Positions 1 through 64,000 of a stretch of DNA of 64,000 nucleotides are shown piece by piece. The stretch lies in NCBI GenBank assembly GCA_015068665.1, contig SVKB01000005.1, positions 1-64,000 of the forward strand. Direction: 5' to 3'. Below the pieces are notes generated by a model, which saw nothing but the letters and a program-made list of their open reading frames with translations, was not told the origin of the DNA and did not search any database. The position numbers were made by a program, and so were the translations under genes. The first letter of the stretch is position 1; each line of letters begins with the position of its first letter. The DNA comes from Oscillospiraceae bacterium. Its GTDB lineage: Bacteria > Bacillota > Clostridia > UMGS1840 > HGM11507.

Positions 1-92
1 TATCTAATACGCCTTCGGGTGACCCAAAATCAAAGATTTTGGCTAAGTTTATCCATTCTGAAGATTTTTTCCTATCCCCTCTGAATTGTTTT

Positions 93-126
93 AGGGGCTG
101 TAAATAAATTTACAGCCCCTTTTTAT
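93..126 (+). terminator. Intrinsic terminator for rightward transcription from outside the window
   Basis: A perfect 12-bp inverted repeat (arms 93-104 and 109-120, AGGGGCTGTAAA, loop TAAA) is followed on the + strand by a T-rich run (121-126). It faces a gene left of the window and converges on the leftward operand ending at 127. On the - strand no clean U-tract follows, so it may stop leftward transcription less well. Bases 1-92 hold no gene I can support. Confidence 0.75.
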
Positions 127-1968
127 TTAACGCCTTGCCTCTTCTTTGAATGAAGGTACAAGCTCTTTTAATTTTTCCCTGATAGCCTGCTCGTCCTCAT
201 TAACTGCAAGCTCCATAAGGACATCTATATCGGCAACAAGCTTGTCATGGTCAAACTGACCGGGGCGGGCAACAAAAATCTTTTTATTTTTAGTAGATGC
301 AAGTCCCTCTTCATCCATTAAAAGCTCCTCATAAAGCTTTTCTCCCGGTCGTAAGCCCGTAACAACTATATCTATATCCTCGCCAACGGTAAGACCTGAA
401 AGCTTAATCATTTTAACCGCAAGGTCATAGATTTTAACAGGCTGTCCCATATCAAGAACAAAAATTTCCCCACCGTTTGCAAAAACAGCCGCTTCCATAA
501 CCAGCTGAGCTGCTTCGGGTATAGTCATAAAATATCTTGTGATATCCCTGTGGGTAATGGTTACGGGACCTCCCTTTTCAATCTGCTTTTTGAAAATGGG
601 AACAACCGAGCCGTTACTTCCTAAAACATTACCGAAACGAACTGCCGCAAATTTGGTTTCGCTTCTTCCGTTCATGCTCTGGACAATCATTTCGCATACT
701 CTTTTTGAAGCGCCCATTACATTTGTCGGATTAACTGCTTTATCGGTGGAAATAAGGATAACCTTCTTTACGCCATTTTCCGATGCGGAAAGACACACGT
801 TAAGAGTTCCCTTTATATTATTCTTAACGGCCTCGCAGGAGGAATCCTCCATAAGAGGCACATGCTTATGAGCTGCCGCATGGAATACTATTTCCGGCTT
901 GTATTTTTTAAATATTTTATCAAGGCGAGCCTTATCTCTTACACTTGCAATCAGTACATCGGTATCAATTTCAGGATGAGTTGACAAAAGCTCATTTTGT
1001 ATATCGTAAGCATTATTTTCGTAAATATCAACGATTATAAGCTTTTCGGGACGGAAAGAAGCAATCTGTCTGCAAAGCTCAGAGCCGATTGAGCCACCGC
1101 CGCCTGTTACAAGAATTGTTCTTCTGTTTAAGCTACTTGATATATCATCTATATCAAGCTCAATTACATCACGGGCAAGCAAATCCTCAATCTGGATATC
1201 TCTTGCATCGGTTTTCAATTTGATTTTTCCCGATATTCCCATAGTTTTTGGAAGAATCTTTATTTTACAGGAGGTATTGGAGCAAATATTTAAGATATCG
1301 TATTTATCCTTCTCACTTATTGAAGGAATAGCGATAAGAATTTCGTTTACCTTTTTTTCCTCACATATAGAAATAATATCATCACGTGTTCCGAGAATCT
1401 TTATTCCGTATATCAGACAACCTCTTTTTCTTAAATCATCATCCACTACGCCGACAATATGGTAGTTGGCTTCCTTATCCAGAAGAATTCCTCTTATAGC
1501 TATAGCGGCAGCATTTCCTGCCCCGACTACAAGTAAATTTTTCTGAGCACCTGCAGTTTCCTTGAAGTAGCCCTTCATAAACTGATAGATAACCTTTATA
1601 CCAATACGTACCATCATGGAAAAAACAAGAGCAACCAAACCTGAAGTAAATATGTACTTAAAGCCCAGGAAAGCCTCACTTAAATAACCTGCCACTACTC
1701 CCATTACCGAAACGGCACCAATACCGGCAAGGAGCCCCAACGTGTATTCCTTGACAGAGGTATACATCCAAAGAGAGCTATAGAAATTAACTATTTTAAG
1801 GGCAGTTATAATACCGGCACCTGTTATAAGCACCGAATGGAATACTATGGGTTGTCTCAGAAACTCCTGAAAGTCATCCCTTATAAGAATAATTACCAGA
1901 AAATATGAAAGTGCCACCAGGCAAAAATCCACTGCCATCAGCAGCAACTGTTTTGAAAAATTTTTCAT
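127..1968 (-). CDS. Membrane-bound nucleoside-diphosphate-sugar epimerase/dehydratase (PglF/WbpM/CapD family)
   Basis: 613 aa. Probably a UDP-HexNAc 4,6-dehydratase that starts synthesis of a modified sugar for surface polysaccharide. About four N-terminal membrane helices lie in residues 8-130. A CoA-binding-like Rossmann domain follows (VVGAGNAAA near 147-155), then the catalytic extended SDR domain with GGGGSIGSE (289-297) and DKAVNPTNVMGASK (409-422). In the latter, Met replaces the usual catalytic Tyr, as is typical of this family. Full length for the two-domain membrane form. It starts 1 nt after the cpsB-like stop and is last in a CpsC-CpsD-CpsB operon, which supports a role in capsule or exopolysaccharide. 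The exact sugar product cannot be read from sequence. Confidence 0.9.
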   Translation of the reverse strand: MKNFSKQLLLMAVDFCLVALSYFLVIILIRDDFQEFLRQPIVFHSVLITGAGIITALKIVNFYSSLWMYTSVKEYTLGLLAGIGAVSVMGVVAGYLSEAFLGFKYIFTSGLVALVFSMMVRIGIKVIYQFMKGYFKETAGAQKNLLVVGAGNAAAIAIRGILLDKEANYHIVGVVDDDLRKRGCLIYGIKILGTRDDIISICEEKKVNEILIAIPSISEKDKYDILNICSNTSCKIKILPKTMGISGKIKLKTDARDIQIEDLLARDVIELDIDDISSSLNRRTILVTGGGGSIGSELCRQIASFRPEKLIIVDIYENNAYDIQNELLSTHPEIDTDVLIASVRDKARLDKIFKKYKPEIVFHAAAHKHVPLMEDSSCEAVKNNIKGTLNVCLSASENGVKKVILISTDKAVNPTNVMGASKRVCEMIVQSMNGRSETKFAAVRFGNVLGSNGSVVPIFKKQIEKGGPVTITHRDITRYFMTIPEAAQLVMEAAVFANGGEIFVLDMGQPVKIYDLAVKMIKLSGLTVGEDIDIVVTGLRPGEKLYEELLMDEEGLASTKNKKIFVARPGQFDHDKLVADIDVLMELAVNEDEQAIREKLKELVPSFKEEARR

Positions 1969-1969
1969 A

Positions 1970-2680
1970 TCATACTACCTGCTCACCTAATATTTTAATA
2001 CTGTTTTCCCTTATCCGTTTCAGTTCTTTTTCACCATAGCTTTTATTAATCAGCCGATAAGCCTTATCAATTCTGGATACTCTTGTTGTTAAGTTATGTG
2101 CGTCTGAACCGATAAGATCAACCTTTCCCTTTTCAAAAAACTTTTTAACCGCCTTCCTGAATCTGCGGTCAATAAAGCTGTCTGCATTGATCTGAATATA
2201 CATATCAAGGTCCAGAAAGGGATCAACCATAGAAAAGTCATTTCTTTTTCCGATATATCTTTCGGCATGGGCAAGAATAACATCCAATGAGTGCTTCATT
2301 GATATATTATATATTTCCTTATATATCCATCCGTTTAAGAAAGTGTAAGGCAATTCAATAAGAATCGCATTGGTATTCTCTATACACAGCCCGGACATAT
2401 CAATCGCAGTACACTCTGCAGAAAATGCAACCTCGGCACCCAATAAAATTTTTGGGATTTCTATTCCCTTGTCAGTTACATATGCCATAAGGGAGTTGTA
2501 GCTATCTTCCCTCGCCTTTAAAAATTCATCTATCGTTGCTTTATTTGCATAATAATGGGGTGTTGCGATAATGGTATGTACGCCCTGGGATTTTGAAAGC
2601 TCCAGCATTTTTACAGAGGTTTCAATATCCTTTGCCCCGTCATCAATTCCGGGTAAAATGTGAGAGTGAAAATCAACCAT
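1970..2680 (-). CDS. cpsB: PHP-family protein-tyrosine phosphatase (CpsB/YwqE-like)
   Basis: 236 aa. Metal-dependent phosphatase predicted to remove phosphate from the tyrosine cluster of the neighbouring BY-kinase. The PHP signature is at the N-terminus (MVDFHSHILPGIDDG, His5 and His7), with HAERY and GSDAHN downstream as further metal ligands. I chose ATG at 2680: GAGGAG lies 9 nt upstream and the protein then begins exactly at the family's usual start. A longer in-frame extension to 2830 would add 50 residues of low-complexity sequence overlapping cpsD and is rejected. It lies 19 nt after cpsD, in the usual CpsC-CpsD-CpsB order. Confidence 0.92.
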   Translation of the reverse strand: MVDFHSHILPGIDDGAKDIETSVKMLELSKSQGVHTIIATPHYYANKATIDEFLKAREDSYNSLMAYVTDKGIEIPKILLGAEVAFSAECTAIDMSGLCIENTNAILIELPYTFLNGWIYKEIYNISMKHSLDVILAHAERYIGKRNDFSMVDPFLDLDMYIQINADSFIDRRFRKAVKKFFEKGKVDLIGSDAHNLTTRVSRIDKAYRLINKSYGEKELKRIRENSIKILGEQVV

Positions 2681-2699
2681 AAATCCACACTCCTCATTA

Positions 2700-3503
2700 T
2701 CAATAGTAATAGTTATTATACTGATAATAGTTCTTGTATTTGTAGTTACCGTAACCAACCTTGGAGGTATATGAATAGGATGACATATCAACGTCATTAA
2801 GTATGAAGCCCAGCACCTTTGCATTTGCAAATTCCAGTGAGCTTATAGCTTTATATACCATATCCTGTGTTGTAAACTTATGTCTTACAACAAACAGTAT
2901 ACCGTCCGAAAGCTTTGCAAGTGCAGATGTATCCGCAACTACGTTAACAGGCGGAGTATCTAAGAATATATAGTCGTAGGTTTCAGATAAGGTATCAAGA
3001 AGCTTTTCCATTTTTTCATTGGATAAAAGCTCTATGGGATTAGGCGGAACATGACCTGCAGTAATAAAATGAATATTGTGCTCCTGACTTATTTTCAGGC
3101 AATCTTCAACTTTATCAAAGCCACCAAGAATATTGGAAAGACCTTTTTTGTTATCTGCACCCAAGTATCTGTGAAGCTTGGGTTTTCTTAAGTCACAGTC
3201 GATTATAAGAACCTTTGTATTTGCCATAGCAAAGGTAATTGCAACATTAATGGAGGTTAAGGATTTACCTTCACCCGGTATGGATGAGGTAAGGATAATT
3301 CTTTTACATCCCTTATCACTGTTCAAAGCAAAAAGAGTATTGGTTCTTGTAGTCTTATATGCTTCCTTAATATTGAATTTTGTATCATCGGTTATTACAT
3401 TGGCAATATCGTCCTCTAATTCCATAGGCTTTTTGCCTCTGCCGAATAAAGGTAAGCGTATTTTAGGAGTATGTTTAGAAGCTCTTTTATCAGTCTTATT
3501 CAT
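2700..3503 (-). CDS. cpsD: Bacterial tyrosine kinase (CpsD/YwqD-like)
   Basis: 267 aa. Cytoplasmic BY-kinase that autophosphorylates on a C-terminal tyrosine cluster and controls polysaccharide chain length or export with its membrane partner CpsC, encoded just upstream. Walker A SSIPGEGKS (73-81), Walker A' IDCDLRKP (101-108) and Walker B LDTPP (181-185) are all present. The last 25 residues contain 11 tyrosines, an obvious phosphorylation tail. Kinase and membrane activator are separate proteins, the Gram-positive arrangement. It starts 1 nt after the cpsC stop codon, suggesting translational coupling. Confidence 0.95.
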   Translation of the reverse strand: MNKTDKRASKHTPKIRLPLFGRGKKPMELEDDIANVITDDTKFNIKEAYKTTRTNTLFALNSDKGCKRIILTSSIPGEGKSLTSINVAITFAMANTKVLIIDCDLRKPKLHRYLGADNKKGLSNILGGFDKVEDCLKISQEHNIHFITAGHVPPNPIELLSNEKMEKLLDTLSETYDYIFLDTPPVNVVADTSALAKLSDGILFVVRHKFTTQDMVYKAISSLEFANAKVLGFILNDVDMSSYSYTSKVGYGNYKYKNYYQYNNYYY

Positions 3504-3504
3504 C

Positions 3505-4215
3505 TTATTTACCTCCTCTTGTCATAGCGGATTCAAGGTCAGGGATAACGCCAAGTATCGGAAGATCAAACTTGGATACAAGGTCGTCCTCATTTTTAAC
3601 ACGGGTATCAAGAAGCTCAATTATAAATATAATTACAGCACCCAGAACAGCACCCAAAAGGATACCAAGAATGGTATTTAAGGTTTTATTCGGGCTGGTA
3701 GGCGATGTTGGAGTGGTAGCCTCATCAACTACAATTACCGAACCGCCTGAACCGATTCGTTCAACCTCTGACTGAGCATTATCTAAGATTAGCTCGCAAA
3801 GCTGCCTTGCTTCTATTTTATCGGTACAAAGAACCTCAACCTGCAAAACCTCAGTTTCATTAAGGGATGAATAGGTTACCATACCTTTAAGCTGATTTGC
3901 CGAATAAGCGGTACCGCTGTCTGCAGCAATTTTATTGAAGAATGTATTGGTTTTGAAAATTTCTGTATAGGTGTTAAGAAGTCTGGCAGCGGCATTAAGA
4001 GTATTTATGCTTTCAGCCGGTATATTTCCATCCTCAGCGATTCTGGTGGCAGAATGCCTTACCAGAAGCTTACCCACCGATGTGTATTTTTCGGGAATAA
4101 AAACCTCTGTAACTGTAAAAAAGATACTTCCCATAAGAACGGTAGATACAACCAAAATCCACCATCTTTTTACAATCATGGAAAGAACCGATACTAAATT
4201 AATCTGATCATTCAT
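3505..4215 (-). CDS. cpsC: Wzz/CpsC-type chain-length determinant and kinase activator
   Basis: 236 aa. Integral membrane co-polymerase and activator of the adjacent BY-kinase. It has an N-terminal membrane segment after MNDQINLVSVLSMIVKRWW, an extracytoplasmic Wzz domain, a Pro-rich PTSPTSPN stretch before the second membrane helix (about residues 180-205), and a short cytoplasmic tail. ATG at 4215 is chosen because GGAGG lies 8 nt upstream; an upstream in-frame TTG would overlap the ribosome-binding site. First gene of the operon, with a promoter at 4265-4293. Confidence 0.92.
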   Translation of the reverse strand: MNDQINLVSVLSMIVKRWWILVVSTVLMGSIFFTVTEVFIPEKYTSVGKLLVRHSATRIAEDGNIPAESINTLNAAARLLNTYTEIFKTNTFFNKIAADSGTAYSANQLKGMVTYSSLNETEVLQVEVLCTDKIEARQLCELILDNAQSEVERIGSGGSVIVVDEATTPTSPTSPNKTLNTILGILLGAVLGAVIIFIIELLDTRVKNEDDLVSKFDLPILGVIPDLESAMTRGGK

Positions 4216-4264
4216 ATTAATTTCCTCCAAAATTATTATTCTAAAGTCACAATGATACTTCTAT

Positions 4265-4293
4265 ATCATACCACATATTTTGTCATAATGCAA
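4265..4293 (-). promoter_or_regulatory. Sigma-A promoter of the cps operon
   Basis: On the - strand: TTGCAT (4288-4293), 17-nt spacer, TATGAT (4265-4270), about 50 nt upstream of the cpsC start. It is divergent from the rpsF promoter, sharing a ~220-bp intergenic region. Confidence 0.6.
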
Positions 4294-4324
4294 CTTAAAT
4301 TTTTAAAAAAATATTGAAAAAAGA

Positions 4325-4353
4325 TTGACTTTTTGATTTGCATGTATTATAAT
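4325..4353 (+). promoter_or_regulatory. Sigma-A promoter of rpsF-ssb-rpsR
   Basis: TTGACT (4325-4330), 17-nt spacer, TATAAT (4348-4353): a near-consensus vegetative promoter giving a leader of about 70 nt before rpsF. Confidence 0.8.
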
Positions 4354-4384
4354 CTAATGGCTGTACTATGGGTGCAGTATCCTT

Positions 4385-4405
4385 GCCCTTAAGGAGATTA
4401 AGGGC
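4385..4405 (+). promoter_or_regulatory. Hairpin in the rpsF leader
   Basis: An 8-bp stem (GCCCTTAA / TTAAGGGC, loop GGAGA) lies in the 5' leader of the S6-SSB-S18 operon, just before the rpsF ribosome-binding site. In many bacteria this operon carries an S6:S18-binding leader. I cannot confirm the conserved core of that RNA here, so it is noted only as a candidate autoregulatory structure. Confidence 0.35.
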
Positions 4406-4432
4406 CAAATGTCCAGAAGGAGGTGTAAGAAA

Positions 4433-4729
4433 ATGGTTGAGATTAAGAACAAGTACGAAACTATATTCATTGTTAATCCTACACTTGATGAGGAAACAAT
4501 CAACGGTATAGTTGAGAAATTCAAGGCTTTAATTTCTGCTAACGGTGAACTTACAAATATTGATATTTGGGGTAAAAAAAGATTAGCTTACGAAATTGAC
4601 GACTTAACCGAAGGCTACTATGTTTTCATGGAATTCACATCAGTACCTTCATTCCCACAGGAGCTTGAAAGAATCTACAAGATCACTGACGGTATCATTC
4701 GTGATATAGTTGTTAAGCAGGAAGACTAA
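4433..4729 (+). CDS. rpsF: 30S ribosomal protein S6
   Basis: 98 aa. Small-subunit platform protein that pairs with S18. MVEIKNKYETIFIVNP and the LAYEIDDLTEGYYVFMEF core are typical of the family. ATG at 4433 follows AAGGAGG at the right distance; an upstream in-frame ATG at 4409 would precede the Shine-Dalgarno sequence and is rejected. First gene of rpsF-ssb-rpsR, the standard bacterial order. Confidence 0.97.
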   Translation: MVEIKNKYETIFIVNPTLDEETINGIVEKFKALISANGELTNIDIWGKKRLAYEIDDLTEGYYVFMEFTSVPSFPQELERIYKITDGIIRDIVVKQED

Positions 4730-4756
4730 TATTTCTAAAAAAGTGAGGTATTTATT

Positions 4757-5170
4757 ATGTTTAACAAAGCAATTCTGATGGGCCGTTTAACCAGAGATCC
4801 TGAGCAGTCAACCTCACCAAGCGGTGTTGTTGTTACAAGATTCACTCTTGCAATCGACAGAAGATTTCAAAGACAGGGTGAAGAAAGACAGACTGACTTT
4901 TTAAATATTGTTGCTTTTAATAAAACCGCTGAGTTTGTTAAAAAGTATTTCATCAAGGGTCAGTTAGCTCTTGTATCAGGCTCAATTCAGACAAGATCAT
5001 GGGACGGACCGGACGGTCAGAAGCGTTATGCTACTGACATTATCGCAGAGGAAGTTAATTTCGTTGGAAGTAAAAAGGATAACCCTCAGGGCGGTGCTGA
5101 ACAGACAGGTTCTGCTAAAGCTACTGATGAGTTTATGCCTGTTGACGATGACGATAAGCTACCATGGTAA
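4757..5170 (+). CDS. ssb: Single-stranded DNA-binding protein
   Basis: 137 aa. Coats ssDNA during replication, repair and recombination and recruits partners through its C-terminal tip. The OB fold runs from MFNKAILMGRLTRDPE to about residue 105. A short linker follows, then the acidic tip DDDDKLPW; the terminal residue is Trp rather than the more common Phe. It sits between rpsF and rpsR as in most Firmicutes. Full length. Confidence 0.97.
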   Translation: MFNKAILMGRLTRDPEQSTSPSGVVVTRFTLAIDRRFQRQGEERQTDFLNIVAFNKTAEFVKKYFIKGQLALVSGSIQTRSWDGPDGQKRYATDIIAEEVNFVGSKKDNPQGGAEQTGSAKATDEFMPVDDDDKLPW

Positions 5171-5206
5171 TTTACTAAATATCAGTATATAGGAGGTGTG
5201 CCCGAA

Positions 5207-5449
5207 ATGGCAGAAATGGAAAAGACATTCAAACCCAGAAGACCTAAAAGAAAGGTTTGTCAGTTCTGTGTTGAAAAAGCTACTTCAATAGATTATAAAG
5301 ATGTTCCAAAGCTAAGAAAGTACCTTTCTGAAAGATCCAAGATTCTTCCAAGAAGAATTACAGGTACATGTGCTAAACATCAGAGACAGTTAACTACTGC
5401 TATTAAAAAGGCAAGACATATCGCTCTTGTTCCTTTCGTAACAGACTAA
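5207..5449 (+). CDS. rpsR: 30S ribosomal protein S18
   Basis: 80 aa. Binds next to S6 in the 30S platform. [18 protein letters not shown] and [17 protein letters not shown] are diagnostic. ATG at 5207 is chosen; an in-frame GTG at 5198 is part of the AGGAGGTG ribosome-binding site. A CxxC pair (QFC..., with another Cys in GTCAKH) makes this a potentially zinc-binding (C+) form. Last gene of its operon. Confidence 0.96.
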
Positions 5450-5464
5450 TAATTGTACTAATTT

Positions 5465-5493
5465 ATAGCAGGTGGATAACACCTGCTATTTTA
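5465..5493 (+). terminator. Terminator of rpsF-ssb-rpsR
   Basis: A 10-bp perfect stem (ATAGCAGGTG / CACCTGCTAT, loop GATAA, 5465-5489) followed by TTTT, 15 nt after the rpsR stop. Confidence 0.75.
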
Positions 5494-5506
5494 GTTGTAA
5501 TTACAG

Positions 5507-5842
5507 GAGAAAGCCGGATAGTCGCGCTTAAAAAAGTGAGGAAAGTCCGGGCTTCACAGGGCAGGATGCCGGATAACGTCCGGTGGAGGCGACTCTAAGG
5601 AAAGTGCAACAGAAAATTACCGCCGCTTAGCCGTCGGCTATACGGTAAGGATGAAAAAGTGAGGTAAGAGCTCACTAAGGCTACGGGAGACCGTGGGCTT
5701 GTGTAAACCCCATCTGAAGCAACACCAACTGAAAAATTAAGTTTGCCCGACAGTTTTCAACCGGTGGCTTGAGGCTTGAAGTAATTTGAGTCCCAGATAG
5801 ATGACTATCTTAAATGACAGAACCCGGCTTACAAGCTTTCTC
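5507..5842 (+). ncRNA. rnpB: RNase P RNA (bacterial A-type)
   Basis: Catalytic RNA that matures tRNA 5' ends. Landmarks in order: P1 5' strand GAGAAAGC (5507-5514), GAGGAAAGTCCGGGCT (P3/P4 region), CACAGGGCAG, GCCGGATAACGTCCGG, GTAAGAGC..., AGATAGATGACTATC, and the 3' P4 strand ACAGAACCCGGCTTAC, closed by GCTTTCTC (5835-5842), the exact complement of the P1 5' strand. About 336 nt. The peripheral helix at 5628-5640 reads TAGCCGTCGGCTA, which matches the termini of the MITE family elsewhere in this window. Confidence 0.96.
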
Positions 5843-5856
5843 TTTTAATTAATAAC

Positions 5857-5891
5857 AAAAGGTAATATAAGATATTATATTGCCTTTTTTA
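5857..5891 (+). terminator. Terminator of rnpB
   Basis: AAAGGTAATATA pairs with TATATTGCCTTT (G.T pair allowed) and is followed by a T-run ending near 5890, shortly after the mature RNase P RNA. Confidence 0.7.
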
Positions 5892-5949
5892 TTTTCAGGT
5901 GATATAATTATATAAATATTTTAATATACTCGCAAAGGAGTAAGAAACT

Positions 5950-8565
5950 ATGAGAAAAAATGTAACCTTTATAATTGTACTTTCTTTACTTATTACCCTT
6001 ATCCCCTGCTCTTATGCTTCGGATACATCCTACTACTATTACGAATCCTTTGAAGGGGTTAAATTATGGAATAAAATAAGCAGCAGTCTGGGTGATGATA
6101 TTTTTGAAAGGGCGGATAATGAAAAAACAGAGGGTAACCATTCCCTTAAAATTTATGATAATTCCGCCGAGCTTTCTTCAGGAGTACGCTCGGGTATAAA
6201 GGCAATAGATACCTACTATACATATACTCTTACTGCCGATATTAAGATAGTATCAGGGACCGCTTCACTGGTTTTTCGAACCTACGATTCTTCCAAGACT
6301 GAAATTGAAAAGAAAACCGTTGCCGTAACCGACAAAGAGTGGAAAAGCTACTCGATTGAGATTGAGCCTCAGTCCGGCGTTGTATATTTTGAGGTTCTTA
6401 TACAGACTACAAGAGAAAATGTTGGTGAGCTTTATCTTGATAACGTTAAAATCGCAAAAGGCGAAAAGCTTTTTATTCCGGGAGATGAAGTATCAATTTC
6501 CATGCTTGATAATGCTCTGCCCGGTGACACATTTGTTATTCCCGACGGCACATATGAGGATATATCCGTTACTTTGAAAGCCAAAGGCACTTCGGAAAGC
6601 CCGATAACCCTTAAAGCCAAAAAACCCGGAAAAGTAACATTTACCGGAAGCTCTTCCTTTTCAATCACGGGTAGTCATATAATAGCTTCTGATTTACTTT
6701 TTTATGAATGCACAAATCAAAATCCCGATTACATAGTTTATTTTGCAGTTGGTTCTTCCGACTCACAACTTAAAAGCTGTGCTTTTATAAACTGTAATCC
6801 CGAGGTAATAACCACCGAAGCGCAAATTGATCTGGTTTATGTAAGAGGACAAAGACATAAGATAACAGGCTGTTATTTCAATAAAAAAAGCTCAATAGGC
6901 CGTATGGTAAATATTGAAAATAAGGATATGAAGAATGATGAGCATATTCCCGGTTATCACACAGTTGAAAATTGCTATTTCGGCAACTTTATGAGCTACA
7001 AAGAAAACGAAGCATTTTCGGGAGTATCCTCCGCTAACGGCTTTGAAGCAATAAAAATCGGAAGCTCCGCAAACTCTATGTACTCCTCTCATACTACTGT
7101 AAAGGGCTGTTTTTTTGAAAAGTGTAATGGTGAGGATGAGTTAATTACAGTTAAGTCAAGCGAAAACTCAATACTTAACAACACATTTTATCGTTCCTCT
7201 GCTGCTGTTCATTTAAGACAGGGGCATGACAGTATCGTTAAGGGGAATTTATTTATAAATGATATTGAAAAAATAGATGCCAAAATTCTTCGTTCCTCGG
7301 GACTGAGAGTATATGACAAGAATCATACAATTACCGATAACTATTTTTACAATCAACCTGAAAACACAGGTGCACTTTTCCTTGACAGTGCTACCGAAAA
7401 CGGAACTGTTGACCAGTTCGCTCCAATTACAAATATTAATGCATCAAATAACACCTTTATAGGGGCCGACGTGGGTTTGGTTGCCGGTATGTATTACAAA
7501 AACTCCGAGGGGGTGGAGGTCAGAAAAATTCCACCCGAAGGTAAGGTTGAAAATAACGCTTTAATTTCCTATAAAGGAAGCCTACCGCTTATATATAACG
7601 GTGATACCGAAACACATAAGCATGGACTTATTTTTAAAAACAACTACGCTTACGGAAAAGAGTTAGGCTATGCGGGTTCTCTTCCGATGGGAATTAATAA
7701 TGAGCCTTTTATGGTTTCGGTTATTGACGGATTTGTTATTCCCGAAAACGGAACCGGGGCTGACATAGATGAGCTTAAAAAAGCTCCGAAAAATCCATTT
7801 GAAATAATCCCTGAATGGGTAAAAGAAAAATTCTATGATACAAATGAATTCACCTTTGAGGCTGCACAATATGATCTTTTAAATAACAAGGCTGCACACT
7901 TAAATGATTTGGTTAATTTCAAGGCATCACACGATATTGAAGCCGGTGAAGGTGAAATAAAGCTTTGTAAAGATGGTGTTCTTACCGAAGAAAATCCTGT
8001 AACCTTGTCACATAATCCTACACTTAATTTCATTGCAGAAGCACAGTCAGATTACAGCTTTAAGGCATGGTATGTTAACGGAATTGAGATAACAAATGAA
8101 AATGCCGAAGCGCTGGGCGTTATAATTAATAATAACACTCTTACAATAAACAATCAGGTTAAGGATATTGATGTTTCGGCAAGCTTTTCCAGAAAACCGC
8201 AAATTCCTCAAAATTTAGAAGCATCCATTTCTTCCCTTTCGGGTAAAGATATTACGGTAGTAAATCACGAAGGTGAAAGAACTTCAATTTCCGGTTACTA
8301 TAAGCTTGCGGCAACTAAGGTTACACTTGTTGATGGAATAAATATTTCCGAATGGGGATTTTTAATATCCACCGACCTTATTAACTATGATATACCTGCA
8401 AAAAGCCTGACGTTGCTTAACTCAAGCGGCGGCTACGGAATGCTTATATACAATTTAAAGCCAAACACACAATACGGCATAAAAGCATACGCAATATACG
8501 AAGACGGCAACGGAAACCCCGTTACCGTTACAGGTGATGCTGAAATATTTACCATATCTGAGTAA
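5950..8565 (+). CDS. Secreted polysaccharide lyase, PL6 family (alginate lyase/chondroitinase B-like)
   Basis: 871 aa. Predicted extracellular lyase of uronic-acid polysaccharides. A signal peptide covers residues 1-24. Residues ~27-170 look like a CBM-type beta-sandwich. Residues ~175-600 form a right-handed beta-helix with PL6 hallmarks: ALPGDTFVIPDGTY, then ITVKSSENSILNNTF with Lys402 and HLRQGH with Arg423. This Lys/Arg pair is 21 residues apart, the same spacing as the catalytic Lys250/Arg271 of chondroitinase B. Residues ~660-748 resemble an InlB/Listeria-Bacteroides repeat, and an Fn3-like tail ends the protein. It has its own strand, ribosome-binding site (AAAGGAG) and terminator, with no carbohydrate-utilisation neighbours. 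Exact substrate unknown. Confidence 0.85.
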   Translation: MRKNVTFIIVLSLLITLIPCSYASDTSYYYYESFEGVKLWNKISSSLGDDIFERADNEKTEGNHSLKIYDNSAELSSGVRSGIKAIDTYYTYTLTADIKIVSGTASLVFRTYDSSKTEIEKKTVAVTDKEWKSYSIEIEPQSGVVYFEVLIQTTRENVGELYLDNVKIAKGEKLFIPGDEVSISMLDNALPGDTFVIPDGTYEDISVTLKAKGTSESPITLKAKKPGKVTFTGSSSFSITGSHIIASDLLFYECTNQNPDYIVYFAVGSSDSQLKSCAFINCNPEVITTEAQIDLVYVRGQRHKITGCYFNKKSSIGRMVNIENKDMKNDEHIPGYHTVENCYFGNFMSYKENEAFSGVSSANGFEAIKIGSSANSMYSSHTTVKGCFFEKCNGEDELITVKSSENSILNNTFYRSSAAVHLRQGHDSIVKGNLFINDIEKIDAKILRSSGLRVYDKNHTITDNYFYNQPENTGALFLDSATENGTVDQFAPITNINASNNTFIGADVGLVAGMYYKNSEGVEVRKIPPEGKVENNALISYKGSLPLIYNGDTETHKHGLIFKNNYAYGKELGYAGSLPMGINNEPFMVSVIDGFVIPENGTGADIDELKKAPKNPFEIIPEWVKEKFYDTNEFTFEAAQYDLLNNKAAHLNDLVNFKASHDIEAGEGEIKLCKDGVLTEENPVTLSHNPTLNFIAEAQSDYSFKAWYVNGIEITNENAEALGVIINNNTLTINNQVKDIDVSASFSRKPQIPQNLEASISSLSGKDITVVNHEGERTSISGYYKLAATKVTLVDGINISEWGFLISTDLINYDIPAKSLTLLNSSGGYGMLIYNLKPNTQYGIKAYAIYEDGNGNPVTVTGDAEIFTISE

Positions 8566-8566
8566 T

Positions 8567-8597
8567 AAAAAAACATTCCTCGCGGAATGTTTTTTTA
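8567..8597. terminator. Bidirectional terminator between the PL6 lyase and rpoZ
   Basis: CATTCC-TCGC-GGAATG stem (8574-8589) flanked by A7 on the left and T7 on the right, so it can act for both converging genes. Confidence 0.85.
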
Positions 8598-8601
8598 TTA
8601 C

Positions 8602-8841
8602 TTATTCTTCATCGTTTTTCAATATATTTAATTTTCCGTCTGCAAATTCTCTGGTTGCAATGGAAACCGGCTTCTGATAATCACCGTAAGCCGGGTTTTT
8701 ATCAGCATCCTTACCGCCTTTTTCCTGGGCATCCCTGATTATTTTATCCTGAATGTCTCTTGCTCTTTTGGTAACGGAAATTATAAGACCGTATCTTGAG
8801 CCTGCTTTGTTAACTAATCCCTGAAATTCTTTAAAAATCAT
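8602..8841 (-). CDS. rpoZ: DNA-directed RNA polymerase omega subunit
   Basis: 79 aa. Small subunit that helps assemble beta' into RNA polymerase. SRYGLIISVTKRARDI and PVSIATREFADGKLNI are the family core. It overlaps the gmk stop by 4 nt (ATGA), the usual gmk-rpoZ coupling. Last gene of its operon, ending at the bidirectional hairpin. Confidence 0.95.
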   Translation of the reverse strand: MIFKEFQGLVNKAGSRYGLIISVTKRARDIQDKIIRDAQEKGGKDADKNPAYGDYQKPVSIATREFADGKLNILKNDEE

Positions 8842-9434
8842 TTTAAAACCTCCAATTCGTCAATGACTCTTTCCTTTTTGCATTTTTCAGCTTTGATTAT
8901 TGAATGTATATCATCTGTGGATTTTTCCACAATATCATTTACCACTATGTAATCATAATTTGAAGCCAGCTTAAGCTCTTCTTTTGCAGTTGCAATTCTT
9001 AATTTTATTACATCATCCGTTTCGGTATTTCTGCCCTTAAGTCTTTTCTCAAGCTCCTCTACGGACGGTGGCGCAATAAATACCATAACAGCTTCCGGCA
9101 TTTTTTCCTTTACTCTTCTTGCGCCCTTGACTTCAATTTCCAAAATAACATCAATACCCTTAGAAAGCTTTTCCATAACAGGGGCTAATGGTGTTCCGTA
9201 GCTGTTGGTACAGAATTCTTCATATTCAAGAAATTCATTATTATCCTTCATTTTTTGGAACTGCTCATTTGTTCTGTAGTAATAATTTACACCCTCCTGC
9301 TCACCGGGACGCATTTTTCTGGTTGTAACCGAAACGGAAAGATAAAGATTTTCCTCTCTTTTTAAAAGCTCAGCGATAACGGTTCCCTTTCCGGAGCCCG
9401 ACGGCCCCGAGATAACATACAGCTTGCCCTTCAT
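8838..9434 (-). CDS. gmk: Guanylate kinase
   Basis: 198 aa. Phosphorylates GMP to GDP using ATP. P-loop [12 protein letters not shown] (8-19); GMP-binding region [19 protein letters not shown]; lid [16 protein letters not shown]...RLKGRNTET. Normal length. Its ATG overlaps the remA stop codon by 4 nt, and rpoZ overlaps its own end. Confidence 0.97.
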
Positions 9435-9688
9435 CCCTTAAGCACCTCCTCGGCATTTTCGTCAAGTCGGTTGGCTATTGTTTCCGGCTGGATAGAGGAA
9501 AGAATGATATGGTCACTATCCGTAACTATTACCGATCTGGTTCTTCTTCCGTAGCTGGCATCAATAAGATTACCGTTTTCCCTTGCTTCCTGAATTATTC
9601 TTTTTATTGGGGCGGAGTCGGGACTTACCACGGCAACAATTTTATCCGCCAGCACCACATTTCCGTATCCGATATTTATAAGCTTCAT
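9431..9688 (-). CDS. remA: RemA family regulator (DUF370)
   Basis: 85 aa. In Bacillus, RemA is a DNA-binding protein that activates matrix and osmoprotection genes. [26 protein letters not shown] and [22 protein letters not shown] match the family. Gene order yicC-remA-gmk-rpoZ is conserved across Firmicutes. The exopolysaccharide operon at 127-4215 would be a plausible target, but that is inference only. Confidence 0.93.
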
Positions 9689-9697
9689 ATCCTACCT

Positions 9698-10570
9698 CTA
9701 TTCAATATTCTGTATCTGCTCTCTTACATTTTCAATTTCACTTTTTAATTCAACTACAAGTTTAGCAGTTTCGAAATCATTGCATTTTGAACCTGTTGTG
9801 TTAACCTCACGGTTCATTTCCTGAACAATAAAATCAAGCTTTTTACCTACTGCCTCATTTTTTTCAAGCAAGCTTCTGAATTCCTTTATATGACTCTTAA
9901 GTCTTACGGTTTCCTCGGCAGTTGTTATTTTATCGGCATAAATGGCAGCCTCCTGAATAACCCTTTGCTCATCGACATTACTTAATATATCCTTAAGCTT
10001 TGCCATAAGTTTTTCCCGGTATTCATTTACAATCTCCGGAGCACGCTCTTCGACAATATTTCCAAGCTCTTCTATTTTCAAAAGTCTTTTGGTTAAATCC
10101 TCTTTGATTCTTGCCCCTTCCCTTTCACGCATATTAATGAAATCCAAAAGGCAGTCATCAAGTACCTCCAAAACGGAAGCTGCAACCGCTTCCTCATCAG
10201 CCTCTTTATATTCAAGCTCAAATATATCATTGAATCTTGACATAAGTCTTATATCTATTTTATCGTCGGTTCCCAGCTTATCCCTTAAGTCAGAAAGTAC
10301 CTTGACATAGTTATCACACATTGCCTCGTTAAGAACAATCTGTTTTTCATCACTGTTTATAAGCTTTATGTAAACATTTACCTCAAGCTTTCCTCTTGAA
10401 ATACAGCCCGATACCTTTTGTCTTATTTTTTCCTCTAAAAAGGAATAATATTTGGGAATTTTAAGATTAATGTCCAGATATCTGTGATTAACGCTCTTTA
10501 TATCTATATTAATTTCGTATTCATTGACAGATTTCTTACATCTGCCAAAGCCCGTCATACTTCTTATCAT
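9698..10570 (-). CDS. yicC: YicC-family endoribonuclease
   Basis: 290 aa. YicC-type proteins are endoribonucleases. The N-terminal signature MIRSMTGFGR, SVNHRYLDINLKIP and the C-terminal KLDFIVQEMNREVNTTGSK are diagnostic. ATG at 10570 is preceded by GGAGGT; an in-frame GTG four codons upstream overlaps that site. Its stop lies 9 nt before remA. Confidence 0.93.
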   Translation of the reverse strand: MIRSMTGFGRCKKSVNEYEINIDIKSVNHRYLDINLKIPKYYSFLEEKIRQKVSGCISRGKLEVNVYIKLINSDEKQIVLNEAMCDNYVKVLSDLRDKLGTDDKIDIRLMSRFNDIFELEYKEADEEAVAASVLEVLDDCLLDFINMREREGARIKEDLTKRLLKIEELGNIVEERAPEIVNEYREKLMAKLKDILSNVDEQRVIQEAAIYADKITTAEETVRLKSHIKEFRSLLEKNEAVGKKLDFIVQEMNREVNTTGSKCNDFETAKLVVELKSEIENVREQIQNIE

Positions 10571-10608
10571 ATTTACCTCCACTTATCAAACCGTATACAG
10601 TCCGGCTC

Positions 10609-11061
10609 TTAAACATTTACAGTTTCTTTACCTATTTTTTTTGCGTAATTTACAGTATAGAAGCTACCGCCGAAGGAACGTGTGCAATGAGCCAGTATCA
10701 AATCACTTTTTTCGCAAAGCATACGGTTTCTTTTTAGCATACACCCCTCAACATATTCTTCCTCTGCGTATTCTATCGAATCTGCATTATAGAGAATTTC
10801 CTCAAAGGTCATTTTCTGATCACTGTTCCATTTGGAAAAATGATTTTTGCAGGGCAGAATAAGATGAAGCTTTATATCGTATTTTTTCTTGAATTCAATA
10901 ATGATAAAAGCACACAGCATATCAAAGCCGATAGCTCCGCCATTATAGAAATCCGTATAACCAAGCTCTATAAGCTCTTTAATTATTCTTTCGGTTTTTT
11001 CTTTTATATCACTGTAATTTTTTATGAATCTATGTCCCGTAAAAGCACACTTTTTACCCAT
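10609..11061 (-). CDS. SLOG-fold protein, YpsA/DUF1273 type
   Basis: 150 aa. Rossmann-like SLOG protein, a fold that often binds nucleotides or nucleotide derivatives. CAFTGHRF opens the first strand, GGAIGFDMLCA the second, RNRMLCEKSDLILAH and GGSFYTVNYAKK follow. Its biochemical activity is not known from sequence. It lies 7 nt after the nucleotidyltransferase gene and 38 nt before yicC, so it is probably co-transcribed. The two SLOG genes at 20335 and 46655 are a different, closer pair; this copy has no hairpin arrays around it. Confidence 0.8.
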   Translation of the reverse strand: MGKKCAFTGHRFIKNYSDIKEKTERIIKELIELGYTDFYNGGAIGFDMLCAFIIIEFKKKYDIKLHLILPCKNHFSKWNSDQKMTFEEILYNADSIEYAEEEYVEGCMLKRNRMLCEKSDLILAHCTRSFGGSFYTVNYAKKIGKETVNV

Positions 11062-11068
11062 ATTATTT

Positions 11069-12277
11069 TTAAATCATATCAAGCTCTTTTAAAAATTCAA
11101 GTCTTTTTATATGATTTTCATCAACCTCTTTTACTTCTTTTTTCTTAAATCCGTCTATTATCCTTTGAAGCCAGGCAACAGGAAGAAGCAACGGGCTTTT
11201 TAATACATAAGGATAGTTAACGCTCATAAACTTCCGGTCGGGAAACAATCTGGATAATTTTTTAAAATTGTTATAGTTTTCAATGCTTCCCTTATTGAAA
11301 CGCTTGTATCTTTCATTTACATATAAATCGTAAAAGCCGCGTCTTTCCTCACCTTTTCCGAACACCCCGCCCTTTTCCATATCATTTAAAATTTGCTCAG
11401 TTAAATCCGGAGTGCTTTCAAAATCGGATGAAAGCTTGATTTCAAAGCCAAGATATTCTTTTGCGATATTAACCATATAGGCAAAAATCTTTTTAAAGCC
11501 TAAATTTTCAAGATGACTATTTACGCGGTTAAAATCAATTTTTTCATAATTATTTTCAATATAAAGCATAGTATCGGCAAGCTGCCTTATACCTGCTCCT
11601 TCAGCAATAAAATGCTTTAAAAAATGAAGAATAAGGAACATTGCGTTATCGGTATATCCTAAAGTTTTCAGTTTCATTTTATCAAAAGCTTCAAAGGTAA
11701 CATACCTTTCATTATAAGAAACCTCTCGGTTAAATATGATATCATCGGTTTTCACACCATACATACCGATATGAACTTCAATAAGCCCACCAATTTTATG
11801 AAAACATCTGATCTGATGAGAGCCAAAATATTCGCCTTCGATTTCAAACCCCTCATTTTTAAGAATCTCCAGACATTCGTCAGTTTTTGACGTATCTATC
11901 AATATATCCACATCCGAAGAAATCCTGGCAAGAGGAGTGGAATAATACCGTGATACAGCTTCCCCCTTTAATATACAGCAGCTTATTCCGTTTAATTCCA
12001 GTTTTTTTATGATATTGTGCACAAAAATCAACCTTCTTGAATTCCCTGTGCATTTTACCATAAATTCCATTTTAAGCTTATTGTATATTTCAGTCTCAAT
12101 ATCAAGCTGTTTACTCTCAAATAACTTAATTACCGACAAAAAAACTGTATCCCATATTCCCTGACTTTTAGATATGGTATAAATTCTTTTTATATTATAA
12201 TCTTTGTCTTTTGGTGATTCAATTCCCCTGATTCCGCATTTAAATAAATAAAGCGTATCTAAAAAATCATTACTCAT
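11069..12277 (-). CDS. Nucleotidyltransferase family protein (PF14907-like)
   Basis: 402 aa. Member of the uncharacterised nucleotidyltransferase group with the minimal polymerase-beta-type core. CCILKGEAVSRYY is followed by RISSDVDILID (metal-binding DxD, near residue 130) and GGLIEVHIGMYG. The C-terminal half is helical. The target of nucleotidyl transfer is unknown. Related genes often sit near surface-polysaccharide or peptide-modification loci; here an O-antigen-ligase-like gene lies 51 nt upstream, which suggests a link to cell-envelope glycans but does not prove it. Confidence 0.75.
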   Translation of the reverse strand: MSNDFLDTLYLFKCGIRGIESPKDKDYNIKRIYTISKSQGIWDTVFLSVIKLFESKQLDIETEIYNKLKMEFMVKCTGNSRRLIFVHNIIKKLELNGISCCILKGEAVSRYYSTPLARISSDVDILIDTSKTDECLEILKNEGFEIEGEYFGSHQIRCFHKIGGLIEVHIGMYGVKTDDIIFNREVSYNERYVTFEAFDKMKLKTLGYTDNAMFLILHFLKHFIAEGAGIRQLADTMLYIENNYEKIDFNRVNSHLENLGFKKIFAYMVNIAKEYLGFEIKLSSDFESTPDLTEQILNDMEKGGVFGKGEERRGFYDLYVNERYKRFNKGSIENYNNFKKLSRLFPDRKFMSVNYPYVLKSPLLLPVAWLQRIIDGFKKKEVKEVDENHIKRLEFLKELDMI

Positions 12278-12328
12278 ATATGATTACCACTTCTTTTGTA
12301 CAATAATAATTTTTATCAATCAATCCCT

Positions 12329-13531
12329 CTAATCCTTTCGCTGAACAAAAGATTTTATGCAGGATATGAATAACATATAAAGAAGCAGGAAATTAATACC
12401 ATGCATAGGATTTCCGGCGAAACTGTAAACAATAAAAACTACCTGCATATATATAGTTGCAAGAAAAACTGACTTCTCTTTATCGGTTAAAAGATTATCC
12501 TTCACAATATCTTTATAAATGCTACAGCTTTTTACAAGGGACATAATAAAGGCAACAATCATACTGACAAAACCAAATATCCCCGCTTCAGCAAGAATTT
12601 GCAGGTACGAATTGTGAGTAGACAAGCCATAGTAAACAGGCAAAACATTTATTCCGTGCCCGAAAATAGGCTTTTCCAGCCATAGTTTATATGTTTCTTC
12701 CCATAAATAAGCACGTCCGTTAGTAATATCTCCCGATTCAATATAATTACTGTTTTTCGCAATAAGCTGATCTATAATGGATAAACTTGAGGCAATATAA
12801 TAAAGAGAACAACTTACTATAACAAGAATCATAAGATTGCGGACAAATTTTTTATTGCCTTTGTTCTGAATATAAAATACAAAGAGAATTGCTATAATAT
12901 TAGATACAATAAAGCTTCTCTTAACTGTTAGTACAAGGGCAAAACCCGCTATCGCAATTTTTATTATTTTCCATAGTGTAAGTTTTGTATTAAGGACATC
13001 AGATATACAAAAGGCAATAAATATAGAAATAAAGAAAGCTGCAAAACCTGTTTGTGATGTCAAGCCTGCATAAGCATTGCTTTCAAGAAGCTGTGAATAA
13101 TCATCCAATGCTTCACCTGTATACAGATTATCCATTATACTCCGGATATAATCAGGGAAGAAGTAACTGGCTATAACAGCCAAAACATGTATCCAAACAA
13201 AAAACCTTATAATTCTGCTGAACTTCATGTGCCAGCCGTAAACACTTTCAAAAATCAGCTTGGCGAGGAAGCAGGAGCCTATTACAAGCAGATACTTATA
13301 GCTCTCTGAGGTGTACACTGATACCATAGAAGAAATCCATACAAAGCCTATAAAAATTACCCAGCCATAATTTTCCTTATCCATGGACACAACAGCGTTT
13401 ATTATATACAAAGAAATCGGAATCAGACATATTATAATCCAGTAATATCCGTTTCCCAGAAAAAAACTGAAAAAGCCTAAAAACAGATATAAAAACATTG
13501 ATAAATCAATTAATACTTTGTTTTTTCTCAT
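12329..13531 (-). CDS. O-antigen ligase/polymerase-like membrane protein
   Basis: 400 aa with about ten predicted membrane helices. The large extracytoplasmic loop carries the ligase/Wzy signature GHGINVLPVYYGLSTHNSYL followed by QILAEAGIFGF. It probably transfers or polymerises lipid-linked glycans at the outer face of the membrane. It lies 12 nt after the GerMN gene. No glycosyltransferases are adjacent, so its polymer is unknown; the cps operon 9 kb away is a candidate partner by function only. Confidence 0.8.
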   Translation of the reverse strand: MRKNKVLIDLSMFLYLFLGFFSFFLGNGYYWIIICLIPISLYIINAVVSMDKENYGWVIFIGFVWISSMVSVYTSESYKYLLVIGSCFLAKLIFESVYGWHMKFSRIIRFFVWIHVLAVIASYFFPDYIRSIMDNLYTGEALDDYSQLLESNAYAGLTSQTGFAAFFISIFIAFCISDVLNTKLTLWKIIKIAIAGFALVLTVKRSFIVSNIIAILFVFYIQNKGNKKFVRNLMILVIVSCSLYYIASSLSIIDQLIAKNSNYIESGDITNGRAYLWEETYKLWLEKPIFGHGINVLPVYYGLSTHNSYLQILAEAGIFGFVSMIVAFIMSLVKSCSIYKDIVKDNLLTDKEKSVFLATIYMQVVFIVYSFAGNPMHGINFLLLYMLFISCIKSFVQRKD

Positions 13532-13543
13532 TTCGACCTCGTT

Positions 13544-14098
13544 TTATTTAACAAGTTTTGGATTTTTTGTGTACGGCTCGGATAAATCAAGATGCCCGAA
13601 GGTTTCGATTTTTTTACCGTCGACCGTAAAGCTTACACTTTTAACCTCTCCGAATTCACAAAGAGTATTTACAACCGAATAGAGGCACATGGTTTCACGA
13701 AGAGTGCCACCCTCATTGTAAAGAAGAAGAGATTCGGTAAAGTCAACCGTGCAAAGGCCATCCTTAAAGCTTACACTGTTTACTTTAGTGAAGGAGCTTA
13801 TTGCAGGATGTAAATCCGGACCGGTGGGCCCTTCAATAAGCTTTTCGATAACGGCAAGGTATTTATCCTCATCTTTTTCAACGGATATTTTCACATCCTG
13901 CTTAATAAGCTTGTCGGCAGCTGCATCGGTAAAGTAAACAGCTGCATCAATTTCCTTCATTTCAACAACCGGATCGACAGGCTTGGGATCAACCGGTTTC
14001 ACGGGCTCCGGCTTATCGGTAAGCCTGCTTACAAGAATTAGTCCACAGGATATAACGAGTACGATTATAAGTAATGTAAGTATTATTTTTTTAAACAT
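13544..14098 (-). CDS. GerMN-domain protein
   Basis: 184 aa. An N-terminal membrane anchor (residues 4-25; VISC could be a lipobox with Cys18), a Pro/Lys/Val-rich spacer (KPEPVKPVDPKPVDP), then one GerMN domain: DKYLAVIEKLIEGP, VNSVSFKDGLCTVDFTE, ETMCLYSVVNTLCEFGEVKSV and VDGKKIETFGHLDLSEP. GerMN domains occur in sporulation/germination and envelope proteins, exported and facing the outside. First gene of a leftward operon with its own promoter. Confidence 0.85.
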   Translation of the reverse strand: MFKKIILTLLIIVLVISCGLILVSRLTDKPEPVKPVDPKPVDPVVEMKEIDAAVYFTDAAADKLIKQDVKISVEKDEDKYLAVIEKLIEGPTGPDLHPAISSFTKVNSVSFKDGLCTVDFTESLLLYNEGGTLRETMCLYSVVNTLCEFGEVKSVSFTVDGKKIETFGHLDLSEPYTKNPKLVK

Positions 14099-14116
14099 TT
14101 AATCACCCTTCCGGAA

Positions 14117-14129
14117 TAGCCGACGGCTA
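14117..14129. repeat. Short palindrome TAGCCGACGGCTA matching MITE ends
   Basis: This 13-bp palindrome in the 5' leader of the GerMN gene has the form TA-GCCG-A-CGGC-TA. The same TA-bounded sequence forms the ends of the 273-bp MITEs at 27776 and 47646. It may be a minimal remnant or a coincidental hairpin. Confidence 0.4.
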
Positions 14130-14155
14130 AACTGTATACATAGTTATCTTATTAT

Positions 14156-14184
14156 ATTTTAATACATATTCTAAATAATGTCAA
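14156..14184 (-). promoter_or_regulatory. Sigma-A promoter of the GerMN operon
   Basis: On the - strand: TTGACA (14179-14184), 17-nt spacer, TAAAAT (14156-14161), about 55 nt before the start codon. A TATAAT-like sequence slightly downstream is an alternative -10. Confidence 0.6.
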
Positions 14185-14238
14185 CTAATTTTAGGAATAC
14201 ATTTTGCCTTTTTACAAACATTAAAAAAGGGTGATGTT

Positions 14239-14319
14239 ATGGATAAAAATGAGCTGTGGAAGATATTTGAAAAAACAGGTAAAATTGAAGATTACCTGAA
14301 ATATAAAAATGCTGATTGA
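14239..14319 (+). CDS. yqzL: YqzL-like small protein
   Basis: 26 aa: starts MDKNELWKIFEKTGKIEDYL and ends KYKNAD. The W..F..TG.IE.YL..K pattern is that of the YqzL-like family of tiny Firmicute proteins; Bacillus YqzL begins with a similar W..F..TG.IE.Y motif. Function unknown. Ribosome-binding site GGGTGATG lies just upstream. The stop codon is inside the stem of the following terminator. Divergent from the GerMN promoter and convergent with prmA. Confidence 0.75.
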   Translation: MDKNELWKIFEKTGKIEDYLKYKNAD

Positions 14320-14339
14320 TAAAAATCAATCAGCATTTT
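14307..14339. terminator. Bidirectional terminator between yqzL and prmA
   Basis: ATGCTGATTGAT pairs with ATCAATCAGCAT (arms 14309-14320 and 14325-14336, loop AAAA), with A-rich and T-rich flanks. It serves yqzL (+) and the heat-shock operon end (-). Confidence 0.85.
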
Positions 14340-14341
14340 AT

Positions 14342-15238
14342 TTATACTAACAGCATTGCACTCCATCCACCCTGTGAATCCAGCTTTTCAACCTTAAAGC
14401 CGTTTTCCAGTGCAAAGCTATGTACCTCTTCTTCTCTTTCCTTAATGATACCTGAAATGATGAATTTTCCGTTTTCGTTAAGATATTTTCTTATATGAGG
14501 AATAAGCTCTTTTATTATGTCGGCAACGATATTTGCAATGATAAGGTCATATTTCCCCGATACGGTTTTTAATAAATCGCCTTCGGAAACCTTGATTTCA
14601 TCACATTTTCCGTTAAGCATTACATTTTCTTTTGCAATTTTCACAGCTAAAGGGTCAATATCAATTGCAGTTATATCCTTTGCACCGTACATTGCGGCTG
14701 CAATGGATAAAATACCCGAGCCTGTACCTATATCCAGAACCTTACCGGTGTTACCGTTTACAATTTCGGAAATCATGGTAACACACATTTTTGTGGTTTC
14801 GTGAGTACCCGTTCCGAATGCCATACCGCTGTCCAAAACTATTACCTTTTCTCCTTCCTTTTTATCATAGTCCTCCCAGGCGGGAACTATAACAAGGTCG
14901 TCGGTTATGTTAAAGGTTTTATAATATTTCTTCCAGCCGTTTTCCCAGTCCTCTGCCTTAAGGCGGGTAAGGGTTATGTTAAAGCCACGGCTTTTCCCTT
15001 CTGAAATTATGGCAAGAGCCTCATCGTCATCCTCAACATATACCTTTACAAATGCTCTGGTCATATCACGGTTTAAGATTTCCTCGTCAATATAATCCCA
15101 TCTTACCTCGCTCTGATGCTCGATAATATCGTTGGGATCTTCAATATTAAGAGAAAGAATACCGAGGTTGTAGAAGAAAATAGTTGCTTCCTCTATTTTT
15201 TCGGGTGCTGTTTCAATACATATTTCATTCCAGTACAT
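14342..15238 (-). CDS. prmA: Ribosomal protein L11 methyltransferase
   Basis: 298 aa. Trimethylates L11 using SAM. An N-terminal L11-recognition domain is followed by the Rossmann domain with VLDIGTGSGILSIAAA (SAM loop), ITAIDIDPLAVKIAKENV and LIIANIVADII. Its ATG shares the A of the dnaJ stop codon, so the pair is translationally coupled. dnaJ-prmA is a common Firmicute order. Full length. Confidence 0.95.
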   Translation of the reverse strand: MYWNEICIETAPEKIEEATIFFYNLGILSLNIEDPNDIIEHQSEVRWDYIDEEILNRDMTRAFVKVYVEDDDEALAIISEGKSRGFNITLTRLKAEDWENGWKKYYKTFNITDDLVIVPAWEDYDKKEGEKVIVLDSGMAFGTGTHETTKMCVTMISEIVNGNTGKVLDIGTGSGILSIAAAMYGAKDITAIDIDPLAVKIAKENVMLNGKCDEIKVSEGDLLKTVSGKYDLIIANIVADIIKELIPHIRKYLNENGKFIISGIIKEREEEVHSFALENGFKVEKLDSQGGWSAMLLV

Positions 15239-16386
15239 CAGTTAAACAACTCCTTTATACTGTCAAAGAATTTTTTTCTTCCGCTGTGATTCTGCGGTTC
15301 AAAGGTTTCCTGAAATTCCTTTAACAGTTCTTTTTGTTTATTGTTAAGCTTCTTTGGTATTTCCACATTAACAGTAACATACTGATGCCCTCTCATGTTA
15401 CCTCTTACGCTCTGGATACCCTTGTTTTTAAGGGAAAATACCATACCCGTCTGAGTTCCCTCGGGAATAGAAAATTCAACCTTACCGTCAATGGTAGGAA
15501 CAATAATTTTTGCACCTAAAGCCGCTTCCGAGAAGGTTATGGGCACATCAACAAATACATTCATGCCTTCCCTTCTGAACACCGGATGCTTCTTTATATA
15601 AACTGTTATATATAAATCTCCGGAAGGACCGCCGAATTTTCCTGCTTCCCCTTCCCCTCTTAAGGAAATGCTCTGACCGTGATCAATTCCTGCAGGGATT
15701 TTTACATTCAGTTTTTTTGATTTTCTTGTGATTCCCGCGCCCTTACATTCAGGACAGGGATTGGTTACGGTTTTACCTCTGCCGCCGCAATGGGAGCAGG
15801 TACGCATATTTACCATCTGACCGAGAATTGTTCTTTGAACAACTCTTTCCTGACCTGTACCCTTACAGTGAGGACAGGTTTTCACATCACCTTCGGTTTT
15901 ACCGCCGTGGCCACCGCATTTTGAACATTTTTCATTTCTTGATACGGTTACTTCCTTTTCAACACCAAAGGCAGCTTCAAGAAAATCAATTTCTATTGTT
16001 TTTTCTATATCTCTGCCACGCTGCGGACCGGTTCTTTGCGCGCCGCCCGAAAAGCCTCCGCCAAAGCCTGAAAACATACTTTCAAATATATCCGAAAATC
16101 CTCCGCCGCCAAAGCCGCCAAAATCACCGAAGCCACCGCCGCCAAAGCCGGCATTTGGATCAAATGCGCTGTGACCGTAAGTGTCATACTTACTTCTTTT
16201 ACCGGCATCCGAAAGCACCTCATAGGCTTCATTCACTTCAATGAACTTTTCCTGTGCTTCCTTATTATCGGGGTTAACATCGGGATGGTATTTCTTTGCC
16301 AGCTGCCTGTATGCTTTTTTTATTTCCTCCGGAGTTGCAGTCTTGGAAACGCCAAGCACCTCATAATAATCTCTTTTTTCTGCCAT
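15238..16386 (-). CDS. dnaJ: Chaperone protein DnaJ
   Basis: 382 aa. Type I J-protein that delivers substrates to DnaK and stimulates its ATPase. The J domain has HPD at 34-36, followed by a Gly/Phe-rich region, four CxxCxGxG zinc repeats ([32 protein letters not shown]) and the C-terminal substrate-binding domain. ATG at 16386 begins [12 protein letters not shown] as usual for the family; the longer in-frame extension to 16431 overlaps the dnaK end region and is not credible. Regulated by HrcA/CIRCE through the operon promoter. Confidence 0.97.
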
Positions 16387-16437
16387 ATTTACACCACCAC
16401 AAATTGCAGGCTCCAAAAAAGGAACCTGCAACCGCTA

Positions 16438-18794
<2,357 letters not shown>

Positions 18795-18805
<11 letters not shown>

Positions 18806-19847
18806 CCTTATCATCTCCTTTTTCTGATTTCAAGCCCTCGTTAAGGGATTTTGTTATATATTCCAAGGATGAAATCGCTTTGCCGTAGTCCATTCTGGTG
18901 GGTCCGATAATACCAATGGCTCCGTAAACCGTATCGGTTATCTTATAAGTGGAAAGAACCATACTGAGTCCCTTTGTATCATCAGAATTACTTTCATCAC
19001 CTATAACCACGCTCATTATATCCCCCTTCATATTGGCGGATAAAATGCTTTTCATCTTTGTCTTGTCGTGAACAAGCTCTAAAAAGTCCTTGGCTTTTTT
19101 TACATCCTTAAATTCAGGAAGGGCAAGCATATTGGTCTCACCGCTTAAGTAAAGCTCGTTTTCGTTTATTTCACTGATCGTAGAATAAACAAACTCTAAG
19201 ATTTCAACCACCGCACTGTGATCACCCCGAAGCTTTAAGGTAAGCTCTTCAAAGCTGGTACGGAATATTTCCTCAATTGTTCTTCCCGAAATATATTCGT
19301 TAAGCTGCTCTTTTAAATCGGCTATAAAGTCAATATCAACCTCCATTTTAAGATTGATATGCTTGCTTTTTACCACATTTGAGTCGGTAACAAGAATAAG
19401 CATTATATTGAACCGATCCAGCAGAATAAACTCGATATTCTTTATTGTCCCCTGAGTATAATCAGGAGTTAATGCAACCGCAGTAAGATTGGTATGACCT
19501 GCGGCAATTTCCAGAACCCGTTTGATGTAAAAGTCAAGATCACGCATCTTCTGCTGCATTTGTGCCTTTAAGCTTCCTATTTCCTGCATCTGTACAAGAT
19601 AGGTTTCTATAAGACTGTCAACATAAGTTCTGTAGCCTAAATCCGACGGAACTCTTCCCGATGAGGTATGTGTTTTTACAAGGTATCCGAGATCCTCAAG
19701 GTCGGCAAGCTCATTTCGGATGGTTGCACTGGATAAGGATATATCCGTTTTCTTGGCAATATGCCTTGAACCGATAGGCTCGGCAGAGGAAATATAATCC
19801 TCAACAACAGCCTTTAATATTTTCTTTTGTCTGTCTGTTAAACTCAA
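18795..19847 (-). CDS. hrcA: Heat-inducible transcription repressor HrcA
   Basis: 350 aa. Repressor that binds CIRCE and needs GroEL for activity. The N-terminal winged helix (LTDRQKKILKAVVEDYI...GSRHIAKKTDISLSSATIRNELADLEDLGYL) and the TSSGRVPSDLGYRTYV linker are diagnostic. The start codon is TTG (19845-19847), preceded by AGGAGGT. A weak start codon on an autoregulated repressor gene may keep its level low. First gene of hrcA-grpE-dnaK-dnaJ-prmA. Confidence 0.97.
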
Positions 19848-19881
19848 TGAGCCACCTCCTTAAGCAGTTCATTGTTCATTG

Positions 19882-19908
19882 TTAGCACTCAAGTTAGCCG
19901 AGTGCTAA
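19882..19908. promoter_or_regulatory. CIRCE operator
   Basis: Perfect TTAGCACTC-N9-GAGTGCTAA, 34 nt upstream of the hrcA start and 8 nt downstream of the -10 box, so HrcA binding would block initiation of the whole operon. Confidence 0.98.
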
Positions 19909-19916
19909 CAATAGAT

Positions 19917-19945
19917 AAGATACCACTATTATATCAATTTGTCAA
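19917..19945 (-). promoter_or_regulatory. Sigma-A promoter of the heat-shock operon
   Basis: On the - strand: TTGACA (19940-19945), 17-nt spacer, TATCTT (19917-19922). CIRCE begins 8 nt downstream. Confidence 0.8.
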
Positions 19946-20059
19946 GACTATTATTCCAATTATTAACAAATTGTTTAAAAATGAAGATGGCAAGCATACC
20001 CGAAAGTAGTTAATAAATTTAGTTTCAGTATCATATTTATGTTTATTTAAAGGACTACG

Positions 20060-20330
20060 TTTCATTACACCTCATCCGTCCTTTTCTCGTTGCCGAAAGG
20101 CAACATATCGAGTTCCAAAGGAACATATCGAGTGCGAAGCACATATCGAGCAATTTTAATTGCATATCGAGTTTTGCTAAGCCAAACATATCGAAAATCC
20201 CGTAGGGATTTATATCCTGTTTTGTCAACCAAACAAAAAAGAGACGAAATTAATCGTCTCTCAGTTGAAAATTCTGCGTTTTTTATTCTGCATTCTTAAT
20301 TTATTATGCCGTCTCCTTATCTCTAATAAC
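20060..20330 (+). repeat. Hairpin array, ATATCGA-linker family (left copy)
   Basis: Six small palindromes, each opened by G and closed by C, are separated by the linker ATATCGA: GTTGCC-GAAA-GGCAAC, GTTCC-AAA-GGAAC, GTGC-GAA-GCAC, GCAATT-TT-AATTGC, GTTTTGCTAAGCCAAAC and AAATCCC-GTA-GGGATTT (20089-20211). It is preceded by CACCTCATCCGTCC and followed by a GAGACGA/TCGTCTC hairpin and ATTCTGCATTC-type sequence. From 20073 to about 20330 it matches, in inverted orientation, 21183-21442. No gene is supported; an open frame at 20090-20299 is an artefact of the repeats. Bases 19946-20059 are AT-rich with nothing recognised. Confidence 0.85.
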
Positions 20331-20334
20331 TTTT

Positions 20335-20814
20335 TTATTCAATAGGCTTCTCTGCCACATTGAAAATTTGCTTCTTTTTTCGCTTTGCATATTTGTAAGT
20401 ATTATAAGCACCACCCCAGGTGTGTTCAATATAGCATATAACATAGTCAGAATTATCAACCATATATTCATTACAACTTGTAATGTGAAATTTTCTTGGC
20501 TTATTCTCTGGAATATCAGCTATTAAAATATTATCAAATTTACCTTCATATAATTTTTTATATTCAATCAAGCCTTTTTTGAGATATGGTATTACAAGTT
20601 CCAGGGAAACATCCGGATATTTTTGTTTTAATTCCCTAATAACACATCCGGAACAGCCATCAAAACTTCCGTAGCTTCCAACCCAGAATTCATTAACTCC
20701 ATAATTTAAAATTAATTCTTCAGCTACAGCTTCTATCCGTTTTGTTACTTCTTCGGATTTACCAAATAAATCACTATGACCGGCAAAACAACATCTTACA
20801 ACTTTTATATTCAT
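20335..20814 (-). CDS. SLOG-fold protein (island 1)
   Basis: 159 aa. VVRCCFAGHSDLFG (first Rossmann strand), EFWVGSYGSFDGCSGCVIRELK, SLELVIPYL, CNEYMVDNSDYVICYIEHTWGGA and YKYAKRKKKQIFNV define a SLOG/DUF1273-like protein, clearly paralogous to the gene at 46655. Biochemical role unknown; SLOG proteins often bind nucleotide-derived ligands. ATG at 20814 is chosen because the predicted transcript starts about 20840, leaving no room for a leader before the alternative ATG at 20835. It is divergent from a small ribbon-helix-helix gene, and the pair lies between inverted hairpin arrays. Confidence 0.75.
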   Translation of the reverse strand: MNIKVVRCCFAGHSDLFGKSEEVTKRIEAVAEELILNYGVNEFWVGSYGSFDGCSGCVIRELKQKYPDVSLELVIPYLKKGLIEYKKLYEGKFDNILIADIPENKPRKFHITSCNEYMVDNSDYVICYIEHTWGGAYNTYKYAKRKKKQIFNVAEKPIE

Positions 20815-20846
20815 AATCAACACCCAGACAAGCATATATTATGAAT

Positions 20847-20875
20847 ATTATAACATAAAAGAAATTAATTTGCAA
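20847..20875 (-). promoter_or_regulatory. Promoter of the island-1 SLOG gene
   Basis: On the - strand: TTGCAA (20870-20875), 17-nt spacer, TATAAT (20847-20852). Confidence 0.6.
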
Positions 20876-20879
20876 TTAT

Positions 20880-20911
20880 TTTGTGTTCGTTATTAATTAC
20901 AATTTGTGTTC
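20880..20911. promoter_or_regulatory. Candidate operator: direct repeats TTTGTGTTC
   Basis: Two exact 9-nt copies (20880-20888 and 20903-20911) spaced 23 nt apart lie between the divergent SLOG and ribbon-helix-helix promoters. Tandem direct repeats about two helical turns apart suit ribbon-helix-helix dimers. Inference only. Confidence 0.35.
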
Positions 20912-20960
20912 TTATATTTCACCAAAAATAATATTATAATAGATGTAAGAGGTGATTATA

Positions 20961-21155
20961 TTGGAGAACAAGAAAAATAAATTTATTATTACACCTAAAA
21001 CTGAAAAATCGGTTACATTGACTATAAGAATTGAAACTGAACTCAATAATCATATAGAGGAAATAGCCCTAAAAAGTGGTCGTTCAAGAAATGAGCTTAT
21101 AAATAAGGCATTAAAATTCGCTTTTGATAATCTTGAGTTTGATTGTAATTCCTAA
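20961..21155 (+). CDS. Ribbon-helix-helix (CopG/Arc-type) DNA-binding protein
   Basis: 64 aa. After a basic N-terminus, VTLTIRIETELNNHIEEIALKSGRSRNELINKALKFAF (split here by position: beta strand near 20-25, helix-turn-helix pair near 27-58) fits an RHH repressor. Confidence 0.7.
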   Translation: MENKKNKFIITPKTEKSVTLTIRIETELNNHIEEIALKSGRSRNELINKALKFAFDNLEFDCNS

Positions 21156-21182
21156 ACGTATTTAGTATCCGTATTCAGGAAA

Positions 21183-21442
21183 ACTAAGAGACAAGGGGAC
21201 AGCGTAATAAATTAAGAATGCAGAATGAAAAATGCAAATTTTTTAGCCGTCGGTTAACTTTCCGACGGCTAACCGGGAGACGATTAATTTCGTCTCCTTT
21301 TTGTTTGGTTGACAACACCGGATATAAATTCCTACGGAATTTTCGATATGTTTTGGCTTAGCAAAACTCGATATGCAATTAAAATTGCTCGATATGTGCT
21401 TCGCACTCGATATGTTCCTTCGGAACGAGAAAAGGACGGATG
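21183..21442 (-). repeat. Hairpin array, ATATCGA-linker family (right copy, inverted)
   Basis: Read on the - strand this repeats 20073-20330 with high identity: hairpins GTTCC-GAA-GGAAC, GTGC-GAA-GCAC, GCAATTTTAATTGC, GTTTTGCTAAGCCAAAAC and AAATTCCGTAGGAATTT with ATATCGA linkers (array proper 21322-21428), then TTGTCAACCAAACAAAAA, the GAGACGA/TCGTCTC hairpin and the ATTCTGCATTCTTAATTTATTA tail (shortened here). It has one hairpin unit fewer than the left copy and an extra TA-bounded hairpin at 21244-21271. Confidence 0.85.
21244..21271. repeat. Mini-hairpin with MITE-like ends
   Basis: TA-GCCGTCGG-TTAACTTT-CCGACGGC-TA. It is present in the right array but absent at the matching place in the left copy, so it looks like an insertion at a TA or the relic of a deleted 273-bp MITE. 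Confidence 0.55.
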
Positions 21443-21580
21443 CCGAATGGCATATCCGTCCTATCCTTAATGTTGACATAAGTCAACAATTCATGATTTT
21501 TTAAAAATCAATTCATGTTATTGAATAGATAACAATTCATGCACCGCAAGGTGCAATTCACTATGCCGCTTGCGGCATAT
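21434..21580 (-). repeat. Head hairpin and AATTCAT-linker hairpin array
   Basis: A larger hairpin (GGACGGAT...ATCCGTCC around GCCGAATGGC, 21434-21461) joins the ATATCGA array to a second array with linker AATTCAT. Units on the + strand: GTTGACATAAGTCAAC, GATTTTTTAAAAATC, GTTATTGAATAGATAAC, GCACC-GCAA-GGTGC, then ATGCCGCTTGCGGCAT. The composite is nearly identical, in reverse orientation, to 46456-46657. Confidence 0.85.
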
Positions 21581-21588
21581 CATTTTGC

Positions 21589-21658
21589 ATTCTGCACTCT
21601 GAATTCTGCATTCTGCACTCTGAATTCTGCATTTTGCACTCTGAATTCTGCATTTTCC
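21589..21658 (+). repeat. 21-bp tandem repeat, three copies plus a partial
   Basis: Units begin at 21589, 21610 and 21631 (ATTCTGCACTCTGAATTCTG plus C; the third has ATTTTG). A partial fourth follows. The same vocabulary (ATTCTGCATTC) appears at the inner ends of the hairpin arrays. It abuts the 3' end of the tet-like gene. Confidence 0.8.
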
Positions 21659-21665
21659 ACATCGG

Positions 21666-24239
21666 TTATATATCGGAAAAGCTTTTATAGAAATCGGAAT
21701 TTTTTATATCTACGGAATTTTCCTCCAGCATTTTTCTTACGGTTTCCTCAACTATTTCCACATCCGAAAGAAGGGTTCTTGCGCTCATCCTCAGAGCGCC
21801 GCCTCCGAAGATTATCATTTGCTCCAAAGCATCCGAGGTGGCAACTGTTACCCGATAGTTTTTGCTTAGCTGAGCCGCAGTTTTTTCAATATAGGCATCG
21901 GCGGTCTGTGCTTCACGGGTGTAGACAATATTTATTCCGTTTATAATTTCTTTCTCTCCCGGATTCCCCTTTACCTTATAGGCATCGAAAACCACTATAA
22001 TTTCATATTTTTTAAATATGCGGTAGGTTTCAAGACGGTCGATAAGAGCTTTTCTTGCATTTTCAAGGCTATCCCTTGCTGTTTTACTTAAATCCTCCCA
22101 GGCGAAGATAATATTATATCCGTCAATCAAAAGATATTCCTTATCATAGGTTTTTATCTTCACCTTGGTTTCTTTTACGGTTACGGGCTCTTTTTTCGTG
22201 TGCATTGCATCGTAAACTCTTGTTTGCTTTACTTTACCGTAGGTATTTTCAAATATTTTCAAAAGCTCCTCGTCGGTAGCAAAGAATTTTGTTTTCTTTT
22301 CTCTTACCTCTTCCTTTGGCTTAGGCTTTAAAATGCTTTCAAGGTGCATATATTCGGGCACCTCATTCCATTTTACCGTAAAGCCTGCACCGTGAGAGCA
22401 GAAAACCGAATCGGGAGTATTTTCCGTATCGCTTTCGGGATTATAGCCGATTTCTTCTATTATTTTATCCTGATTTTTACACGGTCTGTATGCCGAAAAA
22501 CGGGTACTCATTTTCCCCTGTCCTCCGCTCAAGGCAATAAGGTCACTCTGATAGGCGGTAATAAGGCTTGCGGGAGCTTCACCTGAAATTCGCGTAAAAC
22601 TACCTTTAGTATAGGGCATTTCCACCTTTGCCTCCATACGGTCAAGGTCGGTCATAATTCTGCCTGTGTTTTCCCCGGGGGCATCAATAACAAACCTGTA
22701 GTAAGGCTCTAAAAGCACTGATTCGGCATTCATAAGTCCCTGCCTTACCGCACGGTAGGTTGCCTGACGGAAATCACCGCCCTCGGTATGCTTTAAATGG
22801 GCACGCCCTGCCTTTAAGGTTATTTTTATATCGGTTACGGGTGAACCTGTAAGCACACCCTTATGAGCTTTCTCCATAAGATGGTTAAGAATAAGTCTTT
22901 GCCAGTTTTTGGCTAAATTATCCTCGGAAACATCACATTCAAACTGCATACCGCTTCCCTCGGGAAGTGGTTCTAAAAGCAGATGCACCTCGGCATAATG
23001 ACGCAAGGGTTCATAATGTCCTACGCCTTCCACGGTATTTAAAATAGTTTCTTTATATATTACTCCTCCCCGTGAAAAGGTAACTAAAACGCCAAGCTTT
23101 TTATAAATAAGGTCGGTTAAAACCTCAAGCTGAATTTCACCCATAAGAGATATTCCGATCTCGCTTTTTGCCTCGTTCCAGGTTATATTAAGCTTTGTTT
23201 CCTCCTCCTGAAGCTTTTTAAGACCTGCAACAAATTTGGGAATATCAATCCCGGAGGGGTAATTGAGCTTATAGTTAAACACAGGCTGTGCGGTAAGCTT
23301 ATCCTCAAAGGAATCGGCACCGAGTCCCTGTCCCGAATAAGTACTTTTAGGCCCCAGCACGGCACAAACCTCACCGGGAAGCACCTCAGATGAAGTCTTA
23401 TACTTATCCGAGGAGTAAATTCTTATTTCGTTTATCTTTTCATCATTTATAATATCCTTTACCTTTAGGCTTCCGCCCGTTACCTTTAAAAAGGTAAGAC
23501 GGTTTCCCTTTTCATCCTCTTTTATTTTAAAGACTCTTGCACCAAAGGCAGGAAGAGGTGAAAAAGACACGGTGTATTTTAAAAAGCCCTTGAAAAAATC
23601 CTCCACTCCCTCCATTTTAAGAGCAGAGCCTGAAAAGCAGGGGAAAATTTTTCTTAGCTTTACGGCTTTTTGTATACTTTCTTCACTGACAGCACCCTTT
23701 TCTAAAAATTCGGTCATTAAGTCTTCATCGCAAAGAGCTGCATTTTCAAAAAACTCCTCACTGCTGTCGCAGGAAAAATCAAAAAAACCTCCGCCGAATT
23801 CCTCATTAAGCTCACTTATTGTATTCTCTAAAGAAAAGCCGGTAAGGTCGGATTTATTTATAAACACAAATACAGGGATATTCTTCTTATAAAGAAGCTC
23901 CCACAGGGTTCTGGTATGGCTCTGAATTCCCTCGGTACCGCTTATTACAAGCAGGGCATAATCGAAAACGCTTACTGTTCTTTCCGCTTCGGCAAAGAAA
24001 TCGGTATGCCCCGGAGTATCAAGAAGGGTGATGGAATATCCGTCTCCCGTAAGAATTGCCTGCTTTGAAAAAATGGTTATTCCCTTTTTTCGCTCCAGCT
24101 CGTCGGTATCTAAGAAGCTGTCCTTATTATCAACTCTGCCCATTTTTCTTATCTGCCCCGAGATGTAAGAAAGACCTTCGGAAAGAGTAGTTTTACCCGC
24201 GTCAACATGGGCAAGAATTCCCATTGTGATTCTTTTCAT
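21666..24239 (-). CDS. TetM-like ribosomal-protection GTPase fused to a YacP/Rae1-like NYN nuclease
   Basis: 857 aa. Residues 1-~665 are an EF-G-like GTPase of the ribosomal-protection group: G1 AHVDAGKTT (10-18), G2 RKKGITI (50-56), G3 DTPGHTDF (74-81), G4 NKSD (128-131), then domains II-V and the conserved ATDEELLKIFENTYG (654-668). Residues ~700-845 are an NYN (PIN-like) domain of the YacP/Rae1 type: LLIDGYNII, VVFDAYK, TREAQTADAYIE and ATSDALEQ hold the acidic metal-site residues. TetM alone is about 640 aa, so this is a true extension. It could clear tetracycline or a stalled complex and cut A-site mRNA; whether it confers resistance is unknown. No mobile-element context. Confidence 0.88.
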   Translation of the reverse strand: MKRITMGILAHVDAGKTTLSEGLSYISGQIRKMGRVDNKDSFLDTDELERKKGITIFSKQAILTGDGYSITLLDTPGHTDFFAEAERTVSVFDYALLVISGTEGIQSHTRTLWELLYKKNIPVFVFINKSDLTGFSLENTISELNEEFGGGFFDFSCDSSEEFFENAALCDEDLMTEFLEKGAVSEESIQKAVKLRKIFPCFSGSALKMEGVEDFFKGFLKYTVSFSPLPAFGARVFKIKEDEKGNRLTFLKVTGGSLKVKDIINDEKINEIRIYSSDKYKTSSEVLPGEVCAVLGPKSTYSGQGLGADSFEDKLTAQPVFNYKLNYPSGIDIPKFVAGLKKLQEEETKLNITWNEAKSEIGISLMGEIQLEVLTDLIYKKLGVLVTFSRGGVIYKETILNTVEGVGHYEPLRHYAEVHLLLEPLPEGSGMQFECDVSEDNLAKNWQRLILNHLMEKAHKGVLTGSPVTDIKITLKAGRAHLKHTEGGDFRQATYRAVRQGLMNAESVLLEPYYRFVIDAPGENTGRIMTDLDRMEAKVEMPYTKGSFTRISGEAPASLITAYQSDLIALSGGQGKMSTRFSAYRPCKNQDKIIEEIGYNPESDTENTPDSVFCSHGAGFTVKWNEVPEYMHLESILKPKPKEEVREKKTKFFATDEELLKIFENTYGKVKQTRVYDAMHTKKEPVTVKETKVKIKTYDKEYLLIDGYNIIFAWEDLSKTARDSLENARKALIDRLETYRIFKKYEIIVVFDAYKVKGNPGEKEIINGINIVYTREAQTADAYIEKTAAQLSKNYRVTVATSDALEQMIIFGGGALRMSARTLLSDVEIVEETVRKMLEENSVDIKNSDFYKSFSDI

Positions 24240-24260
24240 ATTACTCTCTCCTTTCCTTTG

Positions 24261-25202
24261 TTATCTTGTTAAAAGCCTTTTTATTTTTAAAATAAATCCC
24301 TTTTGTTTTTTTACGGCTTTAAAAAGCCCGTATTTATTAAAGTTTTTCTTAAAATATTCGTATTCCTTTATTTTCTCAGGTGTAGTGGTGTGCACAGGAA
24401 GGGAGGATACTCTTTTTTTGGCATCATCGGAAAAAAGATTAAAGTCCTTGAGGTTTTCAAGTGCTTCCTCACCTTTTTTGGTATACACATAAGCGTAAGA
24501 GCAGCCCGACTGATTAAAGGCGGGATGGTTAACCTTAATTCCCCAAAAGTTGCTTACCGTCATATCCGCTTTATGGTTTTCACCCTTATATGCACAGTAA
24601 TAACATTTCTCATCCTTACAGTAGTCAAAGGCAACTCCGAAATCGGTTTTTGAAAGCTCCTTTACAAAGGATTTTCCGTTTTCAAAATCCACTCTTATCA
24701 AAACAGGCAGACAGGAGGGGTTTTTATAGGGAGTAATTATTCTTACAGCCTTTGATTTATTCTCCTCCTCAAGCCCCTTTACATACTGTGAAAGTGCCTC
24801 GCAGGGGGCAGGACCGTTACACTTTAAATCAATTTTAAGAAGGTTATCGGTATTTATATTTTCCTTTTCAAGATGAAGTGTTACATCATAAAGGTCGCAG
24901 GGAAGCCCCGTAAAGACCACATAAAGACCCTTTTTTAAATCCTCGCAAAGAGAATTTAATAATTCAGAAGTAAGAGGTGCCTTTACATATTTGGAGCCCT
25001 GAAGAAGATGGATTTCACTTTTTTGGGAAATACGGATATATTCTGCACCGTAAAGGTCGGGAGTATACGCCACTCCGTAGCATACTCCTCCACGGTTTAA
25101 ACAATCCTCAATAAGAGCAGTTGCAAGACCGCCCGAGGCACATTTATTTAAAGTATCCCTGTTTTTTACCTGACCGCAATAGCCCTTCATATAAAAAATC
25201 AT
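24261..25202 (-). CDS. Coenzyme F420 hydrogenase/dehydrogenase beta-subunit family protein (FrhB-like)
   Basis: 313 aa. CASGGLATALIEDCL near the N-terminus, LLQGSKYVKA, VVFTGLPCDLYDV, LKCNGPAPCEAL and CKDEKCYYCAYK match the FrhB/PF04432 group, flavin- and Fe-S-associated oxidoreductases often found near polysaccharide genes. The usual N-terminal ferredoxin is absent, so it is the short form. Start at 25202 overlaps the EamA stop by 4 nt; ATG at 25190 (MKGYCGQ) is a fair alternative. Substrate unknown. Confidence 0.75.
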   Translation of the reverse strand: MIFYMKGYCGQVKNRDTLNKCASGGLATALIEDCLNRGGVCYGVAYTPDLYGAEYIRISQKSEIHLLQGSKYVKAPLTSELLNSLCEDLKKGLYVVFTGLPCDLYDVTLHLEKENINTDNLLKIDLKCNGPAPCEALSQYVKGLEEENKSKAVRIITPYKNPSCLPVLIRVDFENGKSFVKELSKTDFGVAFDYCKDEKCYYCAYKGENHKADMTVSNFWGIKVNHPAFNQSGCSYAYVYTKKGEEALENLKDFNLFSDDAKKRVSSLPVHTTTPEKIKEYEYFKKNFNKYGLFKAVKKQKGFILKIKRLLTR

Positions 25203-26080
25203 CCTTTTTTAGATTCTGCCCTGCTTAACAAAAATACCGCGCCAAGTATAAGCAGGATGCCGAGAATTGAAAAAATATCAAGCTTTTCTTTAAAGATAAT
25301 TACGCTGAATAAGGTTGCCGCCATAGGCTCTAAAATTCCCAGTGAGGTGGCGGTGCCTGCATCAATTTCCTTAAGTCCAAGGGTATAAAACAAATAAGGA
25401 AGAACGCAGGTGCAGATGCCCATTAAAATTACAAGTAAAATTCTATATCCCGGATTAACTGAAAGCATAGCCGGAATTTCAAAGGGCTTTGCAATGAAAA
25501 GCCCGATAATAATCGCAGATAAAAAGCAATAGAAGTTTGCGGTTATGGGGTGGGCTTTTTTATTCATCTGCATTTTTGTTACAATATTATATATACTGTA
25601 AGAAATACCCGACATAAAGCCGATAATAATTCCGAAAAGATCGAACTTAAGCCCTCCGATTATCCCCGAAACCAGAGCGCAACCGATAAGCATCAGGGCA
25701 ACGGATATACCTTTTTTAAAATTAAAGGCCTCACCCATAAAGGAAACCGAATAAATCATAACAAATATGGGAGCAGTATACATAAGCACTACTGCAGTTG
25801 ATATAGAGGTAAGCTGCATTGAAAGAAAATAAAAGGTAGCGGTCAAGAAAAAGGATAAACCGCCAAGAAAAAACAGAAAAAACTGTGTTTTATTTGCCTT
25901 GAAAAGCCTTTTATCCTTTATTAATATAAAGATACCAAGACAGCTCATGAACACAAGAGCTCTTACAAAGGTCATCTGCATGGAGCTTAGTCCGAAGGGG
26001 GCAACAAAATTAACAAATATTCCCGAGGTCCCCCAGAACACGCAGGCAAGAACAATATATATAAACGCCAATTTCTTCAT
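25199..26080 (-). CDS. EamA/DMT-family transporter
   Basis: 293 aa with ten predicted membrane helices arranged as two EamA repeats (first begins FIYIVLACVFWGTSGIFVNF; second contains GIIIGFMSGISYSIYNI). Drug/metabolite-superfamily exporter of unknown substrate. ATG at 26080 has GGAG 11 nt upstream; the in-frame GTG at 26089 nearly overlaps that site and is rejected. Coupled to the FrhB-like gene by a 4-nt overlap. Confidence 0.88.
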   Translation of the reverse strand: MKKLAFIYIVLACVFWGTSGIFVNFVAPFGLSSMQMTFVRALVFMSCLGIFILIKDKRLFKANKTQFFLFFLGGLSFFLTATFYFLSMQLTSISTAVVLMYTAPIFVMIYSVSFMGEAFNFKKGISVALMLIGCALVSGIIGGLKFDLFGIIIGFMSGISYSIYNIVTKMQMNKKAHPITANFYCFLSAIIIGLFIAKPFEIPAMLSVNPGYRILLVILMGICTCVLPYLFYTLGLKEIDAGTATSLGILEPMAATLFSVIIFKEKLDIFSILGILLILGAVFLLSRAESKKG

Positions 26081-26204
26081 TTTTTCCACTTCTCCGTTTT
26101 ATTTATCTTAATTATATCACTGATTTACCAAAAGACGAAACCATTATACAATATAATAAATCTTTAGTCAATAAAATGAATAACATATTTTTTTAAAAAA
26201 GGTC

Positions 26205-26233
26205 TTGACAATTTAAGATGAAAGTATTATAAT
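26205..26233 (+). promoter_or_regulatory. Consensus promoter of tRNA-Gln
   Basis: TTGACA (26205-26210), 17-nt spacer, TATAAT (26228-26233): a perfect vegetative promoter 20 nt before the tRNA. Confidence 0.88.
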
Positions 26234-26252
26234 ATCATAGTCAGTTAAATGT

Positions 26253-26326
26253 TGCGGGATGGTGTAATGGCAGCACCAACGACTCTGACTCGTTTTGTGA
26301 GGGTTCAAATCCTTCTCCCGCAGCCA
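26253..26326 (+). tRNA. tRNA-Gln (anticodon CTG)
   Basis: 74 nt including encoded CCA. Acceptor TGCGGGA/TCCCGCA; D arm with GGTGTAATGGCAGCACC; anticodon stem AACGA/TCGTT enclosing CTCTGAC, giving anticodon CTG (reads CAG); T arm GAGGG-TTCAAAT-CCTTC; discriminator G. Single-gene transcription unit with its own promoter and terminator. Confidence 0.95.
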
Positions 26327-26327
26327 G

Positions 26328-26358
26328 AAAAAAGCATCGACTTTGTCGGTGCTTTTTT
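26328..26358 (+). terminator. Terminator of tRNA-Gln
   Basis: AAAAAAGCATCGA-CTTTG-TCGGTGCTTTTTT stem (one G.T pair) directly after the CCA end. Confidence 0.85.
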
Positions 26359-26360
26359 CA

Positions 26361-26530
26361 ATGAAATACGCCTTCGGCGTGTGAAATATTGCTTCGCAAT
26401 ATGAAATAGCTTTGCTATGAAATATGCCTTGCGGCATATGAAAAGGCGTATTTTATTTCATATTTTTCTGAAAGAAAAATATTTCATAATCCGTCAGGAT
26501 TATTTCATATCAACGAAGTTGATATTTCAT
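26361..26530. repeat. Hairpin array, TGAAA-linker family, with an orientation switch
   Basis: Units read TGAAA plus a palindrome starting TA and ending TA: TACGCCTTCGGCGTG, TATTGC-TTC-GCAATA, TAGCTTTGCTA and TATGCC-TTGC-GGCATA. At about 26440-26455 the orientation flips and three further units follow as TATTTCA linkers with ATTTTTCTGAAAGAAAAAT, AATCCGTCAGGATT and TCAACGAAGTTGA. It begins directly after the tRNA terminator. No gene supported; an antisense frame across the tRNA and array is an artefact. Confidence 0.85.
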
Positions 26531-26584
26531 TAAATATTTACATTGTTTATAGAAAGTGATATAATTATAGTAGAGGTATTATAA

Positions 26585-26700
26585 ATGAAAGAAAAAAACT
26601 TGTAGATTTATCTATGGATTTTGCAGTTAAAATTATAAAATTCTGTGAAACGATAAAAGGACATTTTTCTCTTGTAAATCAGTTAGAGATTGAATTGTAA
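26585..26700 (+). pseudogene. Remnant of a four-helix-bundle (23S rRNA IVS-type) protein gene
   Basis: ATG AAA GAA then an A7 run puts the frame into a stop. With one extra A it reads MKEKKLVDLSMDFAVKIIKF and continues CETIKGHFSLVNQL, which resembles the first helix of the four-helix-bundle protein family (usually ~115-125 aa). After NQL the sequence jumps to EIEL and stop, so most of the gene is deleted. A dead fragment of 116 bp next to the array. Confidence 0.6.
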
Positions 26701-26730
26701 GATACTTTAATATAAAAAGGATTGATGAAA

Positions 26731-27270
26731 ATGGAAAAGAAAATATTAAAAGAATGGCCGTCACTTCCAAAAAGGCAGGCAGTTATAATGGATGACGGAG
26801 GCCTTTGCCTTGTAATCTCCGGAAATACAGAAAGAGAAAAAACCTCACTCCTATTTTATTTTGGTGAATACAACGAAGAAAATTATAAGGTTTTAGAAAA
26901 AATCGCCGACCTTCTTTTTAAAACTGAGAAAAAAGGGTTGTGCGCTCTCACAGCCTGTACCCTGGAGGATACCTCCGAAGCAGCTGAAACTTTGGAGTCT
27001 GACGGTTTAACAGACGGACTTACAGGACATTTTGACAGTCGGCTGTACGTTGAGAACGGACGAATAATCTACACCTTTGAAAGCTGCATTGTACCCGTTA
27101 CAGGTACTGCCCGTTATGATTTGGGGGTTGCCGACAAAAACAACATAAAGCTTAAAAGAAAATTGATACGGAATTTTGAGAGTAATTCTTTAATGCCCGC
27201 ATTTTTCATAACAAAGCATCATTACATAGATAATGTTATGCCATTTGAACCTGTTGATGATGAAGAATAA
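26731..27270 (+). CDS. Conserved-looking protein of unknown function
   Basis: 179 aa, starting MEKKILKEWPSLPKRQAVIM. No family recognised. It looks like a soluble alpha/beta protein: a possible beta-hairpin domain (GGLCLVISGNTER...SLLFYFGEY) and an acidic C-terminus (FEPVDDEE); no signal peptide or membrane helix. ATG at 26731 is preferred since AAAAAGG lies 10 nt upstream; ATG at 26725 is possible. Codon use is like its neighbours. Single gene ending at a bidirectional terminator shared with the sfsA remnant. Confidence 0.65.
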   Translation: MEKKILKEWPSLPKRQAVIMDDGGLCLVISGNTEREKTSLLFYFGEYNEENYKVLEKIADLLFKTEKKGLCALTACTLEDTSEAAETLESDGLTDGLTGHFDSRLYVENGRIIYTFESCIVPVTGTARYDLGVADKNNIKLKRKLIRNFESNSLMPAFFITKHHYIDNVMPFEPVDDEE

Positions 27271-27282
27271 AAATTACAAATT

Positions 27283-27315
27283 AAAACACATCGGCATACT
27301 CCGATGTGTTTTAAT
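27283..27315. terminator. Bidirectional terminator
   Basis: AAAACACATCGG / CCGATGTGTTTT (27283-27294 and 27301-27312, loop CATACT), between the unknown gene (+) and sfsA (-). Confidence 0.85.
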
Positions 27316-27318
27316 TTA

Positions 27319-28265
27319 TCACACTCTATATTCCATTTTCCCTTTTATCAGTATCTCATCCTCATTTACATAACAGCAAAAGCAGTATATCTCAACCCCT
27401 TTTCTATCCGCTTCCTTCAATGCTTCGGCAAATGCCTTATGAGTTTTTTCATTGGGGGTAAAGTACATTCCGTAGTCTGCCTGGATAATGAATACGATTT
27501 GTGAGGTATAGCCGTTTTCTTTAGCGTCAATAAGCTCGTTTATATGCTTTACCCCTCTTTCGGTGGGGGCATCGGGAAACATAAAGATATCATTTTCCTC
27601 CAGAGTTACCCCTTTGGTTTCAATAAATACCTTTTCCTCTCCCCTTTCGATATAAAAATCAAAGCGGGAGCTTTTATATTTAGCCTCGGGCTTTATTTTT
27701 GTTATTCCCGGTTGCTTTTTAAGATACTCAAAAAACACCTTGTTGGGTGCGGAGGAATCTATATTTATAAGCTTAGCCGTCGGAAAGTTATCCGAACTCG
27801 TTTTTAAATTGTAAATTTTTGATATAATATCGTTAAAATCCTCGGTAATATCCGAATATTACCTGCGTTTTTGCCTCATTCTATCTAAAAATTTCCTAAT
27901 TTGAAAATTCTTATAGAACCTATAACCCTTTAAAATTGTGATTTTTCAAGGCGGAAGGTTTTGATAATACAAGGTATATCGAAACCGACAACGAAGAAAA
28001 AGCCTATTTTTAAGGGTTTGAGGCGAGTTCGGATAGCTCTCCGACGGCTATCCCCTTTATAAACCGTCAAAACATCGTATTTGGTTTTCCTTTTTTCATT
28101 ACTGCTTTTTTCTAAAATTACCGTTACCCCGGGGATAAGAAGCTCCTTACATCTGCCGGTGTTTTTAACATGACAGACCTCCTTAATCCCGTCAATTTCA
28201 ACTATGGCGATAAAACGGTTAGGACGGGAAATAAATTTTCCCTTTACTGTATTTTCATATTTCAT
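27319..28265 (-). pseudogene. sfsA: sfsA interrupted by a MITE
   Basis: SfsA-family protein (DNA/RNA-binding or nuclease-like, originally sugar fermentation stimulation), normally ~225-235 aa. The N-terminal part (28265 to about 28049) encodes MKYENTVKGKFISRPNRF... to VYKG; the C-terminal part (27773 to 27319) encodes KLINIDSSAPNKV through RFDFYIERGEE, ETKGVTL and FPDAPTERGVKH to the stop. Removing the 273-bp element plus one TA joins them as YKGDKLINIDSSAPNKV in frame, exactly the family sequence at this point. The insertion introduces a frame change and stops, so the gene is inactive unless the element excises. Start codon overlaps the recG stop by 4 nt. Confidence 0.9.
27776..28048. mobile_element. 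273-bp MITE inserted in sfsA, TA target duplication
   Basis: Non-coding element bounded by TA dinucleotides (27774-27775 and 28049-28050). Inverted ends: GCCGTCGGAAAGTTATCCGA on the left against GCCGTCGGAGAGCTATCCGA on the complement of the right, continuing ACTCG on both (about 25 bp, 3 mismatches). No transposase. TA target and non-coding body suggest mobilisation by an IS630/Tc1-mariner-type enzyme elsewhere. Same length as the element at 47646, with diverged interior. Confidence 0.88.
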
Positions 28266-30280
28266 CCGAATATTTTCCTTACATTTTCTTTTAAAAGCTG
28301 ATTTTCTTCTCTTTCCAGCCGAGGATCCTTTGAAAGGATATCCTTTGCCTCCTCCATAACGGTATTAAGAGTTTTTACATCAGTTAAGAAGTTGGCAATT
28401 TTCATATCAATAAAACCTGACTGTGCAGTTCCGAAGAAATCACCGGGACCGCGAAGCTCAAGGTCCTTTTCACTTATTTTAAAGCCGTCATTGGTTTTTA
28501 CCATTACCTTAAGTCTTTCCATAGTAGCTTTTGAAGGGTTATCCGAAAGGAGAATATTATACGCCTGCTTCTCCCCTCTGCCTACACGGCCTCTTAACTG
28601 ATGAAGCTGGGAAAGACCGAACCGCTCAGCATTTTCCACCATCATAACAGTAGCATTGGGAACATTGACACCGACCTCAATAACGGTGGTGGAAACTAAG
28701 ATTTTTATTTCTCCCGCTTTAAAGCGCATCATTATTTCATCCTTTTCGCTGTTTTTCATCTTGCCGTGCAAAAAGGCAACCTTGTATCCGGGAAATTTCT
28801 TTTCTATAACCTTGGAATATTCCACCGCATTTTTTAAAGAATCGTCGGTATTTTCCGTTTCCTCCACCAAGGGGCATACAATATAAATCTGGTCATCATT
28901 TAAAAGGCGTTCCTTCAGGAATTCGTCAATTTTCAGCCTGTCCTTCTCGTTGGCATAGAGGGTTTTAACCGCCTTTCTTCCCGGAGGCAGCTCGTCTATT
29001 ATGGAAACATCAAGGTCGGAATACATAATAAGAGCAAGGGTTCTCGGAATAGGGGTTGCACTCATTACAAGAAAATGAGGATTTTTCCCCTTTTCAAAAA
29101 GCTTACCTCTTTGATTTACTCCGAAACGGTGCTGTTCATCGGTTATGCACATAGCAAGATTTTTAAATTCCACGTCCGCTTCAATTATGGCGTGAGTTCC
29201 CACCAGGATATTAATTGAGCCTTCCTTAAGCTCCTTTAAGATAAGTGCCTTTTCCTTTTTCGGAGTGCTTCCCGTAAGTAAGCCTACACGGAAGCCAAAA
29301 TGCTCAAGGTATTTACAAAGCTCGTCATAATGCTGATGGGCAAGAATTTCAGTAGGCGCCATCATTGCGCCCTGATAGCCTGAATTTGCCGCAATCAAAA
29401 GGGCACAAAGGGCAACCATAGTTTTTCCCGAGCCCACATCCCCCTGCACAAGACGGTTAAGCTGTTTGCCCGAGTTTATATCCTTTGCAATTTCCCTTAC
29501 CGTTCTTTTCTGGGCATTCGTCAGCTTAAAGGGAAGGTAATCCTCTAATTTTTCCACTATTTTATAATCGGTAAAGGGTATTCCCTTATTTAAGCTGTTA
29601 TTGCTTTTTTTACTTAATAAGCCAAGCTCAAAAAATAAAAGCTCCTCAAAAGCAAACCGCTCTCTTGCAAGCTTCAGGGCTTGCTCATTCGACGGGAAAT
29701 GGATATTTTTATATGCAAACAAAATATCGCAAAGCTGATATTTTCTTTTAATATATTCAGGAAGAGTTTCCTTTGTCTGAAGGTCAATGGCAAGAATAGC
29801 CGATTTTACAAAGGAGGAAAAGACATTCTGGGAAAGTCCTTTCGTCAGAGCATATACCGGGGTTATTCCCCCCGTGTTCTTCTGCTCGGCTTCGGTAACG
29901 GGGTTTACCATCTGAAGCTTTCCGAAATCCCGCTGCACCTTACCGAAAAAAAGGTATTCTCCGCCCTCCCTTATACTCTGGTACATATACTTCTGATTAA
30001 AATAGGTAACCTCCATCTTCCCCGTTTCGTCATAAACCGAAAGCTTTACCATATCGAGATTTTTTCTTACCTGACGGTAGCTTTTCGATTTAACGGTTGC
30101 TTTCACAAGAGCCTTCTCACCGTCAAAGCATTCGATGAGTGTTTTTTTTCTGCTCCTGTCCTCATAACGCTTTGGAAAATGATTAAGAAGGTCATAAACA
30201 GTTGAAATACCTAATTTTTTAAGCATTGCACCCCGCTCTTTTTTTATATTGGGAAGTGCTTCAACAGATATATCTATCAT
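28262..30280 (-). CDS. recG: ATP-dependent DNA helicase RecG
   Basis: 672 aa. Branch-migrates Holliday junctions and regresses stalled forks. N-terminal wedge/OB domain; Walker A GDVGSGKT (280-287); DEQHRFG (381-387); motifs TGSTPKKEK, SATPIPRTLAL and QLRGRVGRG; C-terminal GPGDFFGTAQSG. Full length. 3' end overlaps the sfsA start (ATGA). It lies 23 nt downstream of a LexA-like regulator gene. Confidence 0.97.
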   Translation of the reverse strand: MIDISVEALPNIKKERGAMLKKLGISTVYDLLNHFPKRYEDRSRKKTLIECFDGEKALVKATVKSKSYRQVRKNLDMVKLSVYDETGKMEVTYFNQKYMYQSIREGGEYLFFGKVQRDFGKLQMVNPVTEAEQKNTGGITPVYALTKGLSQNVFSSFVKSAILAIDLQTKETLPEYIKRKYQLCDILFAYKNIHFPSNEQALKLARERFAFEELLFFELGLLSKKSNNSLNKGIPFTDYKIVEKLEDYLPFKLTNAQKRTVREIAKDINSGKQLNRLVQGDVGSGKTMVALCALLIAANSGYQGAMMAPTEILAHQHYDELCKYLEHFGFRVGLLTGSTPKKEKALILKELKEGSINILVGTHAIIEADVEFKNLAMCITDEQHRFGVNQRGKLFEKGKNPHFLVMSATPIPRTLALIMYSDLDVSIIDELPPGRKAVKTLYANEKDRLKIDEFLKERLLNDDQIYIVCPLVEETENTDDSLKNAVEYSKVIEKKFPGYKVAFLHGKMKNSEKDEIMMRFKAGEIKILVSTTVIEVGVNVPNATVMMVENAERFGLSQLHQLRGRVGRGEKQAYNILLSDNPSKATMERLKVMVKTNDGFKISEKDLELRGPGDFFGTAQSGFIDMKIANFLTDVKTLNTVMEEAKDILSKDPRLEREENQLLKENVRKIFG

Positions 30281-30303
30281 TTTATCACCTGATTTTTTTA
30301 AAA

Positions 30304-30954
30304 TTACATATAATATTCCACTTTAACAACTCTGCCTAAAATTTTAAAGGACTGCTCCTTTAAATTAACAATAATGGGTTTATTCTCCGGATTGGAGCTC
30401 TGAGGCATCAGGGTTGCAACCGAGTTCTCAAGATAGACTCTTTTAACGGTGGCATCCTCATTATCAATTAAAACCACGGCAATATCACCGTTTTCAATAT
30501 AGTCCTGCTTGTGGCAGACCACCACCGAGCCCTCTTTTATATTAACAAGATCCATAGAATCTCCCTTGACCTTAAGGGCAAAAAAATCTTCAAAGTTGTT
30601 ATCCTGAATATAGGTATAGCCAAGAACATCGGTAGATGCTATAACGGGATTTCCCGCGCGGATAACTCCTAAAATGGGCACAGGATGCATGGTAACCTGA
30701 GGCTTTAAAAAGCTTACTTCCTTCTTTTTATCTTCCACACCTTCCATAAGGTACAAAACGGTGGTTTCAAGTATGGCAGCAAGCTTTTCATAGGTGGCGA
30801 TGGTTATTCTTCTTGTCACTCCGTCCTCATATCTTTTAACGGTGGATTTATTTATGCCAAGCCTTGAGCCCACCTGCTCCAGGGTAAGGCCCAGCTCCTC
30901 ACGGCGTTTTTTTATACGAAGCCCCGCTTCGCGGTAACAGGTTTTATCTTCCAT
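30304..30954 (-). CDS. XRE-S24 (LexA/CI-like) self-cleaving repressor
   Basis: 216 aa. N-terminal helix-turn-helix (LRIKKRREELGLTLEQVGSR then GINKSTVKRYEDG). C-terminal S24 peptidase with an Ala100-Gly101 cleavage site (GVIRAGNP), Ser133 (KGDSMD) and Lys171 (ATVKRVY) at the right spacing for RecA-stimulated autocleavage. ATG at 30954 follows AAGGGGATAAT; the longer frame to 31026 overlaps vanW and is rejected. The fold is like phage CI or accessory SOS repressors; the HTH is XRE, not LexA's winged helix. It lies immediately before recG. Confidence 0.85.
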   Translation of the reverse strand: MEDKTCYREAGLRIKKRREELGLTLEQVGSRLGINKSTVKRYEDGVTRRITIATYEKLAAILETTVLYLMEGVEDKKKEVSFLKPQVTMHPVPILGVIRAGNPVIASTDVLGYTYIQDNNFEDFFALKVKGDSMDLVNIKEGSVVVCHKQDYIENGDIAVVLIDNEDATVKRVYLENSVATLMPQSSNPENKPIIVNLKEQSFKILGRVVKVEYYM

Positions 30955-30977
30955 TCTATTATCCCCTTTATAATTTT

Positions 30978-31781
30978 TTAAAAGTCGGTATCGTACATAA
31001 CCCTTGCCCGGTTTTCGCGGATACATTTATCGAAAATAACTTTTCCGCTTGTCTTATTTATGCATTTTCGCCATACACTTCCCACTCTCAGAACAACACC
31101 GTTTTCTTTTATAAAGCCTTCATTAAGAGTTCGGATTTCATATTTTAAATCCTGCTCATTTAAGCTTAAAAGCTCTCCGCAAAGCTCTTTATCGGTTACA
31201 TATACCATAAGCTGATAAGTGTTATCAGTATTATTTTTAAAGCGGTAGTCAAGATAATTATAGGCAATTGAGGTGCCTGTTCCGAAGGGCACTCTTCTTT
31301 CACAATCGGGAAACAGGTCAAATTCATCGTGATGGTGGTGCTCGGTAATATCAAGAGGACTGTGAAGAACCATCCAATGAATAAGATTGGTAAGCTGACA
31401 CATTCCTCCCCCCACTCCCGAGGATACCCCCGAATTAGAAATGGTAAGACCTTTTTTATAGCCATCCTTAGCTCTGCATTTTCCAACAAGGCTCCAGAAG
31501 GAAAAGGTTTCCCCGGGCTTAATTAAAATTCCGTTTATTTCAGGTGCGGCAAGGGATAGATTTTTAGCCTTGTTTTCCTGCAGAGTCATATCCACATTCC
31601 CAAGAGTTCTTCTGATTGGCGAAGAATGACGAAATACGGAACAGGGAAGCTTTTCATAAGACTTTTCTCCTGACAGCTTTTCCTTCCCGATAAGATTTTT
31701 TATATGCCTCAGAAGAATATTTTTAAGTACTGAAATTTTATAGGTTAAAGGACAAATTTCACAAAACAGTTTCTTTCTCAT
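30978..31781 (-). CDS. VanW family protein
   Basis: 267 aa. Contains the VanW core: NKAKNLSLAAPEINGILIKP, GETFSFWSLVGKC, GLTISNSGVSSGVGGGMCQL, HHHHDEFDLFPDCERRVPFG and YLDYRFKN. Name comes from vancomycin-resistance clusters, but most VanW proteins are not in such clusters and their envelope-related role is unclear. No van genes are here. 23 nt before the XRE-S24 start. Confidence 0.9.
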   Translation of the reverse strand: MRKKLFCEICPLTYKISVLKNILLRHIKNLIGKEKLSGEKSYEKLPCSVFRHSSPIRRTLGNVDMTLQENKAKNLSLAAPEINGILIKPGETFSFWSLVGKCRAKDGYKKGLTISNSGVSSGVGGGMCQLTNLIHWMVLHSPLDITEHHHHDEFDLFPDCERRVPFGTGTSIAYNYLDYRFKNNTDNTYQLMVYVTDKELCGELLSLNEQDLKYEIRTLNEGFIKENGVVLRVGSVWRKCINKTSGKVIFDKCIRENRARVMYDTDF

Positions 31782-31800
31782 TGTTATTCCTCACCACAAA

Positions 31801-32010
31801 TTATATTAAAAATTCATTATAAAAGCGATGGCCTTTATTTTCCCATGTACAAACTGCGTAATCCCTTACAAAGTCAGGCTTGTAGTTACCGATGAGCACC
31901 CGGTTTATATGAGGGTTCTTGCAAATAATTTGTTCAATATCCGAATCAACCGGTATATCGGCGTGATCAATTACATAAGTTTTGTATTTGGCAATAAAAC
32001 CGTTTACCAT
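31801..32010 (-). CDS. Short hypothetical protein
   Basis: 69 aa, beginning MVNGFIAKYKTYVIDHADIP. No family recognised, no signal peptide or membrane helix, and no clear Shine-Dalgarno upstream (AAATAATTT). Position between the vanW start and a deacetylase terminator makes it either a small real gene or the relic of a larger one. Confidence 0.4.
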   Translation of the reverse strand: MVNGFIAKYKTYVIDHADIPVDSDIEQIICKNPHINRVLIGNYKPDFVRDYAVCTWENKGHRFYNEFLI

Positions 32011-32043
32011 AAATTATTTCAAATATATAATAACATAAAAAGA

Positions 32044-32087
32044 AGCAAATTGCAACTTTTGTTTTATTAAAAAAGTTGCAATTTGCT
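32044..32087 (-). terminator. Terminator of the polysaccharide deacetylase gene
   Basis: Perfect 17-bp inverted repeat (AGCAAATTGCAACTTTT / AAAAGTTGCAATTTGCT, 32044-32060 and 32071-32087), followed on the - strand by TCTTTTT. Confidence 0.75.
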
Positions 32088-32093
32088 TATAAA

Positions 32094-33047
32094 CTAAAAG
32101 GTTAAGCTGTCCAACGAAGCGAAGGTATAGCCTTCCGAGCGGAGAGCATCAATAATTGAGCCTAATGCTTCGGTATTATCCTTTGAAACTGCGTGGAGCA
32201 GGATAATTGCGCCGTTATGAATATGGTTTATAACCTGATTTTTTGCATAATCGGCACCGTTTGTAACCGAGGTATCCCAGTCCTTATAGGCTACACTCCA
32301 GAAGGCTGTTTTATAACCTAAATCCTTTGCCATTTCCAGGGTTCTTTCGCTGAATTCACCGTTAGGGTATCTTAAGTAAGTAACCTTATAATTAAAGTTT
32401 TCCATTAAAAAGTCGTCAATTTTTTTGAGCTCTTCTTTAAAATCCGCTTCACTTAGGGTTGGCATGCTTTTATGATTCCAGGAGTGATTACCGACAATGT
32501 GACCTTCATTTACCATTCTTCCAACGAGCTCTTTATTTCTTGTTACATAGTCGCCGGTGCAGAAAAAAGCAGCAGGAACATTCTTTTCCTTAAGGGTATC
32601 TAAAATCGCACCGGTATAGCCGTTTTCGTAGCCCTCATCAAAGGTTAAGTAAATTGTTTTTTCGTTGGTATTACCAACATATACGGCGTTTTTACCTTTC
32701 ATTAAATCAAGGTAAAAGCCTATAGGAGGAACAACTCCCTTTTCACTTCTTGAAAAACCGAAGCCGTAGGATTTATCCGGATATTTTGAATATCCGGATA
32801 CTTCCTCTGTTTTTATGTCAGGGGTTTCTACACTTCCTGTAGTAGGGGTATCGCTGCTGTCTAAAAGATTTCCGTCAGTCCCCTTGTCCACAGTATTGTT
32901 GTTATTGTTTTGCTGGGCATCGGTACCGGGAATTTTTTCTTCAACCGAATCAGGAATCATTTCCTCGGCTTCATCCTTAACCGTGCTGCAGGCAGCAAAT
33001 GAGAATATTATTACTGCCACTAATGTCAATGCAATAATTTTTTTCAT
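32094..33047 (-). CDS. Polysaccharide deacetylase lipoprotein (PdaA-like)
   Basis: 317 aa. Signal peptide with lipobox FAAC (Cys near 20), then an Asn/Thr/Asp-rich spacer and a NodB domain: YLTFDEGYENGYT (metal Asp), GHIVGNHSWNHKSMP (metal His pair), YLRYPNGEFSERTLEMA, TAFWSVAYKDWD, and GAIILLHAVS. The TFDEGYENGYT signature is close to PdaA, the muramic-lactam de-N-acetylase of spore cortex. ATG at 33047 follows AAGGAG. Monocistronic, with its own terminator. Confidence 0.9.
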   Translation of the reverse strand: MKKIIALTLVAVIIFSFAACSTVKDEAEEMIPDSVEEKIPGTDAQQNNNNNTVDKGTDGNLLDSSDTPTTGSVETPDIKTEEVSGYSKYPDKSYGFGFSRSEKGVVPPIGFYLDLMKGKNAVYVGNTNEKTIYLTFDEGYENGYTGAILDTLKEKNVPAAFFCTGDYVTRNKELVGRMVNEGHIVGNHSWNHKSMPTLSEADFKEELKKIDDFLMENFNYKVTYLRYPNGEFSERTLEMAKDLGYKTAFWSVAYKDWDTSVTNGADYAKNQVINHIHNGAIILLHAVSKDNTEALGSIIDALRSEGYTFASLDSLTF

Positions 33048-33141
33048 TTTTATCACTCCTTGTAACTCTATTATTAACCGGTTTTTAAATTTTATTTTGT
33101 CAAAAAAAGGACAAAAATTTTAAATTACAAACGGAGAACTT

Positions 33142-35406
33142 TTATTTTTTATAGTAGTTGATAAGACAGCCTGAAAGAATGATATCTCTTTCATCATCGG
33201 TTAAATTGTTTAAAGTAAGCTTATTTTTAACCGTTCCTTCACTATTTATAATATAGGCAGTTACAGTGTCAAGCTTTTCCTTTACTGCTTTTCTGATATC
33301 GGGAACGAAGATATAATCCCCGTTCTTTACGAAAAGCTCATCAACCGTAAAGGGAAGCATACCCCAGTTAATAAGGTTGCTTCTGTATCTTTTTGTTGCG
33401 TATTCAAGACACAAATTTGCCCAGCCGCCAAGCACCTTCTGACAGGAAGCCGCCTGCTCTCTTGCAGAGCCGTCGCCGGGCTTATTGGCATAGATTACAC
33501 TTCCGATGCCTGTTTTCAATGGGTCGATTTTCTTTATTTTTTCTATTTCTTCATACACTTTTTTCAGCTCGTCCGAAGAGGAAGCAGGATTTTTTCCTTC
33601 AATTCTTGCTTTTTCAAGAAGTTGAACCTCTTTTGCCCTACCCACATACTGAGGGTCCTTTCTTGACAGGGCAAAGCTTGCAAGCTTTAACGGATTAGAA
33701 CGGTAAGAGGAGGTTTCACCCGACGGAATAAGCTCATCGGTAGTGGTTACCGGATCGGTAATCACCGACACAACCTTTAGAATAAGGTCATCTGTAAGAG
33801 CGCTCATTTCAGGCCAGTCAGCAATATTGGGACCGTACTTTAATTCTTCATTCTTATCCGCTTTTCCTGCGCCAAAGTAAACACGGCTGTTATATACGGT
33901 TTTATCAAAGAAATATTTAGGCTTTGTAAAGTTAACATCTATATCGGTTGCAGGAGTTAAGATACCGCCGTTTATTGCTGTTGCGGCAATTGACCTTGCA
34001 TCCATTAAGGCAACCGAAGAAATCTGACCGTCCGAGGGCTTGGAGCCTTCACGGTTAGGGAAGTTTCTCGTGGAGTGTCTTATACTTAAGGCGTTATTGG
34101 AGGGTACATCTCCCGCACCGAAGCAGGGACCGCAAAAGGCGGTACGGATGGACACACCCGCTCTTAAAAGCTTGGTTGCGGCGCCGTTTTTAATAAGCTC
34201 TAAATAAACGGGCTGACTGGAAGGATATGCGGAAAGCATAAATTCATCACAGCCGATGTTACCCATTTCAAGAATATCTGCCGCGTCAACTAAATTATCA
34301 AAGGTACCGCCGGCACAGCCTGCTATAACCCCCTGGTCAACCTTTAGTCTTCCGTTTACTATTTTTTCCTTTAAAGAAAATTTAATAGCAGGATTATCAA
34401 TCTGCTTGGCACCCTTTATTTCAACATCGTTAATAATGTCCGCTAAATTTGCATTCAATTCCTCAATGGTATAAACATTGCTTGGATGGAAGGGCATTGC
34501 AATAGAAGGCTTTATCTTTGATAAATCAACTATAACGGCACCGTCATAATAAGCAATATCGGAAGGATTAAGCTCTTTGAACTCGTCCACTCTGCCGTGA
34601 AGGTCATAATAATCCTTAACCTGAAGATCGGTTTTCCATACAGAGGAAAGACAGGTGGTTTCGGTAGTCATAACATCAATTCCGTTTCGGAATTCAACAT
34701 TAAGATTTTTAATACCCGGTCCCACAAATTCCATAACCTTATTTTTAACAAAGCCGTTATCGAAAACTGCCTTGATTATGGACAGGGCAACATCCTGGGG
34801 ACCTACTCCCTTATTTACATTCCCCTTTAAATAAACCATTATTACACCGGGGTATGCAATATCATAGGTTCGTGAAAGAAGCTGTTTAACAAGCTCGGGA
34901 CCTCCCTCACCTATTGCCATTGTGCCTAAAGCACCGTATCGGGTATGAGAGTCTGAGCCTAAAATCATTCCCCCTGCGTGAGCCATCATTTCACGCATAT
35001 ACTGATGAATTACAGCCTGATGGGAGGGAACGTAAATTCCTCCGTATTTTTTAGCTGCTGAAAGGCCGAAAAGATGGTCATCCTCATTTATTGTTCCACC
35101 CACTGCACAAAGAGAATTGTGACAGTTTGTAAGAACATAGGGAATGGGAAATTCGCTGAGCCCTGAAGCCTTGGCAGTCTGGATAATACCCACATAGGTT
35201 ATATCGTGTGATGCCATTTTATCAAATTTTATTTTAAGATTGTCCATATCACCCGAGGTATTATGGCTTTCTAAAATTCCGTAGGCAATTGTCCCCTTTT
35301 TATGTGTTTCTTTATCGCTATTACCGTATTTTGCCTGAAAGCAGGCTTCGTCCAGTATCTCTTCGCCGTTTATAAGATAAACTCCGTCTTTAATTAAATC
35401 TATCAT
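33142..35406 (-). CDS. Aconitase-family hydratase (YbhJ-like)
   Basis: 754 aa. Fe-S dehydratase of the aconitase superfamily. [32 protein letters not shown] and [14 protein letters not shown] provide the three-cysteine cluster site; [19 protein letters not shown] and the C-terminal swivel domain follow. Length equals E. coli YbhJ (about 750 aa), longer than leuC-type enzymes. Substrate not known. Start ATG at 35406 follows GGAGGTAAAT. No TCA-cycle neighbours. Confidence 0.85.
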
Positions 35407-35430
35407 TATTTACCTCCGTTTTTCAAAAAA

Positions 35431-35461
35431 GGATGTAAAAATATTCATTATTTTTACATCC
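35431..35461 (-). terminator. Terminator downstream of glyS
   Basis: Perfect 13-bp stem (GGATGTAAAAATA / TATTTTTACATCC) followed on the - strand by TTTTTTG. A second imperfect repeat with the same ACATC ends lies at 35480-35517. Confidence 0.75.
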
Positions 35462-35521
35462 CCTGATTGATTATATTAGGAGATTTAAAAACCTTCAGTT
35501 AAGAAGTTTTTACATCTCTTT

Positions 35522-36904
35522 TTAGAATTCAAGCTTCTTGTCGATATAAGCTTCAAGCTCTTCAATTTTTATTCTTTCCTGTTCCATTGTATCTCTGTCT
35601 CTTACGGTAACAGCACCGTCTTCAACCGAGTCAAAGTCAAAGGTGATACATAAAGGAGTACCGATTTCGTCCTGTCTTCTGTATCTTTTACCTATGCTTC
35701 CTGCTTCATCATATTCACAGTTATACTTCTTTGCAAGCTTTTCATATACCTTGAAGGCTTCATCGGAAAGCTTCTTGGAAAGAGGAAGAATTGCACACTT
35801 AATCGGTGCAAGGAAGGGATGAAGTCTTAAAACGGTTCTTACATCATTCTTTTCAGCATCACAAACCTCTTCGTCATAAGCCTCAACAAGTAAAGCAAGG
35901 GCAACACGGTCCGCACCCAAGGATGGCTCGATACAGTAAGGTATGTATTTTTCGCCTGTTTCGGGATCGGAATATTCAAGATTTTCACCTGAATGTTCAA
36001 TATGCTGCTTCAAGTCGAAATCAGTTCTGTCCGCAATACCCCAAAGCTCGCCCCAGCCGAATGGGAATAAATATTCAATATCGGTGGTAGCATTGGAATA
36101 ATGAGAAAGCTCTTCCTGCTCGTGCTGTCTTAATTTAAGATTTTCTTCCTTTATATTTAAGCTTAACAGGAAGTTTTTGCAAAAATCCTGCCAGTAATTG
36201 AACCATTCCATATCCTCGCCGGGCTTACAGAAGAATTCAAGCTCCATCTGTTCAAATTCCCTTGTTCTGAAGGTGAAGTTCCCCGGAGTGATTTCGTTAC
36301 GGAAGGATTTACCTACCTGACCGATACCGAAAGGAAGCTTCTTTCTTGCAGTTCTCTGAACATTTTTAAAGTTAACAAATATACCCTGAGCTGTTTCAGG
36401 TCTTAAGAACAATTCCGCCTTACTGTCCTCAGTAACACCCTGGAAGGTTTTGAACATAAGGTTGAATTTTCTTATATCGGTAAAGTTGGAAGATCCGCAA
36501 TCAGGACATTTGATACCTTTTTCCTTAATAAAGGCAAGCATTTCCTCATTGGACCAGCCGTTAGGACTGATGCCTGCGGCCTCTTCTATAAGATGATCGG
36601 CTCTGTGTCTTGTCTTACAGTCCTTACAGTCCATCAAAGGATCGGAAAAACCGCCAACATGACCTGAAGCCACCCATGTTTTCGGATTCATTAATATCGC
36701 AGCGTCAAGACCTACATTATAAGGGCTTTCCTGGATAAACTTTTTCCACCATGCTTTTTTAACATTGTTTTTAAATTCTACGCCCAAAGGACCGTAATCC
36801 CATGTATTTGCAAGACCGCCGTAAATTTCGGAGCCTGAATACACAAAGCCTCTGCCCTTACACAAGGCTACGATTTTTTCCATTGTTTTTTCTGAATTGT
36901 TCAT
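35522..36904 (-). CDS. glyS: Glycyl-tRNA synthetase (homodimeric class II type)
   Basis: 460 aa. Charges tRNA-Gly. Motifs: [23 protein letters not shown] at the start (shown by key residues), a zinc-binding CKDC...CPDC insertion, [14 protein letters not shown] (motif 2 region), EQMELEFFC and [18 protein letters not shown] (motif 3), then the HGTP anticodon domain. This is the eukaryote/archaea-like alpha2 enzyme, not the alpha2beta2 type. No T-box leader: only 21 nt separate it from the upstream gene. Confidence 0.96.
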
Positions 36905-36925
36905 TTATAATATTCCTTTCGAAAA

Positions 36926-37456
36926 TTATTTACCGTTTTTGATTTTATTTGTTATTATGTGATAATATATAAACATTACTGCAGTATAAACCGCAACGCC
37001 GATTATTACGAATAAAACTGATTCGGAGCCCATAAAGGATGACATCTTCATAGCAATTACCCCGCCCTTGTTTGCAAGACCTACAGCTGAAAATACGGTG
37101 GTTACTATATCAATAGGATAGATGATAAATGCCGCAACCGAAAGTGCCAGGGATGCGATGCTCCAGTCGATAAGTCTTTTGGTAAGAATACTTGCGCCCT
37201 TGTTTTTCTTAATTATAAGACCGGACACCAAAAGTCCCAAAAAGGCCACAAATCCAAATACCGACATAAAAGTAACAAAGCCCTGAAGCTTAGCTACATA
37301 AGAGCCTACCCCCTGAAATGCAGAATATAAAAATATAAGCACTATTTCTGAAACAAGAGCCATTGTAAATATCAGAAGAGTTTTATTTGATATTCTTTCA
37401 AGCTCATTTTTAATTTCGAGTTTTTTCTGAAGGCTCTTTGAATTATTCTTTTTCAT
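36926..37456 (-). CDS. Four-helix membrane protein of unknown function
   Basis: 176 aa. A charged, possibly coiled N-terminus (KSLQKKLEIKNELERIS) precedes four predicted membrane helices (about 25-46, 60-82, 92-113 and 146-168). No motif recognised. Between rsmE and glyS with short gaps, so probably co-transcribed. Confidence 0.75.
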   Translation of the reverse strand: MKKNNSKSLQKKLEIKNELERISNKTLLIFTMALVSEIVLIFLYSAFQGVGSYVAKLQGFVTFMSVFGFVAFLGLLVSGLIIKKNKGASILTKRLIDWSIASLALSVAAFIIYPIDIVTTVFSAVGLANKGGVIAMKMSSFMGSESVLFVIIGVAVYTAVMFIYYHIITNKIKNGK

Positions 37457-37477
37457 TTTGCATAAATCCTTTCTTAA

Positions 37478-38209
37478 TTAAAGCTCAAGCTCGTAGAGTA
37501 TATTGAACACCACCGAAAGGCCGGCAGTTTCAGTTCTTAAAATTCTGTTTCCCAAAGTAACCGGCTTTATGCCATAGCTTTCAATAAGCTTAACCTCCTC
37601 GGCTGAAAAGCCACCCTCGGGACCGATTATAACAGCAATCCTTTCACCCGTAAAGCCTTTAACGGCATTCTTCAGAGTATACCCCTTTGCTTCCTCATAG
37701 GGGAAAATCACAAGATCAAAATCCTTAGACTTTTCAAGAAATTCCTTTAAGGAGATAAGGTCGCAGACCTCGGGAATAATTCCCCTGCCCGACTGCTTTG
37801 CGGCGGACATTGCGATTTTTTCAAACCGCTCCTTTTTCTTTGAAAAATCTTTTGGGGTAAGCCTGGATACACACCTTACCATATTAACCGGAGTTATATC
37901 GAAAACGCCTGCCTCAACGCATTTTTCAACGATGAGTGAAAGCTTATCACCCTTCGGCAAGCCCTGAAATAGTGAAATCTTTACCAAAGGCTCTGCCGCA
38001 CTTTTCATCTTATCGGTAATTTTCAGGATAACATTTTCCTTTGAGATTTCTTCAATAACCGAGGTGTAATCAAAGCCCGAGCTGTCCGAAACGGTTACCT
38101 CATCACCTTTTTTACATCTTAAAACATTTATAAGATGATGCATATTTTCTCCGCTTATAGAAATATTATCCCCTGAAATTTCATTGCTGTTTACAAAAAA
38201 TTTAGGCAT
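37478..38209 (-). CDS. rsmE: 16S rRNA m3U1498 methyltransferase
   Basis: 243 aa. SPOUT methyltransferase acting on 30S subunits. N-terminal PUA-like domain (HHLINVLRCKKGDEVTVSD), FQGLPKGDKLSLIVEKCVE, and the knot with IGPEGGFSAEEV and LGNRILRTETAGL. Full length. First gene of the rsmE-membrane protein-glyS unit. Confidence 0.95.
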   Translation of the reverse strand: MPKFFVNSNEISGDNISISGENMHHLINVLRCKKGDEVTVSDSSGFDYTSVIEEISKENVILKITDKMKSAAEPLVKISLFQGLPKGDKLSLIVEKCVEAGVFDITPVNMVRCVSRLTPKDFSKKKERFEKIAMSAAKQSGRGIIPEVCDLISLKEFLEKSKDFDLVIFPYEEAKGYTLKNAVKGFTGERIAVIIGPEGGFSAEEVKLIESYGIKPVTLGNRILRTETAGLSVVFNILYELEL

Positions 38210-38261
38210 TTACATAAAATCCTTTCGCATTTCATCGCCACAATTAATCTCATTATATGAT

Positions 38262-38291
38262 ATTATACCAAAATCAATTAAATTTTTCAAG
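38262..38291 (-). promoter_or_regulatory. Promoter of rsmE operon
   Basis: On the - strand: TTGAAA (38286-38291), 18-nt spacer, TATAAT (38262-38267); divergent from the mrp promoter. Confidence 0.65.
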
Positions 38292-38307
38292 TATTATATT
38301 AAAAACT

Positions 38308-38336
38308 TGATTTATTTTTTTCTTTGTATTATAATA
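38308..38336 (+). promoter_or_regulatory. Promoter of mrp
   Basis: TTGATT (38308-38313), 17-nt spacer, TATAAT (38331-38336). Confidence 0.7.
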
Positions 38337-38378
38337 CATTTTGGTTGATTATATCAACCGGAAAGGAAGTTATGAAAA

Positions 38379-39206
38379 ATGAGCGAATGTACACACGATT
38401 GCAGCACATGCTCTTCAAAATGTGCAAATGCAAAGCCTGAAAGCTTACTTGAAAGTCCTCACGAGCTTTCGGATATTAAAAAGGTTATAGGTATTGTCAG
38501 CGGTAAGGGGGGCGTTGGTAAATCCATGATTACCGCTCTTATGGCTGTACTTTTAAACAGAAAAGGATATAAAACCGCTATTCTTGATGCGGATATAACA
38601 GGCCCGTCCATTCCAAAGGCGTTCGGTCTTAAAGAAAAGGCTATGGGTAATAAATTCGGTCTGTATCCGGTTGTTTCAAAAACCGGAGTAGATGTAATGA
38701 GTCTTAACCTGCTTTTAGATAATGAAACCGATCCGGTTGTGTGGAGAGGTCCTGTTATTGCAGGCACCGTTAAGCAGTTCTGGACCGATGTTATATGGTC
38801 GGATGTTGACTTTATGTTTATTGATATGCCACCCGGAACAGGTGATGTTCCCCTTACAGTTTTCCAGACTATTCCCGTTGACGGAATAATTGTTGTTACC
38901 TCTCCTCAGGATCTGGTATCCATGATTGTTTCAAAGGCGCTTAACATGGCAAAGCTTATGAATATCCCCGTTATAGGTATTGTGGAAAACTACAGCTATC
39001 TTGAATGTCCTGACTGCAAAAAGAAAATCAAGGTATTCGGTGACAGCAATATTGATGAAATTGCAAAGGGCTTCGGAGTTGAAGTTCTTGCAAAGATGCC
39101 TATTGATCCGTATTTAGCTGAAAATGCAGACTCAGGGCTTATCGAGCTGTACTCAGGAAAGGCTCTTGACAACTGTGCCGACAAGGTAGAGGGGCTTTTA
39201 AAATGA
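38379..39206 (+). CDS. Mrp/NBP35-family iron-sulfur carrier ATPase
   Basis: 275 aa. Cytosolic P-loop protein that carries or inserts Fe-S clusters. N-terminal cysteine cluster (Cys4, Cys8, Cys11, Cys15), deviant Walker A SGKGGVGKS, DADITGPSIPKAFG, IDMPPGTGD, and a C-terminal CPDC pair for the shared cluster. The N-terminal cysteines make it NBP35-like. Overlaps the next gene by 4 nt. Confidence 0.92.
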   Translation: MSECTHDCSTCSSKCANAKPESLLESPHELSDIKKVIGIVSGKGGVGKSMITALMAVLLNRKGYKTAILDADITGPSIPKAFGLKEKAMGNKFGLYPVVSKTGVDVMSLNLLLDNETDPVVWRGPVIAGTVKQFWTDVIWSDVDFMFIDMPPGTGDVPLTVFQTIPVDGIIVVTSPQDLVSMIVSKALNMAKLMNIPVIGIVENYSYLECPDCKKKIKVFGDSNIDEIAKGFGVEVLAKMPIDPYLAENADSGLIELYSGKALDNCADKVEGLLK

Positions 39207-39649
39207 GCAGAGGATTAAAGGCAAAGAAGCTTTTTACAGAGGGGTATAACTGTACTCAGTCGGTGGTTGGTGCTTTTTCGGATTTACTGCCCTTTGATTT
39301 TGATACACTCCTTAAGCTTTCCTCCCCCTTCGGCGGCGGAATGGGAAGGCTGAGAGAGGTTTGCGGAGCGGTAAGCGGAATGTTTATCGTACTGGGCTTT
39401 TTAGAGGGCTATGACAACACCTCCGACAGTGAGGCAAAAAAGAAGCTTTATGCTTCGGTTCAGAAGCTTGCCAAAAGCTTTGAGGAGGAAAACGGAACAA
39501 TTATATGCCGGGAGCTTCTTGGACTTTCGGTAAAAAGCGAAAATCCCACTCCCGAAAAAAGAACCGATGAATACTATAAAAAAAGACCCTGCGCTGAGCT
39601 GTGCGAGATGGCGGCAAATATACTTGAAAATTATATCGTGAACAAATAA
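39203..39649 (+). CDS. C_GCAxxG_C_C family protein
   Basis: 148 aa. Redox/Fe-S-associated family named for its cysteines. GYNCTQSVVGAF (Cys17), FGGGMGRLREVCGAVSGMF (Cys54), IICRELLG (Cys103) and RPCAELCEMAA (Cys131, Cys135) are conserved. The motif reads CGAVSG rather than GCAxxG. ATG overlaps the mrp stop, which hints that the Mrp protein may supply its cluster; that is inference. Confidence 0.85.
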   Translation: MSRGLKAKKLFTEGYNCTQSVVGAFSDLLPFDFDTLLKLSSPFGGGMGRLREVCGAVSGMFIVLGFLEGYDNTSDSEAKKKLYASVQKLAKSFEEENGTIICRELLGLSVKSENPTPEKRTDEYYKKRPCAELCEMAANILENYIVNK

Positions 39650-39700
39650 AGGGATGTTAAAATTCCCCTGCGAAAATAATTTCAGAAATCAAAATTAAAA

Positions 39701-39821
39701 AGATAGAGGCCGAATGGCATCTCTATCTTTTCCTTTATGTACCGAAGGTACAATTCGTGACACGAAGTGTCAATTCATGTTATCACGGATAACAATTCAT
39801 GCATTGAAAATGCAATTCATT
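39701..39821 (+). repeat. Hairpin array, AATTCAT-linker family, with head hairpin
   Basis: Head hairpin AGATAGAG...CTCTATCT around GCCGAATGGC (39701-39728). Then units GTACC-GAA-GGTAC, GACAC-GAA-GTGTC, GTTATC-ACG-GATAAC and GCATTGAAAATGC joined by AATTCRT linkers. It is in the 3' region of the C_GCAxxG_C_C gene, before the shared terminator. The head's inner sequence is the same as in the 21434 copy, though the outer stem differs. Confidence 0.8.
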
Positions 39822-39855
39822 AAAAAAGCATTCAGCAACAGCTGAATGCTTTTTT
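39822..39855. terminator. Bidirectional terminator
   Basis: AAAAAAGCATTCAGC-AACA-GCTGAATGCTTTTTT, 15-bp stem with A and T tracts at each end, between converging genes. Confidence 0.9.
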
Positions 39856-39856
39856 A

Positions 39857-40414
39857 CTATATTTCGTTTCCTTCTTTATCGAAAAGCGGAAGCTTTTCAA
39901 GAGCAATTATATCAGGACGGTTGATGGCATCACCTTCGGCTAAAACCGCCATTTTTGCCGCAACGTTACCCCCTGCCTTTTCAACAAGTGCTTCAAGTGC
40001 CTTTAAGGATTCACCTGTACTTATAACATCATCAATTATAAGAACTCTTTTACCTTTTAAAAGCTCTACATCATCCTCGCCTAAGTAAAGCATCTGTTCA
40101 CCGTGAGTGGTTATTGAATTAACTGAAACACTTATAAGATTTTTCATATAAACCTTGGGGCGCTTTCTTGCAATAACATATTTGTTATTTCCCGACTGTC
40201 TTGCCATTTCATAAATAAGAGGAATACTTTTTGCTTCTGCGGTTATCATTATATCGCATTCGGGAGCTTTCTCTAATAGTGCTTTTGCGCAGCACTCGGT
40301 AAGCTCAACATCACCAAACAGAATAAATGCTGCAATCTGAAGATTGTCATTAACTTTAAATAGCGGCAGTTCTCTTTTAAGACCTGCAACGCTTAGTGTA
40401 TATGAATTATTCAT
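39857..40414 (-). CDS. Purine-type phosphoribosyltransferase
   Basis: 185 aa. Transfers a base to PRPP. PRPP loop VLIIDDVISTGES (near 123-135), YVIARKRPKVYM and an N-terminal hood resembling adenine/xanthine phosphoribosyltransferases. Downstream of a NCS2 purine permease gene, consistent with purine salvage. Whether it is apt, xpt or a PRT-domain regulator cannot be decided here. Confidence 0.8.
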   Translation of the reverse strand: MNNSYTLSVAGLKRELPLFKVNDNLQIAAFILFGDVELTECCAKALLEKAPECDIMITAEAKSIPLIYEMARQSGNNKYVIARKRPKVYMKNLISVSVNSITTHGEQMLYLGEDDVELLKGKRVLIIDDVISTGESLKALEALVEKAGGNVAAKMAVLAEGDAINRPDIIALEKLPLFDKEGNEI

Positions 40415-40437
40415 AATTATGTACCTTTCGTATTAAT

Positions 40438-40459
40438 GGGGATGTATTTCTACATCCCC
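40438..40459 (-). promoter_or_regulatory. Intercistronic hairpin
   Basis: Perfect 9-bp stem with a GAAA tetraloop on the - strand (GGGGATGTA-GAAA-TACATCCCC) between the permease and phosphoribosyltransferase genes. No U-tract follows, so it is more likely an RNA-stability or attenuation element than a full terminator. Confidence 0.45.
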
Positions 40460-40482
40460 CGCTGTTTATGTTTTGCAATTTA

Positions 40483-41838
40483 TTACATTACCTGAGTAAT
40501 TATGTACAGCGCAAATAATGCAACGGATATCCACATAATAGGACTTACATCTTTAATTTTACCGCAAAGAATTTTTAAAACAACCCATGCTATCATACCG
40601 AACATAATACCTGTTGCAATAGAATATGCAAAAGGCATCATAACAATTGCCAGGAATCCGCCGATTGAATCAGCGATATCGCCGTCAAAGTCCATTTTGG
40701 TAACTGCAGACAGCATCAGAAGACCAACAAATATCATTGCAGGCGCTGTTGCAAATCCCGGAATTGCAAGGAATATAGGCGCAAGGGGAATAGCAAGTAA
40801 GAAAAGAATTCCTGTTGTCAGAGCTGTAAGACCTGTTCTTCCGCCCGCTGCAACACCTGCTGAGGATTCAACATAGCTGGTAACGGTTGAAGTACCAAGG
40901 CAAGCACCTGCAACAGTACCGACAGCATCTGCCATTAAGGCGCCGCCTGCTCTCGGTAAGGTTCCGTTCTGGTCAAGAAGATTGCCCTTCTGTGCAACAC
41001 CGATCAATGTACCTACCGTGTCAAATATATCGGTATAAAGGAATGTAAACATTACAATTGCAAAGGAAGCAAAGCTATTTACAACAAAACCAAAATCAAA
41101 CTGGAATAATGCCGGAGCCGCAAAATTAGCTTTGATAGCCTCCCAGGAAAGATTAGGTATTAAAGAATAAACACCGGCATCAATATTAACCTGATACCAT
41201 CCGATAAGCTCAGCAATAATACCAAGCACCCAGGTAGCAAGGATACCTATTAAAATATCACCTGTAACCTTATAGTGATGAAGAACTCCGATAATAAGAA
41301 GCCCTACAATTGCAAGAACAACCTGAGGTGAGCTTAAGTCTCCAAGACCTACTAATGTGGAATCGTTATTAACAACTATTCCTGCGTTGATAAGTGCAAT
41401 AATTGTTATAAATAAACCGATACCGGCTGTGATACCAAGCTTTAAGTTAGCAGGAATTTTATTAACCAATGCTTCTCTGAATTTAAATATTGAAAGAATC
41501 ATAAATATAAAACCTTCAAATAAAATAGCAGTAAGAGCAACCTTATAGGAATAGCCCATGCCTAAGCATACTGTATAGGTAAAGAATGCATTAAGCCCCA
41601 TACCTGATGCAAGTGCAACAGGATAGTTTGCAAAGAATGCCATACAGATTGTACCGATTGCCGCTGAAAGTGCGGTAGCCATAAATATAGCTGCAGGGCC
41701 GGGGCCGTCAGGGATTATACCAAGCATTCCCGGATTAACTGCTAAGATATACGCCATCGCAAGGAAGGTGGTTATACCCGCAAGAATTTCAGTTTTAACA
41801 TTTGTGCCATTTTGTTTTAATTTGAAAAGTTTTTCCAT
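40483..41838 (-). CDS. NCS2-family purine permease (AzgA/GhxP-like)
   Basis: 451 aa, 12-14 predicted membrane helices. ILAGITTFLAMAYILAVNP, ANYPVALASGMGLNAFFTY, FLYTDIFDTVGTLIGVA and GTSTVTSYVESSAGVAAGGR are typical of the adenine/guanine/hypoxanthine group. No purine riboswitch is visible in the short leader. Own promoter at 41888-41916. Confidence 0.93.
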   Translation of the reverse strand: MEKLFKLKQNGTNVKTEILAGITTFLAMAYILAVNPGMLGIIPDGPGPAAIFMATALSAAIGTICMAFFANYPVALASGMGLNAFFTYTVCLGMGYSYKVALTAILFEGFIFMILSIFKFREALVNKIPANLKLGITAGIGLFITIIALINAGIVVNNDSTLVGLGDLSSPQVVLAIVGLLIIGVLHHYKVTGDILIGILATWVLGIIAELIGWYQVNIDAGVYSLIPNLSWEAIKANFAAPALFQFDFGFVVNSFASFAIVMFTFLYTDIFDTVGTLIGVAQKGNLLDQNGTLPRAGGALMADAVGTVAGACLGTSTVTSYVESSAGVAAGGRTGLTALTTGILFLLAIPLAPIFLAIPGFATAPAMIFVGLLMLSAVTKMDFDGDIADSIGGFLAIVMMPFAYSIATGIMFGMIAWVVLKILCGKIKDVSPIMWISVALFALYIITQVM

Positions 41839-41887
41839 TTTACTCTCTCCTTTTTTATCCCGTAGGAATATTTTTCAGCACATCCTA

Positions 41888-41916
41888 ATTATACATCTTA
41901 TCCAAAATAAATTCAA
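41888..41916 (-). promoter_or_regulatory. Promoter of the permease gene
   Basis: On the - strand: TTGAAT (41911-41916), 17-nt spacer, TATAAT (41888-41893). The rest of 41839-42149 holds an imperfect A/T-tract hairpin near 42007-42062 and the ctsR control region; no gene. Confidence 0.75.
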
Positions 41917-42076
41917 GTTTTTTTAAATAATTTGTTATTTTTTATCTATAGAAATATTTTTTTGGTTTTTTAAAGATTTAAGGCGTTTTTTAAAGATTAA
42001 GTAAGAAAAAAAGAGCTTTACCCTGTTTTTCGACTGAATTTTATTAAAAAAGCCTCTTTTTTACCTATTTTGCCTC

Positions 42077-42105
42077 TTTACAAATCAGGAAAAGTGGTTT
42101 ATTAT
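42077..42105 (+). promoter_or_regulatory. Promoter of ctsR operon
   Basis: TTTACA (42077-42082), 17-nt spacer, TATTAT (42100-42105). Confidence 0.7.
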
Positions 42106-42113
42106 ATAGCTAA

Positions 42114-42136
42114 GATCAAAGATAGTCAAAGTCAAA
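42114..42136 (+). promoter_or_regulatory. CtsR operator with a third heptad
   Basis: GATCAAA-GAT-AGTCAAA-GTCAAA: two heptads in the standard NAN-spaced arrangement plus an immediately adjacent third, just downstream of the -10 box and 14 nt before ctsR. Confidence 0.9.
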
Positions 42137-42149
42137 AAGAGGTGATTTT

Positions 42150-42599
42150 ATGGCAATATCGGATATTATAGAGGGATATATCAAAGAGCTTCTTGCATCG
42201 GGGAATGAGGTTGTTATAAAAAGAAATGACCTGGCAACCTATTTTAACTGTGTTCCCTCTCAGATAAATTATGTTATAGCAACCCGCTTCACACCTGACC
42301 ACGGTTTTTTGGTGGAATCCAAGCGTGGTGGCGGCGGCGGAATAACCATCAGAAGAGTTTTGCTTAAAAAGGATGACTATTTAAGCACTCTTATCAATTC
42401 CATAGGAGCAAGGCTTAAGCAAAGCGAGGCTTTTTCCTATGTAAAAACAATGTATGAATATGAAATTATAACCGAGAGAGAGGCAAATATAATTTTTGCC
42501 GCTGTTTCGGATAATACCCTTATGGTCGACCCTTCAATAAAGGATTATTTAAGGGCGGTTATTTTAAAAAATATACTTATTAATATTAAAAGGAGCTGA
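42150..42599 (+). CDS. ctsR: Transcriptional repressor CtsR
   Basis: 149 aa. Class III heat-shock repressor, released when heat alters its glycine loop. MAISDIIEGYIKELL, NCVPSQINYVIATRFT and the tetra-Gly loop KRGGGGGITIRR (five Gly here) are present. Autoregulated through the operator directly upstream. First gene of ctsR-mcsA-mcsB-clpC. Confidence 0.97.
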   Translation: MAISDIIEGYIKELLASGNEVVIKRNDLATYFNCVPSQINYVIATRFTPDHGFLVESKRGGGGGITIRRVLLKKDDYLSTLINSIGARLKQSEAFSYVKTMYEYEIITEREANIIFAAVSDNTLMVDPSIKDYLRAVILKNILINIKRS

Positions 42600-42604
42600 A
42601 GCTT

Positions 42605-43084
42605 ATGCTTTGTCAGAAATGTCAGAAGAAAAATGCAACTGTTAAAATAGTAAAAAACCATAACGGTAATATTACCGAAGAATATTTATGCAAGGATTGT
42701 GCAGGAACGGTGGATTTAAAGTTCAAGGATTTTTCAGCAGACGGAATTTTTGATAATTTCTTTTCACTTTTATCCCCTGCCCCCGGCGGAAACCCTCATT
42801 GCAAGGGCTGTGATACCACCTTTTTGGAATTTAAGAAAACCGGAAAATTAGGATGTGTTCACTGCTTTGAGACCTTTTCACCCTATCTTGACAAAACCTT
42901 GAAAAATTACCACGGGGCATCGGTGCATACCGGAAAAATCCCCAAGCGCTCAGGTGAAGGAATCAAGATTAAAAAGGAAATGGACAGCCTGAAGGCAGAG
43001 CTTCAGAAGGCTGTATACGAGGAGCGCTATGAGGATGCCGCAGGATTAAGAGATAAAATAAGGAAACTGGAGGGACAGGAATGA
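42605..43084 (+). CDS. mcsA: McsA, activator of McsB
   Basis: 159 aa. Four CxxC zinc pairs (CQKC, CKDC, CKGC, CVHC) followed by a C-terminal UVR-type coiled motif (AVYEERYEDAAGLRDKIRKLE split over residues ~130-152). Activates the arginine kinase encoded next, with which it overlaps by 4 nt. Confidence 0.95.
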   Translation: MLCQKCQKKNATVKIVKNHNGNITEEYLCKDCAGTVDLKFKDFSADGIFDNFFSLLSPAPGGNPHCKGCDTTFLEFKKTGKLGCVHCFETFSPYLDKTLKNYHGASVHTGKIPKRSGEGIKIKKEMDSLKAELQKAVYEERYEDAAGLRDKIRKLEGQE

Positions 43085-44040
43085 GTAATATTGTTATAAG
43101 CTCAAGAATACGCCTTGCAAGAAATTTCAAGGACTACAATTTTATATATAAGCTTGACGAAAAGGATGCCTTAAAAATTACCGAGGCGGTAAAGAATACT
43201 GTGTTAACCTCCTCGGATGCATCCCCCTCCTATTTCAGGGAGATTACGGGTGAGGAATTAAAAAAAGAGGGCGGAAAGCTTATTGAGGAGCATCTTATAA
43301 GCCCTGATTTTATGAATCTTGCAATCCCCTGTGCGGTGATAATTGATAACTCAAGGGAAATAAGCATTATGGTAAATGAGGAGGATCACTTAAGAATCCA
43401 GGTTATAAAGCCCGGCTTTAATTTAAAGGAGGCTCTTAAAATCGCAAATGCCTGCGATGACCTGATTGAAGAAAAAAATGAATATGCCTTTTCGGAAAAA
43501 TACGGTTATCTTACCACCTGCCCTACCAATGTGGGAACAGGGCTGCGTGCTTCGGTAATGCTTCATCTTCCCGCAATTACAATGTGCGGAAGACTGGAGG
43601 CTTTAAAAAACAATCTTAACAGACTGGGAATTACCATAAGAGGCTGTTACGGTGAGGGCTCAAAGGCCTACGGAAATCTTTATCAGATATCAAACCAGGT
43701 AACACTGGGGCTTTCCGAGGAGGAAATTACAGAAAGACTTACGGGTGTAGTGGAAAAAATCATTACCGATGAGGAAAATTTAAGAGAATCAATTAAAAGC
43801 GATGCTCTTACCGATAAAATTTTAAGGGCGGAGGGAATTTTAAAAAGCTGTTATCTTTTAAGCTTTAAAGAATTTACCGATTTATGGTCTTATGTTTATC
43901 TTGGAATGGATATGGGAATAATTGATAAAAAAGAGGATTTTTACAAGCTGATAGCGTCACTGGCGCCTAACAGTCTTATGGAGGAAAATCCCGAAGCGCG
44001 CGACAGGAAGCGTGCTCAATTAATAAAGGAAGTGATATAA
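43081..44040 (+). CDS. mcsB: Protein-arginine kinase McsB
   Basis: 319 aa. Phosphorylates arginines, tagging proteins for ClpC-ClpP. ISSRIRLARNFKDYNF, CPTNVGTGLRASVMLHLP and the phosphoarginine-sensing RDRKRA motif near the C-terminus are intact. Shorter than Bacillus McsB (about 360 aa) but motif-complete. clpC starts immediately after its stop codon. Confidence 0.95.
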   Translation: MSNIVISSRIRLARNFKDYNFIYKLDEKDALKITEAVKNTVLTSSDASPSYFREITGEELKKEGGKLIEEHLISPDFMNLAIPCAVIIDNSREISIMVNEEDHLRIQVIKPGFNLKEALKIANACDDLIEEKNEYAFSEKYGYLTTCPTNVGTGLRASVMLHLPAITMCGRLEALKNNLNRLGITIRGCYGEGSKAYGNLYQISNQVTLGLSEEEITERLTGVVEKIITDEENLRESIKSDALTDKILRAEGILKSCYLLSFKEFTDLWSYVYLGMDMGIIDKKEDFYKLIASLAPNSLMEENPEARDRKRAQLIKEVI

Positions 44041-46458
44041 ATGCCTGAAAAGAAATTTACACAGAGAGCGGCTCTTGCGTTATCTTTATCCGAAAAGGCA
44101 GCAGAGGAGCTTGGCCACAGCTATATAGGAAGCGAACATCTTCTTGCAGGACTTTTAAAGGAGGGCACGGGCCCTGCCTGCAAGACACTTGAGGAATTCG
44201 GAATAACCGAACAGAAGGTAATTGATAAAATTTCAGAGCTAATCGGAATGGGAAACAAGGATTCCAAGCATATTACCCCTACCCCTCGGGTAAAGCGAAT
44301 CCTTGAAATTTCCCTGGAGATTGCTGTTAATTACAATCATAAGTATATCGGCACCGAGCATATTCTCCTTGGAATTTTATCCGAAAACGATTCGGTGGCT
44401 TACAGGATTTTAGAGGAGCTTACTCCCGATGTCAACCGTATTACCGATTCGCTTTTAAAGTTTTTCGGTGAAAAGGGCACAGGGGCAGGTGCCGAGCAAA
44501 AATCGCAGGGCGGTGCAGCGGAAGAACAGGAATTCGGTACCGATTTAACAAAAGCGGCTAAAGAGGGAAAGCTTGACCCTGTTATAGGCCGTGATGAGGA
44601 AATCCAGAGGGTTATTGAAATTTTATCAAGAAGAACAAAAAACAATCCTTGCCTTATCGGTGAGCCCGGTGTAGGTAAAACTGCCATTGCAGAAGGGCTT
44701 GCACAAAAAATTATTGAAAACAAGGTACCCGAAACCCTTAAGGATAAAAAGCTTATTACTCTTGATTTAACCTCTATGCTTGCAGGTGCGAAATACCGCG
44801 GAGAGTTTGAAGAAAGAATCAAAAAGGTATTAAATAAGGTCAAGGAGGAAAAGAACTCAATTCTTTTCATTGATGAAATTCACACTATTGTCGGTGCAGG
44901 TGCGGCTGAAGGTGCAATTGATGCGGCAAATATATTAAAGCCCTCTCTTGCAAGAGGTGAAATTCAGTTAATAGGTGCAACCACTCTTGATGAATACAGA
45001 AAATATATTGAAAAGGATTCGGCTCTGGAAAGAAGATTCCAGCCTGTTAATGTTTCCGAGCCCACCGAGGCTGAAGCAATTGAAATTCTGAAAGGGCTTC
45101 GTGATAAATACGAAGCACATCATAAGGTAGAAATCACCGACGCCGCCATTGAAAGTGCGGTTACCCTGTCCTCAAGGTATATTACCGACAGATTCTTACC
45201 CGATAAGGCAATTGATTTAATTGATGAGGCATCCTCAAAGCTCAGAATCAAAAATATGACGGCACCTGAGGATTTCAAGGAGCTTGAAGCACAAATTGAA
45301 AAAATCAAGGCGGAAAAAAATGAAGCTATAGCCTCGGAGGAATTTGAAAAGGCGGCAAAGCTTCGTGACGAGGAAGCACAGCTTATCGGTACTCTCAATA
45401 AGAAAAAGGAAGAAAGAAGCAAGGAAATTTCAAAGGTAGTAAATCAGGTTACCGAGGAAGACATTGCAACAGTTATTTCTGCCTGGACAAAAATCCCCGT
45501 TGCCAAGCTTACCGAGGAGGAAAGCGAAAAGCTTTTAAAGCTTGAGGACAATATGCATAAAAAGGTTATAGGTCAGGAGGAGGCAGTTTCAAAAATTGCA
45601 AGAGCAATAAGGAGAAACCGTGCAGGCTTAAAGGATCCCGAAAGACCTATCGGCTCATTTTTATTCTTAGGACCTACGGGTGTAGGTAAAACCGAGGTAG
45701 CAAAGACATTAGCGGATGTTTTATTCGGAAGCAGAGATAATATGATAAGAATTGATATGTCCGAATATATGGAAAAACATTCGGTTTCTCGTCTTATAGG
45801 CTCGCCCCCGGGATATGTAGGGCACGATGAGGGCGGTCAGCTTACCAAGAAGGTCAGACAAAACCCTTATTCGGTTGTTCTTTTTGATGAAATAGAAAAG
45901 GCTCATCCCGATGTTTTCAATACCCTTCTTCAGATTTTAGAGGACGGAATTCTTACCGATTCTCAGGGAAGAAGAGTTAATTTTAAAAATACGGTTATTA
46001 TTATGACCTCTAATATCGGCGCTTCAAAAATAACCGAAACCAGAGAAAGACTTGGCTTTGCGAGTGCGGAGGATAAAGAGGAATCCTATGAAAAAATCAA
46101 GGAAAATGTTCTCGGGGAACTAAAAAACTACCTTCGTCCCGAGTTTATTAACCGAATTGACGATATAGTTGTTTTCCATAAATTAACTGAGGAAAATATC
46201 AGGGATATTTCGGTTATTATGCTCTCCTCTCTTACCGAAAGAATTAAGGAAAAGGGTATTGATATTAATGTAGACGAATCGGTATATTCATATCTTATGA
46301 AAAAAGGCTACAGTCCCGCCTTCGGTGCAAGACCCTTAAGAAGAACAATACAAACGGATATTGAGGATTTACTGTCCGAGGAGCTTTTAAAGGGTACAAT
46401 CAAAAAGGGTGAAGGCTATAGAATTACCGTTAAAGATGAGAAAATTGTAATAGAATGA
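44041..46458 (+). CDS. clpC: ATP-dependent Clp protease ATP-binding subunit ClpC
   Basis: 805 aa. Unfoldase that feeds ClpP. N-terminal double Clp-N repeats (FTQRAALALSLSEKAAEEL and KYIGTEHILLGIL), D1 Walker A GEPGVGKTA, a UVR-type middle domain (AIASEEFEKAAKLRDEEAQL), D2 Walker A GPTGVGKTE and a ClpP-docking ERLGFAS loop. The TGA stop overlaps the first linker of a hairpin array; no separate terminator is visible. Confidence 0.97.
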   Translation: MPEKKFTQRAALALSLSEKAAEELGHSYIGSEHLLAGLLKEGTGPACKTLEEFGITEQKVIDKISELIGMGNKDSKHITPTPRVKRILEISLEIAVNYNHKYIGTEHILLGILSENDSVAYRILEELTPDVNRITDSLLKFFGEKGTGAGAEQKSQGGAAEEQEFGTDLTKAAKEGKLDPVIGRDEEIQRVIEILSRRTKNNPCLIGEPGVGKTAIAEGLAQKIIENKVPETLKDKKLITLDLTSMLAGAKYRGEFEERIKKVLNKVKEEKNSILFIDEIHTIVGAGAAEGAIDAANILKPSLARGEIQLIGATTLDEYRKYIEKDSALERRFQPVNVSEPTEAEAIEILKGLRDKYEAHHKVEITDAAIESAVTLSSRYITDRFLPDKAIDLIDEASSKLRIKNMTAPEDFKELEAQIEKIKAEKNEAIASEEFEKAAKLRDEEAQLIGTLNKKKEERSKEISKVVNQVTEEDIATVISAWTKIPVAKLTEEESEKLLKLEDNMHKKVIGQEEAVSKIARAIRRNRAGLKDPERPIGSFLFLGPTGVGKTEVAKTLADVLFGSRDNMIRIDMSEYMEKHSVSRLIGSPPGYVGHDEGGQLTKKVRQNPYSVVLFDEIEKAHPDVFNTLLQILEDGILTDSQGRRVNFKNTVIIMTSNIGASKITETRERLGFASAEDKEESYEKIKENVLGELKNYLRPEFINRIDDIVVFHKLTEENIRDISVIMLSSLTERIKEKGIDINVDESVYSYLMKKGYSPAFGARPLRRTIQTDIEDLLSEELLKGTIKKGEGYRITVKDEKIVIE

Positions 46459-46657
46459 ATTGCACCTTACGGTGCATGAATTGTTATCTATTCGATAACA
46501 TGAATTGATTTTTAAAAAATCATGAATTGTTGACTTATGTCAACATTAAGGATAGGACGGATATGCCATTAGGCATCCGTCCTTTTCTCGTTCCGCAGGA
46601 ACATATCGAGTGCGAAGCACATATCGAGCAATTTTTATTGCATATCGAGTTTTGCTA
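46455..46657 (+). repeat. Composite hairpin array (AATTCAT family, head hairpin, ATATCGA family)
   Basis: From 46455 the linker ATGAATT (complement of AATTCAT) alternates with GCACC-TTAC-GGTGC, GTTATCTATTCGATAAC, GATTTTTAAAAAATC and GTTGACTTATGTCAAC. Head hairpin GGACGG...CCGTCC is at 46555-46582. Then ATATCGA units GTTCC-GCA-GGAAC, GTGC-GAA-GCAC, GCAATTTTTATTGC and half of GTTTTGCTAAG follow. It matches the complement of ~21360-21561 with five substitutions. It begins in the clpC stop codon and ends in the stop codon of the SLOG gene. Confidence 0.88.
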
Positions 46658-47122
46658 AGAAAAAAACTCCGCAATATTAATAATTTGTTTTTTCCTCTGT
46701 TTTGCATAATTTAAAGTGGCATTGGCTCCTCCCCAGGAACGGATGATATAACATATAATATAATCCGAATTATTTACCATATATTCATTACATTTAATTA
46801 TATGATACCGTTTAGGAGTTTTTTCCGGAATATCAGCAAGCAGAATGCTATCGTATTTTGCTCCCGGAACATATTTATTCTCAATGATTTCTTTTGTAAG
46901 ATACGGTAATACAAGCTCCAGCTCAATATCCGGATATTTTGCCTTCAGTTCGCTTATAACGAAAGCCGAGCCTTTATCAAAGCCACCATAATTACCCACG
47001 AAGAATTTTCTGACGTTATGGTTTACAATTAAATTTTCCGCCGAATCCCTGAGTTTAATTCTTATTTCATCCGTCATTATTGTATCACGATGACCGACAA
47101 AACAACATCTTGCATTTTCCAT
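46655..47122 (-). CDS. SLOG-fold protein (island 2)
   Basis: 155 aa, paralogue of the protein at 20335: RCCFVGHRDT, KFFVGNYGGFDKGSAFVISELK, ELELVLPYL, DSILLADIPEKTPKRYHII, CNEYMVNNSDYIICYI and NYAKQRKKQIINIA align along the whole length. Its TAG stop lies inside the GTTTTGCTAAG hairpin, so the array has supplied or altered the C-terminal residues EFFS. Transcribed from a promoter buried in a perfect 20-bp palindrome. Activity unknown. Confidence 0.75.
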   Translation of the reverse strand: MENARCCFVGHRDTIMTDEIRIKLRDSAENLIVNHNVRKFFVGNYGGFDKGSAFVISELKAKYPDIELELVLPYLTKEIIENKYVPGAKYDSILLADIPEKTPKRYHIIKCNEYMVNNSDYIICYIIRSWGGANATLNYAKQRKKQIINIAEFFS

Positions 47123-47141
47123 TTTCCATCTGCCTCACAAG

Positions 47142-47187
47142 TTCATTTATACTACAAGTATTTATTCATACTTGTAGTATAAATGAA
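47142..47187. promoter_or_regulatory. Perfect 20-bp inverted repeat overlapping the SLOG promoter
   Basis: TTCATTTATACTACAAGTAT (47142-47161), 6-nt centre TTATTC, and its exact complement (47168-47187). One arm contains the -10 box of the SLOG promoter. Likely operator, possibly for the XRE regulator encoded next door. Confidence 0.7.
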
Positions 47188-47204
47188 TTATATATAAAAG
47201 TCAA
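47176..47204 (-). promoter_or_regulatory. Promoter of the island-2 SLOG gene
   Basis: On the - strand: TTGACT (47199-47204), 17-nt spacer, TATACT (47176-47181, within the palindrome). Confidence 0.75.
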
Positions 47205-47221
47205 TCAGGAAAACAATTAAA

Positions 47222-47249
47222 AAACCTCTTTTGTGTTCAAAAGAGGTTT
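47222..47249 (-). terminator. Terminator of the XRE regulator gene
   Basis: AAACCTCTTTT / AAAAGAGGTTT stem, loop of 6, followed on the - strand by TTTTTAATT. It separates the XRE transcript from the SLOG promoter. Confidence 0.8.
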
Positions 47250-47261
47250 AAATTTATAATA

Positions 47262-47588
47262 CTAACAAAATTCGCTCAAAAGAATATCAATAATTTTTTC
47301 CACCTTGGCAATTTGCCGGTTATCAAGATGTTTCATTTTACTTGTCAGCTTACTAAGGTATATATCGGTATCTGCTCTTACACTGTCAAACAGCACCTCA
47401 TCAGCCGTAATTTCCAGGGCATTTAGTATTTTAACAAAGTTCTCCATTCTTGGACACTTCACTCCGCGCTCGATATCGCTCATAAATACTACGGATATAT
47501 CAAGAATTTCAGCCAATTTTTCAACTGACAATCCTTTTTTTAGCCTCGCTTCCTTTATTCGTTTTCCCATACTTACAGTATCTAACAT
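47262..47588 (-). CDS. XRE-family helix-turn-helix regulator
   Basis: 108 aa. HTH: GKRIKEARLKKGLSVEKLAE, ILDISVVFMSDIERG, KCPRMENFVKILNALEI. The C-terminal 40 residues form a helical dimer-like tail. ATG at 47588 follows GAGGTG; the frame to 47603 adds five residues before the Shine-Dalgarno and is rejected. Upstream of the SLOG gene in the same orientation with its own terminator; candidate ligand of the 47142-47187 palindrome. Confidence 0.85.
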   Translation of the reverse strand: MLDTVSMGKRIKEARLKKGLSVEKLAEILDISVVFMSDIERGVKCPRMENFVKILNALEITADEVLFDSVRADTDIYLSKLTSKMKHLDNRQIAKVEKIIDILLSEFC

Positions 47589-47645
47589 TATTAAACACCT
47601 CAAACTATATTTTCTACAAAAACTTAAAGAATATTTCTATACTTA

Positions 47646-47918
47646 GCCGTCGGAGATTCGAACTCCATACGCCTTAAACTTGTTAAATTTTAATCTTTTT
47701 AATTTGTCGTCCTCGAAAGGCGAAAGCATTCCTTCGTCCTCCGCATCAAAAATCTTATAAATTTTCCTGCGTTTAAGGTCGAAGAGTTTTAAAATAGAAA
47801 ATTTTCGTATAGTACAAAGAAAATACAAGAATAATACTTTCGTATATTTGCGGTATTTTCTGCAGTAATATCGGAAATTTGCATTTTCAAACCGTGTGTA
47901 GTTCGGATCTCCGACGGC
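47646..47918. mobile_element. Second 273-bp MITE, TA-flanked
   Basis: Bounded by TA at 47644-47645 and 47919-47920. Inverted ends: GCCGTCGGAGATTCGAACTC against GCCGTCGGAGATCCGAACTA on the complement. The body is exactly the same length as the element in sfsA. The complement of its left half resembles that element's right half (AGATTTTTGATGCGGAGGA against GTGATTTTTCAAGGCGGAAG). A 61-codon open frame inside it is not credible. Confidence 0.8.
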
Positions 47919-47999
47919 TATAGTTTAACAATGTTTAAAGCTATACTGAATAAGCTCAAAGTATTTTAAAATACTACAAGTTAATAATTTAAATTACTT

Positions 48000-48064
48000 T
48001 TTCATTTCACCTCATCTGCATTTTCCTCGTTCCGAAGGAACATATCGAAAATCCAAAGGATTTA
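48000..48064 (+). repeat. Truncated ATATCGA-family array
   Basis: TTTCATTTCACCTCATCTGC, then TCGTTCC-GAA-GGAAC-ATATCGA-AAATCC-AAA-GGATTT. The leading TTTCATTNCACCTCATC matches 20060-20076, so both mark the same boundary of the repeat block. A separate hairpin GGCGTG...CACGCC lies at about 48073-48093. Bases 47921-47999 are AT-rich with nothing recognised. Confidence 0.7.
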
Positions 48065-48103
48065 TAAAAAACGGCGTGCCGGGTCGTCACGCCCTACTAA
48101 AAA

Positions 48104-48132
48104 AGGCACTAAACGAAAATCGTTTAGTGCCT
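48104..48132 (-). terminator. Terminator of tyrS
   Basis: AGGCACTAAACGA-AAA-TCGTTTAGTGCCT, perfect 13-bp stem; TTTTTTAG follows on the - strand, 44 nt after tyrS. Confidence 0.85.
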
Positions 48133-48175
48133 GTAAACCTCAGTCAAGGTTTTTTAGATTCAATATACTCTTTTT

Positions 48176-49399
48176 TTACTTAAGAACTACTTTAATGAAT
48201 GCCTTTTTACCTCTTCTTAGCATCAGCTCATTATTTTCAAACATATCCTTTGTTACTGCAAAGCCGATATCACTTACCTTTTCTTCCTTTACGGATACAC
48301 CGCCCTGGGTTACATTTCTTCTTGCTTCACTCTTACTTGGACATAGCTTGGTAAGAACAAGAAGGTCCATAATATTGATACCGTCAGCGATTTGGGCTTC
48401 ACTTAACTCAAAGCTCGGAACATCAGCATCACCACCGCCTGCAAACAGGTTAAGAGCTGCTGCCTCGGCTTTTTTAGCCTCTTCCTCACCGTGAACCATT
48501 TTAGTTACCTCAAAGGCAAGTCTCATTTTAGCTTTATTTATGTCACTGCCCTCTAATTTAGCATATTCCTCAATTTCAGGAAGTGGGATAAAGGTGATAA
48601 GCTTCATGCAGTTAATAACATCCGCATCCTTAACATTTCTGAAATACTGATAGAATTCAAAGGGGGTTGTTTTATTGGGGTCAAGCCAAAGGGCTCCCTT
48701 TGCGGTTTTACCCATCTTTTTACCCTCGGAGGTAGTAAGAAGCGTAAAGGTCATACCGTAAACCTGCTTTTTATCCTTTCTTCTGCAAAGGTCAAGACCG
48801 CCTAAGATATTACTCCACTGGTCATCACCGCCAAGCTCGATTTTACAGTCATACTTACGGCTTAGCATTAAAAAGTCGTAGCTCTGCATAAGCATATAGT
48901 TAAATTCAAGGAAGGATAGACCGCCCTTTTCCATTCTCTGCTTAAAGCATTCAGCGGTAAGCATCTGATTTACCGAGAAGCAGGAGCCGATATCTCTTAT
49001 AAATTCAATATAGTTAAGGTCTAAAAGCCAGTCGGCATTATTGACCATAATAGCCTTACCATCAGAGAAATCAATCATTCTGGATAACTGCTCTTTAAAG
49101 CGTTCACAGTTATAGTCGATAGTTTCCTTGGTCATCATCTGACGCATATCGGTTCTTCCCGAAGGGTCTCCGATATGACCGGTTCCGCCTCCGACAAGGG
49201 CGATTGGTCTGTGCCCTGCAAGCTGCATGTGACGCATAACAACCATCTGAAGAAAATGACCGATGTGCAGAGAATCAGCAGTAGGGTCAAAGCCTATATA
49301 GAAGGTAACCTTTTCATTATTTAAAAGTTCTTCAATTTCTTTTTCGTGAGTAAGCTGGGCAATTAAGCCTCTTGCCTTTAATTCTTCAAAAACGTTCAT
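48176..49399 (-). CDS. tyrS: Tyrosyl-tRNA synthetase
   Basis: 407 aa. Class I synthetase. [18 protein letters not shown] contains the HIGH motif; [13 protein letters not shown] is the KMSKS equivalent (KMGKT); an S4 RNA-binding domain ends the protein. No T-box leader is visible; only 56 nt separate it from ftsZ upstream, with a hairpin at 49425-49447. Confidence 0.97.
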
Positions 49400-49424
49400 C
49401 TAAAAGTCCTCATTTCATAATATT

Positions 49425-49447
49425 GAAGCACCAAAAATTGGTGCTTC
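49425..49447 (-). promoter_or_regulatory. Hairpin between ftsZ and tyrS
   Basis: GAAGCACCA / TGGTGCTTC, perfect 9-bp stem with no U-tract. Possible partial terminator or RNA-stability element. Confidence 0.4.
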
Positions 49448-49455
49448 ATAATAAA

Positions 49456-50643
49456 TTACTTTTTATCAATTTCTCCTAAAAAACCGGGGATATCAAGAAT
49501 ATCAAGCTGATCATCATCCTCAACGGTTTCAAACACGGGAGCTTTTGCCTCGGGAGCTTCAAAGGTTACAGGCTCTTTGGTCTCTTCCTTAACAGGCTTT
49601 GGATCTTCCTTAACCTGAGGCTCTGCCTTTGGCTCAGGCTTTGAATAAGCAGGTTCGGGCTTTCTTGCGGAAATTCCGCCTTCTGAGGAATCAAAGCCTG
49701 TTGCAATAACAGTAACCTTGATGCCATCGCCCATTGATTCGTCAGTAACTGTACCGAATATGTAATTTTCAGCATCGGTAGAAATCTTTTCCTGGATTGT
49801 TTCATTGATAATACTGATATCGAAAAGAGTCAGGCTGGAGCTTCCGGTGATGTTAACAAGTACGCCCTTAGCACCCTCGATAGAGGTTTCAAGAAGCGGA
49901 CTTTCGATAGCTGCCTTTGCAGCATCTTCTGCTCTGTTTTCACCTGTACCGTAACCGATACCCATGTGAGCAAAGCCATTGTTCTTCATAACAGTCTTAA
50001 CATCCGCAAAGTCACAGTTGATTGCGCCGTCAATAACAATAATATCGGAAATACCCTGAACACCCTGTCTTAACACATCGTCGGCAAGCTTGAAGGCTTC
50101 GTCCATAGTTGTGTTCTTATCAGCAGTTTCCAGAAGCTTATCATTCGGAATAACAATCAGGGCATCAACATTTTCTTTAAGATTTGCGGTTCCGCCCATT
50201 GCAACCTCAGTTCTTCTTCTTCCTTCAAACTTGAAGGGACGGGTTACAACACCAACGGTTAAGATACCTAAATCTCTTGCAATGGATGCAACAACAGGTG
50301 CAGCACCTGTACCTGTGCCACCGCCCATACCGGCAGTGATAAATACCATATCGGCACCCTTTAAAAGTTCAGCGATTTCATCGCTTGATTCCTCAGCAGC
50401 ACGCTTACCAACCTCAGGGTTAGCGCCTGCGCCAAGACCTCTTGTAACCTTCTCGCCAATCTGTATTTTATTTGTTGCCAATGAATTATTAAGCGCCTGC
50501 TTATCGGTATTAAGAGCAAAAAACTCTACATTGGAAAGCTCTTTTAAAATCATATTGTTAACAGCATTATTACCTGCGCCGCCAACTCCGATTACCTTTA
50601 TTACAGCATTTTCCGAAATTTCAGATGGAATTGTAATTGCCAT
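49456..50643 (-). CDS. ftsZ: Cell division protein FtsZ
   Basis: 395 aa. Tubulin-like GTPase of the Z-ring. [37 protein letters not shown] (tubulin signature) and synergy-loop residues [11 protein letters not shown] are present. A Pro/Glu/Lys-rich linker (about 315-370) leads to the conserved tail [12 protein letters not shown], the docking peptide for FtsA/SepF. No ftsA in this cluster. Confidence 0.97.
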
Positions 50644-50667
50644 TTCATTTCCTCCCTATTATATATA

Positions 50668-51042
50668 CTAATCTTTTTTTTCAGCATCTCTTTCTATTTT
50701 AACAAAGTTTCTCCATTTATTCAATAGAAATATTCGAATAATTGCAAAATTTTGAAAAATTCTTATGGAAAAAACGATTACAATGGGAACATAAAGGTCA
50801 ATTCCAAGCTTGGTGCCCAAGAAAATTATGGCAATTGACAAAACGGAATTTGAAAAAAGCCCTGTTAAAAACACCAGCAAATCGAATTTTTTATTTGTAG
50901 CGGCAACTATTCCTCCCATTATAGAGTCAAAGCACGCGAATATGGCAATTGCAATATATACCGATGCAACCGCCGTTACGTTTATATTTACAAAAAAACC
51001 AAGTAGTCCGCCTATAATCAGGCAGATAATTGCAATAGTCAT
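50668..51042 (-). CDS. sbp: Small basic family membrane protein (Sbp, DUF1290)
   Basis: 124 aa, four predicted membrane helices (GGLLGFFVNINVTAVASVYI..., ACFDSIMGGIVAATNKKFDL). Conserved beside ftsQ/ftsZ in Firmicutes; function not established. Confidence 0.88.
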   Translation of the reverse strand: MTIAIICLIIGGLLGFFVNINVTAVASVYIAIAIFACFDSIMGGIVAATNKKFDLLVFLTGLFSNSVLSIAIIFLGTKLGIDLYVPIVIVFSIRIFQNFAIIRIFLLNKWRNFVKIERDAEKKD

Positions 51043-51054
51043 AGATATCCCCTT

Positions 51055-51792
51055 TTAATTTTTAAGCTCGTCCGAGGCCTGTGCATTGGTAATTACCTCG
51101 GCATGTTTGAATTCAATTTTACCTGCATAGGCAGGAATTACGATGTTGTCTGTTACCTTTTTTACTTCAAGGGTAATCCAGGGTGAAAGCTCGTCAAAAA
51201 TACCGCCGCGCATTTTAAAGCCGCTCTCAAGCTGTTCAGGATCGCCTATCGCCTTAATGACAAAGGGTGCAGCAACACGGGTGTTATTTATATTGATAAC
51301 ATTCCCTGCGCATCTTATTTCACTGGTAGCAAGAACTCTCTGGTCATTTACCGAAAGCGCCTCTGCCCCTGCAGCTCTTAACTCGTTTAAAATTCTTAAC
51401 ACGTCATCCTGATGAACGACGAAAAGATTTTCATCCATATTGGTATTATTGACCTTATCACCGTCCGCAACGGTTATCTCAAGACCCGGACCGTGAACGG
51501 CAACCATACCTGCCACTATTTCCGCATTTCTTAAATCCTTTATAAGAATTTCGTCGGCATTTACCTGGTTCTGATATTCAACTATTTCATCCTTATATTC
51601 CATAACCTGCTTGTAAAGAGCCTCATTTTTCTCCTTTTCAAGTCTTAAAAGCTCCTGGGACTGCTCAACTCTTATCTGGGTAGGATAGGTGCTTACCTTA
51701 TTGTTTTCAACGGTTTTAAGCTGAAGAACAATCAGGAAAGCCAGCACCATACAAACAAGACCGATGGAAATCTGTGCATACCTGTTTTTCAT
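51055..51792 (-). CDS. DUF881 family protein (YlxW/YlxX-like)
   Basis: 245 aa. N-terminal membrane anchor (residues 7-23), coiled coil (about 40-85), then the DUF881 domain: AGMVAVHGPGLEITVADG, VLRILNELRAAGAEALSVND and RCAGNVININNTRVAAPFVI. Extracytoplasmic. Found between divIB and ftsZ in many Firmicutes; role in division suspected only from context. Confidence 0.9.
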   Translation of the reverse strand: MKNRYAQISIGLVCMVLAFLIVLQLKTVENNKVSTYPTQIRVEQSQELLRLEKEKNEALYKQVMEYKDEIVEYQNQVNADEILIKDLRNAEIVAGMVAVHGPGLEITVADGDKVNNTNMDENLFVVHQDDVLRILNELRAAGAEALSVNDQRVLATSEIRCAGNVININNTRVAAPFVIKAIGDPEQLESGFKMRGGIFDELSPWITLEVKKVTDNIVIPAYAGKIEFKHAEVITNAQASDELKN

Positions 51793-51846
51793 TTCACATA
51801 ACCTCTGCTATTACAAATTGCTGATATACCTTTATTAAAGTCAAAT

Positions 51847-51869
51847 AAGAAGCGGCTATGCCGCTTCTT
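51847..51869 (-). promoter_or_regulatory. Hairpin between divIB and the DUF881 gene
   Basis: AAGAAGCGGC-ATA-GCCGCTTCTT on the - strand, perfect 10-bp stem followed by ATTTG. A leaky terminator or attenuator between cell-wall genes and the ftsZ segment. Confidence 0.5.
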
Positions 51870-51886
51870 CGGTCTGATATATTATA

Positions 51887-52663
51887 TTACTCTGAACGGT
51901 GATAAAGCTTATCGGGATTTCTTGCGTCAATAACTCCGCCTGCACCCTCGGGTAAGCGTTTAAGCACCTCCTGAAGCATGGTAAGCTTTTTTTCAAGCTC
52001 CTCTCCGCTTCCTAAAATCACACGAAGACCGCTTCTTAAATTAAGACAAAGCTCACCTTTTGTTGTGGTAATACTTATAACATCCGCTATAAGATTATTA
52101 TTATACAAATTCTTCGTAATTTCAAGTGTTTTTTTCAATTTTTCATTATTATTTTCATCTATTTTTTTCCCAAGGGTATATTTTTCGAATTTAAAGTCAA
52201 ATAAAACAGGGATTTTGTGAGGATTATTTTCATCTTTTTTCTCCAGCACCTTGCCATCCTTATCAACAACCACCATACCGCCCGCGCTCTGAATATATGC
52301 TATGGGAATACATTCGGTCACATTGATTTCAATTTTACCCGGAAGCTTTCTCTGAAGCTCTATGGAATTAATATAAGGAATGGAGGCTATTGCCTCGCCC
52401 GCCTTCGGCAGACTGAATTTAAAGATATTTTCACCGAGAGTAAAGCCGCTTGCATCAATTATGGTTTTGGCATCTACACGGGAATTTCCTTCAATATCTA
52501 TTTCCTTCAGGTTAAAAAGAGGCGTAAACAGCATACCCACACATATTCCCAGCATAAGCATTGCTATAAGCACGGCTCTTTTTCTTTTCTTCCTTCGCTC
52601 TCTTTTTGCACGTCTTATCTGACTTAAGGTTTTACCCTCTGCATCCTTTGTACGTATTACCAT
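51887..52663 (-). CDS. divIB: Cell division protein DivIB/FtsQ
   Basis: 258 aa. Bitopic division protein. Very basic cytoplasmic N-terminus (RRAKRERRKKRKR), one membrane helix (about 31-48), POTRA domain (FNLKEIDIEGNSRVDAKTI), then the FtsQ beta domain (LQRKLPGKIEINVTECIPIA). It lies 13 nt after murA. Confidence 0.93.
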   Translation of the reverse strand: MVIRTKDAEGKTLSQIRRAKRERRKKRKRAVLIAMLMLGICVGMLFTPLFNLKEIDIEGNSRVDAKTIIDASGFTLGENIFKFSLPKAGEAIASIPYINSIELQRKLPGKIEINVTECIPIAYIQSAGGMVVVDKDGKVLEKKDENNPHKIPVLFDFKFEKYTLGKKIDENNNEKLKKTLEITKNLYNNNLIADVISITTTKGELCLNLRSGLRVILGSGEELEKKLTMLQEVLKRLPEGAGGVIDARNPDKLYHRSE

Positions 52664-52676
52664 CTTAAAAGTTCCT

Positions 52677-53930
52677 TTACACTTTTTTTATTTTTGCTCC
52701 GAGGGAGCTTAATGCTCCTCCGATATCCTCATAGCCTCTTTCAACGAATTCAACACCGGATACCTCGGTCTGCCCCTTTGCCGCCAGTGCCGCTACCACA
52801 AGTCCTGCACCGCTTCTTAAATCAGGAGCGGTAACCTTTGCTCCGTAGAGACTCATAACACCTCTTATGACCGCAAGCCGTCCGTAAACACTTATATCGG
52901 CACCCATTTTCTTAAGCTCTGCACAGTGGCGGAACCGTCCGTCAAAAATATTCTCTATAATAATTCCCGTTCCGGAGGAAAGAGCCGAAAGAGTCATAAT
53001 AATTGACTGAGCATCGGTGGGAAAGCCCGGATGAGGAGCAGTTCTTATTACATTTATATTATTGAGTCTTTTGCTTATCTTAATTCTTAAAGAGGAATCC
53101 CCCTCCATAAGAAGCTTGGCACCCATTCTCTCCAGCAAGGACACAGTGGGTACAATATGATTATAACACAAATTTTCCAAAAGTAAATCCCCTTTTGTAA
53201 CTGCAGCTGCCGTCATATAGGTTGCAGCCACAATACGGTCGGGTATTATTGTATGCTCTGCATCGGTAAATTCATCCGTTCCTTCAATTTCTATTACCGA
53301 GCCGCCGCTTCCTGAAACCTTTACTCCGATTTTATTTAAAAAGGCACTTAAATCCTCAATTTCCGGCTCTCTTGCCGCATTGATTATACGGGTTTTACCT
53401 TTTAAGCCCGAGGCGGCAAGCATAATATTCTCAGTTGCCCCCACTGAAGGAAAATCAAGATAGATATCCGATTCCCTTAAATTTTCACCGTTAAAATAAA
53501 GATTTCCGTAATTTTCATTTATCTCTATTCCCATCTGCCTGAAGGCCTTGATATGTAAATCTATCGGTCTTGGCCCTAATGAACAGCCTCCGGGATAGGC
53601 TGACTCTGCCTTTCTCATTCTGGCGATAATTGCACCTGCTATAATTATAGAAGAGCGCATTTTCTCCATAAGCGTGCTGTCAATTACGTGACTGTCCACA
53701 CCGGAGGAATCCACCGTAACGGTACTGCCTTCGCTTTCTACCGTACAGCCTAACTTTCTTAATATATCAAGAGTAAGTTCAACATCCTTTATCAGAGGGC
53801 AATCGTGAAGAACGGTTTTTTTACCGCTTATAACCGTTGCGGCAAGAATGGGAAGAATTGAATTCTTTGCACCGGGAATTCTTATTTTACCCGAAAGTCT
53901 GCTGCCACCCTCTATGATAAGCTTACTCAT
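52677..53930 (-). CDS. murA: UDP-N-acetylglucosamine 1-carboxyvinyltransferase
   Basis: 417 aa. First committed step of peptidoglycan synthesis. IPGAKNSILPILAA, SAYPGGCSLGPRPIDLH with the catalytic Cys116 (fosfomycin target) and PHPGFPTDAQ are present. ATG at 53930 follows GGAGGT. The Shine-Dalgarno is predicted to be paired in a stem (53933-53986). Confidence 0.96.
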   Translation of the reverse strand: MSKLIIEGGSRLSGKIRIPGAKNSILPILAATVISGKKTVLHDCPLIKDVELTLDILRKLGCTVESEGSTVTVDSSGVDSHVIDSTLMEKMRSSIIIAGAIIARMRKAESAYPGGCSLGPRPIDLHIKAFRQMGIEINENYGNLYFNGENLRESDIYLDFPSVGATENIMLAASGLKGKTRIINAAREPEIEDLSAFLNKIGVKVSGSGGSVIEIEGTDEFTDAEHTIIPDRIVAATYMTAAAVTKGDLLLENLCYNHIVPTVSLLERMGAKLLMEGDSSLRIKISKRLNNINVIRTAPHPGFPTDAQSIIMTLSALSSGTGIIIENIFDGRFRHCAELKKMGADISVYGRLAVIRGVMSLYGAKVTAPDLRSGAGLVVAALAAKGQTEVSGVEFVERGYEDIGGALSSLGAKIKKV

Positions 53931-53932
53931 CA

Positions 53933-53986
53933 AAACACCTCCAAAAATGCATTACATCATTATTCTATGCATTCAAGGAGGCGTTT
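53933..53986 (-). promoter_or_regulatory. Stem-loop sequestering the murA ribosome-binding site
   Basis: On the - strand RNA, AAACGCCTCC (53986-53977) can pair with GGAGGTGTTT (53942-53933; one G.U), and inner ATGCAT/ATGCAT pairs too. The paired strand contains GGAGG, the murA Shine-Dalgarno. It could control translation of murA within the dcw transcript. Confidence 0.5.
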
Positions 53987-53993
53987 GTTAAAA

Positions 53994-55097
53994 TCACAAT
54001 TCTTTATTTATCAGCTTTTCCGCTTCATCCACAATTTTTTTTGCGGAATCTCCAATACTTAATTCTCCCGCATTTTTCCCCATACACTGAAGCTCATAGG
54101 GATCGTTTATAAGGGAATATACAGTATTTTCAAGAAGCTCACCGGATAAATCCTTTTCTATAATCATAACGGCTGCTTTTTTCTTTTCAAAAACCCTGCC
54201 GTTTAACTCCTGATGGTTTTCCGCCACATTGGGAGAAGGAACTATAATGGAGGGCTTACCTAAATACGCAATTTCACTCAGCGCCGTTGCTCCTGCACGG
54301 GTGATAATAAGATCTGCCGCACCCATATATTTTTCTATATCGTTTATATAAACCTTAACCTGTACATTTCCCTTTTCAATATCTATTCCTGCAAGCTTTG
54401 CCAGGATATCCTCGTGATATCTTTTACCTGATATGACAAGTATATTGAAATCGTCATTTTTATAAGTATTCTTTATAAAATCGCACAGGTGTCTGTTAAG
54501 CACCTTTGCACCAAGACTTCCGCCCATACAGAGAATAAAAGGCTTATGACTGTCAAGGCCAAGCTCTTCTCTGCAACGGAATTTATTAAGTCCGTCAAAA
54601 GATGCTCTTACGGGGTTTCCCGTTATGACTGTTTTTTCGGGACAGCCAAGCAGGTTTTTATCGTCAAAGGCAAGGCATACGGTATTTGCAAATTTTGATG
54701 CAAGCTTTGTGGTCTTTCCCGCTACTGCATTCTGCTCCTGAATAACGGTGGGGATATTAAGAAGCTTTGCCGCAATTACAACGGGAGCACTTACATAACC
54801 GCCGGTGCCTATAACCACATCGGGAGCAAAATCCGAAATAATATTCATACATTTTACTATACTTCCCAATAAAGAAAAGGCAACACCAAGCTTTTCAAAA
54901 AAGTTACCTGAAAGCCCCTTTATTTTTATAAATTCAATATCATAGCCTGCTTCGGGAACTATTTTATGTTCCATCCCCTTTTCGGTACCGATAAAAAGGA
55001 TTTCGGCATTACTCAATCTTTTTGATATTTCATTTGCAATGGCAATGGCGGGATATATGTGACCGCCCGTGCCTCCGCCTGCTAAAACAGCCTTCAT
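53994..55097 (-). CDS. murG: UDP-GlcNAc:lipid I N-acetylglucosaminyltransferase
   Basis: 367 aa. Converts lipid I to lipid II at the inner membrane face. LAGGGTGGHIYPAIAIA, GTGGYVSAPVVIAAKLL, GGSLGAKVLN and ITRAGATALSEIAYLGKPSI match the GT28 fold. ATG at 55097 follows AAGGAG; a GTG three codons earlier is rejected. Confidence 0.97.
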   Translation of the reverse strand: MKAVLAGGGTGGHIYPAIAIANEISKRLSNAEILFIGTEKGMEHKIVPEAGYDIEFIKIKGLSGNFFEKLGVAFSLLGSIVKCMNIISDFAPDVVIGTGGYVSAPVVIAAKLLNIPTVIQEQNAVAGKTTKLASKFANTVCLAFDDKNLLGCPEKTVITGNPVRASFDGLNKFRCREELGLDSHKPFILCMGGSLGAKVLNRHLCDFIKNTYKNDDFNILVISGKRYHEDILAKLAGIDIEKGNVQVKVYINDIEKYMGAADLIITRAGATALSEIAYLGKPSIIVPSPNVAENHQELNGRVFEKKKAAVMIIEKDLSGELLENTVYSLINDPYELQCMGKNAGELSIGDSAKKIVDEAEKLINKEL

Positions 55098-55109
55098 AAC
55101 CGACACTCC

Positions 55110-56231
55110 TTATCCTTTATGACGGGATATATTAAGAACTATACCCATAGCCGCCATATTAACAACTATTCCCGTGCCCCCTGCCGAGAAAAACGGAAGC
55201 ATTATTCCTGTTGAGGGAATAACATTGGTGGCAACAGCCATATTAAAAACCGCCTGGATTATAATGAGCATTCCGAGACCGAATGCCATATACAGCCCTA
55301 ACGGGTCGGGACACTCCAGAGCCACCTTCATACATCTTATAAATAAAAATACAAAAAGAATAAGAACAACAAGACCTCCGATAAGACCCAGCTCTTCACA
55401 GATAACCGAGAAAATATAGTCATTCTGCGGTTCGGGAAGATACATGTGCTTTTGTCTGCCACGGGTAAGTCCTAAACCGAAAAGTCCGCCTGAGCCGATG
55501 GCATACAAAGACTGAACAATCTGCCAGCCGTCTCCCTGTTTATCCAAAAACGGATTTCTGTATGCTAAAATTCGCTGCATACGGTAAGGCGAGGTAAAGG
55601 CCAGTATTGTTATACCCGCCACTGCAGCTCCTGCAGCAGGCAGATAATATTTAAGCTTCATACCGTAGCATATAAGCATTGAGCCTACGGTAAGTCCGAT
55701 AATTATTATAGCTGAGAAGTGAGGCTGTTTAAGAAGCATAAGTGCAGGAATTCCCACAAATACAAAAAGAGGTGTATAAATCTTTAAAAATGTTTGCTTT
55801 GAGGGCTCTATATTGGAAAGCACCGAAGCCATTATCAGCACCACTGAAACCTTCGTTATTTCCGAAGGCTGAAAGCTTCTTAACCCGGGAATGGGAAGAG
55901 AAAGCCATCTTTTCGCACCGTTTATGGTGCTTCCGAAGAATGCAACTGCAAGCAGAAGAACAATATTCAGCACAAAAATCCAGATTGCCAGCTTTTTATA
56001 TACTCTGTAGTCAATACTTGCGCAAACAAGCATCATAACAAGACCTACCCCGATTGCGGGAATCTGACTCTTCACAAAGGACAAGCTGTCATTCTGATAT
56101 GCTCTTGCAGAAGGAATACTTGCGGAAAAAATCATTACAAGCCCGAACACGGTAAGTATTATTACAGTTATAAAAAGCCACACATCAAAGGAGCCTTTTT
56201 TAGACGGTGTTTCATTCTGATGCTTTGTCAT
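55110..56231 (-). CDS. ftsW: FtsW/SpoVE-type SEDS glycosyltransferase
   Basis: 373 aa with about ten membrane helices. Polymerises lipid II with its partner PBP. GAKRWLSLPIPGLRSFQPSE contains the catalytic-loop signature; NDYIFSVICEELGLIGG and STGIMLPFFSAGGT follow. Between mraY/murF and murG; could be FtsW or the sporulation paralogue SpoVE. Confidence 0.93.
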   Translation of the reverse strand: MTKHQNETPSKKGSFDVWLFITVIILTVFGLVMIFSASIPSARAYQNDSLSFVKSQIPAIGVGLVMMLVCASIDYRVYKKLAIWIFVLNIVLLLAVAFFGSTINGAKRWLSLPIPGLRSFQPSEITKVSVVLIMASVLSNIEPSKQTFLKIYTPLFVFVGIPALMLLKQPHFSAIIIIGLTVGSMLICYGMKLKYYLPAAGAAVAGITILAFTSPYRMQRILAYRNPFLDKQGDGWQIVQSLYAIGSGGLFGLGLTRGRQKHMYLPEPQNDYIFSVICEELGLIGGLVVLILFVFLFIRCMKVALECPDPLGLYMAFGLGMLIIIQAVFNMAVATNVIPSTGIMLPFFSAGGTGIVVNMAAMGIVLNISRHKG

Positions 56232-56242
56232 TTACACACTTC

Positions 56243-57232
56243 CTAAATAATATTAACTGTGGCAAAAAGACCGATTACGCATGCCACAAGGGTTATCAGG
56301 GATGCAATAAGAACAACCTGATTTTCGCTGTAACCTGAATATTCCAGGTGATGATGATATGGAGACATTTTGAAAATTTTTCTTTTCTTAGCTTCCTCGG
56401 GACCGTATTTAGCCTTCATAAGCTTGAACCAGCTTACCTGAATAACTACCGAAAGTCCTTCGAAAATATAGAAAATACCCATTATAACTATAAGGAGCGG
56501 ATTGCCGATTGCAACACAGATACCTGTAACAAGTCCGCCTAAGAACAAAGAACCTGTATCTCCCATAAATACCTTTGCCGGATGGATATTGAAAAAAAGA
56601 TAAGCTATAAGAGCGCCAACCGCAGAGGCTGCCAGGAAGGAAAGTCCCATTATATTTTTCATATAAAGGATTATTGCAAGAAATACGCATACTACCGTTG
56701 TTACGCTTCCTGCAAGACCGTCAACTCCGTCGGTAAGATTAACGGTATTCACAACATAGAAAATACCGAGAACAGCCAAAGGATAATAGAAATACCATAA
56801 ATCCCATGTTACCGATGTAAAGGGAAGGGCGATTTTAGTATCTGTAAGCCCCATATATTTTAAAATAAATACAAATGCTACATCAAGAACGAGCAATAAC
56901 ACGGTTTTTTGTTTAACAGATAAGCCTTCATTCTTGCCCCTTTTTATAATAAGAGCATCGTCAATTCCGCCAACAAGACCGCAGACAAAAGCAAATGCCA
57001 AAACCACATAGCCTCTTATATCCAGAGGGAATATAAAGGATGCTATGATAATTGCAAGCATAAAGCCTATTCCCCCCATTGTGGGAGTGCCTGCCTTTTT
57101 CTTGTGGGATTCGGGACCGCATTCCCTTATGCTCTGACCGAATTTGAATTTATACAGCAACGGTATCAGCGCTAAAAATGCTACAAGGGAAACAGCAAAT
57201 GAAACTATAAGATTAATTATTATTTTTTCCAT
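56243..57232 (-). CDS. mraY: Phospho-MurNAc-pentapeptide transferase
   Basis: 329 aa, ten membrane helices. Makes lipid I. KKAGTPTMGGIGFM, NLTDGVDGLAG, FMGDTGSLFLGG and SPYHHHLEYSG are the catalytic and metal-binding motifs. Starts 1 nt after murF. Confidence 0.97.
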   Translation of the reverse strand: MEKIIINLIVSFAVSLVAFLALIPLLYKFKFGQSIRECGPESHKKKAGTPTMGGIGFMLAIIIASFIFPLDIRGYVVLAFAFVCGLVGGIDDALIIKRGKNEGLSVKQKTVLLLVLDVAFVFILKYMGLTDTKIALPFTSVTWDLWYFYYPLAVLGIFYVVNTVNLTDGVDGLAGSVTTVVCVFLAIILYMKNIMGLSFLAASAVGALIAYLFFNIHPAKVFMGDTGSLFLGGLVTGICVAIGNPLLIVIMGIFYIFEGLSVVIQVSWFKLMKAKYGPEEAKKRKIFKMSPYHHHLEYSGYSENQVVLIASLITLVACVIGLFATVNII

Positions 57233-57233
57233 T

Positions 57234-58577
57234 TTATTTTATTAAGCCTTCGCTTATTTCCTCCATCTTATATTTTCTTGAACCCTTGATTAAAATTACA
57301 TCCCCGTCTTCTATAATGCTTTTCAGATATTCAAGGGTTTTTTCGTTATTTTCTATATTTACGGTGGCAAAGCCTTTTGCCTCTGCTCCTTTATTTATGG
57401 CAAGCGCATCCTCGGTAACGGTTATTAAAATATCAATTCCGCAGTCGGCAATATCCTCGCCAAGCTTATATAAAAGCTTATCACGGTAGCTTCCCAGCTC
57501 CAGCACCGAGCCGAAAACAACGATTTTTCTCTTTCCGGGATATTCCTTAAGCACCTGAAGTGCCGCACGCATTGAATCGGGTGCCGCGTTATAGCAGTCG
57601 GCAATAACAGTGAAATTATCCTTTTTAATTATATTCTGCCTTATGCCTTCCGCTCTGAAGTCTGCAAGACCTTCCTTTATTTCTTCATAGCTTCCGCCAA
57701 GCATCTTACCGATTACAATTGAGCAAAGCGCATTAAGCACATTATGCTCACCGGGAACATTGATACGGTATTCCTTCCCTTCAACTGAGAAGGTGGTATA
57801 ATCTCCCATATTTTCAATTTTTTCAGGACAAATATCACTTTCCTTATTTTTTACCCCGTAATATATTATTTTATTGGGAACAGTATCCTTAACACTGTAT
57901 AAAAGTGAATCATCTCCGTTTAAAACAAGAACTCCCTCTTTATCCATTCCGTTTACAATCTCAAGCTTTGCCTTTAAAATTCCTTCACGGGAGCCTAAAT
58001 TTTCAATATGAGAATAACCTATATTGGTTATTACCCCGATATCCGGCTTTACAATTTTTGAAAGATAGTCAATTTCTCCGAAGTGATTCATTCCCATTTC
58101 AAAAACTGCCGTTTTTTCATCCTCAAGACGAAAAGCTGTCAGGGGAACTCCTATATCATTGTTGAAATTTCCCGAGGTTACAAGGGTGGGAGCAATTTTC
58201 GAAAGCACCGAGCCAAGCATATCCTTGGTTGTGGTCTTTCCAACGCTTCCTGTAATTGCAATTCTTTTGGGGTTAAGCTTATCTATATAGTACCGCCCCA
58301 GCATTCCCATTGCTTTTTTTGTATCCTCAACGAGGATAACGGTTGCAAAGGGGAAATCAATCTCTTTTGAGCTTAAGACAACCTTACAGCCCTTATTGGT
58401 AATCACATCTTCCAGAAAGTCATGAGCATCGAAGCGTTCACCTATTATTGGAATAAAAAGGCACTGACTGTCTGCAACACGGCTGTCGGTACAAATTTTG
58501 GTTATTTCCTTTATTTCACCCTCTGAAATTATTTTACCCGATACGGCATTTAAGATTTCAATGATATTTAATTTCAT
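57234..58577 (-). CDS. murF: UDP-MurNAc-tripeptide--D-Ala-D-Ala ligase
   Basis: 447 aa. Adds D-Ala-D-Ala to the precursor. ITGSVGKTTTKDMLGSVL (P-loop), MNHFGEIDYLSKIVKPDIGVITNIGYSH (in pieces), DCYNAAPDSMRAAL are characteristic. Standard length. Confidence 0.96.
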   Translation of the reverse strand: MKLNIIEILNAVSGKIISEGEIKEITKICTDSRVADSQCLFIPIIGERFDAHDFLEDVITNKGCKVVLSSKEIDFPFATVILVEDTKKAMGMLGRYYIDKLNPKRIAITGSVGKTTTKDMLGSVLSKIAPTLVTSGNFNNDIGVPLTAFRLEDEKTAVFEMGMNHFGEIDYLSKIVKPDIGVITNIGYSHIENLGSREGILKAKLEIVNGMDKEGVLVLNGDDSLLYSVKDTVPNKIIYYGVKNKESDICPEKIENMGDYTTFSVEGKEYRINVPGEHNVLNALCSIVIGKMLGGSYEEIKEGLADFRAEGIRQNIIKKDNFTVIADCYNAAPDSMRAALQVLKEYPGKRKIVVFGSVLELGSYRDKLLYKLGEDIADCGIDILITVTEDALAINKGAEAKGFATVNIENNEKTLEYLKSIIEDGDVILIKGSRKYKMEEISEGLIK

Positions 58578-58599
58578 ATAAATCCCCTTCCCGATGTAT

Positions 58600-60030
58600 C
58601 TATTCTGATAAGATGCCCAAAACTATTTCCCTCTCGTCAAAATGTTTTTTTTCTTTTCCGATAATCTGATAGGTTTCGTGGCCCTTACCTGCAAGCAAAA
58701 CAATATCCCCCGCCTTTGCCATATCAAGAGCAAAAGCAATTGCCTCCTTGCGGTTTTCAACGGTTGTATAATTATCTTTGGTAACACCTTCGACAATATC
58801 CTTAATGATTAAAGAAGGGTCCTCCGTTCTCGGATTATCCGAGGTGATAATTACAAAATCTGAATTTTCGGTGGCAATTTTTGCCATCTGAGGTCTTTTG
58901 GTTTTATCCCTGTCCCCTCCGCAGCCGAACAAAGTAATAAGTCTGCCTTTTTTTATTTTATTAAGAGATTCTATTACATTCAAAAGCCCATCGGGGGTAT
59001 GTGCATAATCAATAATTACGGTGTAATCAGTACCGGTTTCAACCTTTTCCACTCTGCCTTTAATACCCGACTGCTTTTTGAGGGCGTTTTTTATAAAGGG
59101 AAACGGAATTTTTAAAGAAAGGGCTACCGCTATTGCCAGAAGTGAATTCTTAACCATAAATTCTCCGGGGAGCGGAAGGTTGATTCTTACAGTTTCTTCA
59201 CCGTATTTAACGGTATAGGATACTCCGGAATCGGAAACATTTATCTCATGGGCACTTACATCCCCTTTTTCCATTCCGTAGGTAAGAAGCTTTGAGGTAA
59301 CCTTGCTTTTCATATATTTAAAGCGCTCGTCGTCTTCGTTTAAAATACATAAATCGGATTTTCCGAAAAGCATACATTTTGCATCGGTGTATGCCTCCAT
59401 TGTTTTATGGAAGTCAAGATGATCCTGAGTAATATTGGTAATACCGCCCACATCAAACTGAATCTCTGCCACACGGTCAAGATAAAGGGAGTGGGAGGAA
59501 ACCTCCATAACAAGATAGTCTACCTTTTCCTCAACCATTTTATATAAAAGCTGATTGAACTCCAAAGAATCCGGAGTAGTTCTTTCCGAAGGGTATTCCC
59601 GGGCTCCTATCATTATGTTATTGGTTCCGATTAAGCCCACCTTATAGCCACATTCCTCAAGAATGCTCTTTATCATAGTGGTGGTTGAGGTTTTCCCGTT
59701 GGTACCGGTAATACCGATGCTTCTTAATTTTGTTGAAGGGTATCCGTAAAAGCAGGCTGAAAGATAGCTCATTGCCTTTCTTGAATTTCCGACAAAAATC
59801 TTTGGTATATCTATATCAACATTATCCTCACAAACAATTGCAACGGCACCCTTTTCCACAGCTGACTTTGCATATTTATGACCGTCACTCTCATAGCCCT
59901 TTACGCACACGAACAAATCCCCCGGCTTTGCTTTTCTTGAATCATAGCAAAGACCGGAAATCTCCATGTCAAGCTGCACTCCCACAAGGGCATCAAAATC
60001 AATGCTTTCCAATAACTTTTCCAGTAACAT
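58600..60030 (-). CDS. murE: UDP-MurNAc-L-Ala-D-Glu--meso-DAP ligase
   Basis: 476 aa. Adds the third stem-peptide residue. P-loop ITGTNGKTSTTTMIK; DYAHTPDGLLNV; SDNPRTEDP contains the DNPR motif associated with meso-diaminopimelate rather than lysine, so the cell wall is probably A1gamma type. 14 nt after the PBP gene. Confidence 0.96.
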   Translation of the reverse strand: MLLEKLLESIDFDALVGVQLDMEISGLCYDSRKAKPGDLFVCVKGYESDGHKYAKSAVEKGAVAIVCEDNVDIDIPKIFVGNSRKAMSYLSACFYGYPSTKLRSIGITGTNGKTSTTTMIKSILEECGYKVGLIGTNNIMIGAREYPSERTTPDSLEFNQLLYKMVEEKVDYLVMEVSSHSLYLDRVAEIQFDVGGITNITQDHLDFHKTMEAYTDAKCMLFGKSDLCILNEDDERFKYMKSKVTSKLLTYGMEKGDVSAHEINVSDSGVSYTVKYGEETVRINLPLPGEFMVKNSLLAIAVALSLKIPFPFIKNALKKQSGIKGRVEKVETGTDYTVIIDYAHTPDGLLNVIESLNKIKKGRLITLFGCGGDRDKTKRPQMAKIATENSDFVIITSDNPRTEDPSLIIKDIVEGVTKDNYTTVENRKEAIAFALDMAKAGDIVLLAGKGHETYQIIGKEKKHFDEREIVLGILSE

Positions 60031-60044
60031 TTTTTATATCCTTT

Positions 60045-62228
60045 CTATTTGAACTCTGCCTTTATGACGCTTCCCGCGTCTGCAAACTGACCTGCTTCAA
60101 TACTTTGCGATACGCATTTTAAAGTATCGGCCAGTTCTTCTGTAACCGTCGCTTCAAGCGTCAAACCACTGTCGCTTACAATTTTATATGCTTCGTTATA
60201 GGTTTTTCCGATTATATCGGGAACAACCATTTTTTCCGCTTCGGTACGCTCCTCGGTGTAAAGGATTACCGTTGCCGATTCGGCAACCACAACATTAGCC
60301 TTGGGCACCTGATCTAAAACTATCTCACCCTTGCCCTCTATTTTATATTTTAAAGAGGTGTATTTAAGCATTTCTCTTGCAGTATCAACAGGCTTTCCTA
60401 TGCAGTCGGGAACTGTATATTCCTTTTCCTTTTCCTCCTCGGTTAAATCAGGCTCAACGCCTAAATATCTTAAACAATCCTCCATAATACGCTTAACTAC
60501 GGGAGCGGCAATGATACCGCCCATATGCTGACCGCCTTCAGGCTCATCAAGAATAATAAGACAGGCAATCTGCGGATCGTTGGCAGGAGCAAAGCCTACG
60601 AAGGAGGCTATATATTTCTGATTACCTCGGGGCTGCTTTTCACTGGTACCTGTTTTACCCGCAATATGATAGCCCTTTATAAAGGCACTCTTACCGCTAC
60701 CGTCGGTTACAACATTTTCAAGCACCTGACACAAAAGCCCGGAGGTTTCTTCACTTATAACCTGTCTTACAACATCGGTTTCGAATTCCTTTATAACATT
60801 TCCGTCGTTATCGGTATATTTTTTAACTATGTATGGTCTTAAAAGCTTGCCGTCATTGGCAACTGCCGACACCGCCGTTATCATCTGAAGCGGTGTTACC
60901 TGGAAGCCCTGACCGAAGGAGGAGGTTGCAAGCTCGGTAACATTGAAATTCTGCGGAGTAAAGAATATACCGGTGGTTTCACCGTTTAACTCTATACCCG
61001 TTCTTTCGGTAAAGCCGAATGCCTTATAGAATTTATAGAAATCTTCCTTGCCAATCTTTTCTCCGATATCCATAAATACAGGGTTACAGGAGTTTTTTAT
61101 ACCTTCAACAAAATTCTGAACACCGTGACCGACTGTTTTCCAGCAATGGATTCTGTATCCTCCGACCTGCTTGTAGCCGTTACAGTTAAAGGAGGTATTC
61201 AGATTTATTTTTCCTGTTTCAAGACCGATTGCCGACATAATAATCTTGAAGGTTGAGCCCGGCTCATAGCTGTCAACAACAGCCTTGTTACGCCACATTT
61301 TAGAAAGGGCATCCGACTGGGACTGCTGTCTCTTTTTTGCATCGGGAATTGCCGCAAGCTCAGCACTTACCTGCGGATTATTAAGGGTAAAGGGATTATT
61401 AAGATCAAAATCCGGTTTAGTTGCCATAGCAAGAATTTCACCTGTTTTAACATCCATAATAATTCCTGCTGCACCGTTATTTATCTTGTTATCTATAACC
61501 GCAGTTTCAAGATGCTTTTCAAGAAAATGCTGCATAGTCTGGTCAATGGTAAGAACTACGTTGGAGCCCGATTCGGGAGTATGATATCTTTCATACTTAT
61601 AGGGCATCTCGCCGCCGCTGCCGCTTTTTGCGGTAACAATTCTTCCGGGCTTTCCTTTAAGAACTGAATCACAAATCATTTCAAGTCCCCAAAGTCCCTG
61701 ACCGTCAGTACCGGTAAAGCCGATAACGTGAGCGGCAACATTACCTCCCGGATAGTATCTTTTCGATTCCTCTTCAAAGGAAATACCGTGATATTCCTTT
61801 TCTTCAAGAACTGCTCTTAATTTATTTGCAACATCCTTTTCAACCTTTTTCTTTATGGGCTCGTAAGCTGACTGCTTTTCAATTTTTGCCCTTACCTCTT
61901 CAATATCAACCTCGAGAGTTTCCGAAAGAAGCTTTGCAACCTCCTCTTTAAAGCCGTCATCCCTTACAATTTTAGGAGTAATACTTACAGTTTCAACCGA
62001 AGCACTTACCGCAAGAGGTTTCATATTTCTGTCATAGATGGTTCCGCGGGGCGGAGTTATAAGACGGTCTCTGGTCTGCTGCTCTATTGCTTCTTTTTTA
62101 TACTGAGGACCTTTTATAAGTGTAGTATCCACAAGAGCTATTACAACAGCTGAAAACATAAAAAACACAGCAATCATTATATAAATTATTCTCTTTTTCG
62201 CTTTATGAATAATATTAGGTGCTGCCAT
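60045..62228 (-). CDS. PASTA-containing class B PBP (SpoVD/FtsI)
   Basis: 727 aa. Transpeptidase for septal or spore peptidoglycan. One membrane helix (14-34), dimerisation domain, transpeptidase with SxxK S325TFK, SxN S380CN and KTG K525TG, then two PASTA repeats (about 603-665 and 672-727). PASTA repeats are typical of SpoVD or PBP2x-like enzymes. Start follows AAGGAG. It is the only class B PBP in the cluster, so it may do the FtsI job. Confidence 0.95.
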   Translation of the reverse strand: MAAPNIIHKAKKRIIYIMIAVFFMFSAVVIALVDTTLIKGPQYKKEAIEQQTRDRLITPPRGTIYDRNMKPLAVSASVETVSITPKIVRDDGFKEEVAKLLSETLEVDIEEVRAKIEKQSAYEPIKKKVEKDVANKLRAVLEEKEYHGISFEEESKRYYPGGNVAAHVIGFTGTDGQGLWGLEMICDSVLKGKPGRIVTAKSGSGGEMPYKYERYHTPESGSNVVLTIDQTMQHFLEKHLETAVIDNKINNGAAGIIMDVKTGEILAMATKPDFDLNNPFTLNNPQVSAELAAIPDAKKRQQSQSDALSKMWRNKAVVDSYEPGSTFKIIMSAIGLETGKINLNTSFNCNGYKQVGGYRIHCWKTVGHGVQNFVEGIKNSCNPVFMDIGEKIGKEDFYKFYKAFGFTERTGIELNGETTGIFFTPQNFNVTELATSSFGQGFQVTPLQMITAVSAVANDGKLLRPYIVKKYTDNDGNVIKEFETDVVRQVISEETSGLLCQVLENVVTDGSGKSAFIKGYHIAGKTGTSEKQPRGNQKYIASFVGFAPANDPQIACLIILDEPEGGQHMGGIIAAPVVKRIMEDCLRYLGVEPDLTEEEKEKEYTVPDCIGKPVDTAREMLKYTSLKYKIEGKGEIVLDQVPKANVVVAESATVILYTEERTEAEKMVVPDIIGKTYNEAYKIVSDSGLTLEATVTEELADTLKCVSQSIEAGQFADAGSVIKAEFK

Positions 62229-62296
62229 AAAAAACTCCTTCTATAATTATAATGAGGGGAATGTTATCATTCCCCTTACAATTAATATGCTATCAG

Positions 62297-62767
62297 TTAA
62301 TTTGAATATGCATAATACCCGTTTATAGTCCTTATCAAGGAAGCCACTATATTGGAATTGTCTGCCTTTCCTTCCGATGTATCAAACACTATTCCGTAAT
62401 CCTTAGGCTCGGTGTTTATGTATACTATCTGACTCTTTTTAGGCTGATTCATATCCAGCTGTGCAATAGCAATCTCTTCAACCTTTCTTAAGTCGATTTT
62501 TGAGTTTATATCAACCTCAAGCTTCTTGTTATAGGAGCAAAGCTCATTATATTCAGTTTTCATATCGTTAAGAGCAATCTTTTGTTCATTGATTTCAACT
62601 GTTTTAAATAGCAGTGATGCAACTATTGCCACAATATATACTGCGCAGATAAAGGCAAACATTCCGGATTTTTTCTTTTTCACGCTGCCTTTTTTAATCT
62701 CGTTAACGAGATTTTCAACCTCATCATGCTCTTCAATCTGATAAGCAAGCTTCGTCCTTTTCTTCAT
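62297..62767 (-). CDS. ftsL: FtsL-like division protein
   Basis: 156 aa. Cytoplasmic basic region, one membrane helix (about 36-56), then a leucine-zipper-like coiled coil (INEQKIALNDMKTEYNELCSYNKKL) and IDLRKVEEIAIAQLDMNQP as in FtsL/DivIC. The start overlaps the rsmH 3' end by 35 nt; AGGTGG precedes it. Confidence 0.88.
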   Translation of the reverse strand: MKKRTKLAYQIEEHDEVENLVNEIKKGSVKKKKSGMFAFICAVYIVAIVASLLFKTVEINEQKIALNDMKTEYNELCSYNKKLEVDINSKIDLRKVEEIAIAQLDMNQPKKSQIVYINTEPKDYGIVFDTSEGKADNSNIVASLIRTINGYYAYSN

Positions 62768-63707
62768 TTTCTTCCACCTTTTCTATAACTCGTAATTTTG
62801 CGCTTGATGCTCTTAGATTTTCATCAAGCTCCTTTTCATCAGCTATTATGGGTTTTTTGTTTATCAGCTTACCCTTAGGGGTATTGCCGCATACACATAC
62901 AGGAAAATCCTTGGGGCAGATGCACCCTTTTGTATAATCATTGAAAACATTTTTAACAATCCTGTCCTCAAGGGAATGGAAGGTTATTACCGCAAGTCTT
63001 CCTCCTACCTTTAAAGAGGTGAAGAAATCCTTAACCGCACCTGTAAGAAGCGTAAGTTCCTGATTTACCTCAATGCGGATTGCCTGAAAGGTACGCTTTG
63101 CCTTATGAGGACCCTTAAGGGCAATTTTCTGCGGCATTGAGCTGTTTATTATTTCCACCAGCTCAAAGGTTGTTTCAATGGGCTTTATTTCTCTTCTTTT
63201 AACAATATTTGAGGCAATGCTTTTTGCAAATCTTTCCTCACCGTAATCCCTTATAATACGGAACAGCTCTGAAAATTCATAGCCGTTTACTACATCACGG
63301 GCAGTTATTCCCATTTCCTGATCCATCCTCATATCAAGGGGGGAATCAAAACGGTAGGAAAAGCCTCTTTTTTCATTATCAAGCTGATAGGATGACACAC
63401 CTAAATCGGCAAGAATTCCGTCAACCTTATCTATATTAAGCTCTTTTAATACATTCTTTATCTCACTGTAGTTGGAATGAACGGTTATAACCTTACATTT
63501 AAGATCGGAAAGTCTTTCGCCTGCCGCCTTAAGAGCTTCCTTATCCCTGTCAATTCCAATCAGAATACCTTTTTCGGAAAGTCTTTCACCGATTAAGTGA
63601 CTGTGACCTCCTCCGCCAAGGGTAGCATCCACATATATTCCGTCAGGCTTTATATCAAGTCCTTCAATACACTGAAGGGGCATTATTGGCTTATGTTCAA
63701 AAATCAT
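62733..63707 (-). CDS. rsmH: 16S rRNA m4C1402 methyltransferase
   Basis: 324 aa. KPIMPLQCIEGLDIKPDGIYVDATLGGGGHS (in parts), ILADLGVSSYQLD, SPLDMRMDQ and ITFHSLEDRIVK identify RsmH. ATG overlaps the mraZ stop codon (ATGA). Standard mraZ-rsmH-ftsL-PBP order. Confidence 0.97.
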   Translation of the reverse strand: MIFEHKPIMPLQCIEGLDIKPDGIYVDATLGGGGHSHLIGERLSEKGILIGIDRDKEALKAAGERLSDLKCKVITVHSNYSEIKNVLKELNIDKVDGILADLGVSSYQLDNEKRGFSYRFDSPLDMRMDQEMGITARDVVNGYEFSELFRIIRDYGEERFAKSIASNIVKRREIKPIETTFELVEIINSSMPQKIALKGPHKAKRTFQAIRIEVNQELTLLTGAVKDFFTSLKVGGRLAVITFHSLEDRIVKNVFNDYTKGCICPKDFPVCVCGNTPKGKLINKKPIIADEKELDENLRASSAKLRVIEKVEENEEKDEACLSD

Positions 63708-64000
63708 ATTCCGAGTATCTCCATCTGAGCTGCTACGATATCAGCATCATCAGCTCCGCCTTCAATATCCTTATCATAGGTTTCCGCCGCCCATATTTCC
63801 AGACGGTTGCCCACACCGGATATAACTATTTCCTTATCAAGCTTTGCATATTTTTTCAAAAAATCGGATACAAGCACTCTGCCCTGCTTATCACAGGAGG
63901 CTTCGTCGGTATTACTGAAAAAGAATCTCTGAATCTTTGCACCGGTAGATAAAGGTAAAGCGCGAATCTTATCTTCGAACTTTTTCCACTCTGTTTCCGG
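63704..64000 (-). CDS. mraZ: Transcriptional regulator MraZ (partial, runs off the right edge)
   Basis: 98 C-terminal codons; the N-terminus lies beyond the window. ALPLSTGAKIQRFFFSNTDE, CDKQGRVLVSDFLKKYAKLD and ISGVGNRLEIWAAETYDK are the second AbrB-like repeat. MraZ normally represses the dcw operon it heads. Confidence 0.93.
   Translation of the reverse strand, partial: PETEWKKFEDKIRALPLSTGAKIQRFFFSNTDEASCDKQGRVLVSDFLKKYAKLDKEIVISGVGNRLEIWAAETYDKDIEGGADDADIVAAQMEILGI

Follow-up and report, generated by a model that had tools for sequence, protein, structure and literature searches.

Two inverted hairpin arrays around a SLOG gene and a ribbon-helix-helix gene are probably separate copies of a dispersed, S23-linked array arm

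S23 (23S_rRNA_IVP) proteins are widespread and little understood. They are encoded in rRNA intervening sequences that have been called selfish, and their function is unknown (PMC4990558; PMC11270868). The 23S rRNA intervening sequences (PF05635, Coxiella IVS) are close to the DNA described here in several respects: S23 is the sole gene, the bounds are complementary and form hairpins, and these elements, again labelled selfish, spread horizontally (PMC4990558). A second parallel is offered by REP/REPIN sequences and their RAYT transposases, with short dispersed intergenic palindromes that prefer gene ends. BOX elements and other modular intergenic repeats consist of stem-loop blocks that occur in variable combination between genes.

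Here, we analyzed a locus in the genome of an Oscillospiraceae bacterium, within a window of 64,000 nucleotides (the whole stretch of DNA that was studied), in which a SLOG gene and a divergent ribbon-helix-helix (RHH) gene lie between two inverted arrays of hairpins. We put a probability of about 0.68 on the reading that these arrays are two separately placed copies of one arm of a dispersed S23-type array, with an S23-based mobile-element mechanism as its conjectural part. The features that the argument needs, in window coordinates, are the following:

20086-20214, plus strand: left hairpin array core, a one-arm copy of the dispersed family
20239-20262, minus strand: intrinsic-terminator-like hairpin (GAGACGATTAATTTCGTCTC and a T tract), 3' of the SLOG gene
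20264-20330, plus strand: tail (ATTCTGCATTC and TTAATTTATTATGCCGTC), also present in a solo copy on C21
20335-20835, minus strand: SLOG (YpsA-like, PF06908) gene of 166 aa, assigned by profile match
20952-21155, plus strand: gene for a ribbon-helix-helix (CopG-like) DNA-binding protein, divergent from the SLOG gene
21244-21271, no strand: extra TA-bounded palindrome, a short form of a separate TAGCCGTCGGA inverted-repeat family
21275-21298, plus strand: intrinsic-terminator-like hairpin 3' of the RHH gene, homologous to 20239-20262
21323-21429, minus strand: right hairpin array core, a one-arm copy with five hairpins and four linkers
21430-21660, minus strand: 5' extension that the right copy has and the left arm lacks
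46460-46659, plus strand: another family copy, the third in the window; it ends at the second SLOG gene
46667-47119, minus strand: second SLOG gene, paralogous to that at 20335-20835

The anatomy given in a preliminary description of the locus was confirmed throughout. The arms at 20073-20330 and 21183-21442 are inverted copies that match at 82-99%, in four paired segments: 20112-20186 with 21352-21426 (75 nt, 99%), 20184-20266 with 21271-21353 (83 nt, 92%), 20268-20324 with 21187-21243 (57 nt, 86%) and 20073-20091 with 21424-21442 (19 nt, 100%). Their hairpins follow the same order, and they differ, as described, by one hairpin unit, which is a GCC-GAAA-GGC hairpin additional to the left arm, and by the TA-bounded palindrome of the right arm; only the minus-strand SLOG gene and the plus-strand RHH gene lie between them. 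In the window we counted 11 occurrences of the linker CATATCGAG, where 0.2 would be expected. In the left core, CTCG is followed by six hairpins with five CATATCGA(G) linkers and then by GGATTTATA, and each arm ends on its inner side in the terminator-like GAGACGATTAATTTCGTCTC hairpin, downstream of the adjoining gene. On the left, this hairpin is part of the element's 3' tail, which is common to copies on C21, C36 and C1. The right extension holds a GGACGGATATGCC..GGCATCCGTCC hairpin, ATGAATTG-linked hairpins and ATTCTGC tandem repeats. Elsewhere in the window, a separate family of ~270 bp with inverted ends TAGCCGTCGGA/TCCGACGGCTA is present at 27774-28050 and 47644-47920, with 21244-21271 as its mini form and 27 end matches in the genome parts examined (one mismatch allowed); a Gut-1 RNA (RF01706) adjoins a tRNA gene at 26359-26428.

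The same description had read the two arms as the terminal inverted repeats of a single 1.37-kb cassette, and here the genome-wide distribution speaks otherwise. The left arm alone has 48 blastn matches in its own 2.2-Mb genome. By reading around blastn and further pattern matches we arrived at 56 one-arm copies, and at 20 further arms that belong to two-arm arrays; these are lower bounds as they cover the examined genome parts and not the whole genome; most copies of the family are solo. In a repeat-depth profile of 19801-21800 only the genes are unique: the array cores are present at about 50-60 copies, most of the right extension (to about 21610) at 20-38, and the inner tails at about 3-7. 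Both arms find their best match in one copy on C21, a full-length solo element (C21:36062-36462) with the same tail as the window arms. The left arm scores 281 bits against C21:36062-36291 and 251 bits against the right arm; the right arm scores 483 bits against the C21 copy, and the left arm is not among its ten best matches. Since this solo copy carries the same tail, the tails belong to the element and not to a SLOG-RHH unit. Nor is 1.37 kb a natural unit, because homology on the right runs on past 21442 to about 21640 and still belongs to this family, whereas a different module stands before the left arm.

Orientation was informative as well. In 39 of 55 cases (p=0.003) the gene on the 3' side of an array points towards it; as the RHH gene fell under the ORF cut-off used, counting it gives 40 instead of 39. 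Arrays sit between convergent genes 22 times versus 5 times between divergent ones. With their orientation thus fixed at gene 3' ends, two divergent genes will receive inverted arrays. Among the 12 array pairs closer than 2 kb, 8 share one orientation, 2 face outward and 2 inward. Considering that the family is dispersed, that each arm has a better partner on C21, that inward pairs are not enriched and that the arms share no outer boundary, they are not the terminal inverted repeats of one cassette; they are two separately placed dispersed copies, downstream of two divergent genes.

A reading in which SLOG, RHH and both arrays form one non-autonomous cassette, mobilized in trans through its inverted arrays, is therefore very unlikely. 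It can draw on the absence of the entire block from a sister species (see below), on the presence of an array beside three of the genome's four SLOG copies, and on an S23 gene on contig C3 (C3:11694-11993) that is enclosed by inward arrays in the same topology. Against it stand, besides the solo best matches and the two inward pairs among 12, the unlike outer flanks, with a 200-bp extension on the right that is missing on the left; the other array-linked SLOG genes, which are not enclosed by inverted arrays; and the lack of a second SLOG-RHH unit in the genome. By eye, no target-site duplication was seen, the flanks at 20040-20073 and 21442-21660 being unlike repeat modules.

For comparison we used one other genome of the genus, a sister species whose hrcA protein is 85-86% identical and adjoins the same EF-G/NYN gene. 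Sister homology stops at window position 19970 and returns at 21732, with 96 bp in the sister in place of 1.76 kb. The presence/absence check that had been proposed thus found the entire block missing in this one sister genome, but the missing 1.76 kb exceeds the array-bounded unit. The locus's SLOG and RHH genes and its arrays are absent from the sister stretch; both species share a distant SLOG, at the place that corresponds to window 10606. In the window, this SLOG-like reading frame (10606-11058) has an in-frame TAA, and the sister's counterpart at the matching place is open. The EF-G/NYN gene was not found beside hrcA in the examined stretches of outgroups G002 and G003, and hrcA as a query gave no match for contigs of named relatives. 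With no array at the sister site, the arrays must have arrived at the same time as the genes or later, unless genes and arrays disappeared together. This also bears on the idea that two arrays were there first and that homologous recombination then brought SLOG-RHH in between them. The arms are 92-99% identical over 158 bp, enough for recombination, and arrays do cluster in regions such as C47 and C3; with a sister site that lacks any array and no known donor locus, we regard capture as improbable.

The two genes themselves are probably bystanders of array spread. The SLOG gene matches PF06908 at E 9e-5, slightly under the curated cut-off, and is 55% identical to its paralogue at 46667-47119; the RHH gene matches PF01402 at E 1e-3. 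The RHH protein is probably an autoregulator, which would probably also repress the divergent SLOG promoter. PADLOC returned no match for either gene, and a defence system was rejected on that ground. A conserved SLOG-RHH pair was rejected too, as the plasmid relatives of SLOG that were examined (28-37% identity) have HTH neighbours or none, and not RHH. Because a DNA-binding gene adjoins or diverges from SLOG in two of these plasmid relatives, from Vescimonas and Monoglobus, the recurrence suggests a more general regulator-SLOG pair.

The arrays have a clearer association outside this genome. Searching other genomes for a 28-base pattern, CATATCGAG-N10-CATATCGAG, gave 112 stretches, mostly from MAGs of herbivore-gut Clostridia. 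Many of these stretches hold two-armed arrays around a centre, and several arrays have a ribosome-binding site and an S23 gene start at their end. Using tblastn, we found 14 S23 genes in the 112 array loci (808 kb), 13 of them with linkers within 400 bp; the start codon usually lies tens of bases past the array end. The window arrays share with the outward-reading left arm of such an S23-upstream array the same CTCGTTGCC..GGCAAC start, the linker, and the AAATC..GATTTATA end. In other words, they are one arm, read from the CTCG centre outward, of a two-armed array that, in many Clostridia, immediately precedes the S23 (PF05635) genes of one clade. Because these same arrays belong to an S23-linked element that is horizontally spread in Clostridia, the earlier suggestion of non-autonomous mobile DNA fits the arrays, which look like pieces of that element; it does not fit SLOG-RHH as a unit. 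The genome under study has same-linker S23 genes of its own, at C3:11694-11993 and C15:12625-12912, the latter with an upstream ATG that is out of frame, and the S23 protein of the sister genome matches PDB chain 2rld at 2e-21. At C3:16246-16542 (L278), a further S23 gene has inverted tandem repeats of the ATTCTGCATTCTG type on its flanks, and this repeat is also that of window 21582-21660.

Six of the array-linked S23 genes follow immediately on the 3' side of a rumA/rlmD-like rRNA methyltransferase gene (L135, L160, L168, L239, L277 and L122), and the array's first hairpin makes use of that gene's end. Measured in four of these loci, all from other genomes, the first linker lies 4-8 bases past the aligned gene end. 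This recurrence and spacing suggest a preferred site at the end of rumA/rlmD-like genes.

To what extent arrays and S23 proteins belong together was assessed in 18 S23 loci of the same order, for the most part selected through their protein rather than through an array. A recurrent 7-mer linker lies upstream in most of them. The linkers of these same-order arrays are ATATCGA, GCTAAAT, ATCAC/AGTGATA, ATGATAT, AATGATG, CTTCAC and GTGAAAT, where three ATCAC-type loci were assigned by reading the sequence, their automatic counts not rising above shuffles; one further gene is flanked by TCTGCAT-type repeats. Other S23 clades, then, carry arrays built on other linkers. Nine linker labels placed on the S23 tree need 8 changes, the smallest number possible, compared to a mean of 14.3 for shuffled labels (0 of 200 as low). 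Host genomes are mixed on this tree, and different families of the order have S23-linker pairs that closely resemble each other. As judged from these sequences, linker type follows the S23 clade, not the host. Within the genome under study, over 302 kb chosen for containing CATATCGA, linker clusters number 62 for ATATCGA, 8 for GCTAAAT and 7 for TCTGCAT, all with an S23 gene present, and 0-1 for six linkers whose S23 clades were not found in this genome; AGTGATA has no cluster there, though an AGTGATA-type S23 is present. In a class-wide sample, an upstream array rose above shuffles in 5 of 25 S23 genes (GCTAAAT twice, AGTGATG, GTGAAGT and TGAATAA), so the highest-scoring, canonical S23 genes are without arrays. 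The other 20 showed no clear upstream array, and the array link is therefore limited to some S23 clades.

It is quite unlikely that the arrays are REP/REPIN-like repeats moved by a single RAYT-type Y1 transposase instead of by an S23-linked process, although the genome does have such a gene. The single Y1_Tnp gene at C16:42916-43251 scores 56.8 bits against PF01797 and 75.5 bits against the NCBIfam REP-associated transposase, just under the cut-off of 80; pieces of the RAYT gene are joined to two arrays at one and the same junction (L048 1227-1325 and L053 5799-6198), and the array tail, at 20264-20330 in the window, includes a piece of the sequence beside the RAYT gene on C16. However, no repeat of the array family flanks the RAYT gene, which has a AGAACCGTCCCCTTGTCTC repeat of its own in place of CATATCGAG hairpins (L254, C16:39500-46500, about 3030-3790); a search of the 808 kb surrounding arrays in other genomes gave no RAYT homologue; and array type tracks the S23 clade across genomes.

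As a family, the arrays are dispersed intergenic hairpin repeats, with many intergenic copies, conserved pairing and variable stems. Copies sit between protein genes and not inside an rRNA gene, and none were found in viral contigs, plasmids or phages. An Rfam search gave no match, on which account a known RNA family was rejected as their identity. Since a compensatory-change test on 16 copies met too homogeneous a set, pairing was assessed on distinct segments: among 270 distinct inter-linker segments from other genomes, 80% form hairpins (stem >=4) versus 6% when shuffled, with 83 different stems in which pairing is kept. Loops of the G(N)NA type number 89 on the linker strand, with 0 of the complementary type; they are mostly C-G closed, with GNYA (32) more frequent than GNRA (21). 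In two-arm arrays, about half of the hairpins on each strand have the complementary-loop form. The window arrays fold well below shuffles as DNA (z -3.1 to -5.0), and more weakly as RNA (z -1.9 to -3.6). Exceptionally stable mini-hairpins of DNA have loops of just this GNA or GNNA type on G-C stems (PMC4686876), and this match favours, without proving, folded single-stranded DNA over RNA as the acting form.

These features also bear on a regulatory, non-mobile role, in which arrays would be hairpin leaders of S23 mRNA and solo copies would be terminators or mRNA stabilizers kept by selection. The strong preference for gene 3' ends, the terminator-like hairpins in array tails and the position of arrays between promoter-like TATAAT motifs and the S23 start in several loci all agree with it. 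It accounts poorly for the many non-GNRA loops, for linker types distributed independently of host, and for copy number, with 117 pattern matches versus 3 in two species of one genus, and we consider it unlikely.

Under our preferred reading of separately placed S23-type arms, S23 and its two-armed array would constitute a small mobile element. The S23 protein, for which we know of no catalytic domain, would recognize the clade-specific linker/hairpin array as folded single-stranded DNA, and arms might be copied through single-stranded intermediates, with host replication or repair enzymes, to new intergenic sites. Solo arrays such as the window arms would be the non-autonomous copies left behind by this arm copying, and once placed, they may serve SLOG and RHH as local terminators or spacers. 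More broadly, and tentatively, as we rate it below even odds, there may be minimal Clostridia elements made of an S23 four-helix-bundle protein and a cognate array of single-stranded DNA mini-hairpins with a clade-specific linker, a co-inherited pair that sheds solo arms. The strict match between S23 clade and linker offers a substrate on which S23 proteins can be tested, and may explain where one class of intergenic repeats in gut Clostridia comes from. A further lesson is that inverted arrays around genes in such genomes need not be transposon ends.

A literature search whose coverage did not extend to preprints and many subscription papers returned nothing on S23 together with hairpin arrays outside rRNA. 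Compared to REP/REPIN sequences, the present arrays have five to six unlike hairpins on one fixed linker, and S23 in place of RAYT as the associated gene; compared to BOX elements, they differ in sequence and taxon, and have a fixed linker and a linked protein gene. MITEs are likewise short, numerous and without a transposase, but the one-arm core here has no terminal inverted repeats around it and no demonstrated target duplication. Avd of diversity-generating retroelements is a related four-helix-bundle family that PF05635 resembles (PMC10053308), whereas at the present loci no reverse transcriptase or template/variable repeat was noted. The 23S rRNA intervening sequences remain the nearest in gene content, from which the arrays described here are set apart by lying outside rRNA genes, by their multiple hairpins on clade-specific linkers and by their many dispersed solo arms.
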